A DNA stretch of 64,000 nucleotides from Rhodoferax sp. (lineage in GTDB: Bacteria > Pseudomonadota > Gammaproteobacteria > Burkholderiales > Burkholderiaceae_C): NCBI GenBank assembly GCA_031291305.1, contig JARLJH010000039.1, forward strand, positions 1-64,000, given 5' to 3'. Positions within the stretch are counted from its first letter, which is position 1, and each line of letters starts with the position of its first letter. The notes below the pieces were generated by a model. It made no database searches. It worked only from the letters and a program-made list of their open reading frames with translations, and was not told the origin of the DNA. The position numbers and the translations under genes were made by a program. Shown piece after piece: positions 1-64,000 of this stretch.

Positions 1-1001
1 ATAGCAGTGAGCACAAGGATCCATCGGTGATCTTCCCAAATCACGACCCATGGAACGCGCTCATCAAAAGGAGGCGTCCGCAGGGCTCGCATCAGCCGAT
101 CTACGGAGCGGTAGTCACCCGGGATGGTGAATCCGCTGATCCTTGCTGCCTTGGCAACTTCTCCGTCTTGCGGCATGGCGAGTACCGCACCGGCAATCTG
201 TCTTGAGATGCTCGGTGTTAGCCACGGCATGGCCGCAAGGGCCCACTGGGGATACAGGGCAGTGGACAGACTCAACGGGTAATCTGGCGTTTCATGTGGC
301 TTAATGACCTTGAGGTCTGAAAGAGAAATCTTCCCTTCCTGCGCCATCTGTTCGATCAGGCCGCTGCGGACAAAACCCGCATCCACGCGACCCGACAGGA
401 CGGCATCAATCACCGCGTCCTGCTGAACGGTTTGAACGAGATCAAAAGCGTTCGGCTCAATGCCAGCATTGAGCAATTCGAAGGCCTGCGCCTGATAACC
501 GCCCAGCGATTCGCGCGAACTGGCCGCGATTTTTTTGCCTTTCAAGTCGGCAATACCCCGTATCGTCTGGTTCTGCGACTTGACCACGATGACTCCACCA
601 AAACTGGTCAATGCGTAGCCCTGTTCAGATTCAACCAGGGTTGCCAAAGGTGAGTAGAGATTCTGCTTTACGGACAAGGCAACATAGTGTGCCGGTTGAG
701 TCAAAACAAGATCAACCCGCCGTTCTCGAACCGCTTGCTCAAGTTCCGGGTAGTCAAAGGCCTCAAGGACGACTCGATGCGTCGGAATTTGCTGAGCCAG
801 GTAATCGGCGAAGGGTTGCCAGCGTTTCAGTGTCTCGGGTTTTGGGCGAAATGCCAAGACACCAAAACGCAGCGCGGGACGCTCCACAACATTCAGTTGC
901 GTCAGCTCTGTGCTGGTCGCCATTGCATGGGACGCAAGAAACCAGATCAAGATGAGCAGGCTATTGCTGGCAATGAAAATACGAGACAGCAGCCATCGCA
1001 T
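1..1001 (-). CDS. PhnD-like periplasmic binding/sensor protein, 3' end cut by window edge
   Basis: An uninterrupted minus-strand frame runs from an ATG at 1001 to the window edge, giving 333 complete codons with no stop. The product has a hydrophobic N-terminal signal segment (residues about 5-29, ending near SHAMA), then a periplasmic phosphonate/phosphite-binding fold (PhnD/PF12974). Features include RFGVLAFRP at the domain start and the IADLKGKKIAASS segment. A second hydrophobic stretch (WVVIWEDHRWILVLTA) begins just before the edge, which suggests a membrane anchor followed by a cytoplasmic module such as a histidine kinase or diguanylate cyclase. The start is supported by AGGAG nine bases upstream of ATG. 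A free substrate-binding protein would normally end before a second membrane segment, so a membrane-bound sensor is my preferred reading. The output domain lies outside the window and the ligand is unknown. Confidence 0.8.
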   Translation of the reverse strand, partial: MRWLLSRIFIASNSLLILIWFLASHAMATSTELTQLNVVERPALRFGVLAFRPKPETLKRWQPFADYLAQQIPTHRVVLEAFDYPELEQAVRERRVDLVLTQPAHYVALSVKQNLYSPLATLVESEQGYALTSFGGVIVVKSQNQTIRGIADLKGKKIAASSRESLGGYQAQAFELLNAGIEPNAFDLVQTVQQDAVIDAVLSGRVDAGFVRSGLIEQMAQEGKISLSDLKVIKPHETPDYPLSLSTALYPQWALAAMPWLTPSISRQIAGAVLAMPQDGEVAKAARISGFTIPGDYRSVDRLMRALRTPPFDERVPWVVIWEDHRWILVLTA

Positions 1002-1524
1002 CAAAGCGATCTCCTGGAACTTTTCCGGTGATGAATATTCCTACCGAGAGACTGCACAGTCACCCCACTACGGATTCTGGCCAGTTGTCGTTCGGCCATC
1101 CCCCTCATCTCATCTCTCGCACTGGATGGCGCATCAGCCAGATGATCTTTCAAGGCCATTGACAAAAGCAATCAGGGGGTCCTCAGATCGCCCAGCCCAA
1201 CCACAAGCCTCTGCAGAGTGGATTTTCCAGGTTCGGCGTCCATAGGCTGACTATACCTGTTAGAACGTTTCCCAAACATCGACAACTACAGAAAGAGGCA
1301 CTGTGGACCTATCGCAGTGACACCCGGGTGTGCTCTGTGCGTCACCTCTCATTGCCTATGTCAATTCATAGGCAAACCTTTCTTAAGCCAGGTCGGCGAC
1401 TCGGTCTCAGACGCAAGAAATCAGGTTTGGCGTTCGCGGTGGCAAATACTGGCTGACTTCGCAAGAACAGATCAACCGGTTGCAGAGCCCAAAACCAATG
1501 AATTCCCCGGCGACAATCCACCTC
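1002..1524. other. Divergent intergenic region without a convincing gene
   Basis: This 523-base gap separates the minus-strand sensor gene from plus-strand trmL. Open frames exist here but none has a Shine-Dalgarno site, a recognisable domain or a family-like sequence. It should hold the promoters of both flanking genes. It contains one clear symmetrical element, listed separately at 1352-1375. The frame of trmL stays open upstream to about 1387, but that extension resembles nothing I know. Confidence 0.6.
1352..1375. promoter_or_regulatory. Perfect 9-bp inverted repeat, possible operator
   Basis: TTGCCTATG (1352-1360) and its exact complement CATAGGCAA (1367-1375) are separated by six bases. 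There is no long U-tract on either side, so an operator is more likely than a terminator. It lies 150 bases upstream of trmL and 350 bases upstream of the divergent sensor gene. The binding protein is unknown. Confidence 0.4.
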
Positions 1525-2022
1525 ATGTTTCACATTGTCCTGGTCGAGCCCGAAATCCCACCGAACACCGGTAACGTCATCCGTCTGGCGGCCAACACCG
1601 GTTGCACGCTGCATCTGGTGGAGCCGTTGGGGTTTTCCATGGATGACAAACACATGCGCCGCGCCGGGCTGGACTACCACGAGTACGCCACCGTCAAGCG
1701 CCACGCCGACTGGGCGGCGTTTCTGGCCGAAGAAAACCCACTCATCGACCGCCTGTTCGCACTGACGACGCGCGCCACACAGAACGTGTTCGACGCACGC
1801 TTTCAGCCGGGGGACTATCTGGTGTTTGGCTCGGAAACGAAAGGCCTGAGCGACGCGGTGCGCCAGTCTTTCACGCCTGCCACCGCCATCAAGTTGCCGA
1901 TGCTGGCCGGGCAACGCAGCCTGAATTTATCCAACGCCGTAGCCGTGACCGTGTTTGAGGCCTGGCGGCAAAACGGTTTTGGTTTACAAGAAAAAACCAC
2001 CCATAGCCCAGATAACACCTAG
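1525..2022 (+). CDS. trmL: tRNA (cytidine(34)-2'-O)-methyltransferase TrmL
   Basis: TrmL is a SPOUT-class enzyme that 2'-O-methylates the wobble base of tRNA-Leu isoacceptors using S-adenosylmethionine. The 165-residue product begins MFHIVLVEPEIPPNTGN, the usual family start, so I place the start at 1525. In-frame TTG (1480) and ATG (1498) codons upstream would add 15 or 9 non-conserved residues. Family motifs follow: NTGNVIRLAANTG near the N-terminus, FGSETKGLSD for SAM-knot binding, and RSLNLSNAVAVTVFEAWRQ near the C-terminus. No strong Shine-Dalgarno is visible for any start. The protein carries about 11 extra residues after GFGL compared with the relic copy at 10437-10548. That relic, about 8.4 kb downstream, suggests a recombination event in this gene. 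Confidence 0.93.
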   Translation: MFHIVLVEPEIPPNTGNVIRLAANTGCTLHLVEPLGFSMDDKHMRRAGLDYHEYATVKRHADWAAFLAEENPLIDRLFALTTRATQNVFDARFQPGDYLVFGSETKGLSDAVRQSFTPATAIKLPMLAGQRSLNLSNAVAVTVFEAWRQNGFGLQEKTTHSPDNT

Positions 2023-2155
2023 GCTTATAGCTCCATAAAAGAGAGCAACATCTCCGCCTGCTACAACGATCAGCTGTTGCGACATCGGACTCACCAAGTA
2101 TCCGATCCAAGGTGCGCGGCATGGAAATACTCTTATCAATTGGCGTGATGAGGTG

Positions 2156-2701
2156 CTAGCTGACCCGCTGCTTCTCCAGCTTGCGCGCGAGGGTTCTGCG
2201 ATGCATGCCCAGACGCCGCGCCGTCTCGGAAATATTGAACCCGGTTTGGGCCAACACTTCATGGATGCGCTCCCATTCCAGGGTTTTGATGGAGGTGGCA
2301 CGCTGGCTCAGCGCCACGCCAGCACAGCCTTCTCTGCTGGCAAAGGCGGCCTCAATATCGTCTGTATTGGAAGGTTTTGCCAGGTAGTGGCAGGCGCCCA
2401 GTTTGATCGCCTCAACGGCGGTGGCAATGCTGGCGAATCCGGTCAGTACCACAATGATCATCTCTGCATCGTGCCGGTGCAGGGCTTCTACGCAGGCCAG
2501 GCCCGAGGCCGCGCCATTGAGTTTGAGATCGACAACCGCGTAGTCGGGCTTGTGATCCTGCAACTGCGCCGTCACCTCGTCCAGACTGGCCGCATGGAGC
2601 ACTTCGTAACCGCGCCGCCCGAAGGAGCGCCCCAAGGCACGTGCGAAGGCGGCGTCGTCTTCGACGATCAGCAATTGGCGCTCCATGCTAGGGGTTTGCA
2701 T
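2156..2701 (-). CDS. regA: Redox response regulator RegA/PrrA/ActR family
   Basis: This 181-residue response regulator has a receiver domain with acidic pocket (LIVEDD), phosphoacceptor Asp in VVDLKL, and conserved Lys in LAKPS. It ends in a Fis-type helix-turn-helix with ISETARRLGMHRRTLARKL. This SETARRL-MHRRTL signature is the hallmark of the RegA/PrrA family, which switches respiratory and energy genes with oxygen or redox state. The frame overlaps the end of regB by 14 bases. An internal ATG at 2686, one base past the regB stop, would start directly at MERQLLIVEDD and is an equally good start. It lies downstream of cyoABCD and SURF1, so it plausibly controls the quinol oxidase beside it as well as distant targets. 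Confidence 0.92.
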   Translation of the reverse strand: MQTPSMERQLLIVEDDAAFARALGRSFGRRGYEVLHAASLDEVTAQLQDHKPDYAVVDLKLNGAASGLACVEALHRHDAEMIIVVLTGFASIATAVEAIKLGACHYLAKPSNTDDIEAAFASREGCAGVALSQRATSIKTLEWERIHEVLAQTGFNISETARRLGMHRRTLARKLEKQRVS

Positions 2702-4010
2702 CGGGCACGATTTTAAGAGCCGACAAAGGCAAGCTCAGTCGGACGATGGCGCCCCCTTCGGGACGGTTCTGGGCCGTCAAGCTTCCGCCCAGTGTTTTGG
2801 CCACATTGATAGACAGGAACAATCCCAAGCCGCCACCCGGGCGCCCTTTGCTGGACTGGTAAGGCCTGCCCAGTGTCGCCAGCATGTGCGGCGAAAAGCC
2901 CGGCCCCTGGTCGGTGACGGTCAGGGTCAGCCGCCCGTCCACACAAAGCGCTTCCAATCCAACCCATTGCGGTGAAGCCTCCAAAGCATTGTCCAGCACA
3001 TTGCAAATCATCTGCTGCAGGGTCGAGTCGCCCACGATGGCCAGCTCGACCTCGCCATGCGATGTGCAGTCAAAAACCACCACGGGGCGGCTACGACGCC
3101 AGTCCGAGACGATATGGTCCAGGAAGTCAGCCACGGTGGTTTTGACCGAGAACTCGCCACGGGTTTCACCCGCAGACTGCAGAATGTCGCTGACGATGCG
3201 TTTGCAACGCTTGACTTGCGCCTGCATTTCCACCATCTCTTGCAACAGCTCTGGGCTGTCGCGCAGCGCAGGCATGTACTGCCAATCACCCAGAATCACA
3301 TCCAGCGTCGCCAAGGGCGTCCCCAGTTCGTGGGCTGCACCGGAGGCCAACAAACCCATGCGCACAATATGTTCGTGCTCCGCAGCGCTTTGCCGCAAAT
3401 CAGCCAGATGCGCATCCCGCTCGCGCACATTACGGCTGATACGGGTGATCGAGGCCACCAGCAGCGTGGCGTTCAGCACAAAGCAAAGCAGCATGCCCTG
3501 AACGTAGTGGCTGCTCAGGCCCTTGTCGTGGTCCAACGGCAAATGCAGCGGTTGCGACAACATGGTCAGCCCGGCAAAACAGCTGACGGTGATGACCACC
3601 AGCATCCAGGTCCAGCGCGCTTTAAGCAGCATGGCCCCCAAAATCACTTGCAACAGGTACAGGAAGGCAAAGGGGTTGCTGCTTCCACCGCTGAGGTACA
3701 GCTGGGCTGTCAAGACGGCCACATCCACCAAGAGCGCCACAAATATCTCACGATCGGAAACCTGAGGCCGTTCCTGCCAGCGCAACTGGCTGCCAATGTT
3801 GAACGCCACCAGCAGGACCAGCATCTGCGCCATGTGTGGCAATGGCAAGGCCACGCCAAAACCCAACGTCACCACGGCGATGGTGACGATTTGCCCGACG
3901 ATGGCGATCCAACGCAACTGGATCAGTTGCCGCATGTTTTTGTGTCCTACGGCATCCCCCAGCAGCAGTGGGCCGCCAGCCGCACGCTTGCGCTCAAAGA
4001 TGTCTTGCAT
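2688..4010 (-). CDS. regB: Redox-sensing histidine kinase RegB/PrrB/ActS family
   Basis: The 440-residue membrane kinase has about six N-terminal transmembrane segments (roughly residues 30-185), a dimerisation H-box with phospho-His in HELGTPLATL, and a HATPase_c domain with N-box (VLDNALEAS), G1 (DQGPGF) and G2 (GGGLGLFL). Between membrane segments it carries GGSSNPF, matching the GGXXNPF heptapeptide known in RegB as the ubiquinone-sensing site. A single Cys in VKRCKRIVSDIL after the H-box is in the position expected for the redox-active cysteine of RegB (inference from memory of the family). The ATG at 4010 overlaps the SURF1 stop by 17 bases, indicating translational coupling. Partner: RegA, encoded directly downstream. 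Confidence 0.92.
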   Translation of the reverse strand: MQDIFERKRAAGGPLLLGDAVGHKNMRQLIQLRWIAIVGQIVTIAVVTLGFGVALPLPHMAQMLVLLVAFNIGSQLRWQERPQVSDREIFVALLVDVAVLTAQLYLSGGSSNPFAFLYLLQVILGAMLLKARWTWMLVVITVSCFAGLTMLSQPLHLPLDHDKGLSSHYVQGMLLCFVLNATLLVASITRISRNVRERDAHLADLRQSAAEHEHIVRMGLLASGAAHELGTPLATLDVILGDWQYMPALRDSPELLQEMVEMQAQVKRCKRIVSDILQSAGETRGEFSVKTTVADFLDHIVSDWRRSRPVVVFDCTSHGEVELAIVGDSTLQQMICNVLDNALEASPQWVGLEALCVDGRLTLTVTDQGPGFSPHMLATLGRPYQSSKGRPGGGLGLFLSINVAKTLGGSLTAQNRPEGGAIVRLSLPLSALKIVPDANP

Positions 4011-4812
4011 GCGTGTCGTCTTGATTCAAGTGAGGCAACTCCGAGTTATTGCGCACCCGTCGCGCGTCGCGCACCACCTTCCAGGTGGCCCCTGCCAGCA
4101 GCAACGCCAGGGTGTACCACGTCAGAGCATAGACCAGATGGTTGTTATGAAAGACCAGTACGGTCATTCCGGCAGCGGGCCACTGGGGCGTTGCCCCGGA
4201 CACCGCTTGCTGTGCGGGAGCCGCATCGGCGTCCATGAAATAGGGGGCAACGCCAGACAGAGCGTGCGCTGTGGCAATCGCCGGGACATCGCGCGAGTAC
4301 CAGCGGTTGCCGTTCGGGTCGTTGTGCCGCAAAAAACCACCACCCGGTTCGCTGAGGCGCAGCAGGCCGGTCACCACCACGCTGTCCGTCGAACTGGGCG
4401 CTTGTGCCAGTTGAGCATCCAGAGCGCTGCGCTGGTCGGTAGGGACGAAGCCTCGGTTGACCAGCAGAATGTGCCCGTCGTCCTCTCGCAAGGGCGTGAG
4501 CAGCCAGTAGCCGCCACCCAATTCGGTGACCGCCTGGACCCAGGTGGAGCGCCCTGCCATCCAGACACCCCGGGCACTGACATGCCGGTACTCGTAACCA
4601 GCCGCGTCAATGTGAGGCCACTGCGCAGGCCCAGGTGCGGGTGTTGCCACGGCGTGGACACGCTGCGCAATGCGCGCCATGAGATCAAGCTTCCAGCTGC
4701 GCCGCTGCAGCTGCCAGGTGCCCAGCGCGAACAGCCCCACAACCAGCGTTGCGGCCACACAGGCCAACAACACCCCGAGCAGGGGACGGCCCGACCGACT
4801 TGGCGTTGTCAC
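3994..4812 (-). CDS. SURF1-family oxidase assembly protein
   Basis: The product is a SURF1/Shy1-type inner-membrane protein that helps heme insertion during terminal-oxidase assembly. It shows the classical topology: an N-terminal membrane segment (LLGVLLACVAATLVVGLFAL) followed by GTWQLQRRSWK, a periplasmic domain with GGYWLLTPLR and LVNRGFVP, and a C-terminal membrane helix (LVYALTWYTLALLLAGA). The open frame extends upstream inside cyoD, but that part reads as out-of-frame cyoD. I place the start at a GTG (4812) just after the cyoD stop. A CTG at the cyoD stop with AGGA six bases upstream is an alternative. No ATG is available in the right place. Its position after cyoABCD argues that it serves the bo3 oxidase. 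Length is about 272 residues. Confidence 0.85.
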   Translation of the reverse strand: MTTPSRSGRPLLGVLLACVAATLVVGLFALGTWQLQRRSWKLDLMARIAQRVHAVATPAPGPAQWPHIDAAGYEYRHVSARGVWMAGRSTWVQAVTELGGGYWLLTPLREDDGHILLVNRGFVPTDQRSALDAQLAQAPSSTDSVVVTGLLRLSEPGGGFLRHNDPNGNRWYSRDVPAIATAHALSGVAPYFMDADAAPAQQAVSGATPQWPAAGMTVLVFHNNHLVYALTWYTLALLLAGATWKVVRDARRVRNNSELPHLNQDDTHARHL

Positions 4813-4829
4813 GGTAAGAGAGACATGCG

Positions 4830-5243
4830 TCAGGGCGCTTCCTGCATGCGGTGCGCTGCCGTGCCCACGGGCATCATGTTGGTGTTCAGGTGGTACATCA
4901 CCCAGATCGAACCGGAGAGCATGATGGCCAACACGGCGCCGGTAAAGATCAGCGCCAGCAGCGACCAGCCGCCCTCCACCTTGGGCCCCATGTGCAGGAA
5001 GTACACCATGTGCACCACAATCTGCACCGCAGCCAGCAACAAGATGACCGCCGCCGTGATACCCGGCGTGGGCAACACCTTGGCCATGACCAGCCAAAAC
5101 GGGATGGCTGTCAGGATCACCGACAGCAAGAAGCCCTGCACGTAACCCTTGACCGTGGCGTGATAGCCACCCGGATCGTCGTGGCCTGCGTCATGGCTGG
5201 TGTGTGCGTCGGCGTGGTGATCGCTATGTGGTTGTTGGCTCAT
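4830..5243 (-). CDS. cyoD: Cytochrome bo3 ubiquinol oxidase subunit IV
   Basis: CyoD is the small accessory membrane subunit of bo3 quinol oxidase and is needed for stable assembly of CyoB. The 137-residue protein begins [14 protein letters not shown], a His-rich N-terminus common in the family. Three transmembrane helices follow (about residues 33-55, 58-82 and 95-118), with the family segment [17 protein letters not shown]. The ATG at 5243 overlaps the cyoC stop in an ATGA tetrad, which fixes the start over longer in-frame extensions. It is the fourth gene of the cyo operon and is followed by SURF1. Confidence 0.93.
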
Positions 5244-5866
5244 GACAGCGTTCCCATCAGATAAACAAAAGTGAACACGCCAATCCAGACCACGTCCAAA
5301 AAGTGCCAGAACATGGACAAGCAGGTCAGGCGGCGTTTGTTGGCAGGCGTGAGGCCACCGCGGCCCACTTGCACCATCAAGGTCACCAGCCACACCGTGC
5401 CGAAAGTGACGTGCAGGCCATGGGTGCCCACCAGCGTGAAAAAGGACGACAAGAAGGCACTGCGTTGTGGACCGGAACCCTCATGGATCAGGTGTGCAAA
5501 CTCGGTCAGTTCCAGCGACAAAAAGCCCAGACCAAACAGGCCGGTGATGGCCAGCCAGATCAGCACATGGGTTTTCTTGCCCGCTTGCATGGCGATCATC
5601 GCCATGCCGTAGGTGATGGAAGAGAACAGCAGCAGCGCCGTATTGGTGGCCACCACGGGCAGGTCAAACAGGTCGGCGCCGGATGGCCCGGCCGCATAAC
5701 TGCGGCCCAGCACGGCATAGGTGGCAAACAGCACTGCGAAAAGCAGGCAGTCGCTCATCAGATAGATCCAGAACCCGAGCAAGGTGCCTTGCTGCGGATG
5801 GTGGCTTCCGTCGTCGTAAAAGCGCGGCGCGATGCCGCCGGGGGTGAAGTTGGTGGATGCAGTCAT
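5240..5866 (-). CDS. cyoC: Cytochrome bo3 ubiquinol oxidase subunit III
   Basis: CyoC is the five-helix subunit III of the heme-copper quinol oxidase. The 208-residue product starts [19 protein letters not shown], preceded by AGGAG eight bases upstream (ATG at 5866). An in-frame start 24 bases further upstream lacks this signal. Family features include [19 protein letters not shown] near the start, LELTEFAHL, the helix containing [14 protein letters not shown], and [18 protein letters not shown] at the C-terminus. The stop overlaps the cyoD start (ATGA). Short spacing to cyoB (20 bases) indicates one transcript. Confidence 0.95.
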
Positions 5867-5886
5867 GCGTGAATCTCCTGCGCCGC

Positions 5887-7890
5887 TCAAGCCAGGGCCG
5901 CAAGGGCCTGGGTGCGGGCGTTTTCTGTACGGGTCACTTGGTCAGCGGGGATGTGGAAGTCGCGCTTGTAGTTGAAGGTGTGCACGATGGCGCTCACCAA
6001 CACCGCTGCAAAAGACACAGCGGCAATCAACCACATTTGCCAGATCAAGGCGAAGCCCATCACGGTGCACAGGCCAGCAATCACCACGCCAGCGGCCGTG
6101 TTCTTGGGCATGTGAATGGACTGAAAGCCGCTCACCGGGCGCTGGTGGCCACGTGATTTCATGTCGTGCCAGGCATCGTTGTCATACACGATGGGGGTGA
6201 AGGCAAAGTTGTAATCCGGCGGTGGCGAAGAGGTCGACCATTCCAGCGTGCGCGCACCCCACGGGTCGCCGCTGTGATCCCGCAACTGCTCGCGGCGCAG
6301 GAAGCTCACGACCAACTGGATCAGGAAGCAGCCAATGCCCAGGGCAATCAGCGCTGCACCAAATGCAGCGACCTGGAACCAGATTTGCAACGATGGGTCT
6401 TCAAAGTGGCTCAAGCGGCGTGTCACCCCCATCAGCCCCAGGACATACAGCGGCATGAAGGCGAAGTAAAAGCCAACAAACCAGAACCAGAACGAGCACT
6501 TGCCCCAAAAAGCATCCAGCTTGTAGCCAAAAACCTTGGGAAACCAGTAATTGATGCCGGCAAAGGCCCCGAACACCACACCACCAATGATGACATTGTG
6601 GAAGTGGGCAATCAGGAACAGACTGTTGTGCAGCACAAAGTCAGCCGGTGGCACGGCCAGCAGCACACCGGTCATGCCGCCGATCACGAAGGTGATCATG
6701 AAGCCGATGGTCCACAGCATCGGCACGTCGAACTGAATGCGGCCACGGTACATGGTGAACAGCCAGTTGAACATCTTCGCCCCGGTGGGAATCGAGATGA
6801 TCATGGTGGTGATGCCAAAGAACGAGTTCACGCTGGCACCCGATCCCATGGTGAAGAAGTGGTGCAGCCACACCAGGTAAGACAGGACGGTGATCACTAC
6901 CGTTGCGTAGACCATGGAGGCATAGCCAAACAGCCTTTTGCGGCTGAAGGTGGAGACCACTTCCGAGAAGATGCCGAAAACCGGCAACACCAGGATGTAA
7001 ACCTCGGGGTGGCCCCAGATCCAGATCAGGTTGACGTACATCATGGCGTTGCCGCCCAAGTCAGCCGTGAAAAAGTTGGTGCCGACATAGCGGTCCAGCG
7101 ACAACAACACCAGCACGCCCGTCAGCACCGGGAAAGCGGCAACGATCAGCACATTGGTGCACAGCGACGTCCAGGTAAAGACCGGCATCTTCATCATCGT
7201 CATGCCCGGTGCGCGCATCTTGAGAATGGTGGCAATCAGATTGATGCCCGACAGCGTCGTCCCCACCCCTGCCAACTGCAAGGACCAGATGTAGTAGTCC
7301 ACCCCCACATCCGGACTTTGCAAGATGCCTGACAAAGGCGGGTAAGCCAGCCAGCCGGTGCGTGCGAACTCACCCACAAACAGCGAGAGCATCACCAGGA
7401 TGGCGCCGCTGACGGTCATCCAGAAGCTGAAGTTGTTGAGGAAGGGAAAAGCCACGTCACGGGCACCAATTTGCAGCGGAACCACGTAATTCATGAAGCC
7501 GGTCACCAGGGGCATGGCAACAAAGAAGATCATGATCACGCCGTGCGCGGTAAAGACTTGGTCGTAATGGTGGGGTGGCAGAAAACCCAGGTTGTCACCA
7601 AACGACAGCGCCTGTTGGCCGCGCATCATCAGTGCGTCGGCAAAGCCGCGCAGCATCATGATGATGCCCAGCACGATGTACATGACACCGATCCGCTTAT
7701 GGTCGATGCTGGTCACCCAGTTGCGCCAGAACGTGCCCCAGAGCTTGAAGTAAGTCACCGCCACCACGACGGCCAACCCACCGAGGGCGGCGAACACAAA
7801 AGTCCAGACAAGAATCGGCTCGTGCAATGGAATGGCCTCCCAGCTCAGGCGGCCGAGAAGGTTTTTGGTTAAATCGAGATGGTCGAACAT
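5887..7890 (-). CDS. cyoB: Cytochrome bo3 ubiquinol oxidase subunit I
   Basis: CyoB is the catalytic heme-copper subunit that reduces oxygen to water and pumps protons. The 667-residue length and about 15 hydrophobic helices match bo3 oxidases rather than the shorter cytochrome c oxidases. Visible motifs are [20 protein letters not shown], with the CuB His and the cross-linked Tyr of the active site and K-channel; [20 protein letters not shown] with the two further CuB histidines; and [15 protein letters not shown] with the heme ligand histidines. It lies between cyoA (3-base gap) and cyoC in the standard cyoABCD order. No cyoE (heme O synthase) is present in the window, so that gene must lie elsewhere. 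Confidence 0.97.
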
Positions 7891-7893
7891 GGT

Positions 7894-8955
7894 TCAGTGG
7901 CGTGTGACGTAGGGGGTTGCGGTATCAGAGCGTTCATTGAAGGCAAGGTCGTCTTTGGCAGTGCAGGACTGCGCCAGGACGTAGCGTCGGCCAGGTAGCT
8001 GCTGCGGCAGGTGGTTTCCCACCTCAAAGGTGGTCATACCCATGCCACCCAGTGAATCGATGGCCATCATCTGGCTCATGCACATCTTGCCCGGCTCCAC
8101 GCAGCGGTTGACCACGGCATCAAACAACTGCGCAAGCACCTTGGAAAAGTGTTGCACCGGTGCGTTGGCACTGGGCTGCTGCAGCCGCAGGTAATCGTCG
8201 CGACCCAGCGTGCCTGCAGTGGCCTGGGTCTGCTTTACCCATTGCGTGAAATCTGCGGCAGGCATGCCCTGGAACTTGAAGTGCATGCCAGAGAACCCGG
8301 CCCCACTGTAATTGGCGGAAAAGCCGCTGTAGATGCCTGGCTTGTTGATCACGGCGTGCAGCTGGGTCTCCATGCCCGGCATGGCGTAAATCTGCCCCGC
8401 CAGGGCAGGAATGTAGAAAGAATTCATCACCGTGGAGGCCGTGATCTTGAAGCGAATCGGCACATCCACAGGCACGGCCAGCTCGTTCACGCTGGCAATG
8501 CCCAGCTCGGGATAGATGAACAGCCACTTCCAATCCAGGGCCACCACTTCCACCGTCAGTGGCTGGGTGCCGGCGGGAATGGTGCGCTCGGCATCCAGCC
8601 TCTGCAGGGGTCGGTAGGGGTCCAGCGTGTGGGTGCTGATCCAGGTCAGCAATCCCAGAGCTATGACGATCAGAAGCGGCGCGCCCCAGATCACCAGCTC
8701 CAGCGAGGTTGAATGGTCCCAATCCGGTGTGTAGGTCGCACGATTGTTGTTTTGCCGGTAGCGCCAGGCAAAGAGCAGGGTCAGCACGATCACCGGCACG
8801 ATGATCAACAGCATCAGCAGCGTGGAAACAACAATCAAATGGGCTTGCTGTGATGCGATGTCACCTGAGGGGTGCATCACCACCATGTTGCACCCCCCCA
8901 AACAGGCGGTCAGGAAAAGAAGGAGCCGTCCGCGAAGACGCTGAAAAAGGATCAT
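7894..8955 (-). CDS. cyoA: Cytochrome bo3 ubiquinol oxidase subunit II
   Basis: CyoA is the membrane-anchored subunit II of quinol oxidase. It starts with a lipoprotein signal (FLTACLGGC, lipobox LGGC with Cys near residue 22), followed by two transmembrane helices (about 43-65 and 86-108). The periplasmic cupredoxin-like domain contains VEVVALDWKWLFIYPE, FYIPALAGQIYAMPGM and FSGMHFKFQGM. The Cys and His ligands of a CuA centre are absent there, which separates quinol from cytochrome c oxidases. A long C-terminal region contains a Cys-Met-rich VNRCVEPGKMCMSQMM stretch. It is the first gene of the operon and is divergent from the MFS gene at 9106. Confidence 0.95.
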   Translation of the reverse strand: MILFQRLRGRLLLFLTACLGGCNMVVMHPSGDIASQQAHLIVVSTLLMLLIIVPVIVLTLLFAWRYRQNNNRATYTPDWDHSTSLELVIWGAPLLIVIALGLLTWISTHTLDPYRPLQRLDAERTIPAGTQPLTVEVVALDWKWLFIYPELGIASVNELAVPVDVPIRFKITASTVMNSFYIPALAGQIYAMPGMETQLHAVINKPGIYSGFSANYSGAGFSGMHFKFQGMPAADFTQWVKQTQATAGTLGRDDYLRLQQPSANAPVQHFSKVLAQLFDAVVNRCVEPGKMCMSQMMAIDSLGGMGMTTFEVGNHLPQQLPGRRYVLAQSCTAKDDLAFNERSDTATPYVTRH

Positions 8956-9024
8956 GGGGAAAACCTAGGGGTTCACTGAGGTCAAAAGCGGCTAATCTAA
9001 CCGCTCCTATACCATTTGGCGATT

Positions 9025-9037
9025 GGACATATTGTCC
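9025..9037. promoter_or_regulatory. 13-bp palindrome in the cyoA/MFS divergent promoter region
   Basis: GGACA-TAT-TGTCC is a perfect inverted repeat in the 150-base region between the divergent cyoA and MFS start codons. On the minus strand it lies just downstream of TTGAAT and overlaps a weak TATGTC hexamer at 17-base spacing, so a bound protein could affect cyo transcription. It does not match the FNR/ANR consensus, and I could not find a clear RegA site. The regulator is unknown. Confidence 0.4.
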
Positions 9038-9105
9038 TAGGTCAATAAATTCAAAAAATATCTGGCGGTGTATGACCGACCCGGCAAAAAGAACGGAGAT
9101 GCAAC

Positions 9106-10428
9106 ATGATGACTGCCACAGCACCCCACAGCCTCAACACATACACCGCTGCCAATGTCGCCAACGAGGCACCACCCGTTGCCCCTGGAGACATCGCCAT
9201 CGGCGTGATCATTGGCAGAACATCCGAATATTTTGACTTTTTTGTCTACGGCATTGCGTCCGTACTGGTATTCCCGTCCGTATTCTTTCCATTTGCAGCC
9301 CGGCTGGAAGGCATGCTTCTGGCCTTTGCACTGTTTGCTCTGGCTTTTGTGGCTCGCCCCTTCGGCACCGTCACCTTCATGGCAATCCAGCGGCGGATGG
9401 GACGTGAAGCCAAGCTGACCATCGCCCTGTTTCTTCTGGGCGCATCGACGGCCGGCATCGCCTTCTTACCCACCTATGCCCATGTGGGGCTGGCCTCCAT
9501 CGTCCTGCTGGCGCTGTTTCGCATCGGCCAGGGCATCGCTCTGGGCGGCTCTTGGGACGGCTTGCCCTCGCTGCTGGCCCTGAACGCCCCGCCCGCACGG
9601 CGTGGCTGGTACGCCATGCTGGGACAACTCGGCGCTCCCATCGGATTCTTGCTGGCCGCCGGACTGTTTGCCTACCTGCTCACCGATATCAGCACGGAGG
9701 ACTTTCTGGACTGGGGCTGGCGCTACCCCTTTTACGTGGCATTTGCCATCAACGTCGTGGCCTTGTTTGCCCGTCTGCGTCTGGTGTCCACACCAGAATA
9801 TGCCAGACTGCTGGATGTCAACGAGTTGGAGCCCGCCAGTGTCGTCGAGGTGGTGCAGGCACAGGGCCGCAATGTGGTCATTGGTGCCTTGGCCGCTCTG
9901 GCCAGCTATGCGCTGTTTCATTTGGTCACCGTGTTCCCCTTGTCGTGGATCACCCTGCACGACGATCAATCGGCCAGCAACATCTTGTGGACGCAGATGG
10001 TGGGTGCAGCCCTGGCGATCGTCGGCATTGTGGCTTCCGGCCTGATTTCCGATCATTTCGGCAGACGCCGCACACTGGCTGCGCTGGCCATATTGATTGC
10101 GGTATTCAGCGGCGTGGCACCGACGCTTCTGGAGAATGGATGGGAGGGTCAGCGCCTTTTTATTTTGCTCGGCTTTGCGTTGCTGGGTCTGTCCTATGGC
10201 CAGGCCTCCGGTGCGGTGGCTGCCAACTTCCCGGCCAAGTACCGCTACACCGGCGCCGCCCTGACTTCAGACTTGGCCTGGCTGGCGGGTGCGGGTTTCG
10301 CACCCTTGGTGGTGCTGGGTTTGTCAGCGCACTTCGGGCTGGCTTATGTGGGTGTCTATCTGTTGTCGGGTGCACTGGGCACACTGGCGGCTTTAAGCAT
10401 CAACCGTGCGCTGGAGATTCGCGACTGA
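9106..10428 (+). CDS. MFS transporter, metabolite:H+ symporter (ProP/ShiA-like) family
   Basis: This 440-residue protein has about twelve hydrophobic helices, typical of the major facilitator superfamily. The N-terminal SEYFDFFVYGIASVLVFPSVFF segment is characteristic of the metabolite:H+ symporter subgroup (ProP, ShiA, citrate and dicarboxylate carriers). The loop motif between helices 8 and 9 is present as SGLISDHFGRRRT. The equivalent loop between helices 2 and 3 is altered (IQRRMGREAKL instead of GDRxGRK). The start has GGAG seven bases upstream of ATG. It is divergent from cyoA and may share regulation with it. The substrate cannot be deduced from sequence. A degraded piece of trmL starts 8 bases after its stop codon. 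Confidence 0.88.
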   Translation: MMTATAPHSLNTYTAANVANEAPPVAPGDIAIGVIIGRTSEYFDFFVYGIASVLVFPSVFFPFAARLEGMLLAFALFALAFVARPFGTVTFMAIQRRMGREAKLTIALFLLGASTAGIAFLPTYAHVGLASIVLLALFRIGQGIALGGSWDGLPSLLALNAPPARRGWYAMLGQLGAPIGFLLAAGLFAYLLTDISTEDFLDWGWRYPFYVAFAINVVALFARLRLVSTPEYARLLDVNELEPASVVEVVQAQGRNVVIGALAALASYALFHLVTVFPLSWITLHDDQSASNILWTQMVGAALAIVGIVASGLISDHFGRRRTLAALAILIAVFSGVAPTLLENGWEGQRLFILLGFALLGLSYGQASGAVAANFPAKYRYTGAALTSDLAWLAGAGFAPLVVLGLSAHFGLAYVGVYLLSGALGTLAALSINRALEIRD

Positions 10429-10436
10429 GTGTTCTA

Positions 10437-10548
10437 GGGCCGAGCGGTCTGGTGCGTCAGGCTTGCAGGCCAGCACAGCCTGAATTTGTCGAACGCGGTG
10501 GCAGTGACGGTGTTTGAGGCGTGGCGGCAGCGTGGCTTTGGTTTATAG
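10437..10548 (+). pseudogene. Degraded 3' stub of a second trmL copy
   Basis: From 10462 to 10548 the sequence encodes LAGQHSLNLSNAVAVTVFEAWRQRGFGL followed by a stop (shown here in pieces LAGQHSLNL, SNAVAVTVF, EAWRQRGFGL). It matches 26 of 28 residues at the TrmL C-terminus. By hand alignment, 17 of 84 bases differ from the intact trmL, nearly all at third codon positions. A weaker match (17 of 24 bases) to the preceding GLSDAVRQ codons occurs at 10437-10460, after which about 35 bases are missing relative to the gene. There is no start codon or upstream trmL sequence, since the MFS gene ends at 10428. It is therefore a relic, not a gene. The mostly synonymous differences suggest two separately evolved orthologues rather than a recent duplication. 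Confidence 0.88.
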
Positions 10549-10550
10549 GG

Positions 10551-10592
10551 AAAATTTGCCTCTAGCCCTTATAAACAAGGGGCTAGCAGCTC
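10551..10592 (-). repeat. Dispersed hairpin repeat, copy 1
   Basis: Read on the minus strand, AGCTGCTAGCCCCTTG...ATAAGGGCTAGAGGC is one of about ten related elements in the window. The core CTAGCCCTT...AAGGGGCTAG (plus strand) can fold into a hairpin. It lies between the trmL stub and the mutT stop codon, one base from the latter. Confidence 0.8.
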
Positions 10593-10593
10593 T

Positions 10594-11067
10594 TTAATAC
10601 AGAGCACCTATCCAACCAATGTCGGCAGCCAGCCATTGCAGCACTGGGATGGTGCCGGGCAATACAGGTCCAACCTTCACCGGAATTTGCTGCCAGGCAA
10701 AACTTTGCGCCTCGCGCATCTGCAGCTCGCCCGACCAGTCCAGCACCTTGCAAAAATGCAGCCGCACCAGGGCGTGCGGGTAGTCCACCAACTCGTCACG
10801 CCAGCGCTGAATCTGGCCGGTCTGGATACCAAGCTCTTCAAACAGTTCGCGCGCGAGAGCTTGCTCCACGGTTTCACCGGCCTCCAGCTTGCCGCCGGGA
10901 AATTCCCAGTAACCCGCGTAGACCTTGCCCTCTGGGCGCGAGGTCAGCAAAAAGTCGCCATTGGGTTGGATCAGCACCCCCACGGCCACATCGACCACCG
11001 GTCGGTTGGGACCACCTTCTCGTGCTTCGTGTCCATCAGCCACCAGAGGCTTGCGTGGTTCGGTCAT
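10594..11067 (-). CDS. mutT: MutT-type Nudix hydrolase (8-oxo-dGTP diphosphatase)
   Basis: The 157-residue protein contains a full Nudix box, GGKLEAGETVEQALARELFEELGI in outline (G-x5-E-x7-R-E-x2-E-E-x-G at residues about 52-74). Upstream of it VYAGYWEFPG is typical of MutT enzymes, which remove mutagenic 8-oxo-dGTP from the nucleotide pool. ATG at 11067 overlaps the stop of the upstream DUF815 ATPase gene as ATGA, which favours it over an in-frame start 27 bases upstream. It is the last gene of an argJ-DUF815-mutT run, an arrangement I recognise from Burkholderiales. Substrate specificity is inferred from family resemblance only. Confidence 0.9.
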   Translation of the reverse strand: MTEPRKPLVADGHEAREGGPNRPVVDVAVGVLIQPNGDFLLTSRPEGKVYAGYWEFPGGKLEAGETVEQALARELFEELGIQTGQIQRWRDELVDYPHALVRLHFCKVLDWSGELQMREAQSFAWQQIPVKVGPVLPGTIPVLQWLAADIGWIGALY

Positions 11068-11957
11068 GGCTGGGCGGCACCGGGCGCGGCCCACTGGCGA
11101 CCGGCCAAGTCGCGGGCAAACTGGTAAGCAACGCGACCGCTGCGTGCACCGCGCTCCAGCGACCAGACCAGCGCCTCTGGTCGGGCGGCTTCAATCGCGC
11201 TGGCATTGACGCCAAATGCGCTAAGCCACTGCGCCACGATGGCCAGGTATTCGTCTTGACTGAAAGAGTAGAAGCTGACCCACAGGCCAAAGCGCTCGGA
11301 GAGCGAGATTTTTTCTTCCACCACCTCGCCAGGGTGCACCTCGCCGTCGGGCGTGTGGGTGTAGCTCAGGTTGTCCTTCATGTGCTCGGGCAGCAAATGG
11401 CGGCGGTTGCTGGTGGCGTAGATCAGCACATTGGGCGTGGTGGCGGCCACCGAGCCGTCCAGAATCGACTTGAGCGCCTTGTAGCCGGGCTCGCCGTCTT
11501 CAAAACTCAGGTCGTCGCAAAACACGATGAATTTCTCGGGGCGGTCGGACACCAGATCGACGATGTCGGGCAAGTCGGTGAGATCGGCCTTGTCGACTTC
11601 GATCAGCCGCAGGCCCAAATGCGCGTATTCGTTCAGGCAGGCGCGAATCAGGCTGGACTTGCCGGTGCCACGTGCGCCGGTCAGCAGCACGTTGTTGGCC
11701 AGGTCACCGCGCACAAACTGCAGGGTGTTGCGCTGAATCTTTTCTTTTTGCGGCTCGATTTCTTTCAGGTCGCTGAGCTTCATGGCACCAATGTGGCGCA
11801 CCGGCTCCAGGCTGCTGCGCCCGGCGCTGCGTTTACGGTAGCGGTAGGCGCTGGACGCGGCCCAATCCGGCTGCGCCAAGGGCTGCGGCAGCACGGCTTC
11901 GATGCGCTCGATCAGCTGTTCGGCGCGTGCCAGCAGGTGGTCAAAACGTTCGCTCAT
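11064..11957 (-). CDS. DUF815-family AAA+ ATPase
   Basis: A 297-residue protein of the DUF815/PF05673 family. It has Walker A in [12 protein letters not shown], Walker B in [12 protein letters not shown] and an Asn-containing sensor-1 segment in [13 protein letters not shown]. The segments [12 protein letters not shown] and [15 protein letters not shown] are typical of this family. The biochemical role is not established to my knowledge. The start at 11957 is set by ATGA overlap with the argJ stop. A longer open frame upstream is only an alternative reading of argJ. The gene is translationally coupled on both sides, with argJ before it and mutT after it. Confidence 0.9.
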
Positions 11958-13183
11958 GATCGGTAGTCGGCGTTGATGGTGACGTACTCGTGGCTCAGGT
12001 CGCAAGTCCAGACGGTGTCTGCCGCCGTGCCCCGGCCCAGCAGCACCCGCACGGTGATCTCGCTCTGTTTCATGACACGCTGGCCGTCTTCTTCGCGGTA
12101 GGCCGGATTGCGGCCCCCTTTGACGGCCACGTGCACATCGTCGAGGTACAGGTGGATGCCGGTCTGGTCCAGGTCGGTGATGCCTGCGTAGCCCACCGCC
12201 GCCAAAATACGGCCCAGGTTGGGATCGCTGGCGAAGAAGGCCGTCTTGACCAAGGGCGAATGCGCGATGGCGTAGGCCACCTGACGACACTCGGCCTGGG
12301 TTTGCCCATCCTCGACCTTGATTGCAATGAATTTAGTAGCGCCTTCTCCATCACGTACAATGGCTTGTGCCAGTTTTTGTGCCACACCCAGCATCGCGGC
12401 TTTGAGAGCTTGACCGGCGGGACTGGACAGCGAGTCAATCACTTTATGCGCAGCCTTGTTGGTGGCGATCACCACAAACGAGTCGTTGGTGGAGGTGTCA
12501 CCATCAACTGTGACGCGGTTGAACGAACCTTCGGCCAGTTCCAGCGCCAGTTGTTTCATCAGGCTAGGCGCGACGCAGGCATCGGTGGCCATGAAACCCA
12601 GCATGGTCGCCATATTGGGTCGGATCATGCCTGCGCCCTTGCTGATGCCGGTGATGCTCACCAGCGCCCCGTCAAGCATTACCTGCGTGCCAAAGGCCTT
12701 GGGCGCGGTATCGGTAGTCATGATGGCCTCTGCCGCACGCAGCCAGTTGTCAGACTTAGCGTCAGCAATGGCGGCATCCAGACCCGCCTCGATGCGATCC
12801 ACCGGCAGAGTCTCCATGATCACACCGGTGGAAAACGGCAGCACCTGCTGCGCCGTGAACCCCTGGCGGCTAGCCATCGCCACACAGGTTTGCTGGGCGC
12901 GCGCTAAGCCGTCGGCACCGGTGCCGGCATTGGCATTGCCCGTGTTAATGACCATGGCGCGAATGCCTTGGTCGCCTGCCAAATGTTCGCGGCAAATCTG
13001 CACCGGGGCGGCGCAAAAGCGGTTTTGCGTAAACACACCCGACACCGAGGCGCCCTCGTCAATCAGCACCACCGTCAAATCCTTGCGGTTGGCTTTGCGG
13101 ATGCCCGCTTCGGTCACACCGATACGCACACCGGCAATGGGGAACAGTTCAGCGGGGTTGGGGGCGGGCAGGTTGACAGGCAT
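11954..13183 (-). CDS. argJ: Bifunctional ornithine acetyltransferase/N-acetylglutamate synthase
   Basis: ArgJ transfers acetyl from N-acetylornithine to glutamate (the cyclic arginine route) and can also acetylate glutamate from acetyl-CoA. The 409-residue length fits the family. Autocleavage into two chains normally occurs before a Thr in the ATML motif, present here as [12 protein letters not shown] near residue 195. Upstream KGAGMI and downstream GDTSTNDS and DGEGATKF are conserved active-site segments. The ATG at 13183 is preceded by AAGGA with six-base spacing. It is the first gene of a coupled argJ-DUF815-mutT unit and lies downstream of the secA terminator. Confidence 0.96.
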
Positions 13184-13224
13184 GGTTTTCCTTTAAACAT
13201 TCAAAAAAAGGGGGGCTAATAAAC

Positions 13225-13249
13225 AAAATCGGGCGCAAGGCCCGATTTT
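13225..13249 (-). terminator. Rho-independent terminator after secA
   Basis: AAAATCGGGC and GCCCGATTTT form a perfect 10-bp stem with a five-base loop, 18 bases after the secA stop codon. On the minus strand the GC-rich stem is followed by a run of T, and the A/T ends of the stem would let it work in either direction. It separates the secA and argJ transcripts. Confidence 0.85.
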
Positions 13250-13266
13250 CATGCAGTCTGCGCTGA

Positions 13267-16011
13267 TCAGTTCAGCTTGCCATGGCACTGCTTGTATTTT
13301 TTGCCGCTGCCGCAGGGGCAAGGGTCGTTACGTCCAACGCGCGGCACAGCCTGAGGCACCGTGCGGCTGTCAACAATGGTCTCGACATCGCCGGTTTCGG
13401 TAGGGGCGCTGTAGGTGACGTTGGTGACGCGCTCGGCACGGGCTTCCAGATCAGCAGCAGCCTGCGCAGCCTCGTCATTGGATTGCACCCGCACCGTCAT
13501 CAAGATTTTGGTGACTTCGTTTTTGACCGAGTCCAGCATCTGGCCAAACAGCTCAAACGCCTCGCGCTTGTACTCCTGCTTGGGCTGCTTCTGTGCATAG
13601 CCTCGCAGGTGAATACCCTGGCGCAGGTAGTCCAGGGCGCTTAAATGGTCACGCCAGTTGGTGTCGATGGTCTGCAACAACACCATGCGCTCGAACTGGG
13701 TGAAGTTCTCGTTGCCCACCAGATCGACCTTGGCAGCAAAGACCTCATTGGCATGGTTTCTGACCGTTTCCACCAAGTCATGATCGGTGATGGCGCTGGC
13801 CGCGTTGACCTGTGCTTGCAGTGGCAGGGTCAATTGCCACTCATCTTGCAATACTTTTTCAAGTTCAGCCAGGCTCCATTGCTCTTCGACCGATTCCGCA
13901 GGCACATATTGGCGCACGATGTCCTCAAAGCAGCCTTCACGCAGACCCTGGATTTGCGCAGATAAATCGGAGGCGTCCAGAATTTCGTTGCGCTGCTGGT
14001 AAATCACCTTGCGTTGGTCGTTGGACACATCGTCATACTCCAGCAACTGCTTGCGCATGTCAAAGTTACGCGCCTCGACCTTGCGCTGGGCGCTTTCGAT
14101 GCTACGAGTGACGATACCAGCTTCAATGGCCTCGCCCTCGGGCATTTTCAGCCGCTCCATGATGGACTTAACGCGGTCGCCAGCAAAGATACGCATCAGC
14201 GAATCGTCCAGACTCAGGTAAAAGCGCGACGAACCCGGGTCACCCTGGCGTCCCGAGCGGCCCCGCAACTGGTTGTCAATGCGGCGAGACTCATGTCTTT
14301 CAGTGGCAATGATGCGCAGGCCGCCTAGCTGGGTCACCAGCTCGTGGTCTTGCTTCCACTGGGCGCGAACGGTCTCGATCTGTTGCTGCTTTTGCGTCGT
14401 GTCCAGCGACTCATCGGCTTCGATGGCTTCAACGAGTTTGCTGACACTGCCGCCCAGCACAATGTCTGTTCCGCGGCCAGCCATGTTGGTGGCGATGGTG
14501 ATCACCTTTGGGCGACCAGCCTGCGCCACAATGTCGGCCTCGCGAGCATGCTGCTTGGCGTTGAGCACCTGATGCGGCAGTTTTTCCTTCTCCAGCAATT
14601 CTGCAATCACTTCGGAGTTTTCAATCGAGGTGGTGCCCACCAGCACAGGCTGGCCGCGCTCATAACACTCCCGAATATCCTTGATGGCTGCGTCGTATTT
14701 TTCCTGGGTAGTCTTGTATACGCGGTCAAGCTGGTCGTCGCGGCGGCTGGGCTTATTGGGAGGCATTACCACCGTTTCCAGACCGTAGATTTCCTGAAAT
14801 TCATAGGCTTCGGTGTCGGCCGTGCCGGTCATGCCCGCCAGCTTGGCGTAGAGACGGAAGTAGTTCTGGAACGTGATCGACGCCATGGTCTGGTTTTCAG
14901 GCTGGATGGCCACGCCCTCTTTGGCCTCGACGGCCTGGTGCAGACCTTCGCTCCAGCGGCGCCCCGTCATCAGGCGACCGGTGAACTCATCGACGATGAT
15001 CACCTCGCCACCCTGCACCACATAGTGCTGGTCGCGCAAATACAGGTGCTGTGCACGCAGCGCGGCATACAAATGGTGCATCAGGGTGATGTTGGCCGGA
15101 TCGTACAGGCTGGCGCCTTCGGGCAACATGCCCAATTCAAAGAGGATGCGCTCGGCATTTTCATGACCGCGTTCGGTCAGGAAAACCTGGCGGCTCTTTT
15201 CGTCCAGGGTGAAATCGCCAGGTTTGATGATGCCCTCGCCAGTGCGGGGGTCCTCTTCACCTTCCTGCTGTTCAAGCCGCGGCACGATCAGTTTGATGCC
15301 CTGATACAGGTCAGTTTGGTCTTCCGCCTGGCCACTGATGATCAGAGGGGTTCGCGCCTCGTCGATCAGAATCGAGTCCACTTCATCCACGATGGCATAG
15401 TTCAGCCCACGCTGGACGCGATCAGCGGCCTCATAGACCATATTGTCACGCAAGTAGTCGAAACCGTACTCGTTGTTGGTGCCGTAGGTAATATCCGCCC
15501 GGTAGGCCGTCTGCTTTTCTTCGCGCTGCATATTGGGCAGGTTGATGCCCACAGTTAGACCCAGAAAGTTGTACAACTTACCCATCCACTGCGCATCACG
15601 GTTGGCGAGGTAGTCATTGACTGTGACCACGTGAACACCGTTACCGGTCAGTGCGTTCAGATACACCGGCAGAGTCGCGGTGAGAGTCTTGCCTTCACCG
15701 GTGCCCATTTCGGAGATCTTGCCTTCATGCAGCGACATGCCCCCAAGCAATTGGACATCAAAATGGCGCATCTTCATGACACGCTTGGAACCCTCGCGCA
15801 CAACAGCAAAAGCCTCTGGCAACAAGCTGTCCAGAGACTCGCCTTGGCTGACACGCAGCTTGAACTCTTCAGTTTTGGCCTGCAAAGCCTCATCTGAGAG
15901 TTGCTCAAAGCCGACTTCCAAGGCGTTGATTTTGCTGACCGTGTGGCGATATTTCTTGAGCAGACGGTCATTACGACTGCCGAAAATTTTGGTAAGGAAA
16001 TTGGTGGCCAT
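13267..16011 (-). CDS. secA: Preprotein translocase ATPase SecA
   Basis: SecA drives protein export through SecYEG. The 914-residue product begins [18 protein letters not shown] at an ATG (16011). A TTG-initiated frame nine codons longer is possible but less likely. Seen motifs are Walker A in [15 protein letters not shown], the DEAD-like [24 protein letters not shown], and [17 protein letters not shown] of nucleotide-binding domain 2. The C-terminus keeps the zinc-binding tail with [14 protein letters not shown], which binds SecB and phospholipids. An M23 peptidase gene lies upstream where gammaproteobacteria carry secM. A hairpin sits between them, and a clear terminator follows. Confidence 0.98.
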
Positions 16012-16100
16012 GAATGCGGTGCGCAACAGATCCGCCAATCAGGGCGGACACGGGACGCAGTCCTTTATTACGATCTAACTGAAATGGAAATAAGCGCTGT

Positions 16101-16130
16101 TGACAGAAGCCACACCCGTGGCGACTGTCA
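16101..16130 (-). other. Stem-loop in the secA leader region
   Basis: TGACAG (16101-16106) pairs with CTGTCA (16125-16130), and within it GCCAC (16109-16113) pairs with GTGGC (16118-16122), with two unpaired bases on each side between the stems. It lies about 90 bases upstream of the secA start and has no U-tract. It could act in transcript processing or secA control, but nothing in the sequence shows which. Confidence 0.45.
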
Positions 16131-16175
16131 GAAGGTGTGAGATTTTACCTTTGTACCAGATAGTCGGCCAAAAGC

Positions 16176-17162
16176 TTACTTATGAAGGGTTGTCGGGGCC
16201 AAAGGCGTTTGCGTTGACGGGTTTTTGACCAAAGCAGTCAATACCGCCGTTGATCCCTGCTGCCCAGCTGTCAAAAACTTCTGAGGATCCTGGGGCACAC
16301 CTTGAACCCACACTTCAAAGTGGAGATGTGGCCCTGTCGAGCGTCCCGTGGTCCCAATTTCAGCGATCTTCTGCCCGCGCTTGACCAAATCGCCCTTCTT
16401 GACAAAGATCTTGGATACATGCGCATATCGCGTGATCACGTCGTTGCCGTGATCTATCTCGATCATGTTGCCGTAGTCAGGGTGATAAGTCTGAACCACC
16501 ACAACGCCGCCCGCAGCAGCCAGAATGGGGGTCCCGACCGATGCCCCAAAATCCAAACCGGTGTGTAGCGCTGAGCGGCCGGTAAACGGGTCAATACGCC
16601 ACCCAAATCCAGAGCCCACCTCGCTGAACGTCACCGGCTTTTGCGTCGGGATCATCATGCGCTTCATCTTGAGGTCAAAAAGTTGGGACTCCAGCGCGGA
16701 CAAGGACTGGTCATGCTGCGTGACCAACTGCTCAAACCCACTCATTGCTGACTGGATTTCCTGCACGGTGAGCTCATGTGAGGCAACTAAAGGCCCTCCC
16801 ATACTAATAGGCGCTTTGACAGCCGGTACCGGAATACCTGCCAGCCCAGAAACGCGAGCGCCCAAGGATTCAAGCTGTTGGACTTTGGCCTGCATTTCAC
16901 CAAGCTGACGCGCCATCACGTTCAGGTTTTCCCGCAGGAAACGATCACGCTGTTCGGCATCGTCCTTGGTCACCAGCTTGACCAAACTGCCAACAACAGG
17001 CCATCCCTCACGAGCCCCTTTGAGAAACACCCAGTGGTAAAGCCCTAGTGTGGTTAACATCAGCGTGAACGCGATCACCACAACCAAAGCAACCAAGCGC
17101 AAACCAACCAAGTTAATAACGCGTGACTTTGAAAACCGGGCGTCCGTGATGATCAATTGCAT
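16176..17162 (-). CDS. M23-family metallopeptidase (membrane-anchored)
   Basis: The 328-residue protein has one N-terminal membrane helix (about residues 23-45), a coiled-coil stretch with LGEMQAKVQQLESLGARV and a second helix-rich part around residues 125-170. A C-terminal LytM/peptidase M23 domain follows. Zinc ligands are visible in HTGLDFGA and in the closing HLHFEVW, with RYAHVSK between. Such proteins cut or regulate peptidoglycan, or act as activators if degenerate; here the usual ligands look intact. AT-rich spacing and GGAG six bases upstream support the ATG at 17162. It lies between divergent dciA and secA, a neighbourhood common in betaproteobacteria. Confidence 0.92.
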   Translation of the reverse strand: MQLIITDARFSKSRVINLVGLRLVALVVVIAFTLMLTTLGLYHWVFLKGAREGWPVVGSLVKLVTKDDAEQRDRFLRENLNVMARQLGEMQAKVQQLESLGARVSGLAGIPVPAVKAPISMGGPLVASHELTVQEIQSAMSGFEQLVTQHDQSLSALESQLFDLKMKRMMIPTQKPVTFSEVGSGFGWRIDPFTGRSALHTGLDFGASVGTPILAAAGGVVVVQTYHPDYGNMIEIDHGNDVITRYAHVSKIFVKKGDLVKRGQKIAEIGTTGRSTGPHLHFEVWVQGVPQDPQKFLTAGQQGSTAVLTALVKNPSTQTPLAPTTLHK

Positions 17163-17182
17163 CTGTTACTCCATCCAAACGC

Positions 17183-17485
17183 ATGAACACCCGTAGTCAG
17201 CATCAGTTCACCTTGCTTCAGGCCAGCGAAAACAACCCCGGGCTGGCCAAATTAATGTCCCAGCAGAAGGAATCTCTGGCCAGGTTACGGGCTATCGAAC
17301 CCCTGATCCCACCGGCTTTGCGCTCCGGTGTCAAATGCGGCCCCTTTGACGAAGGCGTTTGGTGCATCATGTTGTCCAACAATACAACCTCGGCCAAGCT
17401 ACGCCAGCTTCTGCCCATTTTTGAAGAAAAGCTAAGAACCAGTGGCCTGACGGTTACTTCGATTCGACTCAAGGTGAGTCGGTAA
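17183..17485 (+). CDS. dciA: DciA/DUF721-family replicative helicase loader protein
   Basis: A 100-residue plus-strand protein with the DUF721 core: IEPLIPPALRSGVKCGPFDE, followed by VWCIMLSNNTTSAKLRQLLP and a short C-terminal LTVTSIRLKVSR. DUF721 proteins include DciA, which helps load DnaB helicase in bacteria lacking DnaC. The protein is shorter than many DciA proteins and lacks a long N- or C-terminal extension, so functional assignment is by family only. It is divergent from the M23 gene with 20 bases between starts, and ends 9 bases before the convergent tRNA-Thr gene. Confidence 0.8.
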   Translation: MNTRSQHQFTLLQASENNPGLAKLMSQQKESLARLRAIEPLIPPALRSGVKCGPFDEGVWCIMLSNNTTSAKLRQLLPIFEEKLRTSGLTVTSIRLKVSR

Positions 17486-17494
17486 CAATAAAAT

Positions 17495-17570
17495 TGGTGC
17501 CGATTATCGGATTCGAACTGATGACCTACCGCTTACAAGGCGGTTGCTCTACCAACTGAGCTAAATCGGC
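17495..17570 (-). tRNA. tRNA-Thr (anticodon UGU), CCA encoded
   Basis: The minus strand gives a 76-base cloverleaf. The acceptor stem is GCCGATT/AATCGGC, the D-arm is GCTC..GAGC, and the anticodon stem CCGCC/GGCGG has loop CTTGTAA, giving anticodon TGT. The T-arm contains TTCGAATCC. The discriminator base is A and the 3' CCA is encoded in the DNA. It lies between sspB upstream and the convergent dciA gene. Confidence 0.95.
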
Positions 17571-17610
17571 ACGGGGTATAGTTTACATGAGCAGACAACA
17601 GCAAAAAACA

Positions 17611-18012
17611 CTACTTGATACGCTTTAGGGCTGGCCGTGCGTGCACCGCTGGCTTGTGCGGCTCCGGCGCAGAGTCCGGCTTGCTGATTTTAGGAAACGC
17701 CATACCCTGCCCATTTTCGCGCGCGAAGATAGCAACCACCTGATCAACCGGCACCATGATGTCTCTGGCGACTCCAGCAAAACGTGCCTTGAAACAGATG
17801 TAGTCGTTACCGAGTTGCAAACCGGTGGTGGCAGTCAGACCTACGTTCAACACAATCTCGCCATCTTTGACGTATTCGTGCGGAACTTGGACCGAACTAT
17901 CGACCGACACCGTGATGTGTGGTGTGTAGCCGTTGTCACAGCACCATTCGTGAATAGCACGTATGAGGTAAGGTCGTGTTGAAGTGGCCTCTGTATCCAT
18001 CGTCTCACTCAT
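17611..18012 (-). CDS. sspB: ClpXP protease specificity-enhancing factor SspB
   Basis: SspB tethers ssrA-tagged proteins to ClpXP. The 133-residue protein has the substrate-binding domain with PYLIRAIHEWCCDNGYTPHI, VPHEYVKDGEIVLNVG and the C-terminal part of the fold with VPVDQVVAIFARENGQGM. A flexible, basic and Pro-rich tail ends ARPALKRIK, matching the ClpX-binding XB tail (ALRVVK-like) of the family. The start is either 18012 or an in-frame ATG 12 bases later; neither has a strong ribosome-binding site. It follows sspA by 7 bases, as in most beta- and gammaproteobacteria. Confidence 0.94.
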   Translation of the reverse strand: MSETMDTEATSTRPYLIRAIHEWCCDNGYTPHITVSVDSSVQVPHEYVKDGEIVLNVGLTATTGLQLGNDYICFKARFAGVARDIMVPVDQVVAIFARENGQGMAFPKISKPDSAPEPHKPAVHARPALKRIK

Positions 18013-18019
18013 CTGCCAC

Positions 18020-18631
18020 TTACTTGCGCATTACTTTTTCTGATGGAGTTAGTGCCTCTATGTAGGCCGGGCGTGAAAAAATACGCTCTGCGTACTTCAG
18101 CAAGGGTGCCGCATTTTTGCTGAGTTCAATGCCATAGTAATCCAGCCGCCACAGCAATGGGGCAATCGCAACGTCCAGCATCGAGAAGCCATCCCCTAGC
18201 ATGAATTTGTTTTTCAGGAACACGGGAGCAAGTTGGGTCAAACGGTCACGAATGTGAGCGCGAGCTTTTTCCAACCCCTTCTCATTGGCTTTTGCCGTAC
18301 GGGATTCCAGCGTTGACACGTGCGTAAAAAGTTCTTTTTCGAAATTCAGCAGGAAGAGCCGTACACGTGCTCTGTCAACCGGGTCCCCAGGCATCAATTG
18401 CGGGTGCGGGAAACGCTCGTCAATGTATTCATTGATGATGTTGGACTCGTACAAAATCAAATCACGCTCGACCAATATCGGCACTTGGCCATAGGGATTC
18501 ATGACACTGATGTCTTCGGGTTTGTTGTACAAATCAACATCTCGAATTTCAAAGTCCATGCCCTTTTCAAACAGGACAAAACGACAGCGATGCGAATAAG
18601 GGCACGTTGTGCCAGAGTAAAGCACCATCAT
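18020..18631 (-). CDS. sspA: Stringent starvation protein A (GST fold)
   Basis: SspA is a glutathione S-transferase-like protein that binds RNA polymerase during starvation and stress. The 203-residue product starts MMVLYSGTTCPYSHRC, with the thioredoxin-fold segments GQVPILVERDLILYESN and INEYIDERFPHP. The C-terminal all-helical domain contains FLLNFEKELF and FSMLDVAIAPLLWRL. The start at 18631 is supported by AGGAG eight bases upstream. The frame could extend 17 codons further, but that part overlaps an intrinsic terminator. The Shine-Dalgarno directly follows the U-tract of that terminator, so expression depends on read-through from petABC or on an unrecognised promoter. Confidence 0.95.
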   Translation of the reverse strand: MMVLYSGTTCPYSHRCRFVLFEKGMDFEIRDVDLYNKPEDISVMNPYGQVPILVERDLILYESNIINEYIDERFPHPQLMPGDPVDRARVRLFLLNFEKELFTHVSTLESRTAKANEKGLEKARAHIRDRLTQLAPVFLKNKFMLGDGFSMLDVAIAPLLWRLDYYGIELSKNAAPLLKYAERIFSRPAYIEALTPSEKVMRK

Positions 18632-18643
18632 GGTGGAGGCTCC

Positions 18644-18685
18644 TAAAAAAATAAAAGAGCGGGGTGCAAAAAGCATCCCCACTCT
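18644..18685 (-). terminator. Intrinsic terminator between petC and sspA
   Basis: On the minus strand AGAGTGGGGATGC and GCACCCCGCTCT form a stem with one G-U pair and one bulged A around a TTTTT loop. A 12-base tract TTTTATTTTTTT follows immediately. The tract runs straight into the AGGAG of sspA. It should reduce transcription from petABC into sspAB. Confidence 0.85.
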
Positions 18686-18731
18686 GAGTGATCGGAGCCG
18701 CGTGGTAACGCGACCCAGAACATGCGGCAGC

Positions 18732-19502
18732 TTACTTGATGTCTTTCCAGAAAGCCTTATTCAAACGCCAAGTGACAAAAGTAAAACCGGCCAGAAAAAT
18801 CAGTACCCAGATACCGAGGTTGCGACGTGTCGTCTGAACAGGCTCACCCATCCACTGCAGGTAGTTCACCAGATCACCGACCGTCTGATCATATTGCTCA
18901 GTGGTCATTGTTCCAGGAGTCAACTGCTCAAAGCCCTTGAAGACATGAACCTTCTGGCCACCGACTTCTTCCTCTTCATAGACTGCCTTACGACTTCCTT
19001 GCAACTCCCAGAAAACATGGGGCATTCCAACATTCGGAAACACGATATTGTTCCATCCAGTCGGACTGGCGCTGTCGCGATAAAACCCACGCAAGTAGGT
19101 GTAAAGGTAATCTGCACCGGTGCCATTTGCACCCGCACGTGAACGTGCGATCACACTCAGATCAGGTGGATTGTTGCCAAACCACGCTTTACCTTCACTG
19201 GCAGAAATAGCAGATGTCATGGTGTCCCCCACCTTGGCATCAGTCTTTACCAGCTCATTTTTGATCTGATCCAGGGTAAATCCGATGTCTCGCAACCTGT
19301 TGTAGCGCATGTAGGCTGCACCATGGCAGTTCAAGCAGTAGGTAGTGAACGTCCTTGCTCCGTTTTGCAACGAAGTTTGGTCAGTGATGTGGCCGGGAGC
19401 CTTGTCCCAAGCCGGACCACCGGTATTGGCAAAAGCCGACAACGAAAGGCCTGCAGCAACCGACAAACCCAGGATGACTTTTTTGATGAAAACTGTTTTC
19501 AT
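18732..19502 (-). CDS. petC: Cytochrome c1 of the bc1 complex
   Basis: PetC carries electrons from the Rieske protein to soluble cytochrome c. The 256-residue protein has a cleavable signal peptide (residues about 1-25, ending SAFA). One heme c site CLNCH lies near residue 56, the axial Met is in NVGMPHVFWEL, and a C-terminal membrane anchor contains LGIWVLIFLAGFTFVTW. These are the standard parts of proteobacterial cytochrome c1. It is third in petA-petB-petC (17-base gap from petB) and is followed by a strong terminator before sspA. Confidence 0.97.
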   Translation of the reverse strand: MKTVFIKKVILGLSVAAGLSLSAFANTGGPAWDKAPGHITDQTSLQNGARTFTTYCLNCHGAAYMRYNRLRDIGFTLDQIKNELVKTDAKVGDTMTSAISASEGKAWFGNNPPDLSVIARSRAGANGTGADYLYTYLRGFYRDSASPTGWNNIVFPNVGMPHVFWELQGSRKAVYEEEEVGGQKVHVFKGFEQLTPGTMTTEQYDQTVGDLVNYLQWMGEPVQTTRRNLGIWVLIFLAGFTFVTWRLNKAFWKDIK

Positions 19503-19519
19503 TGTGAGGATTCTCCGGG

Positions 19520-20920
19520 TCAGTGAGGCTTGTAAACAACGCGACTCGGCACAGGCTTAAAGGTCCCCATTCGGCTCCACCAAGGCATTAGCAAAAAGAA
19601 ACCGAAATAGAACAACGTACCAACTTGTGAGACGCGACCACCCACCACGGAAGGAGGCAATATACCCAAATAACCAAGCACCAAGAAATCAACCACAAAC
19701 ACGGCATACAGATACTTGTGCCAAGTAGGGCGATAGCGGATGGATTTGGCTTCACTGTTATCCAGCCAAGGCAAGAAGAACAGGATGACAACACCGCCAC
19801 CCATGGCCACCACACCCCAGAACTTGGGTTCAAGCGTGTACATCAACACCGCGATCACCACTGCACCACCTGCAATCACAGCTTTGAACAAGGCGGGCAT
19901 TTTGATTTTGGTCACCGCAAATGCAGCACCAACGGCTACGGTCGCCATCAACACATACATCAATTCAGTCGTGACTGCACGCAACATCGAATAGAACGGC
20001 GTGAAGTACCAAACTGGCGCAATATGTAGCGGCGTCACGTACTGGTTAGCAGGAATGAAGTTGTTGTACTCCAAGAAGTAGCCACCCATTTCAGGTGCAA
20101 AGAAAATGATCGCAGAAAAAACGAACAAAAAGACACTGACACCAAAGATGTCATGTACAGAGTAGTAGGGATGAAAGGGAATCCCATCCAACGGAATACC
20201 ATTGGCATCCTTGTTGGCTTTGATTTCCACGCCATCGGGGTTGTTGGACCCCACTTCATGCAGCGCAATGATGTGCGCAACCACCAACCCCAGCAGCACC
20301 AACGGCACAGCAATCACATGGAAACTGAAGAAGCGATTCAACGTCGCGTCACCCACCACATAATCGCCGCGAATCAGCAAAGCCAAATCAGGGCCAATGA
20401 AAGGAATCGCTGAGAACAGATTCACGATCACCTGCGCACCCCAGTAGCTCATTTGACCCCACGGTAACAGGTAGCCCATGAAAGCCTCTGCCATCAGAGC
20501 CAAGAAAATGCCACAGCCAAACAGCCAGATCAACTCGCGCGGCTTGCGATAGCTACCATACATCAGACCACGGAACATATGCAGGTAAACCATCACAAAG
20601 AAGGCCGAGGCGCCTGTGGAGTGCATATAGCGAATCAACCATCCCCAAGGCACATCACGCATGATGTACTCCACAGAGGCAAACGCCATCGCTGCATCAG
20701 GCTTGTAGTGCATCACCAGAAAGATGCCGGTGACAATCTGGATCACAAAAACCAAAAGGGAAAGCGAACCGAATATGTACCAGATATTGAAGTTCTTCGG
20801 CGCATAGTATTCACTCATGTGCTCTTTGAAGAGCTTGGACAAGGGAAACCGGTTGTCAACCCAGTTCAATGCCTTGGCCGCCATGGGCGCGTTCGGAGAG
20901 ATTTCGTGAAATTCTGCCAT
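19520..20920 (-). CDS. petB: Cytochrome b of the bc1 complex
   Basis: PetB is the membrane subunit that oxidises and reduces quinol at the Qo and Qi sites. The 466-residue protein has eight or nine hydrophobic helices. Heme ligand His pairs lie in helix B ([21 protein letters not shown] in outline) and helix D ([18 protein letters not shown]). The Qo-site motif of the PEWY type is not obvious by eye, so I do not claim it. The stretch [13 protein letters not shown] is typical of cytochrome b. It is the middle gene of petABC, 11 bases after petA. Confidence 0.97.
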
Positions 20921-20931
20921 GTCAATAATCC

Positions 20932-21540
20932 TCAGGCTTTCTTGTCTTCACCGATCAGCAACTTGGTGTCTGACAGGTACATGTGCGGCGGAATTTCCAG
21001 ATTGGTAGGCGCGGGCTTATTCTTGAAAACGCGCGCCGACAAATCAAAGGTCGAACCATGGCAAGGGCACAGGAAACCACCACGCCAATCATCCGGCAGA
21101 GAGGGCTGCGGACCAGCCGTGAATTTATCGCTGGGCGAACAGCCCAGATGCGTACAAATGCCAATGGCCACCAAGTATTCTGGTTTGATAGAGCGCGTTT
21201 CGTTTTGCGCATACTCTGGCTGCTGGCTGCTCACCTTGGACTGAGGATCCACCAATTCCGGATCGTTTTTGGACAACTCCGCCAGCATCTCGGGGGTGCG
21301 ACGCACAATCCATACCGGTTTGCCACGCCATGCGACCGTCATTTTTTCACCCGGCTTGAGGCCAGAGATGTCAGCCTCAACGGCGGCACCAGCGGCTTTG
21401 GCTCGCTCGGAAGGCGAAAAGGAGCTGACAAACGGCACCACCAATGCGGCTGTACCCAACGCACCGACAGCGCTCGACGCAATCAGCCACGTTCGCTTTT
21501 CGGCGTCAACCAAACCGTTTTTGACAACAGATTCACTCAT
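20932..21540 (-). CDS. petA: Ubiquinol-cytochrome c reductase Rieske iron-sulfur subunit
   Basis: The 202-residue Rieske protein has an N-terminal basic region and one membrane helix ([21 protein letters not shown]), which commonly serves as a Tat signal-anchor. The C-terminal [2Fe-2S] domain has both cluster-binding boxes, CTHLGCSP and CPCHGSTFD. The start at 21540 has GAGG six bases upstream; in-frame starts further upstream are unconserved. It is the first gene of petABC, with a likely promoter 45-70 bases upstream. The tatABC export genes are also in this window. Confidence 0.96.
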
Positions 21541-21582
21541 GGGCATCCTCAAAGATAAAAACCACAACAGATCAAAGGTTGG

Positions 21583-21611
21583 ATTGTAGCCGAGCCCTTT
21601 TTACCCAAGAA
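21583..21611 (-). promoter_or_regulatory. Probable sigma-70 promoter of petABC
   Basis: On the minus strand TTCTTG (21611-21606) and TACAAT (21588-21583) are separated by 17 bases, with GGC before the -10 hexamer. The -10 is close to consensus and the -35 is weak. It lies about 45 bases upstream of the petA start in the only sizeable gap before the operon. Confidence 0.45.
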
Positions 21612-21633
21612 CATTCTGATAAACACTGTGACA

Positions 21634-22704
21634 TCAGCCACGCTGACTGGCTAGCATCCGCGCCACGCGCACCGCCTCAACCAAACTGGATGCGTCAGCA
21701 CGCCCTGTTCCAGCCAGATCAAAGGCCGTACCATGGTCGGGGCTGGTACGCACCAACGGCAAGCCCAGGGTTACGTTTACCCCTTTGTCCACACCCAGAT
21801 ACTTGACGGGAATCAGGCCCTGATCGTGGTACATGGCCAGCACCACGTCAAATTCGCCGGAACGGTCTGGCGTTGAGCGCCCACGCATGAATATCGTGTC
21901 GGGTGCTTGCGGCTCGCTAGCATGGACCCCCAGCAGGCGGGCGGCGGCAATAGCTGGGGCAATGATGTCCTGCTCTTCCAAGCCAAACAGCCCGCCCTCG
22001 CCCGCGTGCGGGTTGAGTGCAGCCACACCAATACGCGGTGCCCGGCCCAACAGCGCGCTGAGCGAACGATGGGTGATCAGCAAGCTTTGCAACACATTGT
22101 CAAAAGTCACCGCCGCCAGCGCCTCGCGAAGCGACATATGAATGCTGACCAGCACCACCCGTAACTCATCGTTAGCCAGCATCATGCGCACCGGGCATTG
22201 GTCCACCTTCAAGCCCTGATGCGCTGCAGCCAAAGACTGCAACAACTCGGTGTGCCCCGGAAAAGCCGCATAAGGCGCGCCCGCCAGGGACAACGCGGCC
22301 TTGTTCAACGGTGCCGTGACCAGGGCTGCCACCTCGCCGCGCAAGGCTGCATTGGCTGCCCACACCACGCAGTCCCCCGCCATCCGGCCAGCCTGGGCGC
22401 TCAGTTGCCCAAACGGCGCAGGAGGCAGAGGCACAGCTGGTGCATCCACCTGCAACACCGGGAGACAACGCGGTGGGCAGTTCAACGCTTCACGCGCATC
22501 AGATAGCACCAGCACCGGCATGACCACACCGTCATCAGCGACAACACCGGCCGCACGCCGCAGGGTGGCCACATCACCGACGACAAAACAGCCGCGCGTT
22601 TCGAGTGGTGCTTCGCGAAACGCCTTCACGATGATTTCCGGGCCGATACCGGCTGGATCACCCTGGGTGATGGCGATAGGAGGTTTTTGGGCAAGTTCAA
22701 GCAT
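21634..22704 (-). CDS. pdxA: 4-hydroxythreonine-4-phosphate dehydrogenase PdxA
   Basis: PdxA oxidises 4-phosphohydroxy-threonine in pyridoxal 5'-phosphate synthesis. The 356-residue product starts MLELAQKPPIAITQGDPAGIGPEI, with the family GDPAGIGPE box. Metal-binding His residues are recognisable in FPGHTELL and YHDQGLIPVKYLG, and AALNPHAGEGG is a further conserved segment. I chose the ATG at 22704; the longer open frame is out-of-frame nif3 sequence. It lies 7 bases after the Nif3-family gene, so the two are co-transcribed. It ends about 90 bases before petA in the same direction. Confidence 0.95.
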   Translation of the reverse strand: MLELAQKPPIAITQGDPAGIGPEIIVKAFREAPLETRGCFVVGDVATLRRAAGVVADDGVVMPVLVLSDAREALNCPPRCLPVLQVDAPAVPLPPAPFGQLSAQAGRMAGDCVVWAANAALRGEVAALVTAPLNKAALSLAGAPYAAFPGHTELLQSLAAAHQGLKVDQCPVRMMLANDELRVVLVSIHMSLREALAAVTFDNVLQSLLITHRSLSALLGRAPRIGVAALNPHAGEGGLFGLEEQDIIAPAIAAARLLGVHASEPQAPDTIFMRGRSTPDRSGEFDVVLAMYHDQGLIPVKYLGVDKGVNVTLGLPLVRTSPDHGTAFDLAGTGRADASSLVEAVRVARMLASQRG

Positions 22705-22711
22705 GATGTGT

Positions 22712-23470
22712 TTAAGCCGGGTTATCAATGTCGATAAAAACGTGCTCCAGGCCGAACTGACTGGCAACATGGGCTGCCACCGCTGGCGCTCCGTAACGTT
22801 CGGTGGCGTGGTGGCCGCACGCCAGATAGGCGACACCGCACTCGCGGGCCAGATGCGCTTGCGGCTCGGACAACTCACCAGTGATGAAAGCGTCGGCACC
22901 TGCGGCAATGGCTGCCTCAAAATAGCTTTGTGCACCACCCGTACACCAAGCTATATTTTTTATAACTACTTGCGCTTTATTGACAAGGGCTACAGGCCGA
23001 TTTAACACATAAGAAACATGATCCGCCAGATCCTGGGCAGAGGCAAAAGTCTGCCCATCAGCACGCTCACCCAGCCAACCCAGGTCCTGCTCGCCGAAGC
23101 GCGACATCCCCACCAACCCCAACTGACGGCCTAGCTGGGCGTTGTTGCCCAGCTCGGGATGCGCATCCAGTGGCAGGTGATACGCCAGCAAATTGATGTC
23201 ATGCGCCAGCAACAATGCCAGGCGCTGCTTCATCCAGCCCGTGACGCAGCCACTCTGTCCGCGCCAGAACAAGCCATGGTGCACAAAGATCGTGTCGGCC
23301 TTTGCTGCAATGGCAGCCTCAATCAGAGCTCGGCTGGCGGTCACGCCAGAGACGATTTTGCGAACCTGCGCACAGCCTTCCACTTGTAGCCCGTTGGGAC
23401 CGTAGTCACGAAACCGTTCGGGCTGCAGCAAGGCATCCAACGTGCTCAAAAGTTCGGTGCGGTGAATCAT
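22712..23470 (-). CDS. Nif3/DUF34-family dinuclear metal-binding protein
   Basis: A 252-residue member of the Nif3/YbgI family, a conserved hexameric metal-binding fold of debated function, often annotated as a GTP cyclohydrolase I type 2 homologue. Recognisable segments are RFRDYGPNGLQVEG at the N-terminus, DTIFVHHGLFW, HLPLDAHPELGNN, AWCTGGAQSYFEAAIAAGADA, ITGELSEPQ and the closing GHHATERYGA. The metal ligands (HH, D, H, E) appear intact. The start at 23470 is family-like but lacks a strong ribosome-binding site. Residues from about PVALVNKAQVVIKNIAW are encoded by a copy of the dispersed repeat (22950-23003), in frame and without damage to conserved motifs. Confidence 0.92.
   Translation of the reverse strand: MIHRTELLSTLDALLQPERFRDYGPNGLQVEGCAQVRKIVSGVTASRALIEAAIAAKADTIFVHHGLFWRGQSGCVTGWMKQRLALLLAHDINLLAYHLPLDAHPELGNNAQLGRQLGLVGMSRFGEQDLGWLGERADGQTFASAQDLADHVSYVLNRPVALVNKAQVVIKNIAWCTGGAQSYFEAAIAAGADAFITGELSEPQAHLARECGVAYLACGHHATERYGAPAVAAHVASQFGLEHVFIDIDNPA
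22950..23003 (+). repeat. Dispersed hairpin repeat, copy 2, inside nif3
   Basis: The plus-strand sequence GCTAT..., TAACTACTTGCGC, TTTATTGACAAGGGCTAC and AGGCCGATTT matches the full-length form of the repeat family. It lies wholly inside the Nif3-family coding region and is translated from its opposite strand. The hairpin is weak in this copy. Confidence 0.75.
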
Positions 23471-23521
23471 GAAAACCCGGATAAAAAACGTTCCAACGAT
23501 GATACGCGCAGCCACCAAGCG

Positions 23522-23893
23522 CTATGACAGCTTGGCTGGCGGCACGTCATCAGCTACTTCCGCATCACAGTCGCAACCTGCGCCCGCCGCCACCCAGCGC
23601 CCGGCCATCGCACCCAGTGCACGAGCCAACAGCGGCGTTGCGGGTTGCAGCAGCCGTGGAAGACGCTCACCCAACACGTCACGCGGCACGGTCATCGCAC
23701 CGCAACGGTACAACCCGGCCTCCGCCTGCCAAAGCAAGGCCTGGCAACGCCCATGCCGGTAGCCCGACAGCAACACACCCAGCGGGCACGGCTCCAGAAG
23801 GCAGCACACCCCACAGCCATTGCAGGGCTCACCCAGCGCCGGTTTGGCGGGCGCATGAGCAACAATAAGTATCTGTTCTGGTGGCTTGGACAT
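23522..23893 (-). CDS. CxxCxxCC (YkgJ-like) cysteine-cluster protein
   Basis: A 123-residue protein of the YkgJ/PF03692 type, defined by a Cys cluster proposed to bind zinc or iron. The motif is CNGCGVCCLLEPCPLG at about residues 24-39, with further Cys at CQALL, YRCGA and the C-terminal GCDCD. I see no signal peptide, no membrane helix and no known enzyme motif. It is 50 bases upstream of the Nif3-family gene in the same direction and divergent from the HtrA-type protease gene. Its function is unknown. Confidence 0.75.
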   Translation of the reverse strand: MSKPPEQILIVAHAPAKPALGEPCNGCGVCCLLEPCPLGVLLSGYRHGRCQALLWQAEAGLYRCGAMTVPRDVLGERLPRLLQPATPLLARALGAMAGRWVAAGAGCDCDAEVADDVPPAKLS

Positions 23894-23958
23894 TGAAATC
23901 AGACTGTAAACCTACAATTTGAGTCCATCACCCAACCAGGCTCATCCCTGAAAAGCCC

Positions 23959-25098
23959 ATGAAACGTCTTTGGTTGTTGTTTTCTCAAGCGGTCACCGTC
24001 TTTTTGGCAGCCTACTTTGTGGTGGGCACACTCAAACCTGGATGGCTGCCACAGCGTAGCACCAGCGCTTCCGTGGCCGTGCTTGAAGCGCCCGCCCCAG
24101 CGGCCACCGCCATACCACCGGGCAGTTTCAGGCTGGCGGCGCAAAAATCATCGTCCGCAGTGGTCAGCATCAACATCAGCAAGAACGCCCGGCCCAGCCC
24201 GCACAGCAATGATCCCTGGTTCAAATTCTTTTTTGGTGATCAGCAGGACCAGGCCCAAATGGGGTTAGGTAGTGGCGTGATCGTCAGCGCGGACGGCTAC
24301 ATCCTGACCAACAACCACGTGGTGGAAGGCGCTGACGAGATTGAAGTTGTCCTCAATGACAGTCGACATGCCCGCGCCAAGGTGATTGGCACCGACCCCG
24401 ACTCGGATCTGGCGGTTCTGAAAATCGGCCTGGACCATCTGCCAGTGATTGTTCTGGGCAACTCTAATGCGCTGGCGGTTGGAGACCAAGTGCTGGCTAT
24501 CGGCAACCCGTTTGGCGTCGGGCAGACTGTCACCAGCGGCATCGTCAGCGCGCTGGGCCGCAATCAGCTGGGCATCAACACCTTTGAGAACTTCATCCAG
24601 ACTGACGCTGCCATCAACCCCGGCAACTCGGGCGGTGCACTGGTCGATACCAATGGCAACCTGTTGGGTATCAACACCGCTATTTATTCGCGCTCCGGCG
24701 GCAGCATGGGCATTGGCTTTGCCATACCCGTATCCACCGCCAAAATGGTGCTGGAAGGCATTGTGAAAGACGGCAAGGTCACGCGCGGTTGGATTGGCGT
24801 GGAACCCAACGAGCTCACACCTGAGCTGGCGCAGACGTTTGGCGTGCAGGCAGAGCATGGTGTCATCATCACCGGCGTGCTGCAAAACGGGCCCGCGGCA
24901 CAGGGCGGCATGAAACCAGGTGACGTCGTGGTACGCGTCGCCAATCAGGACGTTCACAACGTAGCGGAAATGCTGTCTTTGGTTGCAGCACTGAAACCAG
25001 GCGAAGCCCAGGCCTTTGAAGTGCAGCGGGCAGCGGGCACAACCACCTTGAACATTGCACCGGGCGTGCGCCCGCTACCGCAGCAACGCGTGCAATAA
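23959..25098 (+). CDS. HtrA-family serine protease, DegS/DegQ-like with one PDZ
   Basis: The 379-residue protein has an uncleaved-looking N-terminal membrane segment (LWLLFSQAVTVFLAAYFVVG) and a trypsin-like domain. The catalytic triad is His in LTNNHVVEG, Asp in DPDSDLAVLKI and Ser in NPGNSGGALVD. One C-terminal PDZ domain follows, including GPAAQGGMKPGDVVVRV. A single PDZ and a membrane anchor resemble DegS/AlgW, the sensor proteases that start envelope-stress signalling by cutting anti-sigma factors. No rpoE or rseA is present here, so the role is inferred. It ends only 3 bases from the convergent tatC stop. Confidence 0.92.
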   Translation: MKRLWLLFSQAVTVFLAAYFVVGTLKPGWLPQRSTSASVAVLEAPAPAATAIPPGSFRLAAQKSSSAVVSINISKNARPSPHSNDPWFKFFFGDQQDQAQMGLGSGVIVSADGYILTNNHVVEGADEIEVVLNDSRHARAKVIGTDPDSDLAVLKIGLDHLPVIVLGNSNALAVGDQVLAIGNPFGVGQTVTSGIVSALGRNQLGINTFENFIQTDAAINPGNSGGALVDTNGNLLGINTAIYSRSGGSMGIGFAIPVSTAKMVLEGIVKDGKVTRGWIGVEPNELTPELAQTFGVQAEHGVIITGVLQNGPAAQGGMKPGDVVVRVANQDVHNVAEMLSLVAALKPGEAQAFEVQRAAGTTTLNIAPGVRPLPQQRVQ

Positions 25099-25101
25099 AC
25101 C

Positions 25102-25896
25102 TCAGGTAGAAGAAGTTGAGGTGGCCTTTTCTTCGGGTGCCTGCGTGTGTTTGATAAACAACTGCGCCGCCCAGATGCCAACTTCATAAAGCGCCACCAT
25201 CGAAATCGCCAGCGACAATTGTGATACCACGTCAGGTGGCGTCACGATCGCCGCAATGATAAAAGCCAGCACAATAAAGTAGCCACGAAACTCTTTGAGT
25301 TTGGCAATGCTGAAAATTCCCATACGAGCCAACACCACAATCACCACCGGCACCTCAAATGCCATGCCAAAAGCCAGGAACATCGACAACACAAAGCTCA
25401 GATAAGCCTCAATGTCAGGAGAAGCCGTGATGCTTTTTGGTGCAAAGCTTTGGATGAAGGTAAATACGCGTCCAAATACAAAAAAGTAACAGAACGCCAC
25501 CCCGATAAAAAACAGCACTGTGCTGGATATCACCAGCGGCAACACCAGCCTTTTCTCGTGTGAGTACAGCCCAGGAGCCACAAAAGCCCATATTTGATAC
25601 AACACCACCGGCAGTGCAATCAGAAACGCCGTCATCAACATCACCTGAATCGGCACCATAAAAGGCGAAATGACCGATGTGGCGATCATGGTCGAGCCTT
25701 TGGGCAAATGCGACACCAACGGCGCTGCCAGCAAGTCATACAGTTCACTGGGGCCAGGATACAACGCCAGCCCGACGGCGACCACCATCACTGCTGCCGC
25801 CGCCTTGACCAGCCGGTCGCGCAACTCGACCAGATGCTGCACAAACGGCTGCTCAGTACCGGCCAACTCGTCGTCTTTTTGGGAAGAATCTGTCAT
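25102..25896 (-). CDS. tatC: Sec-independent (Tat) protein translocase subunit TatC
   Basis: TatC is the multi-spanning receptor of the twin-arginine export pathway. The 264-residue product begins [29 protein letters not shown] in outline, with the conserved HLxELRxR box. Six transmembrane helices follow, with FVAPGLYSHEKRLVLPLV and FGMAFEVPVVIVVL among the family segments and an acidic/Pro-rich PPDVVSQ loop before the last helices. The ATG overlaps the tatB stop by one base (TAATG), which fixes the start. A longer open frame upstream is out-of-frame tatB. It is the last gene of a tatA-tatB-tatC unit. Confidence 0.97.
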   Translation of the reverse strand: MTDSSQKDDELAGTEQPFVQHLVELRDRLVKAAAAVMVVAVGLALYPGPSELYDLLAAPLVSHLPKGSTMIATSVISPFMVPIQVMLMTAFLIALPVVLYQIWAFVAPGLYSHEKRLVLPLVISSTVLFFIGVAFCYFFVFGRVFTFIQSFAPKSITASPDIEAYLSFVLSMFLAFGMAFEVPVVIVVLARMGIFSIAKLKEFRGYFIVLAFIIAAIVTPPDVVSQLSLAISMVALYEVGIWAAQLFIKHTQAPEEKATSTSST

Positions 25897-26360
25897 TACT
25901 TGTAGTTCGTCGGCCGATAACGCGCCACCCGGGCTGCGCCGGAGAGCGCCCGGGTACGTACACCCGTGCGGGCTTTGTACCAATTGGGCATGGCGGCCTG
26001 TTTCACACGCCAGTTTTTCTTGGGGTGACGGTATTCTGGGGCGGGTGACGAAGCATAGTCACTCAGTCCGGAAGAGGCACCGTCTGTGGCCTCGGCCCAG
26101 GATTTCTCAAAGTCGGTGGCACTGTCGTGGATCGACTGGCTGACATCCTTGGCGGCACTCTCCACGGTCTCTTTCATCCGCTTGAGCTCGTCGAGTTCCA
26201 TTGAGCGACTGACCTCGGCCTTGACATCACTGACGTAACGCTGAGCCTTGCCCAGCAGGGTGCCGACGGTACGCGCCACGTGCGGCAACTTCTCGGGCCC
26301 AATGACGACCAGCGCTACGGCGCCAATAAGCGCCAACTTGGAAATGCCCAGATCAATCAT
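25896..26360 (-). CDS. tatB: Sec-independent protein translocase subunit TatB
   Basis: TatB pairs with TatC in the substrate-recognition complex. The 154-residue protein starts [30 protein letters not shown] in outline: a short membrane helix, a Gly-Pro hinge (GPEKLP) and an amphipathic helix. A charged helical region follows ([20 protein letters not shown]), then a longer variable tail rich in Ser, Ala and basic residues ([19 protein letters not shown]). The GPEKLP motif separates TatB from TatA. It lies 30 bases after tatA and is coupled to tatC. Confidence 0.95.
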
Positions 26361-26390
26361 GCTAACCTTGCTTCAAGCCCGTCCCGCACA

Positions 26391-26627
26391 TCAGGATTTT
26401 TGCTTGGCTTCCACGTCAATCGTGGTTTTATCGGCTGACGTAGCTGTGCCGGTCACCTGAACAGCCGGTTTCTCATCGTCAGTCATGCCGCCTTCTTTCA
26501 TGCCCTGCTTGAAACCCTTGACCGCGCCACCCAGATCCTCACCAATGTTCTTGAGCTTTTTGGTGCCAAACACCATGACAACGATCAACAAAACGATCAG
26601 CCAATGCCAAATTGAAAATGAACCCAT
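26391..26627 (-). CDS. tatA: Sec-independent protein translocase subunit TatA
   Basis: TatA oligomerises to form the transport pore. The 78-residue protein starts [25 protein letters not shown], with one membrane helix and the [14 protein letters not shown] hinge and amphipathic helix typical of TatA. A short acidic/variable tail ends EAKQKS. AGGAG stands seven bases upstream of its ATG. It lies 68 bases downstream of hinT and begins tatABC, which may be cotranscribed with the his-hinT genes upstream. Confidence 0.96.
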
Positions 26628-26695
26628 CGTGATTCTCCTAACGAATGCTTAAATTTTAGACGGGCCAGCGCGACGTCTGCGGCGAAAGAGTGGAA

Positions 26696-27070
26696 TTATC
26701 CCCGCAACCAAGGCCGTGGACCGCCCATGACGTGAATATGCAGGTGGTGCACCTCCTGCCCACCCTCTACACCGGTGTTACAGAGCATCCGAAAGCCCCC
26801 CTCTGGGTAAGGATTACACCCTTGCTCCTGTGCCAACCGGGGGGCCAGCACCATCATCCTGCCCATCAGCGCGGCATGTTCATCCGTCAAATGCGCCATC
26901 GACGAAATATGCACTTTGGGAATCAGCAGGAAATGCACCGGCGCCCAAGGGTGAATGTCATGAAAGGCGTAAATCTCCTCGTCTTGGTACACGAGTTTGG
27001 ATGGAATCTGGCCCGCCACAATTTTGCAAAACAGGCAATTCGGATCATGGTCAACAACGTGCTCGGTCAT
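26696..27070 (-). CDS. hinT: HIT-family purine nucleoside phosphoramidase (HinT-like)
   Basis: The 124-residue protein has the histidine triad HLHIHVMGG near the C-terminus and the N-terminal DPNCLFCKIVAGQIPSKLVYQDE typical of HinT, including a CxxC pair. HinT enzymes hydrolyse adenosine phosphoramidates and similar nucleotide conjugates. The start at 27070 overlaps the preceding membrane-protein gene as ATGA. The longer open frame upstream reads that gene out of frame. It lies between the end of the histidine operon and tatA, an order often seen in betaproteobacteria. Confidence 0.93.
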   Translation of the reverse strand: MTEHVVDHDPNCLFCKIVAGQIPSKLVYQDEEIYAFHDIHPWAPVHFLLIPKVHISSMAHLTDEHAALMGRMMVLAPRLAQEQGCNPYPEGGFRMLCNTGVEGGQEVHHLHIHVMGGPRPWLRG

Positions 27071-27486
27071 GCGGGGTTCTCCATCGGCAAACCTTTGTTC
27101 AACCGCACCATGCCGCTGACGATGCGGTACAAAAACCAGATTGAAATTGCCAGCCAAGCCAACCAGCCAGGCAGCAAAAACAGCAGCCACAATGGCGCTG
27201 TCACCAGATACAGCACCCCGGCAATGATGACGGTACGAATGCGCCAGCGAAAGTGCGAGGCATGCCAGGTACCTACCGCGTCACCACGTTTCACCAAGTC
27301 AATCACCAGCGCCACCAACAGCAACACCGGACCCATCTGCGCGCCAGGAATCAGCGCCGCCACCGCCACAATCAAATGCAGGATGTAGCTCACCGTACCC
27401 CAGGCATTGAGCCCGTTGAGGGTTTGCGGGTCTAGCTGGCGCGATTCAGCGGCGGTGGAAGTGTGCGTGGTGAAGTTTTGCGTCAT
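27067..27486 (-). CDS. DUF4870-like small membrane protein
   Basis: A 139-residue protein with a soluble N-terminus ([17 protein letters not shown]) followed by hydrophobic segments at about residues 33-47, 50-64, 85-100 and 104-124. The sequence [21 protein letters not shown] and the following polar [10 protein letters not shown] resemble DUF4870-type membrane proteins, but I hold this loosely. It is coupled by ATGA overlaps to hisE before it and hinT after it, so it is expressed with the histidine genes. No function can be given. I know no role for it in histidine synthesis. Confidence 0.8.
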
Positions 27487-27884
27487 GACGCCCCCCCCTG
27501 ATGCTCACTTTCACGCGCGATGACCTTGCGCAGAGCCTTTTCCTCAATGCCGCTGATCCCCGCGCGGCGATCAAGTTCGGCAACCACATCGGCAGGCGTC
27601 AGACCGTAATGTGCCAGCGCAATCATGCTGTGAAACCACAGATCAGCCACCTCATAGACGATTTTGGCCTTGTCGCCACCATGGTCAGCATCCTTGGCGG
27701 CCATCACCACCTCAGTAGCTTCTTCACCGATTTTTTTCAGGAAGGCATCCGGCCCCTTGTGCAACAGGCGCGCCACATAGCTGGATTGCGGGTCGCCACC
27801 GCGCGTCGGCAGACGGCTTTCAATCACAGCAGCCAGGGCCGCCAGGGAGTCATTCAACGGCGTTGCAACATTCATGGTGATCAT
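27483..27884 (-). CDS. hisE: Phosphoribosyl-ATP pyrophosphatase
   Basis: HisE removes pyrophosphate from phosphoribosyl-ATP in the second step of histidine synthesis. The 133-residue protein contains the all-alpha NTP pyrophosphohydrolase motif [16 protein letters not shown] with the metal-binding Glu/Asp residues and the downstream [14 protein letters not shown]. It is encoded separately from hisI, as in other betaproteobacteria. The start at 27884 overlaps hisI in ATGA; an internal ATG three codons later is possible. It is the last his gene of the main operon. Confidence 0.95.
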
Positions 27885-28270
27885 TTGTAAATGGTTTGCG
27901 GATCTTTCAATACCGGGTCAGATGCGTGCCAAACCCCGTCTTTCAAGACACTGAAAAAACAACTGTGTCGCCCGGTATGGCAGGCAATACCTGGCGTGTG
28001 GCCGGTTTGCGTGACCTTGAGCAGCACGACATCGGCATCGCAGTCGATGCGCATCTCGTGCACCGTCTGCACATGGCCGGACTCTTCGCCCTTGAACCAC
28101 AGCTTGTTGCGTGAGCGGCTGAAATACACCGCCCGGCCCAATTCAGCGGTTTTTTGCAAGGCCTCACGGTTCATCCAGGCGAACATCAACACGTCGCCAC
28201 TACTTTGCTCCTGTGCAATCACCGGCACCAAGCCTTGCGCGTCCCATTTGATGGCATCGAGATAGTTCAT
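27881..28270 (-). CDS. hisI: Phosphoribosyl-AMP cyclohydrolase
   Basis: HisI opens the adenine ring of phosphoribosyl-AMP. The 129-residue protein has the family metal sites: Asp residues in [14 protein letters not shown] and Cys residues in [12 protein letters not shown], with [11 protein letters not shown] and [15 protein letters not shown] upstream. AAGGA is present about ten bases before the ATG at 28270. It is separated from hisF by an 82-base gap that holds a dispersed repeat, and is coupled to hisE at its end. Confidence 0.96.
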
Positions 28271-28296
28271 GGACGAATTGTCCTTGATTGGAGAAA

Positions 28297-28350
28297 TTTC
28301 ATATTTGATAGCATCTATCCTTTATTGGATAAGGGTAAGAGGCTATTTTT
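28297..28350 (+). repeat. Dispersed hairpin repeat, copy 3, between hisF and hisI
   Basis: TTTGATAGCATCTATCC, TTTATTGGATAAGGGTAAGAGGC and TATTTTT follow the repeat consensus. It fills most of the gap between the hisF stop (28353) and the hisI start. ATCCTTTATTGGATAAGGGT can form a short hairpin. Confidence 0.75.
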
Positions 28351-28352
28351 AC

Positions 28353-29132
28353 CTACAAGCGAACCGGGATGCCACGCTCGGCCATGCGCGCCTTGGCCTG
28401 CGCTACGGTGAATTCGCCATAGTGAAAGATGCTGGCGGCCAGCACAGCGTCGGCACCGCCGAGCTGGATACCGTCGGCCAGATGATCGAGCGTGCCCACA
28501 CCGCCCGAGGCAATCACCGGCACGCTCACGGCATCGCTGACGGCACGTGTCAGCGCCAGATCAAAACCCGCTTTGGTGCCATCGCGGTCCATGCTGGTCA
28601 GCAAAATCTCACCAGCGCCCAACTCGGCCATCTTGGTGGCCCAGGCCACGGCATCCAGGCCGGTGTTTTTGCGACCACCATGGCTGTACACGTCCCAACC
28701 TTCGCCCCGATCCAGCACGTCATGGCCAGTTCGACGCTTGGCATCAATGGCCACCACGATGCACTGCGCGCCATATTTGCGCGAAGCGTCCTGGATGACC
28801 TGCGGGTTGGCAATGGCCGCCGAGTTGAAGCTGGTCTTGTCGGCACCGGCGTTGAGCAGGCGGCGCACGTCTTCCACCGTGCGCACGCCACCGCCGACGG
28901 TCAGTGGAATAAACACCTGACTGGCCACGGCTTCGATGATGTGAAGAATCAAATCGCGGCCATCGCTGGTGGCGGTGATGTCCAGAAAGGTCAGCTCGTC
29001 GGCGCCCTGATCGTTGTAACGCGCGGCAATTTCCACCGGGTCGCCGGCGTCACGCAGCTCAACAAAATTGACGCCTTTGACGACGCGACCGCCGGTGACG
29101 TCCAGGCAGGGAATGATTCGTTTAGCGAGCAT
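28353..29132 (-). CDS. hisF: Imidazole glycerol phosphate synthase cyclase subunit
   Basis: HisF is the (beta/alpha)8 synthase half of the HisH-HisF enzyme. It uses ammonia from HisH to make imidazole glycerol phosphate. The 259-residue protein begins [20 protein letters not shown], with catalytic Asp in CLDV, the second catalytic Asp in [12 protein letters not shown], and phosphate-binding loops [10 protein letters not shown] and ASGGVGTLD. It is separated from hisA by an AAA ATPase gene, while most operons have them adjacent. Confidence 0.97.
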
Positions 29133-29159
29133 GGCAATCCATCCAATTTTTAAAAAGAG

Positions 29160-30341
29160 TTAGCGCTTGGGCCATTCCCAGAAAGGAACATCACAGTCCA
29201 TGATGTTGGCCACCTGCGTCTGTCCCAGTTCCTTTTTCAACACCAGGGACTGTAGGGCTATATTTTCTGCCGCGCTTTCAATGGCGGCAATCAAACGCGG
29301 CGCATGGGTAATCACCATAATTTGCGAGCACTTCGCCGCTTTGGTGATCAGCCGCCCCAGAGCGGGTAATAGATCCGGATGCAAACTCGTTTCGGGCTCA
29401 TTCAGAATCATCAGCGATGGCGGGCGTGGTGTGAGCAGGGCCGCCGTCCACAACAGGAACCGCAACGTACCATCCGATAGTTCAGCCGCTCGCAGCGGGC
29501 GCAACATGCCGGGTTGCTGCAAGCACAGCTCATTGCGCGTGCCTTGGATGTCTATCCGCACCAAAGAACCTGGGAAGGCATCATCCACGGCGTCTTGCAA
29601 AGCTTGTTCGTCGCCAATTTCCAGAATAGTCTGCAGAGCCGAGGCGACGTCGTACCCATCGGCGCTCATAACGGGCGTACGTGTCACCAACTGGGCATGC
29701 CGCGCCGGTGCCTGCGCATCGCAGCGAAAATGGTCATAAAAGCGCCAGGAGCGCAGTTGCTCGCGCAGCGAGAGCATTTCTGGTGCTTGCTGCGGGTCCG
29801 CGAATTCAGAGAGCATACTGGCCCACTCTGGAATCAGGCGCTCCACGGTCACCCATTTTTTGCCCTGCTGCAAGCGCAATTGGGCATTGCGGCGCTCCAC
29901 AAGGGTGCAGGAGGGACGCCGGTGCGGCCCGTACCAGATGTACTCGGATTTGACCTGGGGGTCATGGGAAAAGGCACTGGGCGGAACGGGTGGCGGCAGT
30001 CCCAGGTCGATGGCGTAGCCAAAACCATCCTCGTCGCTGCAGGCAATACCGAGCTGCAACGCCACCGGACCATTGCGCACAGACCCTTGCACCGACACAT
30101 CACCCCGCACCATGCCCTTGGAGATATCGGCAGGCCCAGCCCACAGTGAAGAAGCAAAACCGCCTTCGCGCACAAATGCGGAGTTGACCCCGCCACGTGC
30201 AATCTCAGCCAGCAGTCCCATCGCTCGGTAGACGCTCGACTTGCCGCTGCCGTTAGGGCCTGTGACGATATTGAGTTGTGACAGTGGCAGGACCAGGCTG
30301 CGCAAGGACCGGTAATTAGCTATGGCAAGAGTCGACAGCAC
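29160..30341 (-). CDS. SMC/RecF-like AAA ATPase inserted in the his operon
   Basis: The 393-residue protein is a stand-alone ABC/SMC-type ATPase (AAA_21-like). It starts MLSTLAIANYRSLRSL, then Walker A GPNGSGKSS near residue 32, signature ELSDGTLRFL near 290, Walker B SLMILNEPETSLHP near 310 and the switch His in ITHAPR. The Walker B Asp is replaced by Asn just before the catalytic Glu, which I have seen in this subfamily. There is no TOPRIM or nuclease domain, unlike OLD nucleases. It lies between hisF (27-base gap) and hisA (18-base gap) in the same direction. Its role is unknown; DNA repair or defence is possible but not shown. Confidence 0.85.
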   Translation of the reverse strand: MLSTLAIANYRSLRSLVLPLSQLNIVTGPNGSGKSSVYRAMGLLAEIARGGVNSAFVREGGFASSLWAGPADISKGMVRGDVSVQGSVRNGPVALQLGIACSDEDGFGYAIDLGLPPPVPPSAFSHDPQVKSEYIWYGPHRRPSCTLVERRNAQLRLQQGKKWVTVERLIPEWASMLSEFADPQQAPEMLSLREQLRSWRFYDHFRCDAQAPARHAQLVTRTPVMSADGYDVASALQTILEIGDEQALQDAVDDAFPGSLVRIDIQGTRNELCLQQPGMLRPLRAAELSDGTLRFLLWTAALLTPRPPSLMILNEPETSLHPDLLPALGRLITKAAKCSQIMVITHAPRLIAAIESAAENIALQSLVLKKELGQTQVANIMDCDVPFWEWPKR

Positions 30342-30359
30342 AAAACCGGAAAATTGGGA

Positions 30360-31100
30360 CTAACCGTTCAACGCATCAGCCAGCGTCTGCGCGGCTTCGA
30401 AGTCGAGCGCGCCGCTGTAAATGGCACGACCACAGATGACACCTTCCACGCCCTCGTCTTCCACGTTACACAGTGCTTCGATGTCGGCGATGCCCGACAG
30501 CCCACCCGAGGCAATCACAGGAATGGTCAGCGCCTGTGCCAGCCGCACGGTGGCTTCCACATTGATGCCACTGAGCATGCCATCGCGGCCGATGTCGGTG
30601 TAGATGATGGATTCGACGCCAAAGTCTTCAAATTTCTTCCCCATGTCAATGACGTCATGGCGGGTGAGCTTGCTCCAGCCATCGGTGGCCACTTTACCGT
30701 CTTTGGCGTCCAGGCCAACGATGATGTGACCACCAAAAGCGGTGCAGGCATCCTGCAAAAAGCCCGGGTTGCGCACTGCGGCCGTACCGATGATCACGTA
30801 GCGCAGCCCGGCATCCAGATAGCGTTCGATGGTGTCGAGGTCGCGGATGCCGCCGCCCAGCTGCACATCTACCTCACTACCCACATCCTTGAGGATCTTT
30901 CGGATGGCGGCTTCATTTTTCGGATGCCCGGCAAACGCCCCGTTCAGATCGACCAGATGTAGACGACGAGCGCCCTTGTCCACCCAGCTGCGTGCCATCA
31001 CCGATGGCTCCTCACTGAAGGTGGTCGAAAGTGCCATATCGCCTTGTTGCAGTCGCACGCAATGGCCATCTTTGAGATCAATTGCAGGAATTAAAAGCAT
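30360..31100 (-). CDS. hisA: Phosphoribosylformimino-AICAR ribotide isomerase
   Basis: HisA converts ProFAR to PRFAR in histidine synthesis. The 246-residue (beta/alpha)8 protein begins [21 protein letters not shown] with the catalytic Asp in AIDL. The second catalytic Asp lies in [12 protein letters not shown], and phosphate-binding loops are [10 protein letters not shown] and [10 protein letters not shown]. It is placed between hisH and the inserted ATPase gene. A 135-base gap separates it from hisH, including a 7-bp GC-rich hairpin (31174-31190) too far from a T-run to be a clear terminator. Confidence 0.97.
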
Positions 31101-31235
31101 GATGCTTCGAGTTGGAGGGTGGAAAAAACGGGTGGAAACCGATGATCAGGAAAAAAACTGTGCTGATTCAGGCCCAGCGCCATGCGCTGGCATTACAAGT
31201 GATCGGTGACATGACGCGTGTCAGATGAAGCTGAA

Positions 31236-31940
31236 TCAGGGATTCCAGTGGAGAAAGTTGCGGTACAGAGCCAAGCCATGCTCGGCGCTTTTCTCGGGGT
31301 GAAACTGTGTCGCAAAAATATTATCACGTGCAATGGCCGAACTGAAGCGCTGACCATAGTCTGTCTCGCCCACGCTGTGGCGCGTATCAGACGGTTTGGC
31401 GTAAAAACTGTGCACAAAGTAGAAATAGCTACCGTCGGGCACACCGTCCCAGATCGGATGTGGCGCACCGCCATGGCTGTTTTGGTAGACCTGATTCCAG
31501 CCCATTTGCGGCACTTTGTAGCGGCTGCCGTCGGGCTGCAACTGCCCGACCAGGTCAAACTTGACGACCTCACCGTGAATCTGCCCCAGGCAAGGCGTGC
31601 CTTGTCCGTCGTCGCCAGCATGGCCTTCATGGCTGTGATCGAGCAGCATCTGCATACCGACGCACACCCCCATGACAGGCTTATTGGCCAGCGCGTGCAT
31701 CACGGCGGGGTACATGCCGGAGTCATGCAGCTCACGCATGCAGTCGCGGATGGCGCCTTGGCCTGGCAGCACCACGCGATCAGCGGCCATGACTTCTTCG
31801 GGGCGCTGCGTCCAGACCACCTCGACAGACACACCACGGGCAGCGGCGATGACTGCATTGGTAACTGAGCGCAGGTTGCCCATGCCGTAATCCACCACTG
31901 CCACCGTCTTTTTGGAACTGCCGTTAACTACAACATTCAT
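31236..31940 (-). CDS. hisH: Imidazole glycerol phosphate synthase glutaminase subunit
   Basis: HisH is the class I glutamine amidotransferase that feeds ammonia to HisF. The 234-residue protein carries [14 protein letters not shown] at the start, the nucleophile Cys in [10 protein letters not shown], and His/Glu of the triad in ATQFHPEKS. The loop FVHSFYA is also typical. About ten residues precede the conserved core and look extra. The ATG at 31940 directly touches a dispersed repeat, which therefore forms the upstream leader. No clear Shine-Dalgarno is seen. Confidence 0.96.
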
Positions 31941-31981
31941 AGCTACTTATGTAGATTTCTATAGGGCTAGAGGCCGATTTT
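31937..31981 (+). repeat. Dispersed hairpin repeat, copy 4, at the hisH start
   Basis: TCATAGCTACTTATGTAG and TATAGGGCTAGAGGCCGA fit the repeat consensus. It covers nearly the whole gap between hisB (stop 31992) and the hisH start codon at 31940. Confidence 0.75.
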
Positions 31982-31991
31982 AATGATAAAC

Positions 31992-32630
31992 CTAGAGACT
32001 TCCCTTGGTCGACGGAATGCTGCCCAGCGCACGCGGGTCAAACTCCAGCGCCATGCGCAGCGCGCGGGCAAAGGCCTTGAACACGGACTCACACTGATGG
32101 TGCGCGTTTTCACCCTTCAGGTTGTCAATGTGCACGGTGACAAACGCGTGGTTGACAAAGCCCTGAAAAAACTCGTGCACCAGCTGACTGTCAAAGTTAC
32201 CGATCATGGCCGCCTTGAATGACACGTCCATCACCAGACCGGGGCGGCCCGAGAAATCAACCACCACACGGCTCAGGGCCTCGTCCAGCGGCACATAGGC
32301 ATGACCATAACGACGAATGCCCTTTTTGTTGCCCATGGCTTTGTACACCGCCTGCCCCAAGGTGATGCCGACGTCCTCCACGGTATGGTGGCCGTCGATG
32401 TGCAGGTCGCCTTCGGCATCGATGTCGAGATCAATCAACCCGTGGCGGGCGATCTGGTCCAGCATGTGGTCAAAAAAGCCGATGCCGGTGTGCAGGCGCG
32501 ACACGCCAGTGCCGTCCAGATTGACGCGCACCGACACCTGCGTCTCGGCGGTGTTGCGGGCCAGCTCGGCGATGCGGGGAGCGCAGGTGGCTGGCGCCTC
32601 GGTGCGCTCGGTGAGCGGATAGTTTTTCAT
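31992..32630 (-). CDS. hisB: Imidazoleglycerol-phosphate dehydratase
   Basis: HisB here is the monofunctional dehydratase, without the N-terminal phosphatase found in enterobacteria. The 212-residue protein contains [33 protein letters not shown] and [11 protein letters not shown] with the manganese-binding HHxxE. The second half-repeat has [17 protein letters not shown] and [13 protein letters not shown]. The N-terminal 15 residues are variable. The ATG overlaps the hisC stop (ATGA). It is followed by copy 4 of the dispersed repeat and hisH. Confidence 0.96.
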
Positions 32631-33742
32631 AGCGATGCCTCCAGGGCTGTCAACATGTGGCGGTTTTCAGGCGCGGTGCCCACTGTCAGGCGCAGGCAAT
32701 TGTTCAAAAGTGGGTGCATTTTAGAAACGTTCTTGATCAGCACTCCACGCGCCTTCATGCCGTCAAAGGTTCGGGCGGCATCAGGCACGCGCAGCAGGAT
32801 CATGTTGGCCTCGCTGGGGAACACCCGAATGCATGGCAACCGGCTCAACGCTGACAGAAGAAGAGCGCGCTGCCCACGTATTTCCTTGGCTTGAAGCTCA
32901 AAAACCTCTTGATGTTCGAGCGCGAATAAAGCAGCTTCGCAGTTCAACACACTCACGTTGTAGGGCGGTCGCACCTTGTCCAGCTGGGCGATCAAGGCTT
33001 GCGGCCCCAACAGATACCCCAGGCGAACGCCAGCCAGACCAAATTTGCTGAGCGTGCGCAGCAGCAGTACATGGCTATGGCGCGTCAGATGATCGGCATA
33101 ACTTTTGGCGGCAAAAGGCTGGTAGGCCTCGTCGATCACCACCAAACCGCCGTGTTGGCCTGCCGCTGCGATGACTGCCTCCATGGCCGCGTCATCCCAC
33201 AGATTGGCGCTCGGGTTGTTCGGGTAGGCCAGGTAGGTGATGGCGGGTTGGTGCTGGGCGATGGCCGCGAGCATGGCGGGCACATCGAGTTCAAAATCTG
33301 CCGTCAGAGGCACGCCCACATAGTCCAGACCCTGCAGTTGGGCACTCATGCCATACATGACAAAACCCGGCTCGGGCGCCAGCACACAGGCCTTTTTCAG
33401 GTCGTTGGTCGCAGAGGGCGGCACCGCGCAGGCCAGCGCCAGCAGGCTGATGAGTTCGTCCGAGCCATTGCCCAGCATCAGCGCATAGCCTTCTGGCAGC
33501 GCAGCGTGACGTTTCAAAGCATGGATCAAATCGTTGATGCGCACGCCGGGGTAGCGGTTCAGCGCGACGGCCCCCAGGCGCTGGCCCAGCTCAGCTTGTA
33601 GCTCCAGCGACAGGCGATGCGGGTTCTCCATGGCATCGAGCTTGATCATGCCGGTGGCGTCTTGAACCATGTAAGCGTGCATGGCTTGCACGTCGGGGCG
33701 AATACGGGAAAGCGGCGAACGGTCTGAATCTGGCATCGTCAT
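32627..33742 (-). CDS. hisC: Histidinol-phosphate aminotransferase
   Basis: HisC is the PLP-dependent aminotransferase making histidinol phosphate. The product of about 371 residues has the fold-type I features [43 protein letters not shown] and the PLP-binding Lys in [20 protein letters not shown] place the start at ATG 33742; a second ATG two codons later is equally possible, and neither has a strong Shine-Dalgarno. Upstream lies hoxW instead of the expected hisD, because the hydrogenase genes interrupt the operon here. It is coupled to hisB. Confidence 0.94.
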
Positions 33743-33847
33743 GAAAAGGTGTTGCAACAAGGATGGTGCGCCAAGGCGCTGAGGCTCAGTGTAAAGGCCC
33801 GCGTGACACGATTGAGGATCGCTGGCCTGCAAATAGCTCACACGTTG

Positions 33848-34333
33848 TCACATCGACTCGGAGGCAACCGCTTTCAGCACACCACACTGCAACGCATCCA
33901 GCACCCAGCGCAGAGCCGCGTCCAGATGCGCCAGCGCGGCCTCACCAGGCGGCTGCCCCAGCTCAAACGCCTCGCCGCGAATCGCCAATTGCATGCACGG
34001 TGGCGGCATCTCTCCCTGCAAATCCTGGTACACCTGCATCAGCGCCTGCGGCGACAGCGCGTGGGTGGTGAAGCTGGCGTCCTGCACGGCGTGCAGTTCA
34101 GTCACTTCAAACGGTGGCGGGCAGCTCAGGCTGGCATCAACAAACAGCACCTGCTGTCGGCCCACCATGTCCAGCGCGTGTTCGATCTGCAACTGGTAGT
34201 CATCCAGAAACTCGACCTGAGTGTGCAACGGGAGAGGCAAGCTGGCTTGCAGCCGCTGCAGAAACAGTGGCCCCAGCGCGTCGTCGCCGCGGCTCAGGTT
34301 GCCCCAGCCCAGAATCAGCAGCGGCGCGCTCAT
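33848..34333 (-). CDS. hoxW: Hydrogenase maturation endopeptidase HoxW
   Basis: HoxW-type proteases remove the C-terminal peptide of the [NiFe] large subunit after nickel insertion. The 161-residue protein begins MSAPLLILGWGNLSRGDDALG, the family G-x-G-N-x4-DD motif with the nickel-sensing Asp, followed by FLDDYQLQIEHALDMVG and LFVDASLS. The usual HxH segment is not clear by eye. It is the last gene of the hox cluster, about 100 bases after hoxH, and stands 105 bases before hisC. Its substrate should be HoxH, whose C-terminal extension is present. Confidence 0.88.
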   Translation of the reverse strand: MSAPLLILGWGNLSRGDDALGPLFLQRLQASLPLPLHTQVEFLDDYQLQIEHALDMVGRQQVLFVDASLSCPPPFEVTELHAVQDASFTTHALSPQALMQVYQDLQGEMPPPCMQLAIRGEAFELGQPPGEAALAHLDAALRWVLDALQCGVLKAVASESM

Positions 34334-34366
34334 GCATTCAGCCCGTTCGGGACCATGTTTACTACA

Positions 34367-34415
34367 AATAATAAAGCTATCATCCCTTTAAACATAAGGG
34401 CTAGAAGGCTAAAAG
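34367..34415 (+). repeat. Dispersed hairpin repeat, copy 5, between hoxH and hoxW
   Basis: AAAGCTATCATCCCTTTAA and ACATAAGGGCTAGAAGGCT follow the consensus; CCCTTTAAACATAAGGG gives a short hairpin. It occupies the gap between hoxH and hoxW. Confidence 0.78.
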
Positions 34416-34434
34416 GCTTATAAAATTCCAAAGA

Positions 34435-35922
34435 TCAAATGTGGGTTATTTCACCCAATGATGATCGCTGCAGCTGGTCGAGTTGAGTGCCGTCTGCCGC
34501 CAGCAGCGTCACTTCCAGCGGCATCTGGCCCAGCGCGTGGGTGGCACAAGACAGGCAGGGGTCATAGGCGCGAATGGCGACTTCGATGTGGTTGAGCATG
34601 CCCTCGGTCAGCTCATGACCGTCCAGATAATTCCGCGCCACGGATCGCACGGCCTCGTTCATGGCCTGGTTGTTGTGGGTGGTGGAGACGATCAGGTTGC
34701 AGCGCGTGACCAGATCGTCGTCCCCCACGTCATAGTCGTGGATAAGAGTGCCGCGCGGTGCCTCGATGATGCCGATACCGCTGCGCTGACGTGTGCCATG
34801 GGTGAGCAGATCACCGCTGAGCAAGGCCGGGTCCTGCAGCAGTTCACCAATAACCTCCACGCAGTGCAGCATCTCGATCATGCGCGCCCAGTGGTAGGCC
34901 AGCGAAGCATGCACCAGTTCGCCATGACCCCAGGCCACAAAGACCTGCCGCTCGATCTCGGCGCGCTCGCTGGGGATGAAGTCACAGTTTTGCACCCGCG
35001 CCAGCGGCCCCACGCGGTACCAGCCCAGCTCTTTACCCAGGCTGCGCAGATGCGGAAACTTCATGTAGCTCCAGGGGCGCACCTCTTCTTCAATCAGATC
35101 CAAGTAGCGCTGATCCTCGACACCGTCAAACAGGATTTTCCCGGCGGCATCGCGCACGCGCAGCACACCATCGTAAAAATCCAGCGCCCCGTCGGCACGC
35201 ACCAGCGACATCAGATTCGACTGAAAACTGCCAAACGCGTTGTACAGCGCCGGGTTTTGCGCATGCAAGGCTTTGACGATGTCGACCGCGTCCTGCGCCC
35301 ACTGCAGCATCTGCGGCAGGTCGCGCAGCAAAGTGTCGCGCTCTTCCACGGTCACCAGTTTGTTGATGCCGCCGGGCACCGCGCCGGTGCCGTGAATCCG
35401 TTTGCCCGCCGTGATGCGAATCACCTCCTGGCCATACTTACGCAGCAAAATGCCTTTTTTCGCAATGTCGGGATGCGCCTGGGCCACACCAACAATGTTG
35501 CGCTGCGCCACGTCGGAATCAAAGCCAAACAACAGGTCGGGCGACGACAGGTGAAAGAAGTGCAGCGCGTGCGACTGCATGAGCTGCCCGTAGTGCATCA
35601 GGCGGCGCACGGCATTGGCGCTGGCACTCACGGGGGTGGCTCCGATGACGCGGTCGAACGCTTTGGCGGCGGCCAGATGGTGCGATACCGGGCAGATGCC
35701 GCACAGGCGCTGCACCATCACCGGCACCTCCCAATAGGGGCGGCCTTCGATGAATTTCTCGAAGCCACGGAACTCCACAATGTGCAGGCGCGCCTGCTGG
35801 ATGCGGTTGTGCTCGTCCAGCAGCAGCGTCACCTTGCCGTGGCCCTCGACGCGCGACACCGGGTCAATCGCGACACGTCTGAGGCCTTCGGGGTGGGCGG
35901 CGGTTTCAAGTGCAAAAGTCAT
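34435..35922 (-). CDS. hoxH: NAD-reducing [NiFe] hydrogenase large subunit HoxH
   Basis: HoxH holds the Ni-Fe active site of the soluble bidirectional hydrogenase. The 495-residue protein has both Cys pairs that bind the metal centre: RLCGICPVSHH near residue 62 and DPCLSCATH near the C-terminus. About 33 residues follow that final His, the peptide expected to be clipped by HoxW. RVEGHGKVTLLLDE at the start and MQSHALHFFHLSSPDLL are also typical. It lies 9 bases after hoxY. The gene looks intact, and the group 3d (HoxFUYH) assignment rests on its partner genes. Confidence 0.97.
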   Translation of the reverse strand: MTFALETAAHPEGLRRVAIDPVSRVEGHGKVTLLLDEHNRIQQARLHIVEFRGFEKFIEGRPYWEVPVMVQRLCGICPVSHHLAAAKAFDRVIGATPVSASANAVRRLMHYGQLMQSHALHFFHLSSPDLLFGFDSDVAQRNIVGVAQAHPDIAKKGILLRKYGQEVIRITAGKRIHGTGAVPGGINKLVTVEERDTLLRDLPQMLQWAQDAVDIVKALHAQNPALYNAFGSFQSNLMSLVRADGALDFYDGVLRVRDAAGKILFDGVEDQRYLDLIEEEVRPWSYMKFPHLRSLGKELGWYRVGPLARVQNCDFIPSERAEIERQVFVAWGHGELVHASLAYHWARMIEMLHCVEVIGELLQDPALLSGDLLTHGTRQRSGIGIIEAPRGTLIHDYDVGDDDLVTRCNLIVSTTHNNQAMNEAVRSVARNYLDGHELTEGMLNHIEVAIRAYDPCLSCATHALGQMPLEVTLLAADGTQLDQLQRSSLGEITHI

Positions 35923-35931
35923 GATGGCGAC

Positions 35932-36510
35932 TCAGTCATAGTGGATCAGCCCGGGCTCAGGCTCTGGCGAGCGCCCAGCCAACAGATCGCTCAAAAACGA
36001 CCAGATGACGTCCGCACTGGGCGGACAACCGGGCAAAAAGTAGTCCACATGCACCACCTCGTGAATCGGGTGCACCTGGTTCAGTGGCAGCGGCAGCTCG
36101 GGGTCGTTGGGCACCTGGCTGCCCTGGATGGTGCCCTTGTGGCTGCCATACACATCGCGCAGCATCTGGCCGACATCGCGCTGGTTGCGCTGCGCTGGCA
36201 GGCCGCCATTGATGGCGCAGGCACCCACCGCCACCAGAGTTTTGCAGTGCGCCCGAAATTCGCGCAGCACCTGCACGTTTTCGGCGTTGCACAGGCCACC
36301 TTCGATCAGGCCGATATCACAGCGGCCAATGGTCTTGATATCGGTCAGCGGCGAGCGGTCAAACTCCACCAGCTCCAGCAACGCCAGAAGGCGCTCGTCA
36401 ACATCCAGAAACGACATGTGACAGCCAAAACAGCCTGCCAGCGACACCGTGGCCAGCTTGAACTTGCGCTTGGGGTGAGGAACACGAGGATGGACCAGCA
36501 CTTGGCTCAT
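35932..36510 (-). CDS. hoxY: NAD-reducing [NiFe] hydrogenase small subunit HoxY
   Basis: HoxY carries the proximal [4Fe-4S] cluster next to the HoxH active site. The 192-residue protein shows the four expected Cys contexts: LAGCFGCHMSFLD, GLCNAENV, VGACAINGGLPAQRN and LPGCPPSAD. There is no Tat signal, consistent with a cytoplasmic enzyme. The short length (no C-terminal cluster domain) matches HoxY of soluble hydrogenases. The start overlaps the hoxU stop (ATGA). Confidence 0.96.
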   Translation of the reverse strand: MSQVLVHPRVPHPKRKFKLATVSLAGCFGCHMSFLDVDERLLALLELVEFDRSPLTDIKTIGRCDIGLIEGGLCNAENVQVLREFRAHCKTLVAVGACAINGGLPAQRNQRDVGQMLRDVYGSHKGTIQGSQVPNDPELPLPLNQVHPIHEVVHVDYFLPGCPPSADVIWSFLSDLLAGRSPEPEPGLIHYD

Positions 36511-37235
36511 AACGCGCCCTCCTCGCTTTGTGACACCGGCTTCAGATCAAAGCGCCGCTGCCCGATGGGCACGGCAAAACCCCGGCGCTTGGGCAGCAAG
36601 GCCCCCACCGGGCAAACGCTGGCGGCGTGGTCGGTGGCGGCTATCGTGCTGTCACCCAGCAAACCCGTGGGACTGTTGACCACCAGATGCGTTTCAATGC
36701 CGTGGCCCGCGACGGCAAACACGTCCTTGCCGTCCAGCTCATGGCTGACGCGTACGCACAACTCGCACAGGATGCAGCGGTTGAGGTCCAGCAGCAAATC
36801 CGGATGACTGGCATCGACCGGGCGGCGCGGGTAAAACTCTTCAAAGTGCGGGTCGGTCATGCCGGCCTCATAGGCGGTGGCTTGCAGGCGGCAATTGCCA
36901 CTTTTTTCGCACGATGGGCAAAAGTGGTTGCCTTCGACAAACAGCATTTGCAGCAAAGTGCGTCGCTGCGCGTTGAGCTCTTCGGTGTTGCTCTCGACAA
37001 TTTGCCCGGTGCTGGCCATGACGGTGCAAGCCGCACCCATGCGGCCATTGACCTTGACGGTGCACAGCCGACACGAGCCGTGGGCGTGCAGGCCCTCATG
37101 CCAGCACAAATGCGGGATGTAGCCGCCAGCGCGGATCACGGCCTGCATGATGGTGTCGCCCGGACCAAATTCGATCTCCTGGTCGTCCAGCGTGAAAGTG
37201 CCCGGGCTCAGGGCGTCGATGCGGTGGCTGCTCAT
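36507..37235 (-). CDS. hoxU: NAD-reducing hydrogenase diaphorase subunit HoxU
   Basis: HoxU is the ferredoxin-like electron-wire subunit, homologous to the N-terminus of NuoG. The 242-residue protein has a plant-type [2Fe-2S] domain (IPHLCWHEG, CRLCTVKVNG, CTVMA). A NuoG-type His-Cys cluster follows (NHFCPSCEKSGNCRLQ), then a ferredoxin-like Cys set (RCILCELCVRV and VCPVGALL). These residues should bind [2Fe-2S] and [4Fe-4S] centres carrying electrons between HoxY and HoxF. ATGA overlaps join it to hoxF and hoxY. Confidence 0.96.
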   Translation of the reverse strand: MSSHRIDALSPGTFTLDDQEIEFGPGDTIMQAVIRAGGYIPHLCWHEGLHAHGSCRLCTVKVNGRMGAACTVMASTGQIVESNTEELNAQRRTLLQMLFVEGNHFCPSCEKSGNCRLQATAYEAGMTDPHFEEFYPRRPVDASHPDLLLDLNRCILCELCVRVSHELDGKDVFAVAGHGIETHLVVNSPTGLLGDSTIAATDHAASVCPVGALLPKRRGFAVPIGQRRFDLKPVSQSEEGAL

Positions 37236-39043
37236 AACAAGGTTTCCAGGTGCGCACCCGCATCGTCGCGGGCGGTAGCCAGCCGGGCCTGCGACAGCTC
37301 GGCGTCCAGATCAAAACCCGGCACAAAATGCAACGATTTCAGGTGCCTTTCATACGCCGGGCGAAACTTGGCGATGGTGTCGCGTAGCGGGTTGCAAGCC
37401 GCAGCACCCAGACCGCAATGGGTGGCACCGTGCATGAGTTTGTCCAGCTCATGCAGCTCGTCAATATCTTGACTGGAACCATGGCCGCGCTGCAGCTTGT
37501 CCAGCCGACGCACCACTAGCTCGCTGCCCACCCGGCAGGGTGTACAGAAGCCGCAACTCTCGTGCGCAAAGAAGTGGGCAAAGTTGCGCGCCACCTCAAA
37601 CATGTCGCGCGAACGGTCAAACACCATGAAGGCACCGGCCGTGGGCACGTCTTCAAAACCCACGCGCCGCCCGAACTCAGAGGCCGACAGGCAGACGCCC
37701 GAGGGTCCACCCACCTGTACCGCCTGGGTGTCCTTGGCACCGCAGTCTTCCAGAATGCGGCCGATGCGGGTACCGAACGGGTATTCGTAGATGCCGGGGC
37801 GCTCGCAGTCGCCAGACACCGAGTGGATTTTGGTACCCGTGGACTGCGCTGTGCCAATGCCCGACCACCAAACGCCACCATTGAGCGCAATGTGGGTGGC
37901 CGCGCAAAACGTCTCCACGTTGTTGACCGTGGTCGGCTGGCCCAGGTAACCGCGCTCCACCGGAAACGGCGGGCGAATGCGCGGCGTGCCGCGTTTGCCC
38001 TCCAGCGACTCGATCAGCGCCGACTCTTCGCCGCAGACATAAGCACCGGCCCCCACGTGAATGCTGATGTCAAAGTCAAAACCTGCCTTGCCCAAAATGG
38101 CCTGGCCCAACAGGTTTTGCGCGCGCCGACGTTCCAGCACCGCGTTCAGATGACTCAGCAGGTAGGTGTATTCACCACGCAGGTAAATGAAGCCCTGGCG
38201 CGCGCCCACCACCAACGCGCCAATCGTCATGCCTTCGATGACCGCATCCGCACAACGGGTGAGCAACACCCGGTCCTTGAAAGTGCCAGGTTCGCCTTCG
38301 TCCGCGTTACAGACCACGTAGTGCGTCTGGCCCGGCGCGTTGCGGCAAAGTTGCCATTTGGTGCCGGTGGCGTAGCCCGCGCCACCACGCCCACGCAATT
38401 TGGCACGCTTGATCTCGTCCAGAACGGCCAATGGCCCACGCGCCACGGCGGAAGCCAACGCCTGACCGGGCTCGGGTTGGGCTCCCAGCTTGACGTCAGT
38501 AAGCCAAATGTGGTCTTCCACCCGCGACCAGTCGGCAGGCCATTGATTGACCGGCACCTGCTGCTCAATCAGCTCGGCCAGATGCTTCACGCGGTTCGGG
38601 GTCAGCCGGGTCACCACCTGCTGGTGGTTGACCAGCAAGGCCGGCCCCTGATCACACAGCCCGGTGCACGATGTGGTGGCCACGCTGACCCGGCCATCAG
38701 AGCGTGTCTGCCTAGGTGCGACTTTGAGCAAATGGCACAGGTGGCGCAGCATTTCTTCGCTGCCCAGCATGCGGTCGGTGATGTTGTCGCTGAACAAAAT
38801 GCGGTAGCTGCCCACCGGCTGCATGTGAAAAAACCGGTAGAAACCGGCCACACCTTCGACATGCGCCAGCGTCAGACTCAGTGCTTGAGCGATCTGCGCC
38901 AGGTTCTGCCGGGGCAGCCAGCCATGCAGGGCCTGCAGCTCGCGCAGCATTTGCACCAGGGCGTGCGGATCAGCGTTGTGGCGCGCTAGCAAGGCCTCGA
39001 TATCGGCGGATGGCAACGCTGGAACAGGGTTGGCGGAATTCAT
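37232..39043 (-). CDS. hoxF: NAD-reducing hydrogenase diaphorase subunit HoxF (NuoE-NuoF fusion)
   Basis: HoxF is the FMN-containing NAD+ reductase subunit. The 603-residue protein is a fusion. Residues about 1-150 resemble NuoE (LQALHGWLPRQNLAQIA, VAGFYRFFH). The rest resembles NuoF, with FMN/NAD loops GRGGAGYATGTKW, NADEGEPGTFKDR and GAGAYVCGEESALIE and the [4Fe-4S] site SCGFCTPCRVG plus a later Cys in HCGLG. In the NuoE part only two of four cluster cysteines are visible (SCTGLCDQ); the first pair is replaced by SDNITDRM. The ATG at 39043 is family-like with GAGG upstream. It is first in hoxFUYHW. Confidence 0.95.
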   Translation of the reverse strand: MNSANPVPALPSADIEALLARHNADPHALVQMLRELQALHGWLPRQNLAQIAQALSLTLAHVEGVAGFYRFFHMQPVGSYRILFSDNITDRMLGSEEMLRHLCHLLKVAPRQTRSDGRVSVATTSCTGLCDQGPALLVNHQQVVTRLTPNRVKHLAELIEQQVPVNQWPADWSRVEDHIWLTDVKLGAQPEPGQALASAVARGPLAVLDEIKRAKLRGRGGAGYATGTKWQLCRNAPGQTHYVVCNADEGEPGTFKDRVLLTRCADAVIEGMTIGALVVGARQGFIYLRGEYTYLLSHLNAVLERRRAQNLLGQAILGKAGFDFDISIHVGAGAYVCGEESALIESLEGKRGTPRIRPPFPVERGYLGQPTTVNNVETFCAATHIALNGGVWWSGIGTAQSTGTKIHSVSGDCERPGIYEYPFGTRIGRILEDCGAKDTQAVQVGGPSGVCLSASEFGRRVGFEDVPTAGAFMVFDRSRDMFEVARNFAHFFAHESCGFCTPCRVGSELVVRRLDKLQRGHGSSQDIDELHELDKLMHGATHCGLGAAACNPLRDTIAKFRPAYERHLKSLHFVPGFDLDAELSQARLATARDDAGAHLETLL

Positions 39044-39146
39044 GGCTGGATGACCTCTGAGCGTATCGGCAATGAAACTTCTGAGCTCTGCGCAGATGGT
39101 CAGGTGTACCACGTCGAGGGCCAGAAAGTCAACTATTTTTATGCGT

Positions 39147-39201
39147 AAAAACCGCTTGTAGCCCTTTATTTATCTGCACTAACAGTTATATATTTGATAG
39201 C
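39147..39201 (-). repeat. Dispersed hairpin repeat, copy 6, upstream of hoxF
   Basis: On the minus strand GCTATCAAATATATAACTG, TTAGTGCAGATAAATAAAGG and GCTACAAGCGGTTTTT follow the full-length repeat layout, with weaker conservation and little hairpin potential. Confidence 0.6.
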
Positions 39202-39289
39202 ACCCGCGGCAAGCACCGCCAGAGAATCAGATACTTTACAGAGTTTCTAAGCGCCTTGGATCGGATCAAAAGCACGCTGAGCCCAACCC

Positions 39290-39372
39290 GCGAGGCAGGC
39301 CCACTGGGCAGCTTCCTCATACTGGAGTACCAGAAATCGTCAGCCGCCCAGTGGGCCTGCCTCGCTAGCGAG
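39290..39372. repeat. Perfect 20-bp inverted repeat with 36-base spacer
   Basis: The arms 39290-39309 (GCGAGGCAGGCCCACTGGGC) and 39346-39365 are exact reverse complements. The spacer contains a small CTGG-AGTA-CCAG hairpin. The right arm runs into a 12-bp palindrome CTCGCTAGCGAG (39361-39372), giving alternative foldings. It may terminate hisD transcription, or be a small non-coding mobile remnant (MITE or REP pair). It lacks the RYYYAAC/GTTRRRY pair of an integron attC site. Confidence 0.85.
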
Positions 39373-39428
39373 TGTGGCAAATCAACAGCTTGTCGTCTGC
39401 CAGCAGCACTGACCAAGCAGCCACCAAC

Positions 39429-40745
39429 CTACTTCAGCCGCATCTCAGCCGCCCGTGCATGGGCTTGCAAGCCCTCACCATGCGCCAGTACCGAGGCGAT
39501 CTGACCCAGCGTTTGGGCACCGGCTTCGCTGACCTCAATCAGGCTGCTGCGCTTTTGAAAGTCGTACACGCCCAGCGGTGAGCTGAAGCGCGCCGTGCCG
39601 CTGGTGGGCAGCACGTGGTTGGGGCCGGCGCAGTAGTCGCCTAGGCTTTCGCTGGTGAACGAGCCCAAAAAGATGGCCCCGGCGTGTTTCAGCAAGGGCT
39701 CCCAGCGATGCGGGTTGCGGCTGGAGACTTCCAAATGCTCCGGGGCGATGCGGTTGGCAATCTCACAAGCCTCTTCCATGCTGCGCGTCAGGATCAGCGC
39801 ACCGCGGTCGTTGAGCGACTTGGCGATGATTGCACGGCGCGGCATCTCGGGCAGCAGCTTGTTGATGCTGGCCTGCACCTGTTCCAGGTACGCCGCATCC
39901 GGGCACAGCAAAATGCTTTGCGCCAGCTCGTCGTGTTCGGCCTGGCTGAACAAATCCATCGCCACCCAGTCAGCAGGTGTCGTGCCATCGGCCAGCACCA
40001 GAATCTCGCTCGGCCCAGCGATCATGTCGATGCCGACCACGCCAAACACGCGCTTTTTAGCGCTGGCCACATAGGCGTTGCCAGGGCCGGTGATCTTGTC
40101 CACCTTGGGCACCGTGGCGGTGCCGTAGGCCAGCGCGGCCACCGCTTGCGCGCCGCCAATGGTGAAAGCACGGGTTACACCGGCCACGTAGGCAGCGGCC
40201 AGCACCAGCGCATTTTTCTCACCCTTGGGCGTGGGGACAACCATGATGATTTCCCCAACACCGGCTACATGCGCGGGGATGGCATTCATCAGCACGCTTG
40301 ACGGATACGCCGCCTTGCCGCCAGGCACGTAAATGCCCACGCGGTCCAGTGGGGTGACCTTCTGACCCAAGAGCGTGCCGTCTTCGTCGCGGTAACTCCA
40401 GCTTTCGCCACTGGCCTTCTTTTGCGCTACGTGGTAGCTGCGCACACGCTTGGCAGCAGATTCCAAGGCACTGCGCTGAACTTCTGGCAACCCCTCAAAC
40501 GCGGCTTTCAGCTCAGCCTGGGTCAGTTCCAGCTCGGCCATGGCACTGGCGCTCAAACCGTCAAACCGCGCGGTGTAGTCCAGCACGGCGGCATCACCGC
40601 GCTGCTGCACATCCGCCAGGATGTCGGCCACGCGCTGCTCAATGCCCGCATCGGTGTCAGCCGACCAATGCAGGCGGGCCTTGAATTCAGCATCAAATGT
40701 GCTGCTGGCGGTTGATAAACGTGCGGGAGTAGCTATGAAATTCAT
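39429..40745 (-). CDS. hisD: Histidinol dehydrogenase
   Basis: HisD performs the last two oxidations to histidine. The 438-residue protein has [17 protein letters not shown], the NAD-binding [34 protein letters not shown], and the zinc and catalytic segment [17 protein letters not shown]. Later come RIAPEHLEV and the C-terminal [10 protein letters not shown]. It normally stands between hisG and hisC. Here a membrane glycosyltransferase gene on the other strand separates it from hisG, and the hox cluster separates it from hisC, so it probably needs its own promoter in 40746-41138. Confidence 0.97.
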
Positions 40746-41138
40746 TGTGATTGGCTTCAGGTTTTCTCAAGTTTAGCGGGCCAGCGGCGAGAACAATGGC
40801 ATCTGCGGTGAATCAGTGCCTCCAGAAAAAATTTTTGCTACATAATAGATAGTTATGTACACCCTATCCATAAGGGCTAAAGGCACTAACCACACAGAAC
40901 CTGCCAAAAGTTCGTGCGAAACCAAGCGGGCGAAAGTCATACTGTCTTCCAAAATGCTTGCCTGAAGCCCAAGCCCCTGGTTCGCCTGTATGTCGTTATC
41001 CCGCCACATTGCCAGGAGACGCGTGCGATCTCACAGATTACACCTGAAATCGATCAAAATACGCCCCCAGCATCGATCTTGATGCGCGCCGCTTGACACG
41101 CCAAGCCTGTCTCTTCCACAAGTGTCCCACGTCAGAAA
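40746..41138. other. Divergent intergenic region between hisD and the glycosyltransferase
   Basis: A 393-base gap between divergent genes. It should hold the promoters of hisD and the glycosyltransferase. It contains repeat copy 7 (40832-40890), a TTGACA hexamer at 41093-41098 without a clear -10 partner, and two direct ATCGATC copies near 41049 and 41073. Short open frames here have no family resemblance and no ribosome-binding site. Confidence 0.55.
40832..40890 (+). repeat. Dispersed hairpin repeat, copy 7
   Basis: TTTTTGCTACATAATAGAT, AGTTATGTACACCC and TATCCATAAGGGCTAAAGGC follow the full-length consensus. CCCTATCCATAAGGG gives a short, imperfect hairpin. Confidence 0.7.
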
Positions 41139-42698
41139 ATGTCTTTCCAGGTTCGATCAGACGACAACAACTACAGCAGAAAGGCTTTGGCGTTCATATC
41201 GCTCAACGCATTGGTGTGGTGGCTCCTGTTCTCCTTGGGCCGCTCCAGTCTGGATACCTATGGCGATATGGCTGAGGCGTACTCCTGGGGTATTTCCTGG
41301 CAATGGGGATACGACAAGCACCCGCCACTCTCAGGATGGATGGCTGCCGCCTGGTTTGAACTCTTTCCAGCCAGTGATTGGGCCTACTACCTGCTCGCCA
41401 TGATCAACCAGGCCATTGCTTTCTGGTTCATCTTTCTGGCTGGCAAGCGCTGGCTCACACCGGCCCAGGCGCTTTTGGCCGTCATGCTGACGAGTTTGGT
41501 TCCGCTGTTCGGGCCGGACACGGGGTTCAAATTCAATGCCAACTCGGCCATGTTGCCCTGGGTAGCTATTTTTTCCTGGAGTTTGCTGGCAGCATTGCAA
41601 ACTGGCGCCAAGCGCTATGTTTTCGTCGCAGGGATAGCCGCTGGCGCGGCCTGCCTGGTCAAGTATTGGGCGCCGCTGATGCTCTCCTCAATCACTTTGG
41701 GGACGATTCTGATCGTCTTTCAATCCAAAACACTGACCTGGCGACCGACACTGGGTCGGCTTTTAGCGGTGTCAGGGCTGACGATGTTGGTGTTCTTTCC
41801 CCACTTCTCCTGGGCCGTGACGCACCATTGGCCGGGACTGCGCTATGCCCACGCGGCACACAATTTTGTAGCCGGAACATCAAGCGCTGCAAGCCTATTG
41901 GACTTGCTGACCGATATCAGTTTGGTCGCCTTGCTGCCAACATTGGCATGGGGTGCCAGCATTCTCTACATCCGAACCACCTTTGGCAGACACGCCGCTG
42001 AGGTGACGACTCAGTCTCCTGCGGATGTACCACCGCGTCCATCCTGGTTTCTTGGCTTGCCTATCTTTGTTTTTGCAACGCTGCTTACCATTGAGAGTGC
42101 ACATCTGGCTGGAGTTACGGTCGCCAGCAAATGGTTGATACCCGCATGGCTTTTCTTTGCATGGTCGCTCTGTACTGTTACACCACAAACGCGCAATGCA
42201 CAGCGTTTGATTCGGCCATTGGGTTGGATCATTGGCCTGTACTGGTTGGGGTTGTTTGGCTATGTCGCGTACATCAATCCGTCGCTTGAATTGAACCGGG
42301 ATGTCAGCAATGAGCGTCATGTCGTCGCCGACGAAGTGACCCAGGTGTTTCATCGCAAGTTCGGGCAACCCCTGCGGTTCATCGCTGGCAATGACGCCTT
42401 GTCGTTCAGCGCGGCCTTTTACTCAACAGATCATCCGGTGGCGGTGGCCGATCTGGACTTTACCCGAACCACTTGGGTCGACGAGGCCAGTGTGCGCAAG
42501 GCCGGCGTAGCCGTCCTGTGTGACGCCAGTCACCCGGAGTGCATCAAGACAACGGTCGATTTGCTGGGATCACCTCAGCTCCGTTCTGAATGGAAGGGTT
42601 TGGCCGACGATGGCAAGTCGACCTCCGTGGTTGAATTGTTCTACGCTCCACGGTCCATGGCTCATAACAGATACCGCCCATCCCATCGACCTATCTGA
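41139..42698 (+). CDS. PMT/ArnT-like membrane glycosyltransferase
   Basis: A 519-residue integral membrane protein with about ten to twelve hydrophobic helices, then a soluble C-terminal part (from about residue 400). An early acidic motif in SSLDTYGDMAEAY and the loop YDKHPPLSGWM are the hallmarks of the GT39/GT83 superfamily (dolichyl-phosphate-mannose mannosyltransferase and ArnT-like). These enzymes move sugars from polyprenyl phosphate to lipids or proteins in the periplasm. The acceptor is unknown. It is the only plus-strand gene between 25.1 kb and the right edge, lies between divergent hisD and convergent hisG, and so appears to be a later insertion. No ribosome-binding site is evident. 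Confidence 0.87.
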   Translation: MSFQVRSDDNNYSRKALAFISLNALVWWLLFSLGRSSLDTYGDMAEAYSWGISWQWGYDKHPPLSGWMAAAWFELFPASDWAYYLLAMINQAIAFWFIFLAGKRWLTPAQALLAVMLTSLVPLFGPDTGFKFNANSAMLPWVAIFSWSLLAALQTGAKRYVFVAGIAAGAACLVKYWAPLMLSSITLGTILIVFQSKTLTWRPTLGRLLAVSGLTMLVFFPHFSWAVTHHWPGLRYAHAAHNFVAGTSSAASLLDLLTDISLVALLPTLAWGASILYIRTTFGRHAAEVTTQSPADVPPRPSWFLGLPIFVFATLLTIESAHLAGVTVASKWLIPAWLFFAWSLCTVTPQTRNAQRLIRPLGWIIGLYWLGLFGYVAYINPSLELNRDVSNERHVVADEVTQVFHRKFGQPLRFIAGNDALSFSAAFYSTDHPVAVADLDFTRTTWVDEASVRKAGVAVLCDASHPECIKTTVDLLGSPQLRSEWKGLADDGKSTSVVELFYAPRSMAHNRYRPSHRPI

Positions 42699-42728
42699 TG
42701 GCAGCTATTGCCAACCGTCAAACGCCCA

Positions 42729-43364
42729 TCACCGCACAGCCGACTCAAACGCATCAATGATGTGCCGCATCGGAGCTTGCTTGAGTTTGAGCGCAGCTTG
42801 GTTGACGACCAGACGCGAGCTGATGTCCATGATGTGTTCCACCTCGACCAAGTGATTCGCTTTGAGTGTGTTGCCGGTGGACACCAAATCGACAATCGCA
42901 TCGGCCATGCCAACCAGCGGGGCAAGTTCCATGCTGCCGTAGAGCTTGATCAAGTCCACATGCACGCCTTTGCTGGCGAAAAACTCGCGTGAGATCGCCA
43001 CGTATTTGGTAGCTACCGTCAGGCGCGAGCCCTTTTTGACGGCCGTTTTGTAATCAAAATCCGAACGCACCGCCACGCTGATGCGGCACTTGGCGATTTG
43101 CAAGTCCAGCGGCTGATACAAGCCCTGGCTGCCGTGCTCCAGCAAGGTGTCTTTGCCGGTGATACCCATGTCAGCGCCGCCGTACTGCACATAGGTCGGC
43201 ACGTCGGTGGCGCGCACCACCAGCACGCGCACGTCAGGTTGATTGGTGGTCAAAATGAGTTTGCGGGACTTCTCGGGGTCCTCCAACACCTCAATCCCCG
43301 CCGCTTTGAGCAAGGGGATGGTTTCTTCAAAGATGCGTCCCTTGGACAATGCAATAGTGATCAT
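42729..43364 (-). CDS. hisG: ATP phosphoribosyltransferase catalytic subunit, short form
   Basis: HisG catalyses the first step of histidine synthesis. The 211-residue length shows the short form, which lacks the C-terminal regulatory domain and works as a hetero-octamer with HisZ. Seen are [35 protein letters not shown] and the PRPP-binding loop [17 protein letters not shown]. No hisZ is present in the window. The ATG is preceded by AGAGGCCAAA, where AGAGG is the conserved end of the adjacent dispersed repeat. It is 78 bases from murA and ends 30 bases from the convergent glycosyltransferase gene. Confidence 0.96.
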
Positions 43365-43427
43365 TTTGGCCTCTAGCCCTTATAAAACCTGCACAAGCAG
43401 CTATAAACACAATAGCATTTGAAAGCT
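43365..43427 (-). repeat. Dispersed hairpin repeat, copy 8, forming the hisG leader
   Basis: On the minus strand TGCTATTGTG, TTTATAGCTGCTTGTGC, TTTTATAAGGGCTAGAGGCC fit the consensus closely. The last AGAGG stands five bases before the hisG ATG and is in Shine-Dalgarno position. Confidence 0.8.
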
Positions 43428-43441
43428 GTCGCCATTGACTG

Positions 43442-44716
43442 TTACTTCACCCGTTCAATATCGGCCCCCAAACCACGCAGCTTTTCTTCCATCTGGTCAT
43501 AACCGCGGTCCAGGTGGTAGATGCGATCCACCAGGGTTTCACCCTTCGCCACCAAACCGGCAATCACCAGGCTGGCCGAGGCACGCAAATCCGTGGCCAT
43601 CACCGTCGCGCCAGAGAGTTGCGGCACACCACCCACCAGCGCGATCTTGCCGTCGATCTGGATGTTGGCACCCAAGCGGACCAGTTCGTTGACGTGCATG
43701 AAGCGATTTTCGAAAATCGTTTCGGTGACTTTGGCCGTGCCTTGGGCGACACAATTCAGCGCCATAAACTGCGCTTGCATGTCGGTGGGGAAGCCGGGGT
43801 ATTCGGTGGTACGGAAACTCTGAGCTTTCAGGCCCGCTGCGCCACCAGACTGCACGCGGATGCCATCGTCAACGGCGGTCACCGTCACGCCCGCTTCGCG
43901 CAGTTTTTCCACAACGGCTTCCAGATGGTCGATGCGGGCATGGCGCGCCAGCACATCGCCGCCTGCGGCTGCCACGGCGCACAAGAAGGTGCCAGCTTCA
44001 ATACGGTCAGCAACCACCTGGTGGGTGCAACCATACAGCTTTTCCACCCCCTGAATACGGATGCGACTGGTGCCGTGGCCTTCAATCTGTGCGCCCATCT
44101 GGATCAACATCTCGGCCAAGTCGGGAATCTCGGGCTCTTGCGCGGCGTTTTCCAGAATGGTTTCACCCTCGGCCAGGCAGGCAGCCATCAGGAAGTTCTC
44201 GGTGCCGGTCACGGTAACCATGTCGGTGGTGATGCGGGCACCTTTCAAGCGGGTACGGCCTTCAGGCAACTTGGCCACCATGTAGCCGTGCTCGACCACA
44301 ATCTCGGCCCCCATGGCGGTCAGCCCCTTGATGTGCTGGTCCACCGGGCGCGAACCAATCGCGCAGCCACCGGGCAGCGACACCTTGGCATAACCAAAAC
44401 GAGCCAGCAAGGGCCCCAGGGCCAGCACCGAGGCGCGCATGGTTTTCACCAACTCATACGGTGCTTCGGGGCGAATCGGGTCGGCGGCATGAAAACGCAT
44501 GCCGCCACGCTCGCCAAAGGTTTCAGAGCTGACGCCCATGTGGCCCAGCAAGGTACGCATGGTGGCCACGTCCTTCAAGCGCGGCACGTTGTGCAGCGTG
44601 ACAGGTTCCGCCGTCAACAGACAGGCACACAACTCCGGCAAGGCGGCGTTTTTAGCGCCAGAAATGGTGACCTCACCCTGCAGCGGACGACCGCCACGAA
44701 TCAGAAGTTTGTCCAT
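43442..44716 (-). CDS. murA: UDP-N-acetylglucosamine 1-carboxyvinyltransferase
   Basis: MurA starts peptidoglycan precursor synthesis by adding enolpyruvate to UDP-GlcNAc and is the fosfomycin target. The 424-residue protein begins [27 protein letters not shown], in outline. The catalytic Cys lies in [19 protein letters not shown], so the fosfomycin-sensitive Cys form is present. [18 protein letters not shown] and [11 protein letters not shown] are conserved C-terminal segments. It lies 4 bases after the ibaG/bolA gene, the order seen in many proteobacteria. Confidence 0.97.
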
Positions 44717-44720
44717 GGCA

Positions 44721-44963
44721 TCAGGCGTTGAGCGCCGCCCACTCAGCAGGTGAGGCGGCTTTGATGGACAAGGCGTGAACCTCGTCAGTTTTCATTTTGT
44801 CGCCCAGCGTGGCGTACACCCGCTGGTGACGTTGGATGGCACGTTTGCCTTCGAATTCGGTGGAGACGATGGTGGCATTCCAATGGCGGCCATCACCATC
44901 GACTTCAAGATATTCGCAGGACATGCCTGCAGCAATCAGGGCTTTGAGTTGGTCAGCGGTCAT
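44721..44963 (-). CDS. BolA/IbaG-family protein
   Basis: The 80-residue protein has the BolA fold with [19 protein letters not shown], the helix-turn-helix-like [19 protein letters not shown], and [16 protein letters not shown] at the end. The upstream neighbour of murA in this arrangement is usually IbaG (YrbA). BolA-family proteins pair with monothiol glutaredoxins and share iron-sulfur clusters through the conserved His, here in RHQRVY. The start is an ATG at 44963, 21 bases after the ABC permease stop. Size and sequence fit a complete gene. Confidence 0.93.
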
Positions 44964-44984
44964 AAAAAAACCTCTAGAAAATGA

Positions 44985-45737
44985 TCAGGAACGAATGCGA
45001 TAGCCAATGCGCAGCAGATGCAACGCGGCCAGGCTCACCAACAGCATGGTGCTGCTGACAACGCCAAGGCTAAGCCAGGGCGACACGTCACTCACACCAA
45101 AAAAGCCGTAGCGAAACCCGTCAATCATGTAGAAAAACGGGTTGAAGTGACTCACCGTCTGCCAGACAGGTGGCAGTGAGTGGATGGAGTAAAACACGCC
45201 ACTTAAAAAAGTCATGGGCATGACGATGAAGTTCTGGAACGCGGCAAGTTGTTCAAACTTTTCAGAATGCAGACCGGCAATCAGGCCCAATGCGCCCATC
45301 AGGGTGGCCCCCATCAGGGCAAAGGCAGCAATCCACAGCGGTGCCACGAACGACAAATCAGTAAAGAAAAATGCCACGGCAAACACGCCCAACGCCACTA
45401 CCAAGCCGCGAAAAATCGCCGCACCGACATAGGCCACAAACCAGTTCCAGTATGACAGCGGCGTCAACAGCAAAAACACCAGGTTGCCCATGACCTTGCT
45501 GGCGATCAGCGATGATGAACTGTTGGCAAAAGCGTTTTGCAGCAAGCTCATCATGGCCAGACCGGGTACCAGAAACGCGGTATAGCTGACACCATAGACC
45601 TTGACATGCGACTCCAACGCGTGGCCAAAGATCAGCATATACAGCATGGCGGTTAGCACCGGACCACCCACGGTTTGGCCAACCACACGCCAAAAACGCA
45701 TGACTTCCTTGTAAAACAACATTTGCCAGCCGGTCAT
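44985..45737 (-). CDS. ABC-2 type transporter permease (YadH-like)
   Basis: A 250-residue integral membrane protein with six helices and the ABC-2 permease pattern, including LVPGLAMMSLLQNAFANSSSSLI and FIVMPMTFLSGVFYSIHSLPP. The latter is the conserved ABC-2 signature region. It overlaps the ATP-binding gene upstream by four bases (ATGA), so the two form one export system. The substrate is unknown; the E. coli homologue pair is YadGH. It lies between the Mla cluster and bolA-murA, a gene order shared by many Burkholderiales. Confidence 0.92.
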   Translation of the reverse strand: MTGWQMLFYKEVMRFWRVVGQTVGGPVLTAMLYMLIFGHALESHVKVYGVSYTAFLVPGLAMMSLLQNAFANSSSSLIASKVMGNLVFLLLTPLSYWNWFVAYVGAAIFRGLVVALGVFAVAFFFTDLSFVAPLWIAAFALMGATLMGALGLIAGLHSEKFEQLAAFQNFIVMPMTFLSGVFYSIHSLPPVWQTVSHFNPFFYMIDGFRYGFFGVSDVSPWLSLGVVSSTMLLVSLAALHLLRIGYRIRS

Positions 45738-46684
45738 GCGCTCACCTTTTGTGCGGACGGGGCCGGATTGGCGTGCTGCTTCATCACTTGCAAAAAGACA
45801 TCCTCCAGATCAGCGCGACGGATTTCAATGTCGAGTGCTGTCAGGCCAGCCTGACGCACAGCGGCCAGATAGTTTTCAATGGCCAGCGCATCCACCGCAG
45901 GGAACTGCACCACGCGACCCGTGACACGCGCACCAAGCTTCAAGGACGCGGGCAGCTCACTATCAATCTTGAACTGCAACACATTACCGGAGGCAGCCTT
46001 GAGCAAGGCACTGGTGCTGTCCAGTGCGACAACACGGCCATTTTTCAGCATGGCAATACGGCCACACAGCGCCTCAGCCTCTTCCAGATAATGGGTGGTC
46101 AGCAGCACGGTACTGCCCTGTTGATTGAGCTTGGAAATGAACGCCCACAAGGTTTGACGCAGTTCCACATCAACGCCTGCGGTGGGTTCATCGAGCACGA
46201 TGACCGGTGGTTTGTGCACCAGCGCCAAGGCCACCAGCACACGGCGTTTCATCCCGCCGGACAAGGCTCGCATGTTGACGTTGGCCTTGTCGGCAAGGCC
46301 CAGGCTCTCCAACAGTTCATCAATCCAGGCGTCGTTATGTTTCACCCCAAAGTAGCCAGACTGGAAACGCAAGGCTTCGCGCACATTGAAAAACGGATCG
46401 AACACCAGCTCCTGCGGCACCACGCCAAGCTTGCGTCGTGCGCCAGCGTAGTCGGTTTGCACATCGCTACCCAGCACCGATACATGGCCGGAAGTGGCCC
46501 GGGCCAAGCCAGCCAGGATGGTGATCAGGGTGGTTTTACCGGCACCATTGGGGCCGAGCAGGCCAAAAAATTCACCGGGCTCGATCGTCAGACTGACGTT
46601 GTCCAGCGCCAGGAAAGTGCCGCCCTGCGGGCCATTGGGAGAAGGATAGGCTTTGGAGACAGACTGGAAGGAGATCGCGGGCAT
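45734..46684 (-). CDS. ABC transporter ATP-binding protein (YadG-like)
   Basis: The 316-residue ATPase has Walker A GPNGAGKTT near residue 43, Q-loop VPQELVF, signature ALSGGMKRRV, Walker B VIVLDEPTAGVD and the switch His in LLTTHYLEE. A C-terminal extension of about 75 residues is common in DrrA/YadG-type exporters. It powers the ABC-2 permease encoded next. It starts 7 bases after mlaB, so it may be transcribed with the Mla genes although its function is separate. Confidence 0.95.
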   Translation of the reverse strand: MPAISFQSVSKAYPSPNGPQGGTFLALDNVSLTIEPGEFFGLLGPNGAGKTTLITILAGLARATSGHVSVLGSDVQTDYAGARRKLGVVPQELVFDPFFNVREALRFQSGYFGVKHNDAWIDELLESLGLADKANVNMRALSGGMKRRVLVALALVHKPPVIVLDEPTAGVDVELRQTLWAFISKLNQQGSTVLLTTHYLEEAEALCGRIAMLKNGRVVALDSTSALLKAASGNVLQFKIDSELPASLKLGARVTGRVVQFPAVDALAIENYLAAVRQAGLTALDIEIRRADLEDVFLQVMKQHANPAPSAQKVSA

Positions 46685-46691
46685 GGGGCCG

Positions 46692-46976
46692 TTATTTTAC
46701 GGGGCTGCCCACCTGGGCGGGCAGCAACTCCGAAATGCCGTACAAACCGGCCAAGTCCGACAAGCGCTGCGGCAAACCAACGGTGATAAAAGTTTTGTGC
46801 AACGTCAAGGCTTGGCGGCGCAGTGCCAACAACACGGCCAGGGCGGCTGAGTCAAAACGGCTCAGCGCCTGGGCATCTACCACCACTTGCTCGGGTTGTG
46901 CGCCCAGCGTCGCGCTCAGATCACGCAGACAGGCCATGGCCGTGGTTTGCGTGAGGGTCTGCGGCAGTTTCAGCAC
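46692..46976 (-). CDS. mlaB: MlaB-type STAS-domain protein
   Basis: MlaB is the cytoplasmic STAS-domain regulator of the MlaFEDB phospholipid transporter. The 94-residue protein has the STAS pattern EQVVVDAQALSRFDSAALAVLLALRR and ends LYGISELLPAQVG. It starts with GTG at 46976, 3 bases after the mlaC stop, which implies translational coupling. Assignment depends on both the domain and the neighbours mlaC, mlaA, mlaD, mlaE and mlaF. Confidence 0.9.
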   Translation of the reverse strand: MLKLPQTLTQTTAMACLRDLSATLGAQPEQVVVDAQALSRFDSAALAVLLALRRQALTLHKTFITVGLPQRLSDLAGLYGISELLPAQVGSPVK

Positions 46977-46979
46977 GGA

Positions 46980-47636
46980 TCAGCCCTTGGCGGACTTGGT
47001 ATCGCCCACTGCGTTGGCCTTGTTACGCTCGGAAAGCGTGGCGATCAGACCATCGATGCCCTTGGCGTTGATTTCCTGCGAGAACTGGCTGCGGTAGGTA
47101 TCCACCAGCCACACGCCCAGAACGTTGAGGTTATAGATCTTCCAGCCTGCGCCCTCACCCGGCGTTTTTTCCAGGCGATAGTCCAGTTGAACCGGATCAC
47201 CACGGCCCTTGATCAGGGTGCGCACAATGACATCTTTGTCCTCGGGCGAAGAGCGCATGGGCTTGAGGCTGAATGTCAGGTTTTTGGCTTGACTCATGGC
47301 ACCGGAGTAGGTGCGCACCAGCAAGGTTTTGAATTCGGCCTGTAGCCGGGTGCGTTGCTCGGGCGTGGCTTGGCGCCAACCCGGGCCCACGGCAGAAGAC
47401 GTCATGCGCTGGAAGTCTAGGAAGGGCATGATTTTCTGGTCCATCACTTCCATGATGCGGCCGACATCCCCGGCCTGTACAGCCTTGTCTGCCTGAATGA
47501 TGTCAAGGGCCTCCTGGGTCAGCCGTCCAATCAAAGCATCAGGCGCCTCCTCTGCGGCCCAGGCAGCATTCAAGCGCAAACCCAGGGCAGCAGCACCCAA
47601 CAATGGCAAGCCATGCAGCAAAAAACGTCGTTTCAT
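46980..47636 (-). CDS. mlaC: MlaC periplasmic phospholipid shuttle protein
   Basis: MlaC (Ttg2D/PF05494) carries phospholipids between MlaA at the outer membrane and MlaFEDB at the inner membrane. The 218-residue protein has a signal peptide with a twin-Arg start, MKRRFLLHGLPLLGAAALG, ending AWA. The mature part includes IMEVMDQKIMPFLDFQRMT, VGPGWRQATPEQRTRLQAEF and LLVRTYSGAM, the characteristic MlaC segments. The ATG at 47636 has AAGGA seven bases upstream. The RR-FLL pattern may allow Tat export, which is only a possibility. Confidence 0.94.
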   Translation of the reverse strand: MKRRFLLHGLPLLGAAALGLRLNAAWAAEEAPDALIGRLTQEALDIIQADKAVQAGDVGRIMEVMDQKIMPFLDFQRMTSSAVGPGWRQATPEQRTRLQAEFKTLLVRTYSGAMSQAKNLTFSLKPMRSSPEDKDVIVRTLIKGRGDPVQLDYRLEKTPGEGAGWKIYNLNVLGVWLVDTYRSQFSQEINAKGIDGLIATLSERNKANAVGDTKSAKG

Positions 47637-47656
47637 GGTTATTTCCTTCAAGATAT

Positions 47657-48415
47657 TCACTGTGCAGTATTGTCGTTTGCGGGCGCTGGATCTGCCTGAT
47701 CCGGCGGATTGCCGTCATACACCGCGTTGCGCCTGCGCTGCAGGAATGCATCGCGGGTAAAGGTATAGGGGTCCAGTGCGACCTCATCAAGCATCCTGGT
47801 GGCATCGAGCAAATATGCACGCTTGTTGACCAAATTCAAGACCGTCAACGAATTGCGCGTCGGTACGTCGTTGAGATGCGACGCCGCGTTGCCGTACATA
47901 TCCACCGGCAACGCGGCTGTGTCGCGTACCGTAGAAGGACCAAGCAACGGCAACACCAGGTAAGGCCCAGAACCCATACCCCAATAGCCCAGCGTTTGCC
48001 CAAAATCTTCGGTGTGGCGCTCGATACGCATCTCGGTGGCGATGTCCAGCAAGCCGCCCAGACCAAACGCCGTATTCACGCCAAAGCGCACGATGCTGTT
48101 GCCAGCGCCCTCGCCCTTGAGTTGCAGCGTGTTGTTGACAAACGACCACAGGTCTTGCAGATTATTGAAAAAATTGGTGACCCCGGTGCGCACCGGGGAA
48201 GGCAGGACATCGCGGTAGGCTGTGGCTACGGGCCTGACCACCGCGCGATCCACAGCATCATTGAAACCATACACCCCGCGATTGAATGGCTCCAGCGGGT
48301 CACGCGGGTTGGCATTGGGTCCCGTGGCACAGGCGGTAAGCATCCATACGGCAGCACATACGCAAAGTGGTGACGTGATGCGGTTCCATCCCTGATTCAT
48401 TTTTTTTGGCTTCAT
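47657..48415 (-). CDS. mlaA: MlaA (VacJ) outer-membrane lipoprotein
   Basis: MlaA removes misplaced phospholipids from the outer leaflet of the outer membrane together with a porin. The 252-residue protein has a lipoprotein signal (VWMLTACATG, Cys near residue 29). The VacJ core is DPLEPFNRGVYGFNDAVDR, WSFVNNTLQLKGEGAGNSIVR in outline, and GYWGMGSGPYLVLPLLGPSTVRD. A Pro/Asp-rich tail ends ANDNTAQ. An in-frame ATG five codons later is another possible start. It lies between mlaD and mlaC, an arrangement known in Burkholderiales, whereas E. coli has mlaA elsewhere. Confidence 0.95.
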   Translation of the reverse strand: MKPKKMNQGWNRITSPLCVCAAVWMLTACATGPNANPRDPLEPFNRGVYGFNDAVDRAVVRPVATAYRDVLPSPVRTGVTNFFNNLQDLWSFVNNTLQLKGEGAGNSIVRFGVNTAFGLGGLLDIATEMRIERHTEDFGQTLGYWGMGSGPYLVLPLLGPSTVRDTAALPVDMYGNAASHLNDVPTRNSLTVLNLVNKRAYLLDATRMLDEVALDPYTFTRDAFLQRRRNAVYDGNPPDQADPAPANDNTAQ

Positions 48416-48447
48416 GACTTGCTTAGCTAATCGCTCTTGGTTCGGTT

Positions 48448-48927
48448 CTACTGACTGGTTTTGGCTGCTGCTGGTTCAGCTGCCTTGCTGTATAAAAACT
48501 GGCTGATCAGGTTTTCCAGAACGACAGCGGACTGGGTACTAGAGATGACATCGCCCTTGGCAAGGTTTTTATCGTCTGCACCTGGTTCGATACCCAGATA
48601 CTGATCCCCCAACAGTCCACTGGTCAGAATTTTCAGCGAACTGTCTTTGGGGAAAACGTAACGATCTTCGAGCGCCAGCGTCACTCTGGCTTGAAAACTT
48701 TTGTCATCAAACGCGATGTCTTCCACGCGCCCCACCACAACCCCGGCGCTCTTGACTGCGGCCTTGGGCTTAAGGCCGCCAATGTTGTCGAACTTGGCCG
48801 TCACAGCGTAGGTCTTTTGAAAATTCAGACTCAGCAAATTGGCCGACTGAAGCGCCAGAAACAAGATCGCTAGCCCGCCCAGCAGCACAAACAGGCCAAC
48901 CCAGACATCATTTTTGGAGCGTTGCAT
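48448..48927 (-). CDS. mlaD: MlaD phospholipid-binding MCE-domain protein
   Basis: MlaD is the hexameric MCE subunit of MlaFEDB. The 159-residue protein starts MQRSKNDVWVGLFVLLGG with one membrane helix, then one MCE domain with YAVTAKFDNIGGLKPKAAVK, GVVVGRVEDIAF and ILTSGLLGDQYLGIEPG. A C-terminal helix follows (VVLENLISQFLYSKA), which lines the lipid tunnel in known structures. It is separated from mlaE by 86 bases that contain a GC-rich stem-loop. Confidence 0.95.
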   Translation of the reverse strand: MQRSKNDVWVGLFVLLGGLAILFLALQSANLLSLNFQKTYAVTAKFDNIGGLKPKAAVKSAGVVVGRVEDIAFDDKSFQARVTLALEDRYVFPKDSSLKILTSGLLGDQYLGIEPGADDKNLAKGDVISSTQSAVVLENLISQFLYSKAAEPAAAKTSQ

Positions 48928-48959
48928 TCAAACCCTTTCTAATCAGTTGAGGACAGAGC

Positions 48960-48982
48960 GTGCGCCCTTCGGTCGGGCGCAC
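48960..48982 (-). other. Stem-loop between mlaE and mlaD
   Basis: GTGCGCCC and GGGCGCAC form a perfect 8-bp GC-rich stem with a seven-base loop, 31 bases after the mlaE stop. No U-tract follows on the minus strand, so full termination is unlikely. A processing or mRNA-stability element is possible. Confidence 0.6.
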
Positions 48983-49013
48983 TGTGTGTCGCTTTGGCAT
49001 ATCCAACATAGTC

Positions 49014-49796
49014 TCAAACTGTAAACATCATGGCTGTCAGGATAAAGTCCAGCCCCAATACTGTCAGAGATGCCATCACCACCGTACGGGTGGTGGCTTT
49101 GGCAACGCCTTCGGGGGTGGCTTGTGCGTTGTAGCCCTGAAGCAGTGCGATGAAAGTTACCGCCACGCCAAACACAAAGCTCTTCACCACGCCATTGCCC
49201 AGATCCTGAAATATATCCACGCCACCCTGGATCTGGCTCCAGAAAGCGCCACCATCCACGCCTATCATTAGCACACCCACCACCCAGCCGCCGATCACAC
49301 CAGCTGCGCTGAACATGGCCGCCAACAGCGGCATCGTGATCACCCCCGCCCAAAAACGTGGTGCCAACACCCGCTCAATCGGGTCAACCGCCATCATTTC
49401 CATCACACTGATCTGCTCGCCGGCCTTCATCAGACCGATCTCCGCCGTCAGTGACGTTCCTGCGCGCCCCGCAAACAACAGTGCGGACACCACCGGTCCG
49501 AGTTCGCGCAGCAGGCTCAATGTCACCATCAAACCCAGCGACTCTGCTGAGCCATAACGTTTCAAAACGTAATAACCCTGCAGACCAAATACAAACCCGA
49601 CAAACAATCCCGCCACCGTGATGATCGGCAAGGAATAGTTGCCCAAGAAGTGAATCTGGTCGCGCATCAGCACGTTACGTTTGATCGCGTACCGCACGGT
49701 CGCCAGCAGGCGACCAAACAGACGCGCCGCGTACCCCATGGCATCAAAATGTCGGCGCACGGCAAAACCGATGTCTTTGGGCTGGTACCAGCTCAT
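49014..49796 (-). CDS. mlaE: MlaE lipid-transport ABC permease
   Basis: MlaE is the transmembrane subunit of the MlaFEDB complex. The 260-residue protein has an N-terminal amphipathic segment, then five or six helices. The permease family segments are LPIITVAGLFVGFVFGLQGYY, LRELGPVVSALLFAGRAGTSLTAEIG in outline, and the EQISVMEMMAVDPIERVLAPRFWAG coupling region. The start overlaps the mlaF stop (ATGA). These genes form a single mlaF-E-D-A-C-B order. Confidence 0.96.
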   Translation of the reverse strand: MSWYQPKDIGFAVRRHFDAMGYAARLFGRLLATVRYAIKRNVLMRDQIHFLGNYSLPIITVAGLFVGFVFGLQGYYVLKRYGSAESLGLMVTLSLLRELGPVVSALLFAGRAGTSLTAEIGLMKAGEQISVMEMMAVDPIERVLAPRFWAGVITMPLLAAMFSAAGVIGGWVVGVLMIGVDGGAFWSQIQGGVDIFQDLGNGVVKSFVFGVAVTFIALLQGYNAQATPEGVAKATTRTVVMASLTVLGLDFILTAMMFTV

Positions 49797-50611
49797 GACA
49801 CCACCTCGGCACCAAAATCCTGTGCCACTGTAGGGCCAGGGTAGTGAAAGTGCACCGGGCCATCGGGTAAGGCGTGAACATATTGGTACACCAGCGGATC
49901 GGTGCTGTGTCGCACCTCATCGGGGGTGCCCTGTGTAGCGATTTTGCCGTTGGCCAAAATGATCACATGATCAGCAATGGCAAAGGTTTGCTCAAGATCG
50001 TGCGAGACAAAAATGCTCGTCAGACCCATCGCATCGTTCAACTGGCGTATCAGCCGCGCAGCGGTACCCAGCGAAATCGGGTCCAGCCCGGCAAACGGTT
50101 CGTCGTACATCACCAGCTCAGGGTCCAGAGCGATGGCGCGCGCCATGGCCACGCGTCGGGCCATGCCTCCCGACAAATCGCTGGGCATCAGGTCACGTGC
50201 ACCTCGCAGGCCAACGGCATTGAGTTTCATTAGAACGATGTCTCGGATCAAGGCATCCGACAAGTCGGTGTGCTCGCGCAGCGGAAAGGCCACGTTCTCG
50301 AACACGTTCAGGTCGACAAACAGCGCCCCAAACTGAAACAACATGCCCATGCGACGCCGCATTTTGTACAACTCAGGCTGCGTCATGGGTGTGACGTCCT
50401 GACCATCAAACAGTACTTGACCCTGTTGCGCGCGAATCTGTCCGCCAATCAGGCGCAGGATGGTGGTTTTGCCACCGCCTGAGGCGCCCATCAACGCTGT
50501 CACCTTGCCACGCGGGATGGCGAGGGAAATGCCGTCCAAGATCATGCGCTCACCATAGCCGAAGCTCAGGTGACGCATTTCAACCAGTGAATGTGAAGAA
50601 TGGGTGGGCAT
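49793..50611 (-). CDS. mlaF: MlaF lipid-transport ABC ATPase
   Basis: MlaF powers the Mla phospholipid transporter. The 272-residue protein has Walker A GASGGGKTT, Q-loop LFQFGALF, signature DLSGGMARRVAMARAI, Walker B LVMYDEPFAGLDP and the switch His in VSHDLEQTF. The start MPTHSSHSLVEMRHLSFGYGE at 50611 is family-like, while the longer open frame upstream has no conserved sequence. It begins the Mla operon, 88 bases after gltD, so it may be read through from gltBD or from its own promoter. Confidence 0.95.
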   Translation of the reverse strand: MPTHSSHSLVEMRHLSFGYGERMILDGISLAIPRGKVTALMGASGGGKTTILRLIGGQIRAQQGQVLFDGQDVTPMTQPELYKMRRRMGMLFQFGALFVDLNVFENVAFPLREHTDLSDALIRDIVLMKLNAVGLRGARDLMPSDLSGGMARRVAMARAIALDPELVMYDEPFAGLDPISLGTAARLIRQLNDAMGLTSIFVSHDLEQTFAIADHVIILANGKIATQGTPDEVRHSTDPLVYQYVHALPDGPVHFHYPGPTVAQDFGAEVVS

Positions 50612-50699
50612 AAATGAGTTGTGCTCGGGTAAACCCGAAGCGGCGATCATAAAGGAAGCCGCTGCTTTCCCACCCACACAGCGATCTAAAGGCCCACGC

Positions 50700-52166
50700 T
50701 TAACGAGGCAAGTCACTAAACCCCATCAAAAACTCATCCACCGCACGTGCCGCCTGACGGCCTTCGCGGATTGCCCACACCACCAGGCTCTGGCCGCGAC
50801 GCATGTCACCCGCAGCAAACACTTTGGGTACATTGGTGGCATATCCACCCATCAATTCTGTGTTGGCCTTGGCATTGCCACGTGCGTCTTTGTCAATACC
50901 AAACGCATCCAATACCGTGGCCACTGGATTGACGAAACCCATGGCCAGCAAGACCAAATCGGCCTGGTAGGTTTTCTCGGAGCCCGGGATTTCCACCATC
51001 TTGCCGTCTTTGAATTCGATGCGCACGGTCTTCAAACCAGTGAGCTTGCCCTTCTCGCCAATGAATTCTTTGGTGGAAATGGCGAACTCACGCACGCAAC
51101 CTTCGTCATGGCTGGAACTGGTGCGCAGCTTCATGGGCCAGTAAGGCCAGGTCATGGGCCGGTTTTCTTGCACGGGTGGTTGCGGCATGACTTCAAACTG
51201 GGTCACGCTGACCGCGCCATGACGGTTGCTGGTGCCCACGCAGTCGCTTCCGGTGTCACCGCCGCCGATGACGACCACATGCTTGCCATCAGCTCGCAGT
51301 TGGTGCTTGAGCTTGTCGCCAGCATTGACCTTGTTTTGCTGCGGCAAAAACTCCATGGCGAAATGGATGCCGTCCAGATCACGCCCCGGCACCGACAAAT
51401 CGCGCGACTGCTCAGAGCCACCTGTGAGAAGGATCGCATCAAATTCCGCTCGCAATTGCTCTGCAGAAACCGTTTCCTTGGACCAATTGGTGACCTTGCT
51501 GCCTTTGGGCATGGCGCCGACCAGCACGCTGGTACGAATGATGACGCCTTCTGCCTTGAGTTGATCAGCACGCCGATCAATATGCGACTTTTCCATCTTG
51601 AAGTCAGGAATGCCGTAACGCAGCAAGCCACCGATCCGGTCATTTTTCTCGAACAGGGTGACATCGTGACCCGCGCGCGCCAACTGTTGTGCGGCAGCCA
51701 TACCGGCCGGACCAGAGCCCACCACCGCCACTTTTTTACCTGTCTTGTGCAAGGCAGGTTGCGGTTTGACCCAGCCTTCGGCCCAGGCACGGTCGATGAT
51801 GGCGTGCTCGATGGATTTGATGCCGACCGCATCCTCGTTCACATTCAGTGTGCACGCTGCTTCACAGGGTGCCGGGCAGATGCGCCCGGTGAACTCGGGA
51901 AAGTTGTTGGTGCTGTGCAGCACGTCAATGGCGTTTTGCCAATCACCCTGATAGACCAGATCGTTGAAATCCGGAATGATGTTGTTAACCGGGCAGCCAT
52001 TGTTGCAAAACGGCGTACCGCAGTCCATGCAGCGCGCGGCTTGTGTCTTGGCCTGAGTGTCGTCCAGGCCAACCACAAATTCCTTGTAGTTCTTCAGTCG
52101 CTCTGGTACGGGTTTGTAGCCCTCCTCGATGCGCTCGTATTCCATGAAACCGGTAACTTTTCCCAT
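50700..52166 (-). CDS. gltD: Glutamate synthase (NADPH) small subunit
   Basis: GltD passes NADPH electrons to GltB. The 488-residue protein has N-terminal cluster Cys residues in [17 protein letters not shown] and [15 protein letters not shown]. An FAD-binding [18 protein letters not shown] follows, with [20 protein letters not shown], and the NADPH-binding [12 protein letters not shown]. These are the usual motifs of the bacterial beta subunit. It is 27 bases after gltB, so both subunits come from one transcript. The gene is intact. Confidence 0.97.
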
Positions 52167-52193
52167 GATCTTTTCCTGCTACGTTGTCTGGTT

Positions 52194-55100
52194 CTAGGCC
52201 TTGACTGCTTCTTTTTTATGAGCTGCTTGCGCAAGCTCAGCAAGGGCTTGCGCCGATTTTTTTGCATGCATTTCACCCAGAGCACGTTTGTACTCATTGG
52301 GGAATACCTTGACAAATTTCTGGCGGCTGACTTCCCAGTTGTCCAACAACTCGCGCGCGCGCTTGCTGCCGGTCCAGCGGTTATGGTCTTCCAGCAACTT
52401 CCTGAGCTGGACTTCATCGGCCAGGCCCCGGTGCCAGAGCTTTTCGTTGACGCTGAGCTTCTGTTCGGCTGCGGTCAGCACCTTCTCCATCGCCACCATC
52501 GCCGTATTGCAGCGTTTGGCGAATTGGCCGTCTTCGTCGTACACATAAGCGATGCCGCCACTCATGCCTGCGGCAAAGTTACGCCCGGTCTTGCCCAGCA
52601 CAGCCACGGTACCGCCCGTCATGTACTCGCAACCGTGATCACCCGTACCTTCCACCACCGCTGTGGCACCTGACAAGCGCACAGCAAAGCGCTCACCGGC
52701 CACACCGCTGAAATAGGCTTCACCACTGGTGGCACCAAACATCACGGTGTTGCCAACGATGGTGTTTTTGGTGGCCTCGCCACGGAAATCAATGCTTGGT
52801 CGAACCACCACGCGACCGCCACTGAGGCCTTTGCCGGTGTAATCGTTGGCGTCGCCGATCAGGTAAAGCGTGATGCCACGACACAGGAATGCGCCAAATG
52901 ACTGGCCACCTGTACCTTCAAGCTGGATACGGATGGAGTCATCCGGCAGGCCCTCAGGGTGGACTCGCGTGACAGCGCCCGACAGCATGGCCCCCACAGA
53001 GCGGTTGACGTTGCGTGCCACCTCGATGAACTGCACACGCTCCCCCTTGTCAATGGCCAGTCGGGACTTGGCGATGAGCACGTTATCCAGCGCTTTCTCC
53101 AGACCGTGTTCCTGGTTTTCAATGTGAAACTTAGGAACGTCCGCCGCTACATTAGGCATAGCAAACAATCGGCTGAAATCCAGGCCGCTGGCCTTCCAAT
53201 GCTGAAGACCCGAACGCATGTCGAGCAAATCGGCGCGACCAATCAGGTCGTCAAACTTGCGGATACCCAGTTGTGCCATGATCTGACGCGCTTCTTCAGC
53301 AATGAAGAAGAAATAGTTCACCACATGCTCGGGTTTACCCGAAAACTTCTGCCGCAGCACCGGGTCTTGTGTCGCCACGCCCACCGGGCAGGTGTTGAGA
53401 TGGCACTTGCGCATCATGATGCAACCTTCCACCACCAACGGTGCGGTGGCGAAGCCAAACTCGTCTGCGCCCAGCAACGCGCCAATGACCACGTCGCGGC
53501 CTGTTTTCATCTGTCCGTCGGCCTGCACACGAATACGGCTACGCAGGCGGTTCAACACCAGCGTTTGCTGGGTTTCGGCCAGCCCGATTTCCCAGGGACT
53601 ACCGCAATGCTTGATGGACGACCAGGGCGAGGCACCCGTGCCACCATCGTGTCCAGCAATCACCACATGGTCCGCCTTGCACTTGGCCACACCGGCAGCA
53701 ATCGTGCCGACACCAATCTCGGACACCAGCTTGACGGAAATCGAGCTTTGTGGTGCCACGTTTTTCAGGTCGTGAATCAACTGCGCCAGATCTTCAATCG
53801 AGTAGATGTCGTGGTGCGGCGGCGGCGAAATCAGGCCCACACCGGGCACCGAGTAGCGCAGCTTGCCGATGTAGTCCGACACCTTACCCCCAGGCAATTG
53901 ACCGCCCTCTCCCGGCTTGGCGCCCTGGGCCATCTTGATCTGAATCTGGTCCGAGCTGGTCAGGTATTCGGCGGTGACGCCAAAACGCCCAGAGGCGACC
54001 TGCTTGATGCGGCTGCGCAAGGAATCCCCGTCTTGTAACGGCATGTCTACCTCAACCACATCGGCACCAATCACGCTCTTCAGCGTGTCGCCGAGTTTGA
54101 TCGGGATGCCTTTGAGTTCATTGCGGTAACGCGCCGGGTCTTCGCCACCCTCGCCCGTATTGCTCTTGCCGCCGATGCGGTTCATGGCCACGGCCAGCGT
54201 GGCGTGCGCCTCGGTTGAAATCGAACCCAGCGACATAGCGCCGGTGGCAAAGCGCTTGACGATTTCTTTGGCGCTTTCGACCTCGTCAATCGGAATCGCC
54301 TTGGCTGGATCGATCTTGAACTCGAACAGGCCGCGCAGCGTCATGTGGCGCTTGCTCTGGTCGTTGACGATTTCTGCGTATTCCTTGTAAGTGTTCCAGT
54401 TGTTGGCGCGGGTGCTGTGTTGCAGCTTGGCAATCGCGTCAGGCGTCCACATGTGCTCTTCGCCACGGGTTCGCCAGGCGTATTCGCCTCCAGCGTCAAG
54501 CCGGTTGGCCAACACTGGCGCCGAACCGTATGCCGCGTTGTGGCGTCGAATCGCTTCTTCGGCAATCCCGAAAACGCTGATACCTTCGACCCGGCTAGGC
54601 GTGCCGGTAAAGTACTTCTCCACAACGGCGCTGGACAGACCAATCGCCTCAAACAGCTGTGCGCCGCAGTAGCTCATGTAGGTGGACACGCCCATCTTGG
54701 ACATGATCTTGGACAAGCCCTTGCCCACCGCCTTGACGTAGTTGTAGATGGCTTTGTCCGCGTTCAGCTCGCCAGGCAAGTCTTTGCAGATACTTGCCAG
54801 GGTTTCCATTGCCAGATAGGGGTGAACCGCCTCAGCACCGTAACCTGCCAGCACACCGAAATGATGCACCTCGCGGGCTGAGCCGGTTTCCACCACCAAA
54901 CCAGCCATGGTCCGCAAGCCCTCACGCACCAGATGCTGATGAATGGCAGACAGGGCCAGCACGGCTGGTATGGCCACCTGGGCGGCAGTCATGCCGCGGT
55001 CACTGATGATCAGAATGTTGTGACCACCCTTGATGGCATCCACGGCTTCGGCGCACAGCGACGCGAGCTTGGCCTCAACACCTTCGCGACCCCAGGCCAG

Positions 55101-56924
55101 CGGGTAGGTGATGTCCAGCGTGTAGCTGCGGAATTTGCCCTGTGTGTGCTTAGCGATGTCGCGCAACTTGGCCATGTCGGCAAAATCCAACACCGGCTGG
55201 CTCACTTCGAGGCGCAGCGGCGGGTTGACCTGATTGATGTCCAGCAGGTTGGGTTTGGGGCCGATGAAAGACACCAGACTCATCACAATGGCCTCGCGGA
55301 TCGGGTCGATCGGCGGATTGGTCACCTGGGCAAACAACTGCTTGAAATAGTTGTACAGCGGCTTGTTGCGATCCGACAGCACCGCCAGCGGACTGTCGTT
55401 CCCCATCGAACCAATGGCTTCCTCACCGCTGGCGGCCATGGGCGCTATCAGGAACTTGATGTCTTCCTGAGTGAAGCCAAAGGCTTGCTGACGGTCCAAC
55501 AGTGTGCCTTCAGATTCGGCGGCATTGGCGGGCTCACCCCCTCCAGCCACATCACTGAGGCGAATGCGCAGGTTCTCAATCCATTGCTTGTACGGTTTGG
55601 CGTTGGCCAGGCTGGCTTTGAGTTCATCGTCGTCCACCATGCGCCCTTGCTCCAGGTCGATCATGAACATCTTGCCGGGCTGCAGGCGCCACTTGCGAAC
55701 GATTTTGTTTTCCGGAAATGGCAGCACGCCGGACTCGGAAGCCATGACGACCAGATCATCGTCGGTGATGCAGTAACGCGAGGGCCGCAAACCGTTGCGA
55801 TCCAGCGTAGCGCCAATCTGGCGACCATCGGTGAACACAATGCTGGCCGGACCATCCCACGGCTCCAGCATGGCGGCATGGTATTCGTAGAACGCGCGGC
55901 GACGCTCGTCCATCATGGTGTGCTGCTCCCACGGCTCGGGGATCATCATCATCACCGCCTGGCTGATGGGGTAGCCTGCCATGGTCAGCAGCTCCAGGCA
56001 GTTGTCAAAAGTCGCTGTATCGGACTGGCTGGCAAAACTGATGGGGTAAAGCTTTTTCAGGTCATCGCCAAGCACGGGCGAGGACATCACGCCTTCGCGT
56101 GCCTTCATCCAGTTGTAGTTGCCCTTGACAGTGTTGATTTCACCGTTGTGCGCCACATAGCGGTAAGGGTGTGCCAGTGGCCATTCGGGGAAAGTGTTGG
56201 TTGAGAATCGCTGGTGCACCAAACCCAGAGCAGAGACGCAACGTGGATCGCGCAAATCCAGGTAGTAGGTGCCGACTTGATCCGCCAGCAACAAGCCCTT
56301 GTAAATGACGGTGCGGCTGCTCATGCTGGGCACGTAGTATTCTTTGCTGTGCTTGAGCTTGAGCGCTTGAATATGGGCGCTGGCGGTCTTGCGAATCACA
56401 TACAGCTTGCGTTCCAACGCATCCTGCACGATCACATCGTTGCCGCGGCCAATAAATATCTGACGCAGGATAGGTTCTTTCTTGCGAACATTGGGCGACA
56501 TCGGCATGTCGCGGTCCACCGGCACATCACGCCAGCCCAGCAACACTTGGCCTTCTGCCTTGACAGCACGTTCCAGCTCCTGGCAGCAAGCCAGTCGCGA
56601 GGCATGTTCCTTGGGGAGAAACACCATGCCCACGCCATATTCGCCAGGTGGCGGCAAGGTCACACCTTGGGCGGCCATCTCTTCGCGATATAAGGTATCA
56701 GGCAGCTGGATCAAAATGCCCGCGCCGTCGCCCATCAGCTTGTCAGCACCAACCGCACCCCGGTGATCGAGGTTCTCAAGAATCTTCAAAGCATTTTGAA
56801 CAATCTCATGCGACTTGACACCCTTGATATGGGCGACAAAACCAACGCCGCAAGCATCATGCTCTGCAGCAGAAGAATACAAACCCTGGTCCTGAAGATG
56901 CGAAATCTCAGCTGGCGTCGTCAT
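52194..56924 (-). CDS. gltB: Glutamate synthase (NADPH) large subunit
   Basis: GltB makes two glutamates from glutamine and 2-oxoglutarate. The 1576-residue protein has a short propeptide before the nucleophile Cys in [16 protein letters not shown] class II glutamine amidotransferase domain and a central domain follow. The FMN-binding synthase domain has [11 protein letters not shown] and the [3Fe-4S] Cys pattern [21 protein letters not shown]-terminal beta-helix (GXGXG-rich) region ends the protein. Length and order fit the standard alpha subunit. It precedes gltD. The region upstream (56925-57107) holds repeats and the RAYT 3' end. Confidence 0.98.
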
Positions 56925-56988
56925 GGGCGCGCTCCTAAAAATGTCGAAAGAAGTGAACTTTACCGCATTGCAACATCAATGCCAAGAT

Positions 56989-57017
56989 AATTAATTGGGG
57001 TCAGAATCCAATTAATT
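56989..57017. repeat. 10-bp inverted repeat and AATTGGGG motif beside RAYT gene
   Basis: AATTAATTGG (56989-56998) and CCAATTAATT (57008-57017) are exact complements around GGTCAGAAT. A second AATTGGGGACAC occurs at about 57041-57052, giving a pair of AATTGGGG direct repeats. Such AATTGGGGTCAGA sequences are familiar flanks of REP-associated transposase genes. No gene lies here, and the gltB promoter must be in this region. Confidence 0.65.
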
Positions 57018-57061
57018 GAATATGTCACTGATTCACATTAAATTGGGGACACAACATTAAA

Positions 57062-57106
57062 GATAGCTATAACCCCTTTATACACAAGGGCTAGACAGCA
57101 ATTTTC
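57062..57106 (+). repeat. Dispersed hairpin repeat, copy 9, beside RAYT gene
   Basis: GATAGCTATAACCCCTTTAT and ACACAAGGGCTAGACAGC match the consensus. CCCCTTTATACACAAGGG can form a hairpin. It ends one base before the RAYT stop codon. Confidence 0.8.
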
Positions 57107-57107
57107 T

Positions 57108-57803
57108 TTACAAAATACCGACCGACAAAGGTCGCCCTGCGCTGACTTTCGCCAACCGGCGCTGCGTTCCTTTTTGTAAATCTGCGACAAAGGCAGGCTC
57201 GCCTAAAGCCCACCCATGCAGCGCTGACTCAGTGAGTGCAGCCAGTTGCACCGGGTTGATGCCCGCTCGCACCATTTCAGCATAGGCCGCTTCGCGCGCA
57301 AACGGCGTGTTACCCAGCGCCCAAAACAAAGCGTGCGGTTTGACCAGACGATCCACGTTGAGGCCCAGATAGTGCCGGTGGCTGGACCAGGGGTAGTCCT
57401 GCGCTTGTGAGACCAGGCCCGCGCGCACGGGATTCAGGTCGATGTAGGCCATGCAGGCCAGAAGATAGCGATCCGTCTGGATCACGGTGGATTTGTAGCG
57501 CCCCTCCCACAGGGTACCGGTGCGCTGCTGTGTCCGGTTGAAGTAGCGCACATAGCTACGCCCCACAGCCTGCATCATTTTGGACAGACCGTCCGCTATC
57601 TGGGGTGTGGCCAAGATGTGAAAGTGGTTGCTCATCAACACATAGGCATGAACATGCACTTCAAACTTATTGGCGTTCTCCCTGAGCAGATCCAGCAAAA
57701 ACTGGTAGTCCGCCGGTGTCGCAAAAATCGCCTGGCGGTTATTGCCCCGCTGGATGATGTGATGCGGATAGCCGGGCAGAGTCAGGCGAGGCAATCGTGC
57801 CAT
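57108..57803 (-). CDS. REP-associated tyrosine transposase (RAYT, Y1/HUH type)
   Basis: The 231-residue protein belongs to the Y1_Tnp/RAYT family of single-domain HUH transposases, which mobilise or maintain REP repeats. It starts MARLPRLTLPGYPHHIIQRGNNRQ, with the HUH metal-binding pair in MSNHFHILATP and the catalytic Tyr in MAYIDLNPVRAGLV. Between them lie RTGTLWEGRYKSTVIQTDRYL and the downstream YPWSSHRHYLG. All catalytic residues appear intact. There is no inverted-repeat IS structure around it, as expected for domesticated RAYTs. A dispersed hairpin repeat and AATTGGGG repeats lie at its 3' end, so it may act on one of these. Confidence 0.92.
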   Translation of the reverse strand: MARLPRLTLPGYPHHIIQRGNNRQAIFATPADYQFLLDLLRENANKFEVHVHAYVLMSNHFHILATPQIADGLSKMMQAVGRSYVRYFNRTQQRTGTLWEGRYKSTVIQTDRYLLACMAYIDLNPVRAGLVSQAQDYPWSSHRHYLGLNVDRLVKPHALFWALGNTPFAREAAYAEMVRAGINPVQLAALTESALHGWALGEPAFVADLQKGTQRRLAKVSAGRPLSVGIL

Positions 57804-57830
57804 AACGCAACGCGCAAAAGACTTCTTCGC

Positions 57831-58298
57831 TTATCGCGGAGCCCTGGTGACGCGCACCTTGCCGCCGGTGGTGACGATGAGCACCGCATCGCCTGGCACC
57901 AGGGTCTCGCTGCCCTTGGCTTGAATGATGGCCCGACGCTCACCGCCTTTGAGCTGAACCAACAACTCGTTGGCTTCTTCACGGGTGCTCATGCGCTCGA
58001 TGGCATTGCCCGCCACAGCCCCTGCAGCACCGACGAGCAAACCGATGACATTGCTCTCTGCATTGGAGCCGCCGCGCGTGGCACCTGCCACCGCGCCAGT
58101 GACGCCGCCAACCGTCGCACCAATGCCACTTTGACTGCCATCGATCGTCACGGTGCGAATTGATAACAAGACACCGTCCTGCACCTGCGCCATGCGCTGT
58201 GCATCACCGCGCTGCACGACATCCGGGCTGCTGGTGGCGCACGCACCCAAGGCCAATACCAACGCCACTGACAAACTCATCCTCATGAAACCACTCAT
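57831..58298 (-). CDS. SlyB/Pcp-like glycine-zipper outer-membrane lipoprotein
   Basis: The 155-residue protein has a lipoprotein signal with lipobox LALGAC (Cys near residue 20). A Gly-rich glycine-zipper membrane segment follows (IGATVGGVTGAVAGATRGG and VIGLLVGAAGAVAGNAIER), then a C-terminal domain with GDAVLIVTTGGKVRV. This layout is that of the SlyB/17-kDa surface antigen family. GGGAG sits a few bases before the ATG at 58298. The exact role of SlyB-type proteins is not settled; envelope stability and PhoPQ stress have been linked to them. Confidence 0.9.
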   Translation of the reverse strand: MSGFMRMSLSVALVLALGACATSSPDVVQRGDAQRMAQVQDGVLLSIRTVTIDGSQSGIGATVGGVTGAVAGATRGGSNAESNVIGLLVGAAGAVAGNAIERMSTREEANELLVQLKGGERRAIIQAKGSETLVPGDAVLIVTTGGKVRVTRAPR

Positions 58299-58334
58299 GG
58301 TTATCTCCCAAAAAACAATACGGAAATCTAAATG

Positions 58335-59351
58335 CTACGCCTCGCCCACGGCTGAGTCATTGTCTGGCAGCGATGTAAAGCGCGTATGAAGCAGGGATAA
58401 CAAGTCAAACTCGGCGAGCAAAGCGCGCAGTCGCTGGGCGCTGGCGTGCTTTGGGTGGTCGGTGTAGCGAGCAATGATGAGTTCGTTCTTCATGCTGTGC
58501 TCCCAGCCCACAAGCTCGGTGACCGTCACTTGGTAGCCGCACGCCTCCAGGTACAGACAGCGCAACACATTGGTAATCTGGCTGCCCATCTCACGCGTGT
58601 GCAACGGGTGTCGCCAAAGCTCCGACAGCGGCGTGCGTGACAGCGACAGCGCCTTGTGCTGGCTAAGCACCCGTGCAACTTCAGCCTGGCAACACGGCAC
58701 CAACACCATGACACGTGCCCGCTTTTGCAGCCCAAAAGCAATGGCATCATCAGTTGCGGTGTCGCAGGCGTGCAAGGCCGTCACCACATCGATGCGCTGC
58801 GGCAACAGTTCTGACATTGCCGACTGGGCCACGGTCAGGTTAAGAAACGACATGCGATCAAACCCAAGGCGTGCAGCCAATTCCTGCGACTTCTGCACGA
58901 GTTCGGGGCGCGACTCGATGCCATAGATATGCCCCTGGGCCCGATGCTTAAAGAACAAGTCGTAAAGAATGAACCCCAAGTAAGACTTGCCCGCCCCATG
59001 GTCAGCCAGAGCAATCCCTGCTTGCTGTACCCCGTCGGACTTGCGCACAGCAGTCGTGTGCGAATCATTCGGCTGACCCGAAAGCACGCCAGGCAGTTCC
59101 AGCAGCAGCTTTTCAATGAACTGATACAGGTGATACACCTGCTTGAGCTTGCGTCGCGAGTCCTGGTTGAGCTTGCCCTCACGGGTCAGGATGTGCAGTT
59201 CTTTGAGCAGTTCGATGGATTGCCCAGGGCGAAGCTCATCGGCCAATGGATTGACGGCGCCAGTGGCCGCCCCAGTAGGCACGCCCTGATGGGCGGCATT
59301 GCGCCGGGAGGCTTTGGTTTGGCGTGCAGTGTCAGTTTTTTGCTGGGTCAT
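58335..59351 (-). CDS. SAM-dependent methyltransferase (Methyltransf_32-like)
   Basis: The 338-residue protein has a basic, disordered N-terminus (TARQTKASRRNAAHQG), then a region with SRRKLKQVYHLYQFIEKLL. A class I methyltransferase domain follows: the SAM-binding motif is IALADHGAGKSYLGFILYDLF, the acidic residue at the end of strand 2 is in YGIESRPEL, and later segments are VVTALHACDTATDDAI and VLVPCCQAEVA. This order fits PF13679 enzymes, some of which modify RNA, but no substrate is known. I use the ATG at 59351; the upstream frame belongs to the preceding gene, whose end it overlaps by 20 bases. Confidence 0.85.
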   Translation of the reverse strand: MTQQKTDTARQTKASRRNAAHQGVPTGAATGAVNPLADELRPGQSIELLKELHILTREGKLNQDSRRKLKQVYHLYQFIEKLLLELPGVLSGQPNDSHTTAVRKSDGVQQAGIALADHGAGKSYLGFILYDLFFKHRAQGHIYGIESRPELVQKSQELAARLGFDRMSFLNLTVAQSAMSELLPQRIDVVTALHACDTATDDAIAFGLQKRARVMVLVPCCQAEVARVLSQHKALSLSRTPLSELWRHPLHTREMGSQITNVLRCLYLEACGYQVTVTELVGWEHSMKNELIIARYTDHPKHASAQRLRALLAEFDLLSLLHTRFTSLPDNDSAVGEA

Positions 59352-59943
59352 GGGCGAATGATGCCATGTCGGGCTTACCGTCTGGCGGCGCAGAGGGGCC
59401 AACCTGCAAAGCCTGCCACCCTGCCACACCCAGTGTTTTCAAGGTATGCATGTTGGTTTCAAAAATGGATTCAGGGTTGGGAAAGGCATCCACCGCACGG
59501 TCGATGCTGTCTTCGCGCAGCAGATGCAAGGTTGGGTAAGGCGACCGATTGGTGTAGTTGGTGACGTCATCTGGCTGCGTGTCAGCAAATTGGTAGTGCG
59601 GATGCAGTGAGGCAATTTGCAACACGCCATCCAGCTCCAGATCAACCAGCGCCCGATCTGCCAAATCCAGAAAATCGTTGTAATCCATGAAATCTTGCAG
59701 ACACAAAGGCGCTATCAGTAACGTAGTATCCCGCGCTTTGGCATCGCTGGCCACAAGGCCTTTTAGTTCATTCATCAGATCCAGCAGCAAGGCCTCGGGC
59801 GTGGTCGCCTGGCTGACGGCGTAATGTACCTGCCCCTTGACATGCACACTTTTGGCGAATGGACACAAATTCAGCCCGATCACGGCCCGCTCCAGCCAGG
59901 CTATCGTGTCTGCCACCACTATTTTGTCGTTCATCATGCTCAT
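59332..59943 (-). CDS. DUF1415-family protein
   Basis: A 203-residue conserved protein of unknown function (DUF1415). Typical segments are TIAWLERAVIGLNLCPFAKS at the start, LLIAPLCLQDFMDYNDFLDLAD, IASLHPHYQFADTQPDDVTNYTNRSPYP in outline, and LLREDSIDRAVDAFPNPESI. The conserved Cys-Pro-Phe and HPxYxF segments suggest a metal or substrate site, but no activity is known to me. It has no signal peptide or membrane helix. Its 3' end overlaps the start of the methyltransferase gene by 20 bases. Confidence 0.92.
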   Translation of the reverse strand: MSMMNDKIVVADTIAWLERAVIGLNLCPFAKSVHVKGQVHYAVSQATTPEALLLDLMNELKGLVASDAKARDTTLLIAPLCLQDFMDYNDFLDLADRALVDLELDGVLQIASLHPHYQFADTQPDDVTNYTNRSPYPTLHLLREDSIDRAVDAFPNPESIFETNMHTLKTLGVAGWQALQVGPSAPPDGKPDMASFAHDPAKN

Positions 59944-60031
59944 TGACTCCGTTGGATAAAACCATAGTGATGTGATGCGGCAAGCACGGTGGCCCTCCTA
60001 CCGCTCGGCACATCAACCCATTGCGTGGCGT

Positions 60032-61228
60032 TCATGACAGCAGCCGCTGGCCGGTCAGGCGCTCATGCTCCCGCAGGGCAAAGCGGTCTGTCATGCCGGC
60101 AATGTAATCAGCCACGATACGCGCTACGCGAGTCTGAGCGTCATCATCCAGGTCGGGTCGGGATTCGTGTGCCAGACGAATGCGATTTTGGTACCGCTGC
60201 GGCAACTCGTCGGGCGCGCAGATGAAGGCCGAAAACAGATCCTTGACCACCACCTGCGCTTGGCCTGTGATATGCGCCACCTGTGGGTGTCGATACAGAT
60301 GCTGCAACAAAAACGCCTTCAAGGCCTTGGATTGCTCACGCATGACTGGCCCAAATTGCACCAGCGGCGGCAGACTACGCACCGCCTGCACATTCGCAGG
60401 TTGTGCGGCGTCAAGCGCTACCTGGGTCGCGGCAATCACGTCGTACACCTGGCTGCTCAGCATGCGCCGAATCGACTCGTACAGCAAGCGACGCCCCTGA
60501 TCCTTGCTACCCAGATGCGGATGCTCGGCCAATGTTTGAACTTGAAACTGGTTATACAAAGCGACCTCGTGCAATTGGTCCGGCGTCAACAGGCCCGAGC
60601 GCACGCCATCGTCAATGTCGTGGGCGTTGTAGGCGATTTCGTCGGCCAGATTGCACAATTGCGCCTCCAGGCTGGGCTGCTGATGATCCAGAAAACGTCG
60701 ACCGACACCACCGGGCTCAGCCAGCTCCAGTAGCTGTGCCTGTGGTCGTGGACAGTGCTTGAGGATGCCTTCGCGGGTTTCAAAAGTCAGGTTCAGACCA
60801 TCAAACTCAGGGTAACGCTCCTCCAGGTGATCAACCACCCGCAAGCTTTGCAGGTTGTGCTCAAAGCCACCAAATGCTGCCATGCAGCCATTGAGTGCAT
60901 CCTGCCCGGCATGCCCAAAAGGCGTATGGCCCACATCATGCGCCAGCGCGATGGCTTCGACCAGATCCTCGTTAAGCCCGAGCGAGCGCGCAATGGAGCG
61001 CCCCAGTTGTGCCACTTCGAGCGAGTGCGTCAAGCGTGTGCGAAACAGGTCGCCTTCGTGATTCAGAAACACCTGGGTCTTGTACACGAGCCGACGAAAC
61101 GCCGAGCTGTGGACAATGCGGTCACGATCGCGCTGGTACTCTGTGCGGGTCGGCGCTGGGGCTTGGGCAAAGCGCCTGCCACGCGACTGTCCAGGATCAC
61201 AGGCATACGGCGCCAGCAAAGTATTCAT
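60032..61228 (-). CDS. dGTPase-like HD-domain triphosphohydrolase
   Basis: The 398-residue protein is of the deoxyguanosinetriphosphate triphosphohydrolase-like family. HD metal-binding residues are seen in RLTHSLEVAQLG, the double HD motif LAHDVGHTPFGHAG and the Asp in LADEIAYNAHDIDDG. The start MNTLLAPYACDPGQSRGR is followed by RTEYQRDRDRIVHSSAFRRL, typical of the family. These enzymes remove triphosphate from dNTPs and can affect DNA repair and phage sensitivity. It is the last gene after aroK-aroB in the direction of transcription, separated by a repeat. Proteobacterial genomes commonly show aroK-aroB-dgt order. Confidence 0.93.
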   Translation of the reverse strand: MNTLLAPYACDPGQSRGRRFAQAPAPTRTEYQRDRDRIVHSSAFRRLVYKTQVFLNHEGDLFRTRLTHSLEVAQLGRSIARSLGLNEDLVEAIALAHDVGHTPFGHAGQDALNGCMAAFGGFEHNLQSLRVVDHLEERYPEFDGLNLTFETREGILKHCPRPQAQLLELAEPGGVGRRFLDHQQPSLEAQLCNLADEIAYNAHDIDDGVRSGLLTPDQLHEVALYNQFQVQTLAEHPHLGSKDQGRRLLYESIRRMLSSQVYDVIAATQVALDAAQPANVQAVRSLPPLVQFGPVMREQSKALKAFLLQHLYRHPQVAHITGQAQVVVKDLFSAFICAPDELPQRYQNRIRLAHESRPDLDDDAQTRVARIVADYIAGMTDRFALREHERLTGQRLLS

Positions 61229-61232
61229 ATAA

Positions 61233-61277
61233 GAAATAAGCCTCTAGCCCCCGTCAATAAAGAGCTAGCAGCTATCT
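61233..61277 (-). repeat. Dispersed hairpin repeat, copy 10, between aroB and dGTPase gene
   Basis: On the minus strand GATAGCTGCTAGCTCTTTAT and TGACGGGGGCTAGAGGCTTATTT follow the consensus. CTAGC(C)...GCTAG pairing remains, while the inner CCCTT/AAGGG pairing is lost. It fills most of the 61-base gap. Confidence 0.78.
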
Positions 61278-61289
61278 TTTCAGTAATAT

Positions 61290-62396
61290 CTATACACAGC
61301 AAGCGTCAATCACCTGGCGCACGACCGCGTCCGGCGCACTGCGCACGCAGGCAGACCCTGGCTTATCAATCAGCACAAACTTGATCTCGCCGGCTTCGGC
61401 CTTTTTGTCCACGCGCATCAATTCGAGGTAGCGCCCAGCGTTATCGGCACCGGGCAACACCGGCGCCTTCACGGGCAAACCAGCCTTGGAAACCAAAGCT
61501 GTCAGGCGGTGCACAAAAAATGCATCCACCAACCCCAACCGGGCCGACAACTGCGCGGCCATGACCATGCCACAGCCCACTGCCTCGCCATGCAGCCAAA
61601 CGCCAAAGCCCAAACCGGCTTCAATGGCGTGTCCAAAAGTATGCCCAAAGTTCAAGATCGCCCGCAAGCCGGATTCACGCTCGTCCTGCCCCACCACCCA
61701 AGCCTTGATCTCGCAACTGCGCTTGACGATGTAGGCAAGCGCCGAAGGCTCGCGGGCCAAAATCGCGTCAAGATTGGCCTCGATCCAGGACAGAAAATCC
61801 ATATCGGCAATCGGCCCGTATTTGATGACCTCCGCCAGACCCGCGCTGAGTTCGCGTTGCGGCAAGGTGTTCAGCGTATCCAGATCGCACACCACTTTGA
61901 GCGGCTGATAAAACGCGCCAATCATGTTTTTACCCAACGGGTGATTGATCGCCGTCTTGCCGCCCACCGACGAATCCACCTGCGCCAGCAACGTCGTCGG
62001 CACCTGCACAAATGGCACGCCACGCATGTAACTTGCGGCGGCAAAGCCGGTCATATCACCCACCACCCCGCCGCCCAACGCAAACAGCGTGGTTTTGCGG
62101 TCGCAACCATGGCCAAGCAGCGCATCAAAGACAAGGTTCAGGCTCTCCCAGGTCTTGAACGCCTCGCCGTCGGGCAGCACCACGGTATGCACCTGAGCGT
62201 ATTGCGGTGCCAGCGCCTTTTCCAGCCGTTCCGCATACAACGGCCCCACGGTGGTATTGGTCACAATCAGCGCGGCACCCGCCTTGGGCAATTGCGTGTA
62301 ACTCAAGGGGTTATCGAAGAGTGAGCCCCGTATGGCAATGTGGTAACTGCGGTCCGCCAGTTCAATGGCAACGGTTTGAAGGTCTGAAGCTTTCAT
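61290..62396 (-). CDS. aroB: 3-dehydroquinate synthase
   Basis: AroB converts DAHP to 3-dehydroquinate in the shikimate pathway, using NAD and a divalent metal. The 368-residue protein has the NAD-binding [19 protein letters not shown]. It also has [30 protein letters not shown] in outline, and metal ligands in [14 protein letters not shown] and [11 protein letters not shown]. The ATG overlaps the aroK stop as ATGA, the usual aroKB coupling. The gene is complete. Confidence 0.97.
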
Positions 62397-62953
62397 GCAT
62401 CAGAGTTTAGAGGGTTTGACGGCGCAGTGATCACACCGTTCGTCTCCAACTGCGTCACGATCAGATTGACCAGGCTGGCCACTGATGGTCTGCCGGTATC
62501 CACAAAAATATGGGCCGTTTCTCGGTACAAGGGATCTCGATGGGTATGCAGATCACGCAAGCGGCCCAATGGATCGGCCACCTGCAGCAACGGCCGATTC
62601 TTGTCGTGTCGCAAACGCCGAAACAGGTCGTCCGGCGAGGAATTCAGATAAACAACCTTGGTGCGTTGATGCAGATGCGCGCGGTTTTCGGGCCTGAGCA
62701 CCGCGCCCCCTCCCGTGGACAGCACTCCTTCAGGTAATTGAGTAAGTTCGTCGATGACGCTGGCTTCAATATCACGAAAGCGTACTTCGCCCTCGCGCTC
62801 GAAAAACTCACGGATCGAGCAGCCCAACTGCTGCTCAATGACCGTATCCGAGTCCAGAAAAGGCACCCGCAAGCGCCGAGAGAGCTGACGGCCAACCGTG
62901 GTTTTACCTGAGCCGGGGAGGCCGATGAGGGAAATCAATTTGGGTTGTTGCAA
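62393..62953 (-). CDS. aroK: Shikimate kinase
   Basis: AroK phosphorylates shikimate. The 186-residue product has Walker [12 protein letters not shown] near residue 12, the shikimate-binding [32 protein letters not shown] and the lid region [11 protein letters not shown]. No ATG is available near the N-terminus. The start is a TTG at 62953, or another TTG five codons later. Either places it inside the last codons of the upstream Ig-like gene (about 19 bases of overlap). This overlap is unusual, since aroK typically follows a type IV pilus gene (pilQ) in related bacteria. Confidence 0.93.
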
Positions 62954-64000
62954 AGCCCGTCGTAAGCACTTCCCGTCCAGGTCGTACCAAAAGGACTCTT
63001 CTGGTTTGGTGGAGTGTTCTGGCTCGTAGCATCAGCCGTTAACATCTCAAGAGAATACGATGCTATTTGAGAAGACTCTGTCCCACTCACCGTGGCGCGT
63101 GCTGTGATTTGCGTATCAAGCCACCAAGCATAGTTCTTACCGTAACTCAGGTAGAAAGTGGCGAAACCATTGCCGTCGGTCGTCACCGTTGCAGGGCTTA
63201 TAACCACGGGCAAACCCGGATCAAGCTTGCCATTGCCATTGATATCCACATTGAGGCCACCAATAATGCCACTACGAGTCACATCTTCATTAGGACAAAT
63301 AATAGGTGAAGCCAGTCCACTGGCAACGACGCTATACCCCCATGTTGCTGGAGTGGCATTAGCGAACCACGTCAAAAACCCCTTCCTATAAGTTGGCGCA
63401 TACGCCGAAATCGTTACCGCACGACCAGTTGCCGGTGCACCGTTGGCATCGGTCACATAGACTGAAAACTGTTTCTGGTAGGTCGCAGCATCAAGCGCGG
63501 CCAGAGTGTTTGCTATACCAATCGAAATGAACAACGCGTTGCCATTGACAGTTAGTGTGGTGGTCTTGAACAAAGTCGGATTTGATTCCACCGTGGCTTT
63601 AACCACAACGCCATTGGCTGGTGTTGACAAGGCACCGGGAATGAACTGCACCGATGTCATGCCATTGGAATCAGTCGTCCCTGACCCCGGAACAATCGAT
63701 CCGTTGCTAACGTCCTGCGTTGTCGTGAAGTTGACCACTTGCCCAGACACCGGGTTGCCCGTTGCATCACGCACAGTGGCAGACAATGTGCTTTGGTTGG
63801 TCGTACTGCTGCCTGCATTGGGCAACACCGCACTAGGATTGGCCTGCAACACAATGGTGGCAGGCACCGTGGCAATAAATGCAGCAGTGATGCTGCTACG
63901 AGCCGTGCCCATTTGCGCAGAAATGGTGACCGGACCGGCAGTAGTTGAAGTCACCGTTGTTGAGGTACAACCTTGCGTATCAGGGTAAGTGGTTACGCCC
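62935..64000 (-). CDS. Bacterial Ig-like (Big_1/invasin-type) domain protein, C-terminal part
   Basis: The frame is open to the right edge of the window, so the 5' part is missing. The visible part of about 354 residues carries Ig-like repeats of the Big_1 type. PATIVLQANPSAVLPNAGSS, STLSATVRDATGNPVSGQVVNFTT in outline, and TDSNGMTSVQFIPG make one repeat; VYVTDANGAPATGRAVTISAY and TTDGNGFATFYLSYG make another. The C-terminus ends [11 protein letters not shown], with no LPXTG, autotransporter barrel or other anchor. The sequence is rich in Thr, Ser and Asn, as in surface or fibre proteins. It directly overlaps aroK, in a place where pilQ is common, so a link to pili is possible but not shown. 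Confidence 0.85.
   Translation of the reverse strand, partial: GVTTYPDTQGCTSTTVTSTTAGPVTISAQMGTARSSITAAFIATVPATIVLQANPSAVLPNAGSSTTNQSTLSATVRDATGNPVSGQVVNFTTTQDVSNGSIVPGSGTTDSNGMTSVQFIPGALSTPANGVVVKATVESNPTLFKTTTLTVNGNALFISIGIANTLAALDAATYQKQFSVYVTDANGAPATGRAVTISAYAPTYRKGFLTWFANATPATWGYSVVASGLASPIICPNEDVTRSGIIGGLNVDINGNGKLDPGLPVVISPATVTTDGNGFATFYLSYGKNYAWWLDTQITARATVSGTESSQIASYSLEMLTADATSQNTPPNQKSPFGTTWTGSAYDGLCNNPN

Follow-up and report, generated by a model that had tools for sequence, protein, structure and literature searches.

In Proteobacteria, YhjE-like MFS genes have been reported to adjoin cyoABCD, mostly in the opposite orientation, and E. coli yhjE to be required for an active bo3 oxidase (PMC10588857). 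A SURF1 protein of Paracoccus denitrificans, Surf1q, has been tied to the ba3 quinol oxidase (PMC9145763). For the redox systems RegB/RegA, PrrB/PrrA and RegS/RegR, a half-site layout of GRC-N5-GNC has been described (PMC5506826).

We analyzed a 64,000-nucleotide stretch of DNA from Rhodoferax sp. (hereafter, the window). The window shares gene order and orientation with the cyoABCD/YhjE-like loci, a likeness by arrangement, and differs from the loci described there in that regA, regB and a SURF1 gene belong to the module. As in the case of Surf1q, though in a different organism, a SURF1 gene here accompanies predicted quinol-oxidase genes.

A quinol-oxidase module between two trmL 3' ends

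Seven genes of the module lie on the minus strand: regA (2156..2701), encoding a response regulator with a Fis-type HTH; regB (2688..4010), encoding a histidine kinase; a SURF1 family oxidase assembly gene (3994..4830; Pfam and NCBIfam); cyoD (4830..5243); cyoC (5240..5863); cyoB (5887..7890); and cyoA (7894..8955). Divergent from cyoA, on the plus strand, is a gene for an MFS transporter of the metabolite/H+ symporter type (9106..10428). All four Cyo subunits pass their NCBIfam cut-offs, with scores of 337.2 versus 266.2 bits for CyoA (TIGR01433), 1118.5 versus 1020.35 for CyoB (TIGR02843), 274.1 versus 223.75 for CyoC (TIGR02842) and 109.9 versus 81.45 for CyoD (TIGR02847). The best NCBIfam models for the two regulatory proteins are ActR/PrrA/RegA (161.8 bits, cut-off 250) and ActS/PrrB/RegB (236.2 bits, cut-off 350); as the equivalog cut-offs are not reached, we name the proteins RegA/RegB-like. 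The module is conserved, with all eight genes present in 52 of 82 loci.

On one side of this block lies an intact trmL (1525..2022, plus strand, 165 aa), identified by Pfam SpoU_methylase and by two TrmL NCBIfam models, which score best, each slightly under its curated cut-off. The C-terminus of its product extends beyond the GFGL end, an extension also seen in G153 and G150 (G numbers denote genomes). Relatives share high identity with the gene over its first ~180 nt and lower identity beyond; the same drop occurs between relatives, which rules out a mosaic within trmL. The interval 2023..2155 contains a terminator-like repeat, to ~2046, and then unique DNA as far as regA. This interval shows no homology to mutT, and a mutT remnant 3' of the intact trmL was ruled out, the score being no higher than that of shuffled sequences.

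On the other side, DNA search and alignment place a trmL 3' stub, consisting of the final 26–29 codons and the stop, at 10461..10548 (plus strand). It is followed by a terminator-like repeat (10549..10593), as relatives also have between trmL and mutT, and by a mutT-like Nudix hydrolase gene (10594..11064, minus strand) that opens a conserved mutT-DUF815-argJ-secA neighborhood. DNA search, open reading frames and Pfam thus bear out the original prediction that an intact trmL and a downstream stub bracket the regA-regB-SURF1-cyoDCBA genes and the MFS gene. The predicted start of the stub (10437) does not hold. A search of the assembly with its own trmL returned two places, trmL itself and 10461–10554 (79% identity, E 1.4e-15). 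Nucleotides 10428–10470 do not match trmL above chance (best score 21, against a median of 20 and a 95% value of 25 for shuffles), and hence the homology of the stub starts near 10461–10468; the same result rules out that the stub is longer and carries an internal deletion. At the other end, homology to the junction of relatives continues beyond 10548, across the terminator and into mutT.

The stub and the intact trmL are identical at 63 of 78 nt (10468–10545). Thirteen of the 26 codons are changed, 11 of them synonymously, and 24 of 26 residues are equal, in agreement with an earlier hand alignment (17 differences in 84 bases; 26 of 28 residues the same). Both amino-acid changes in the stub, R131H and N150R, fall at sites that are constant across the nine relatives compared, which fits a dead remnant. 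Over 66 nt the tails are 79% identical, compared to 82–98% in all 28 species pairs of the clade. Judged by these differences, and as was originally proposed, the two tails look like orthologues from two lineages, not like a fresh duplication. A second tail is rare: among 399 family genomes, two tail matches (E ≤ 1e-5) were found only in this genome and in G098. The second tail of G098 was not accepted as a true stub, since its contig ends there and a truncated gene would look the same as a stub; one in G218 was rejected in the same way, sitting at the end of a 3961-base contig.

Gain of the module at the trmL-mutT junction

We examined 38 loci of the genus, including those of seven clade mates. 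In eight of the 38, trmL is directly followed by mutT, and six of these eight are among the seven clade mates; the junction is free of inserts in all eight. The stub-terminator-mutT stretch of the window aligns to this junction at 79–82%. Because the stub and the DNA following it match the cyo-free trmL-mutT junction of relatives, the block was inserted here. As had been predicted, the stub lies at the relatives' trmL end before mutT, and trmL directly ahead of mutT, with no cyo block, is the order in six of the seven clade mates. The order comF-trmL-mutT is retained in this genome when the overlap between contigs C12 and C1 is read. The flanks of the block (2023–2160 and 10425–10470) match none of the other loci compared.

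The block is acquired, as first claimed: close relatives lack it, and their site is otherwise intact. No CyoB was found in the seven clade mates, and two of the 88 other genus genomes have one with an identity of at least 60%. The CyoB of the window groups with that of Ideonella azotifigens, outside the genus (SH-aLRT 94), and the CyoB of G179 with that of a Variovorax (SH-aLRT 99); a common origin of the two was not rejected (P = 0.166). One genome, G164, was considered as an older relative with the same gene order and set aside, as its cyo genes are of a different type (CyoB 61%); there, trmL and cyoD are separated by a MaoC gene and a cyoE-type gene of the UbiA family. Plasmid matches to pieces of the module came from 149 records, none of which covers 80% of the block.

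Composition does not set the block apart. Its GC content (59.7%) lies inside the range of the host stretches (53.3–61.1%), and 8 of 65 host stretches deviate at least as much in tetranucleotide usage, measured against a reference that contains the host stretches and not the block and is thereby biased against the block. The scar had also been expected to date the block; no date was obtained from it, and neither measure of composition is outlying. Overall, the event is a clear yet fairly ordinary gene acquisition.

Origins of the two trmL ends

The reading we favor, with somewhat better than even confidence, is that this lineage gained a complete bo3 quinol-oxidase module, whose insertion into the trmL-mutT junction left two trmL 3' ends that stem from different lineages in the same clade. 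One 3' end would be part of a working gene and the other a stub ahead of mutT. The likeliest route would be recombination with a congener's DNA in which the module already stood just behind trmL, by homologous exchange on the trmL side and, on the mutT side, by a joint inside the resident trmL that needed little or no homology. Homology-facilitated illegitimate recombination in transformation is of this kind, with homology on one side and little or none on the other. Such an event would give a joint like that in the window. A donor with trmL next to the module was found neither among 80 named cyo loci, none of which has trmL in its flanks, nor among 41 family genomes in which both genes were placed (read by eye).

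The original prediction held that a foreign trmL arrived with the cyo block and that the stub is resident. The data do not establish this assignment. The distances of the intact trmL to the seven clade mates are as predicted from rpoB (z from 0.46 to 1.98), and in the trmL tree this gene falls beside G153, G150 and G160 without resolution. It is the stub, represented by 78 nt, that nests elsewhere, inside the G188/G174/G151/G183 clade (99/98), and rpoB places the genome outside this clade (98/95). But a sister relation of stub and trmL is not rejected (AU P = 0.285). A diverged gene tail, then, reveals that two lineages met and not which copy is foreign; the insertion point of the respiratory module is located, and the reading of such scars is corrected.

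The placement of the stub would suit transfer in the opposite direction, which we consider unlikely. Here, the intact trmL would be resident, and a relative of the G188/G151 group would have supplied the module together with mutT and a trmL tail, with the homology joint on the mutT side. Consistent with this, mutT is closest to those of G183, G151, G174 and G188 (84–86%, versus only 80–81% for G153 and G220), the GFGLQ(E/D)K end of the intact trmL resembles that of G153, and grouping of the intact trmL with the G188 clade is weakly rejected (P = 0.0447). However, the stub combined with mutT (597 nt) is no longer tied to the G188 clade (P = 0.367, versus P = 0.494 for G153 plus G220), and the trmL body alone ceases to exclude the intact gene from that clade (P = 0.156). 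The donor, in this direction, must also have carried a broken trmL tail beside the module beforehand. Against the favored reading, too, stand a weak placement by the tail only, the nearest rows of G153 and G150 by tail lying outside the clade, and gene trees that disagree inside the clade: secA joins the genome with G220 (100/99), and rpoB joins it with G150, G153 and G220.

The sister relation left standing by the AU test would also allow an old duplicate, in which a second trmL copy was once present in the lineage, one of the two was reduced to a tail, and the module settled in between. We regard this as quite improbable. The changes are nearly all synonymous, and hence both tails were long under selection; moreover, the tails differ more than those of any species pair in the clade, and the only other second tail is the one at the contig end in G098. 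Still less credible is a circular or integrase-borne element that inserted at the 3' end of trmL and left the direct repeat, trmL tail plus terminator, as its footprint. The repeat is indeed present at both ends, and variable insertions occur in the clade between comF and trmL (gaps of 260 to 3099 nt in five clade mates), but neither the open reading frames nor Pfam revealed an integrase, transposase or relaxase in the block, the repeats are just 79% identical, and the trmL-mutT junction is free of inserts in the eight relatives having it. An assembly or contamination artefact, with contig C1 fusing two genomes near 10461, is most improbable: the window does lie at the contig start and contamination is listed as 1.43%, but the assembly has one comF, one full trmL and no 5' remainder of a second trmL, the C12/C1 overlap consists of 80 identical bases, and completeness is 99.99%.

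A palindrome between cyoA and the MFS gene

The intergenic region between cyoA and the MFS gene contains a 13-bp palindrome, GGACATATTGTCC (9025..9037), with the GRC-N5-GNC layout of the RegA/PrrA/RegR motifs (PMC5506826). With real intergenic limits, the cyoA-MFS spacer carries GGAC-N5-GTCC in 50 of the 52 related loci that have regA and in 2 of the 21 that lack it. When coordinates were fixed, in an earlier count, the figures were 43 of 47 and 2 of 20, respectively, against 9 of 1264 control stretches. A test by lineage had only two independent pairs on starred branches (sign test, P = 0.5), and hence the link rests on raw counts over related loci. The exact string GGACAAAATGTCC, in this one spelling, was not found in the literature.

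These counts and the shared layout point to GGAC-N5-GTCC as a likely candidate operator for the module's own RegA. It is an even question whether the module acts as a respiratory cassette that is portable and regulates itself, taking its own RegA/RegB-like switch and a dedicated predicted operator from lineage to lineage so that redox control is in place immediately after transfer, and whether operator and regA are retained or lost jointly. The conserved palindrome offers a simple, direct handle on the regulation of a mobile oxidase in its new host.

As predicted from its genes, the module would provide an alternative oxidase with quinol as its electron donor. The SURF1 and MFS proteins would aid assembly of the oxidase, and RegB/RegA would sense the redox state, with the palindrome as the probable site of action. 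The block lacks cyoE, and the sole gene in the assembly above the cyoE/ctaB cut-off lies beside the aa3 cluster (C19:29375-30217); heme O would have to come from this resident ctaB.

Layout of the locus and the trmL remnant

The assembly consists of 69 contigs, and the window opens at the start of one of them, C1. The first 80 bases of a second contig, C12, are identical to the C1 start, a contig overlap that falls within a gene for a phosphonate-binding/PAS/GGDEF/EAL protein. The overlap gives the order comF (C12:1895-2605), phosphonate-binding/PAS/GGDEF/EAL gene, trmL, module, stub and mutT. Intact trmL (1525-2022) is followed by regA, regB, SURF1 and cyoDCBA, in that order on the minus strand, then by a divergent MFS gene (9106-10428), the trmL 3' stub and the mutT-DUF815-argJ-secA genes. 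This arrangement, an oxidase block lying between an intact trmL and a diverged stub, is as originally described.

The stub shows 79% identity to intact trmL over 94 bases. Its trmL homology begins near 10461-10468; upstream of it, as far back as the MFS stop codon, no match to trmL rises above shuffles. Sixty-three of 78 aligned bases agree, and 11 of the 13 changed codons are synonymous; the two amino-acid changes, R131H and N150R, are both at sites constant among the nine relatives compared. The two trmL tails are 79% identical over 66 bases, lower than all 28 pairs among eight clade species (82-98%). Because of this low identity and the synonymous pattern, a recent copy of trmL is, on sequence grounds, excluded as the source of the stub. 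Across species, the first ∼180 nt of trmL (window 1525-1705) are far more conserved in DNA than the remainder, synonymous sites included.

To identify the ancestral arrangement, we took trmL loci from 38 of the 82 genus genomes having a trmL match. The rpoB tree places the window genome in a clade with seven relatives, G150, G151, G153, G174, G183, G188 and G220 (99/99). In 8 of the 38 loci (G151, G153, G161, G174, G183, G188, G198 and G220) trmL is followed directly by mutT, and these include six of the seven clade mates. In the seventh, G150, trmL is instead followed by an enoyl-CoA hydratase gene. From the stub through the terminator into mutT, the window aligns unbroken to the trmL-mutT junction of the six clade mates (79-82%); the stub is therefore the end of a trmL at its ancestral place. 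The terminator-like repeat after the stub (10549-10605) also occurs at many other, dispersed places in the genus.

The comF-trmL interval is an insertion-prone spot. It spans 260 to 3099 nt in G151, G174, G183, G188 and G220, and many other loci of the genus have <60 nt there. The window genome has the phosphonate-binding/PAS/GGDEF/EAL gene (window 1-1005 plus 1-1870 of L223, the C12 locus) at this place, bridging the contig break and parting comF from trmL. In 26 of the 38 loci, ctaD is located 2.9-8 kb upstream from trmL; the window genome has ctaD on C19 and comF on C12.

Acquisition of the oxidase block

The oxidase block was acquired, as the original prediction held: CyoB at ≥60% was found in none of the seven clade mates and, of the 88 other genomes of the genus, in two (G179, 78%; G164, 61%). 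In the family sample, CyoB matched at E ≤ 1e-280 in 124 of 399 genomes and 50 of 141 genera. CyoB is thus rare within the genus and common across the family. A tree of 112 CyoB rows puts the window sequence beside Ideonella azotifigens (SH-aLRT 94) and G179 beside a Variovorax (99); constraining the window and G179 together was not rejected (p 0.166). Among 82 cyo loci (80 named, plus G164 and G179), some of them cut by contig ends, all eight module genes occur in 52 and the MFS gene in 79. The composition of the block, put forward as a further check, is not outlying relative to the host, and hence provides no date. The locus is a scar left when an oxidase module was acquired; events of this kind are already known. 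G164 carries an independent oxidase cluster near trmL (L112 882-6602). That cluster is of another cyo type, includes a cyoE-like gene of the UbiA family, and follows trmL and a MaoC gene.

Origin of the two trmL sequences

It had been proposed that trmL and the cyo block arrived as one piece. We found no example of such linkage: trmL was absent from the flanks of all 80 named cyo loci, and a visual check of the 41 family genomes in which both genes are placed showed no pair on the same contig within 30 kb of each other, although contig breaks may conceal some. A single donor of both would therefore have to be an unsampled congener in which the module lies behind trmL. We infer that this route, in which such a congener would donate both in a single event, is the likeliest, because the donor need not have carried a broken gene.

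The proposed direction of replacement, with intact trmL foreign and the stub resident, is not established. In its favor, the stub occupies the ancestral junction; against it, intact trmL is as distant from the clade mates as rpoB predicts. Tree placements also count against it. The trmL tree leaves the intact gene beside G153/G150/G160 and puts the stub inside the G188/G174/G151/G183 clade (99/98), outside which rpoB places the window genome. The stub and trmL as sisters were not rejected (p 0.285), nor was placement of the intact trmL body alone in the G188/G174/G151/G183 clade (p 0.156). When stub and mutT are taken together, the link to the G188 clade vanishes. Gene trees disagree inside the clade, and the tails of G153 and G150, taken alone, have neighbors outside it.

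Function of the module and a putative operator

The cyo product is identified by sequence as a quinol oxidase, because all four subunits (CyoA-D) score over curated cut-offs. The block contains no cyoE, and the cyoE/ctaB cut-off is passed by a single gene, which sits beside the resident aa3 genes on C19; given this, heme O for the module oxidase would be supplied by the host. A YhjE-like MFS gene divergent from an adjoining cyoABCD has been reported in Proteobacteria, where E. coli yhjE is required for active bo3 oxidase (PMC10588857), and a SURF1 of a quinol oxidase is reported from Paracoccus (PMC9145763). For the RegA- and RegB-like proteins, the RegA and RegB families are the best models, yet scores fall below the cut-offs.

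The cyoA-MFS intergenic region contains GGACATATTGTCC (9025-9037), a GGAC-N5-GTCC palindrome that is likely an operator. We searched this interval in 73 loci with usable flanks and found the palindrome in 50 of 52 loci with regA versus 2 of 21 without (raw counts across related loci), the exceptions being L143, L198, L197 and L203. This association is one of counts only, with no more than two independent pairs on well-supported branches. In control stretches of 650 bases, the palindrome occurred in 9 of 1264, and the window has three sites (expected 0.88). Its GAC-N5-GTC layout fits the RegR and PrrA motifs as reported, whose half-sites are likewise five bases apart (PMC5506826).
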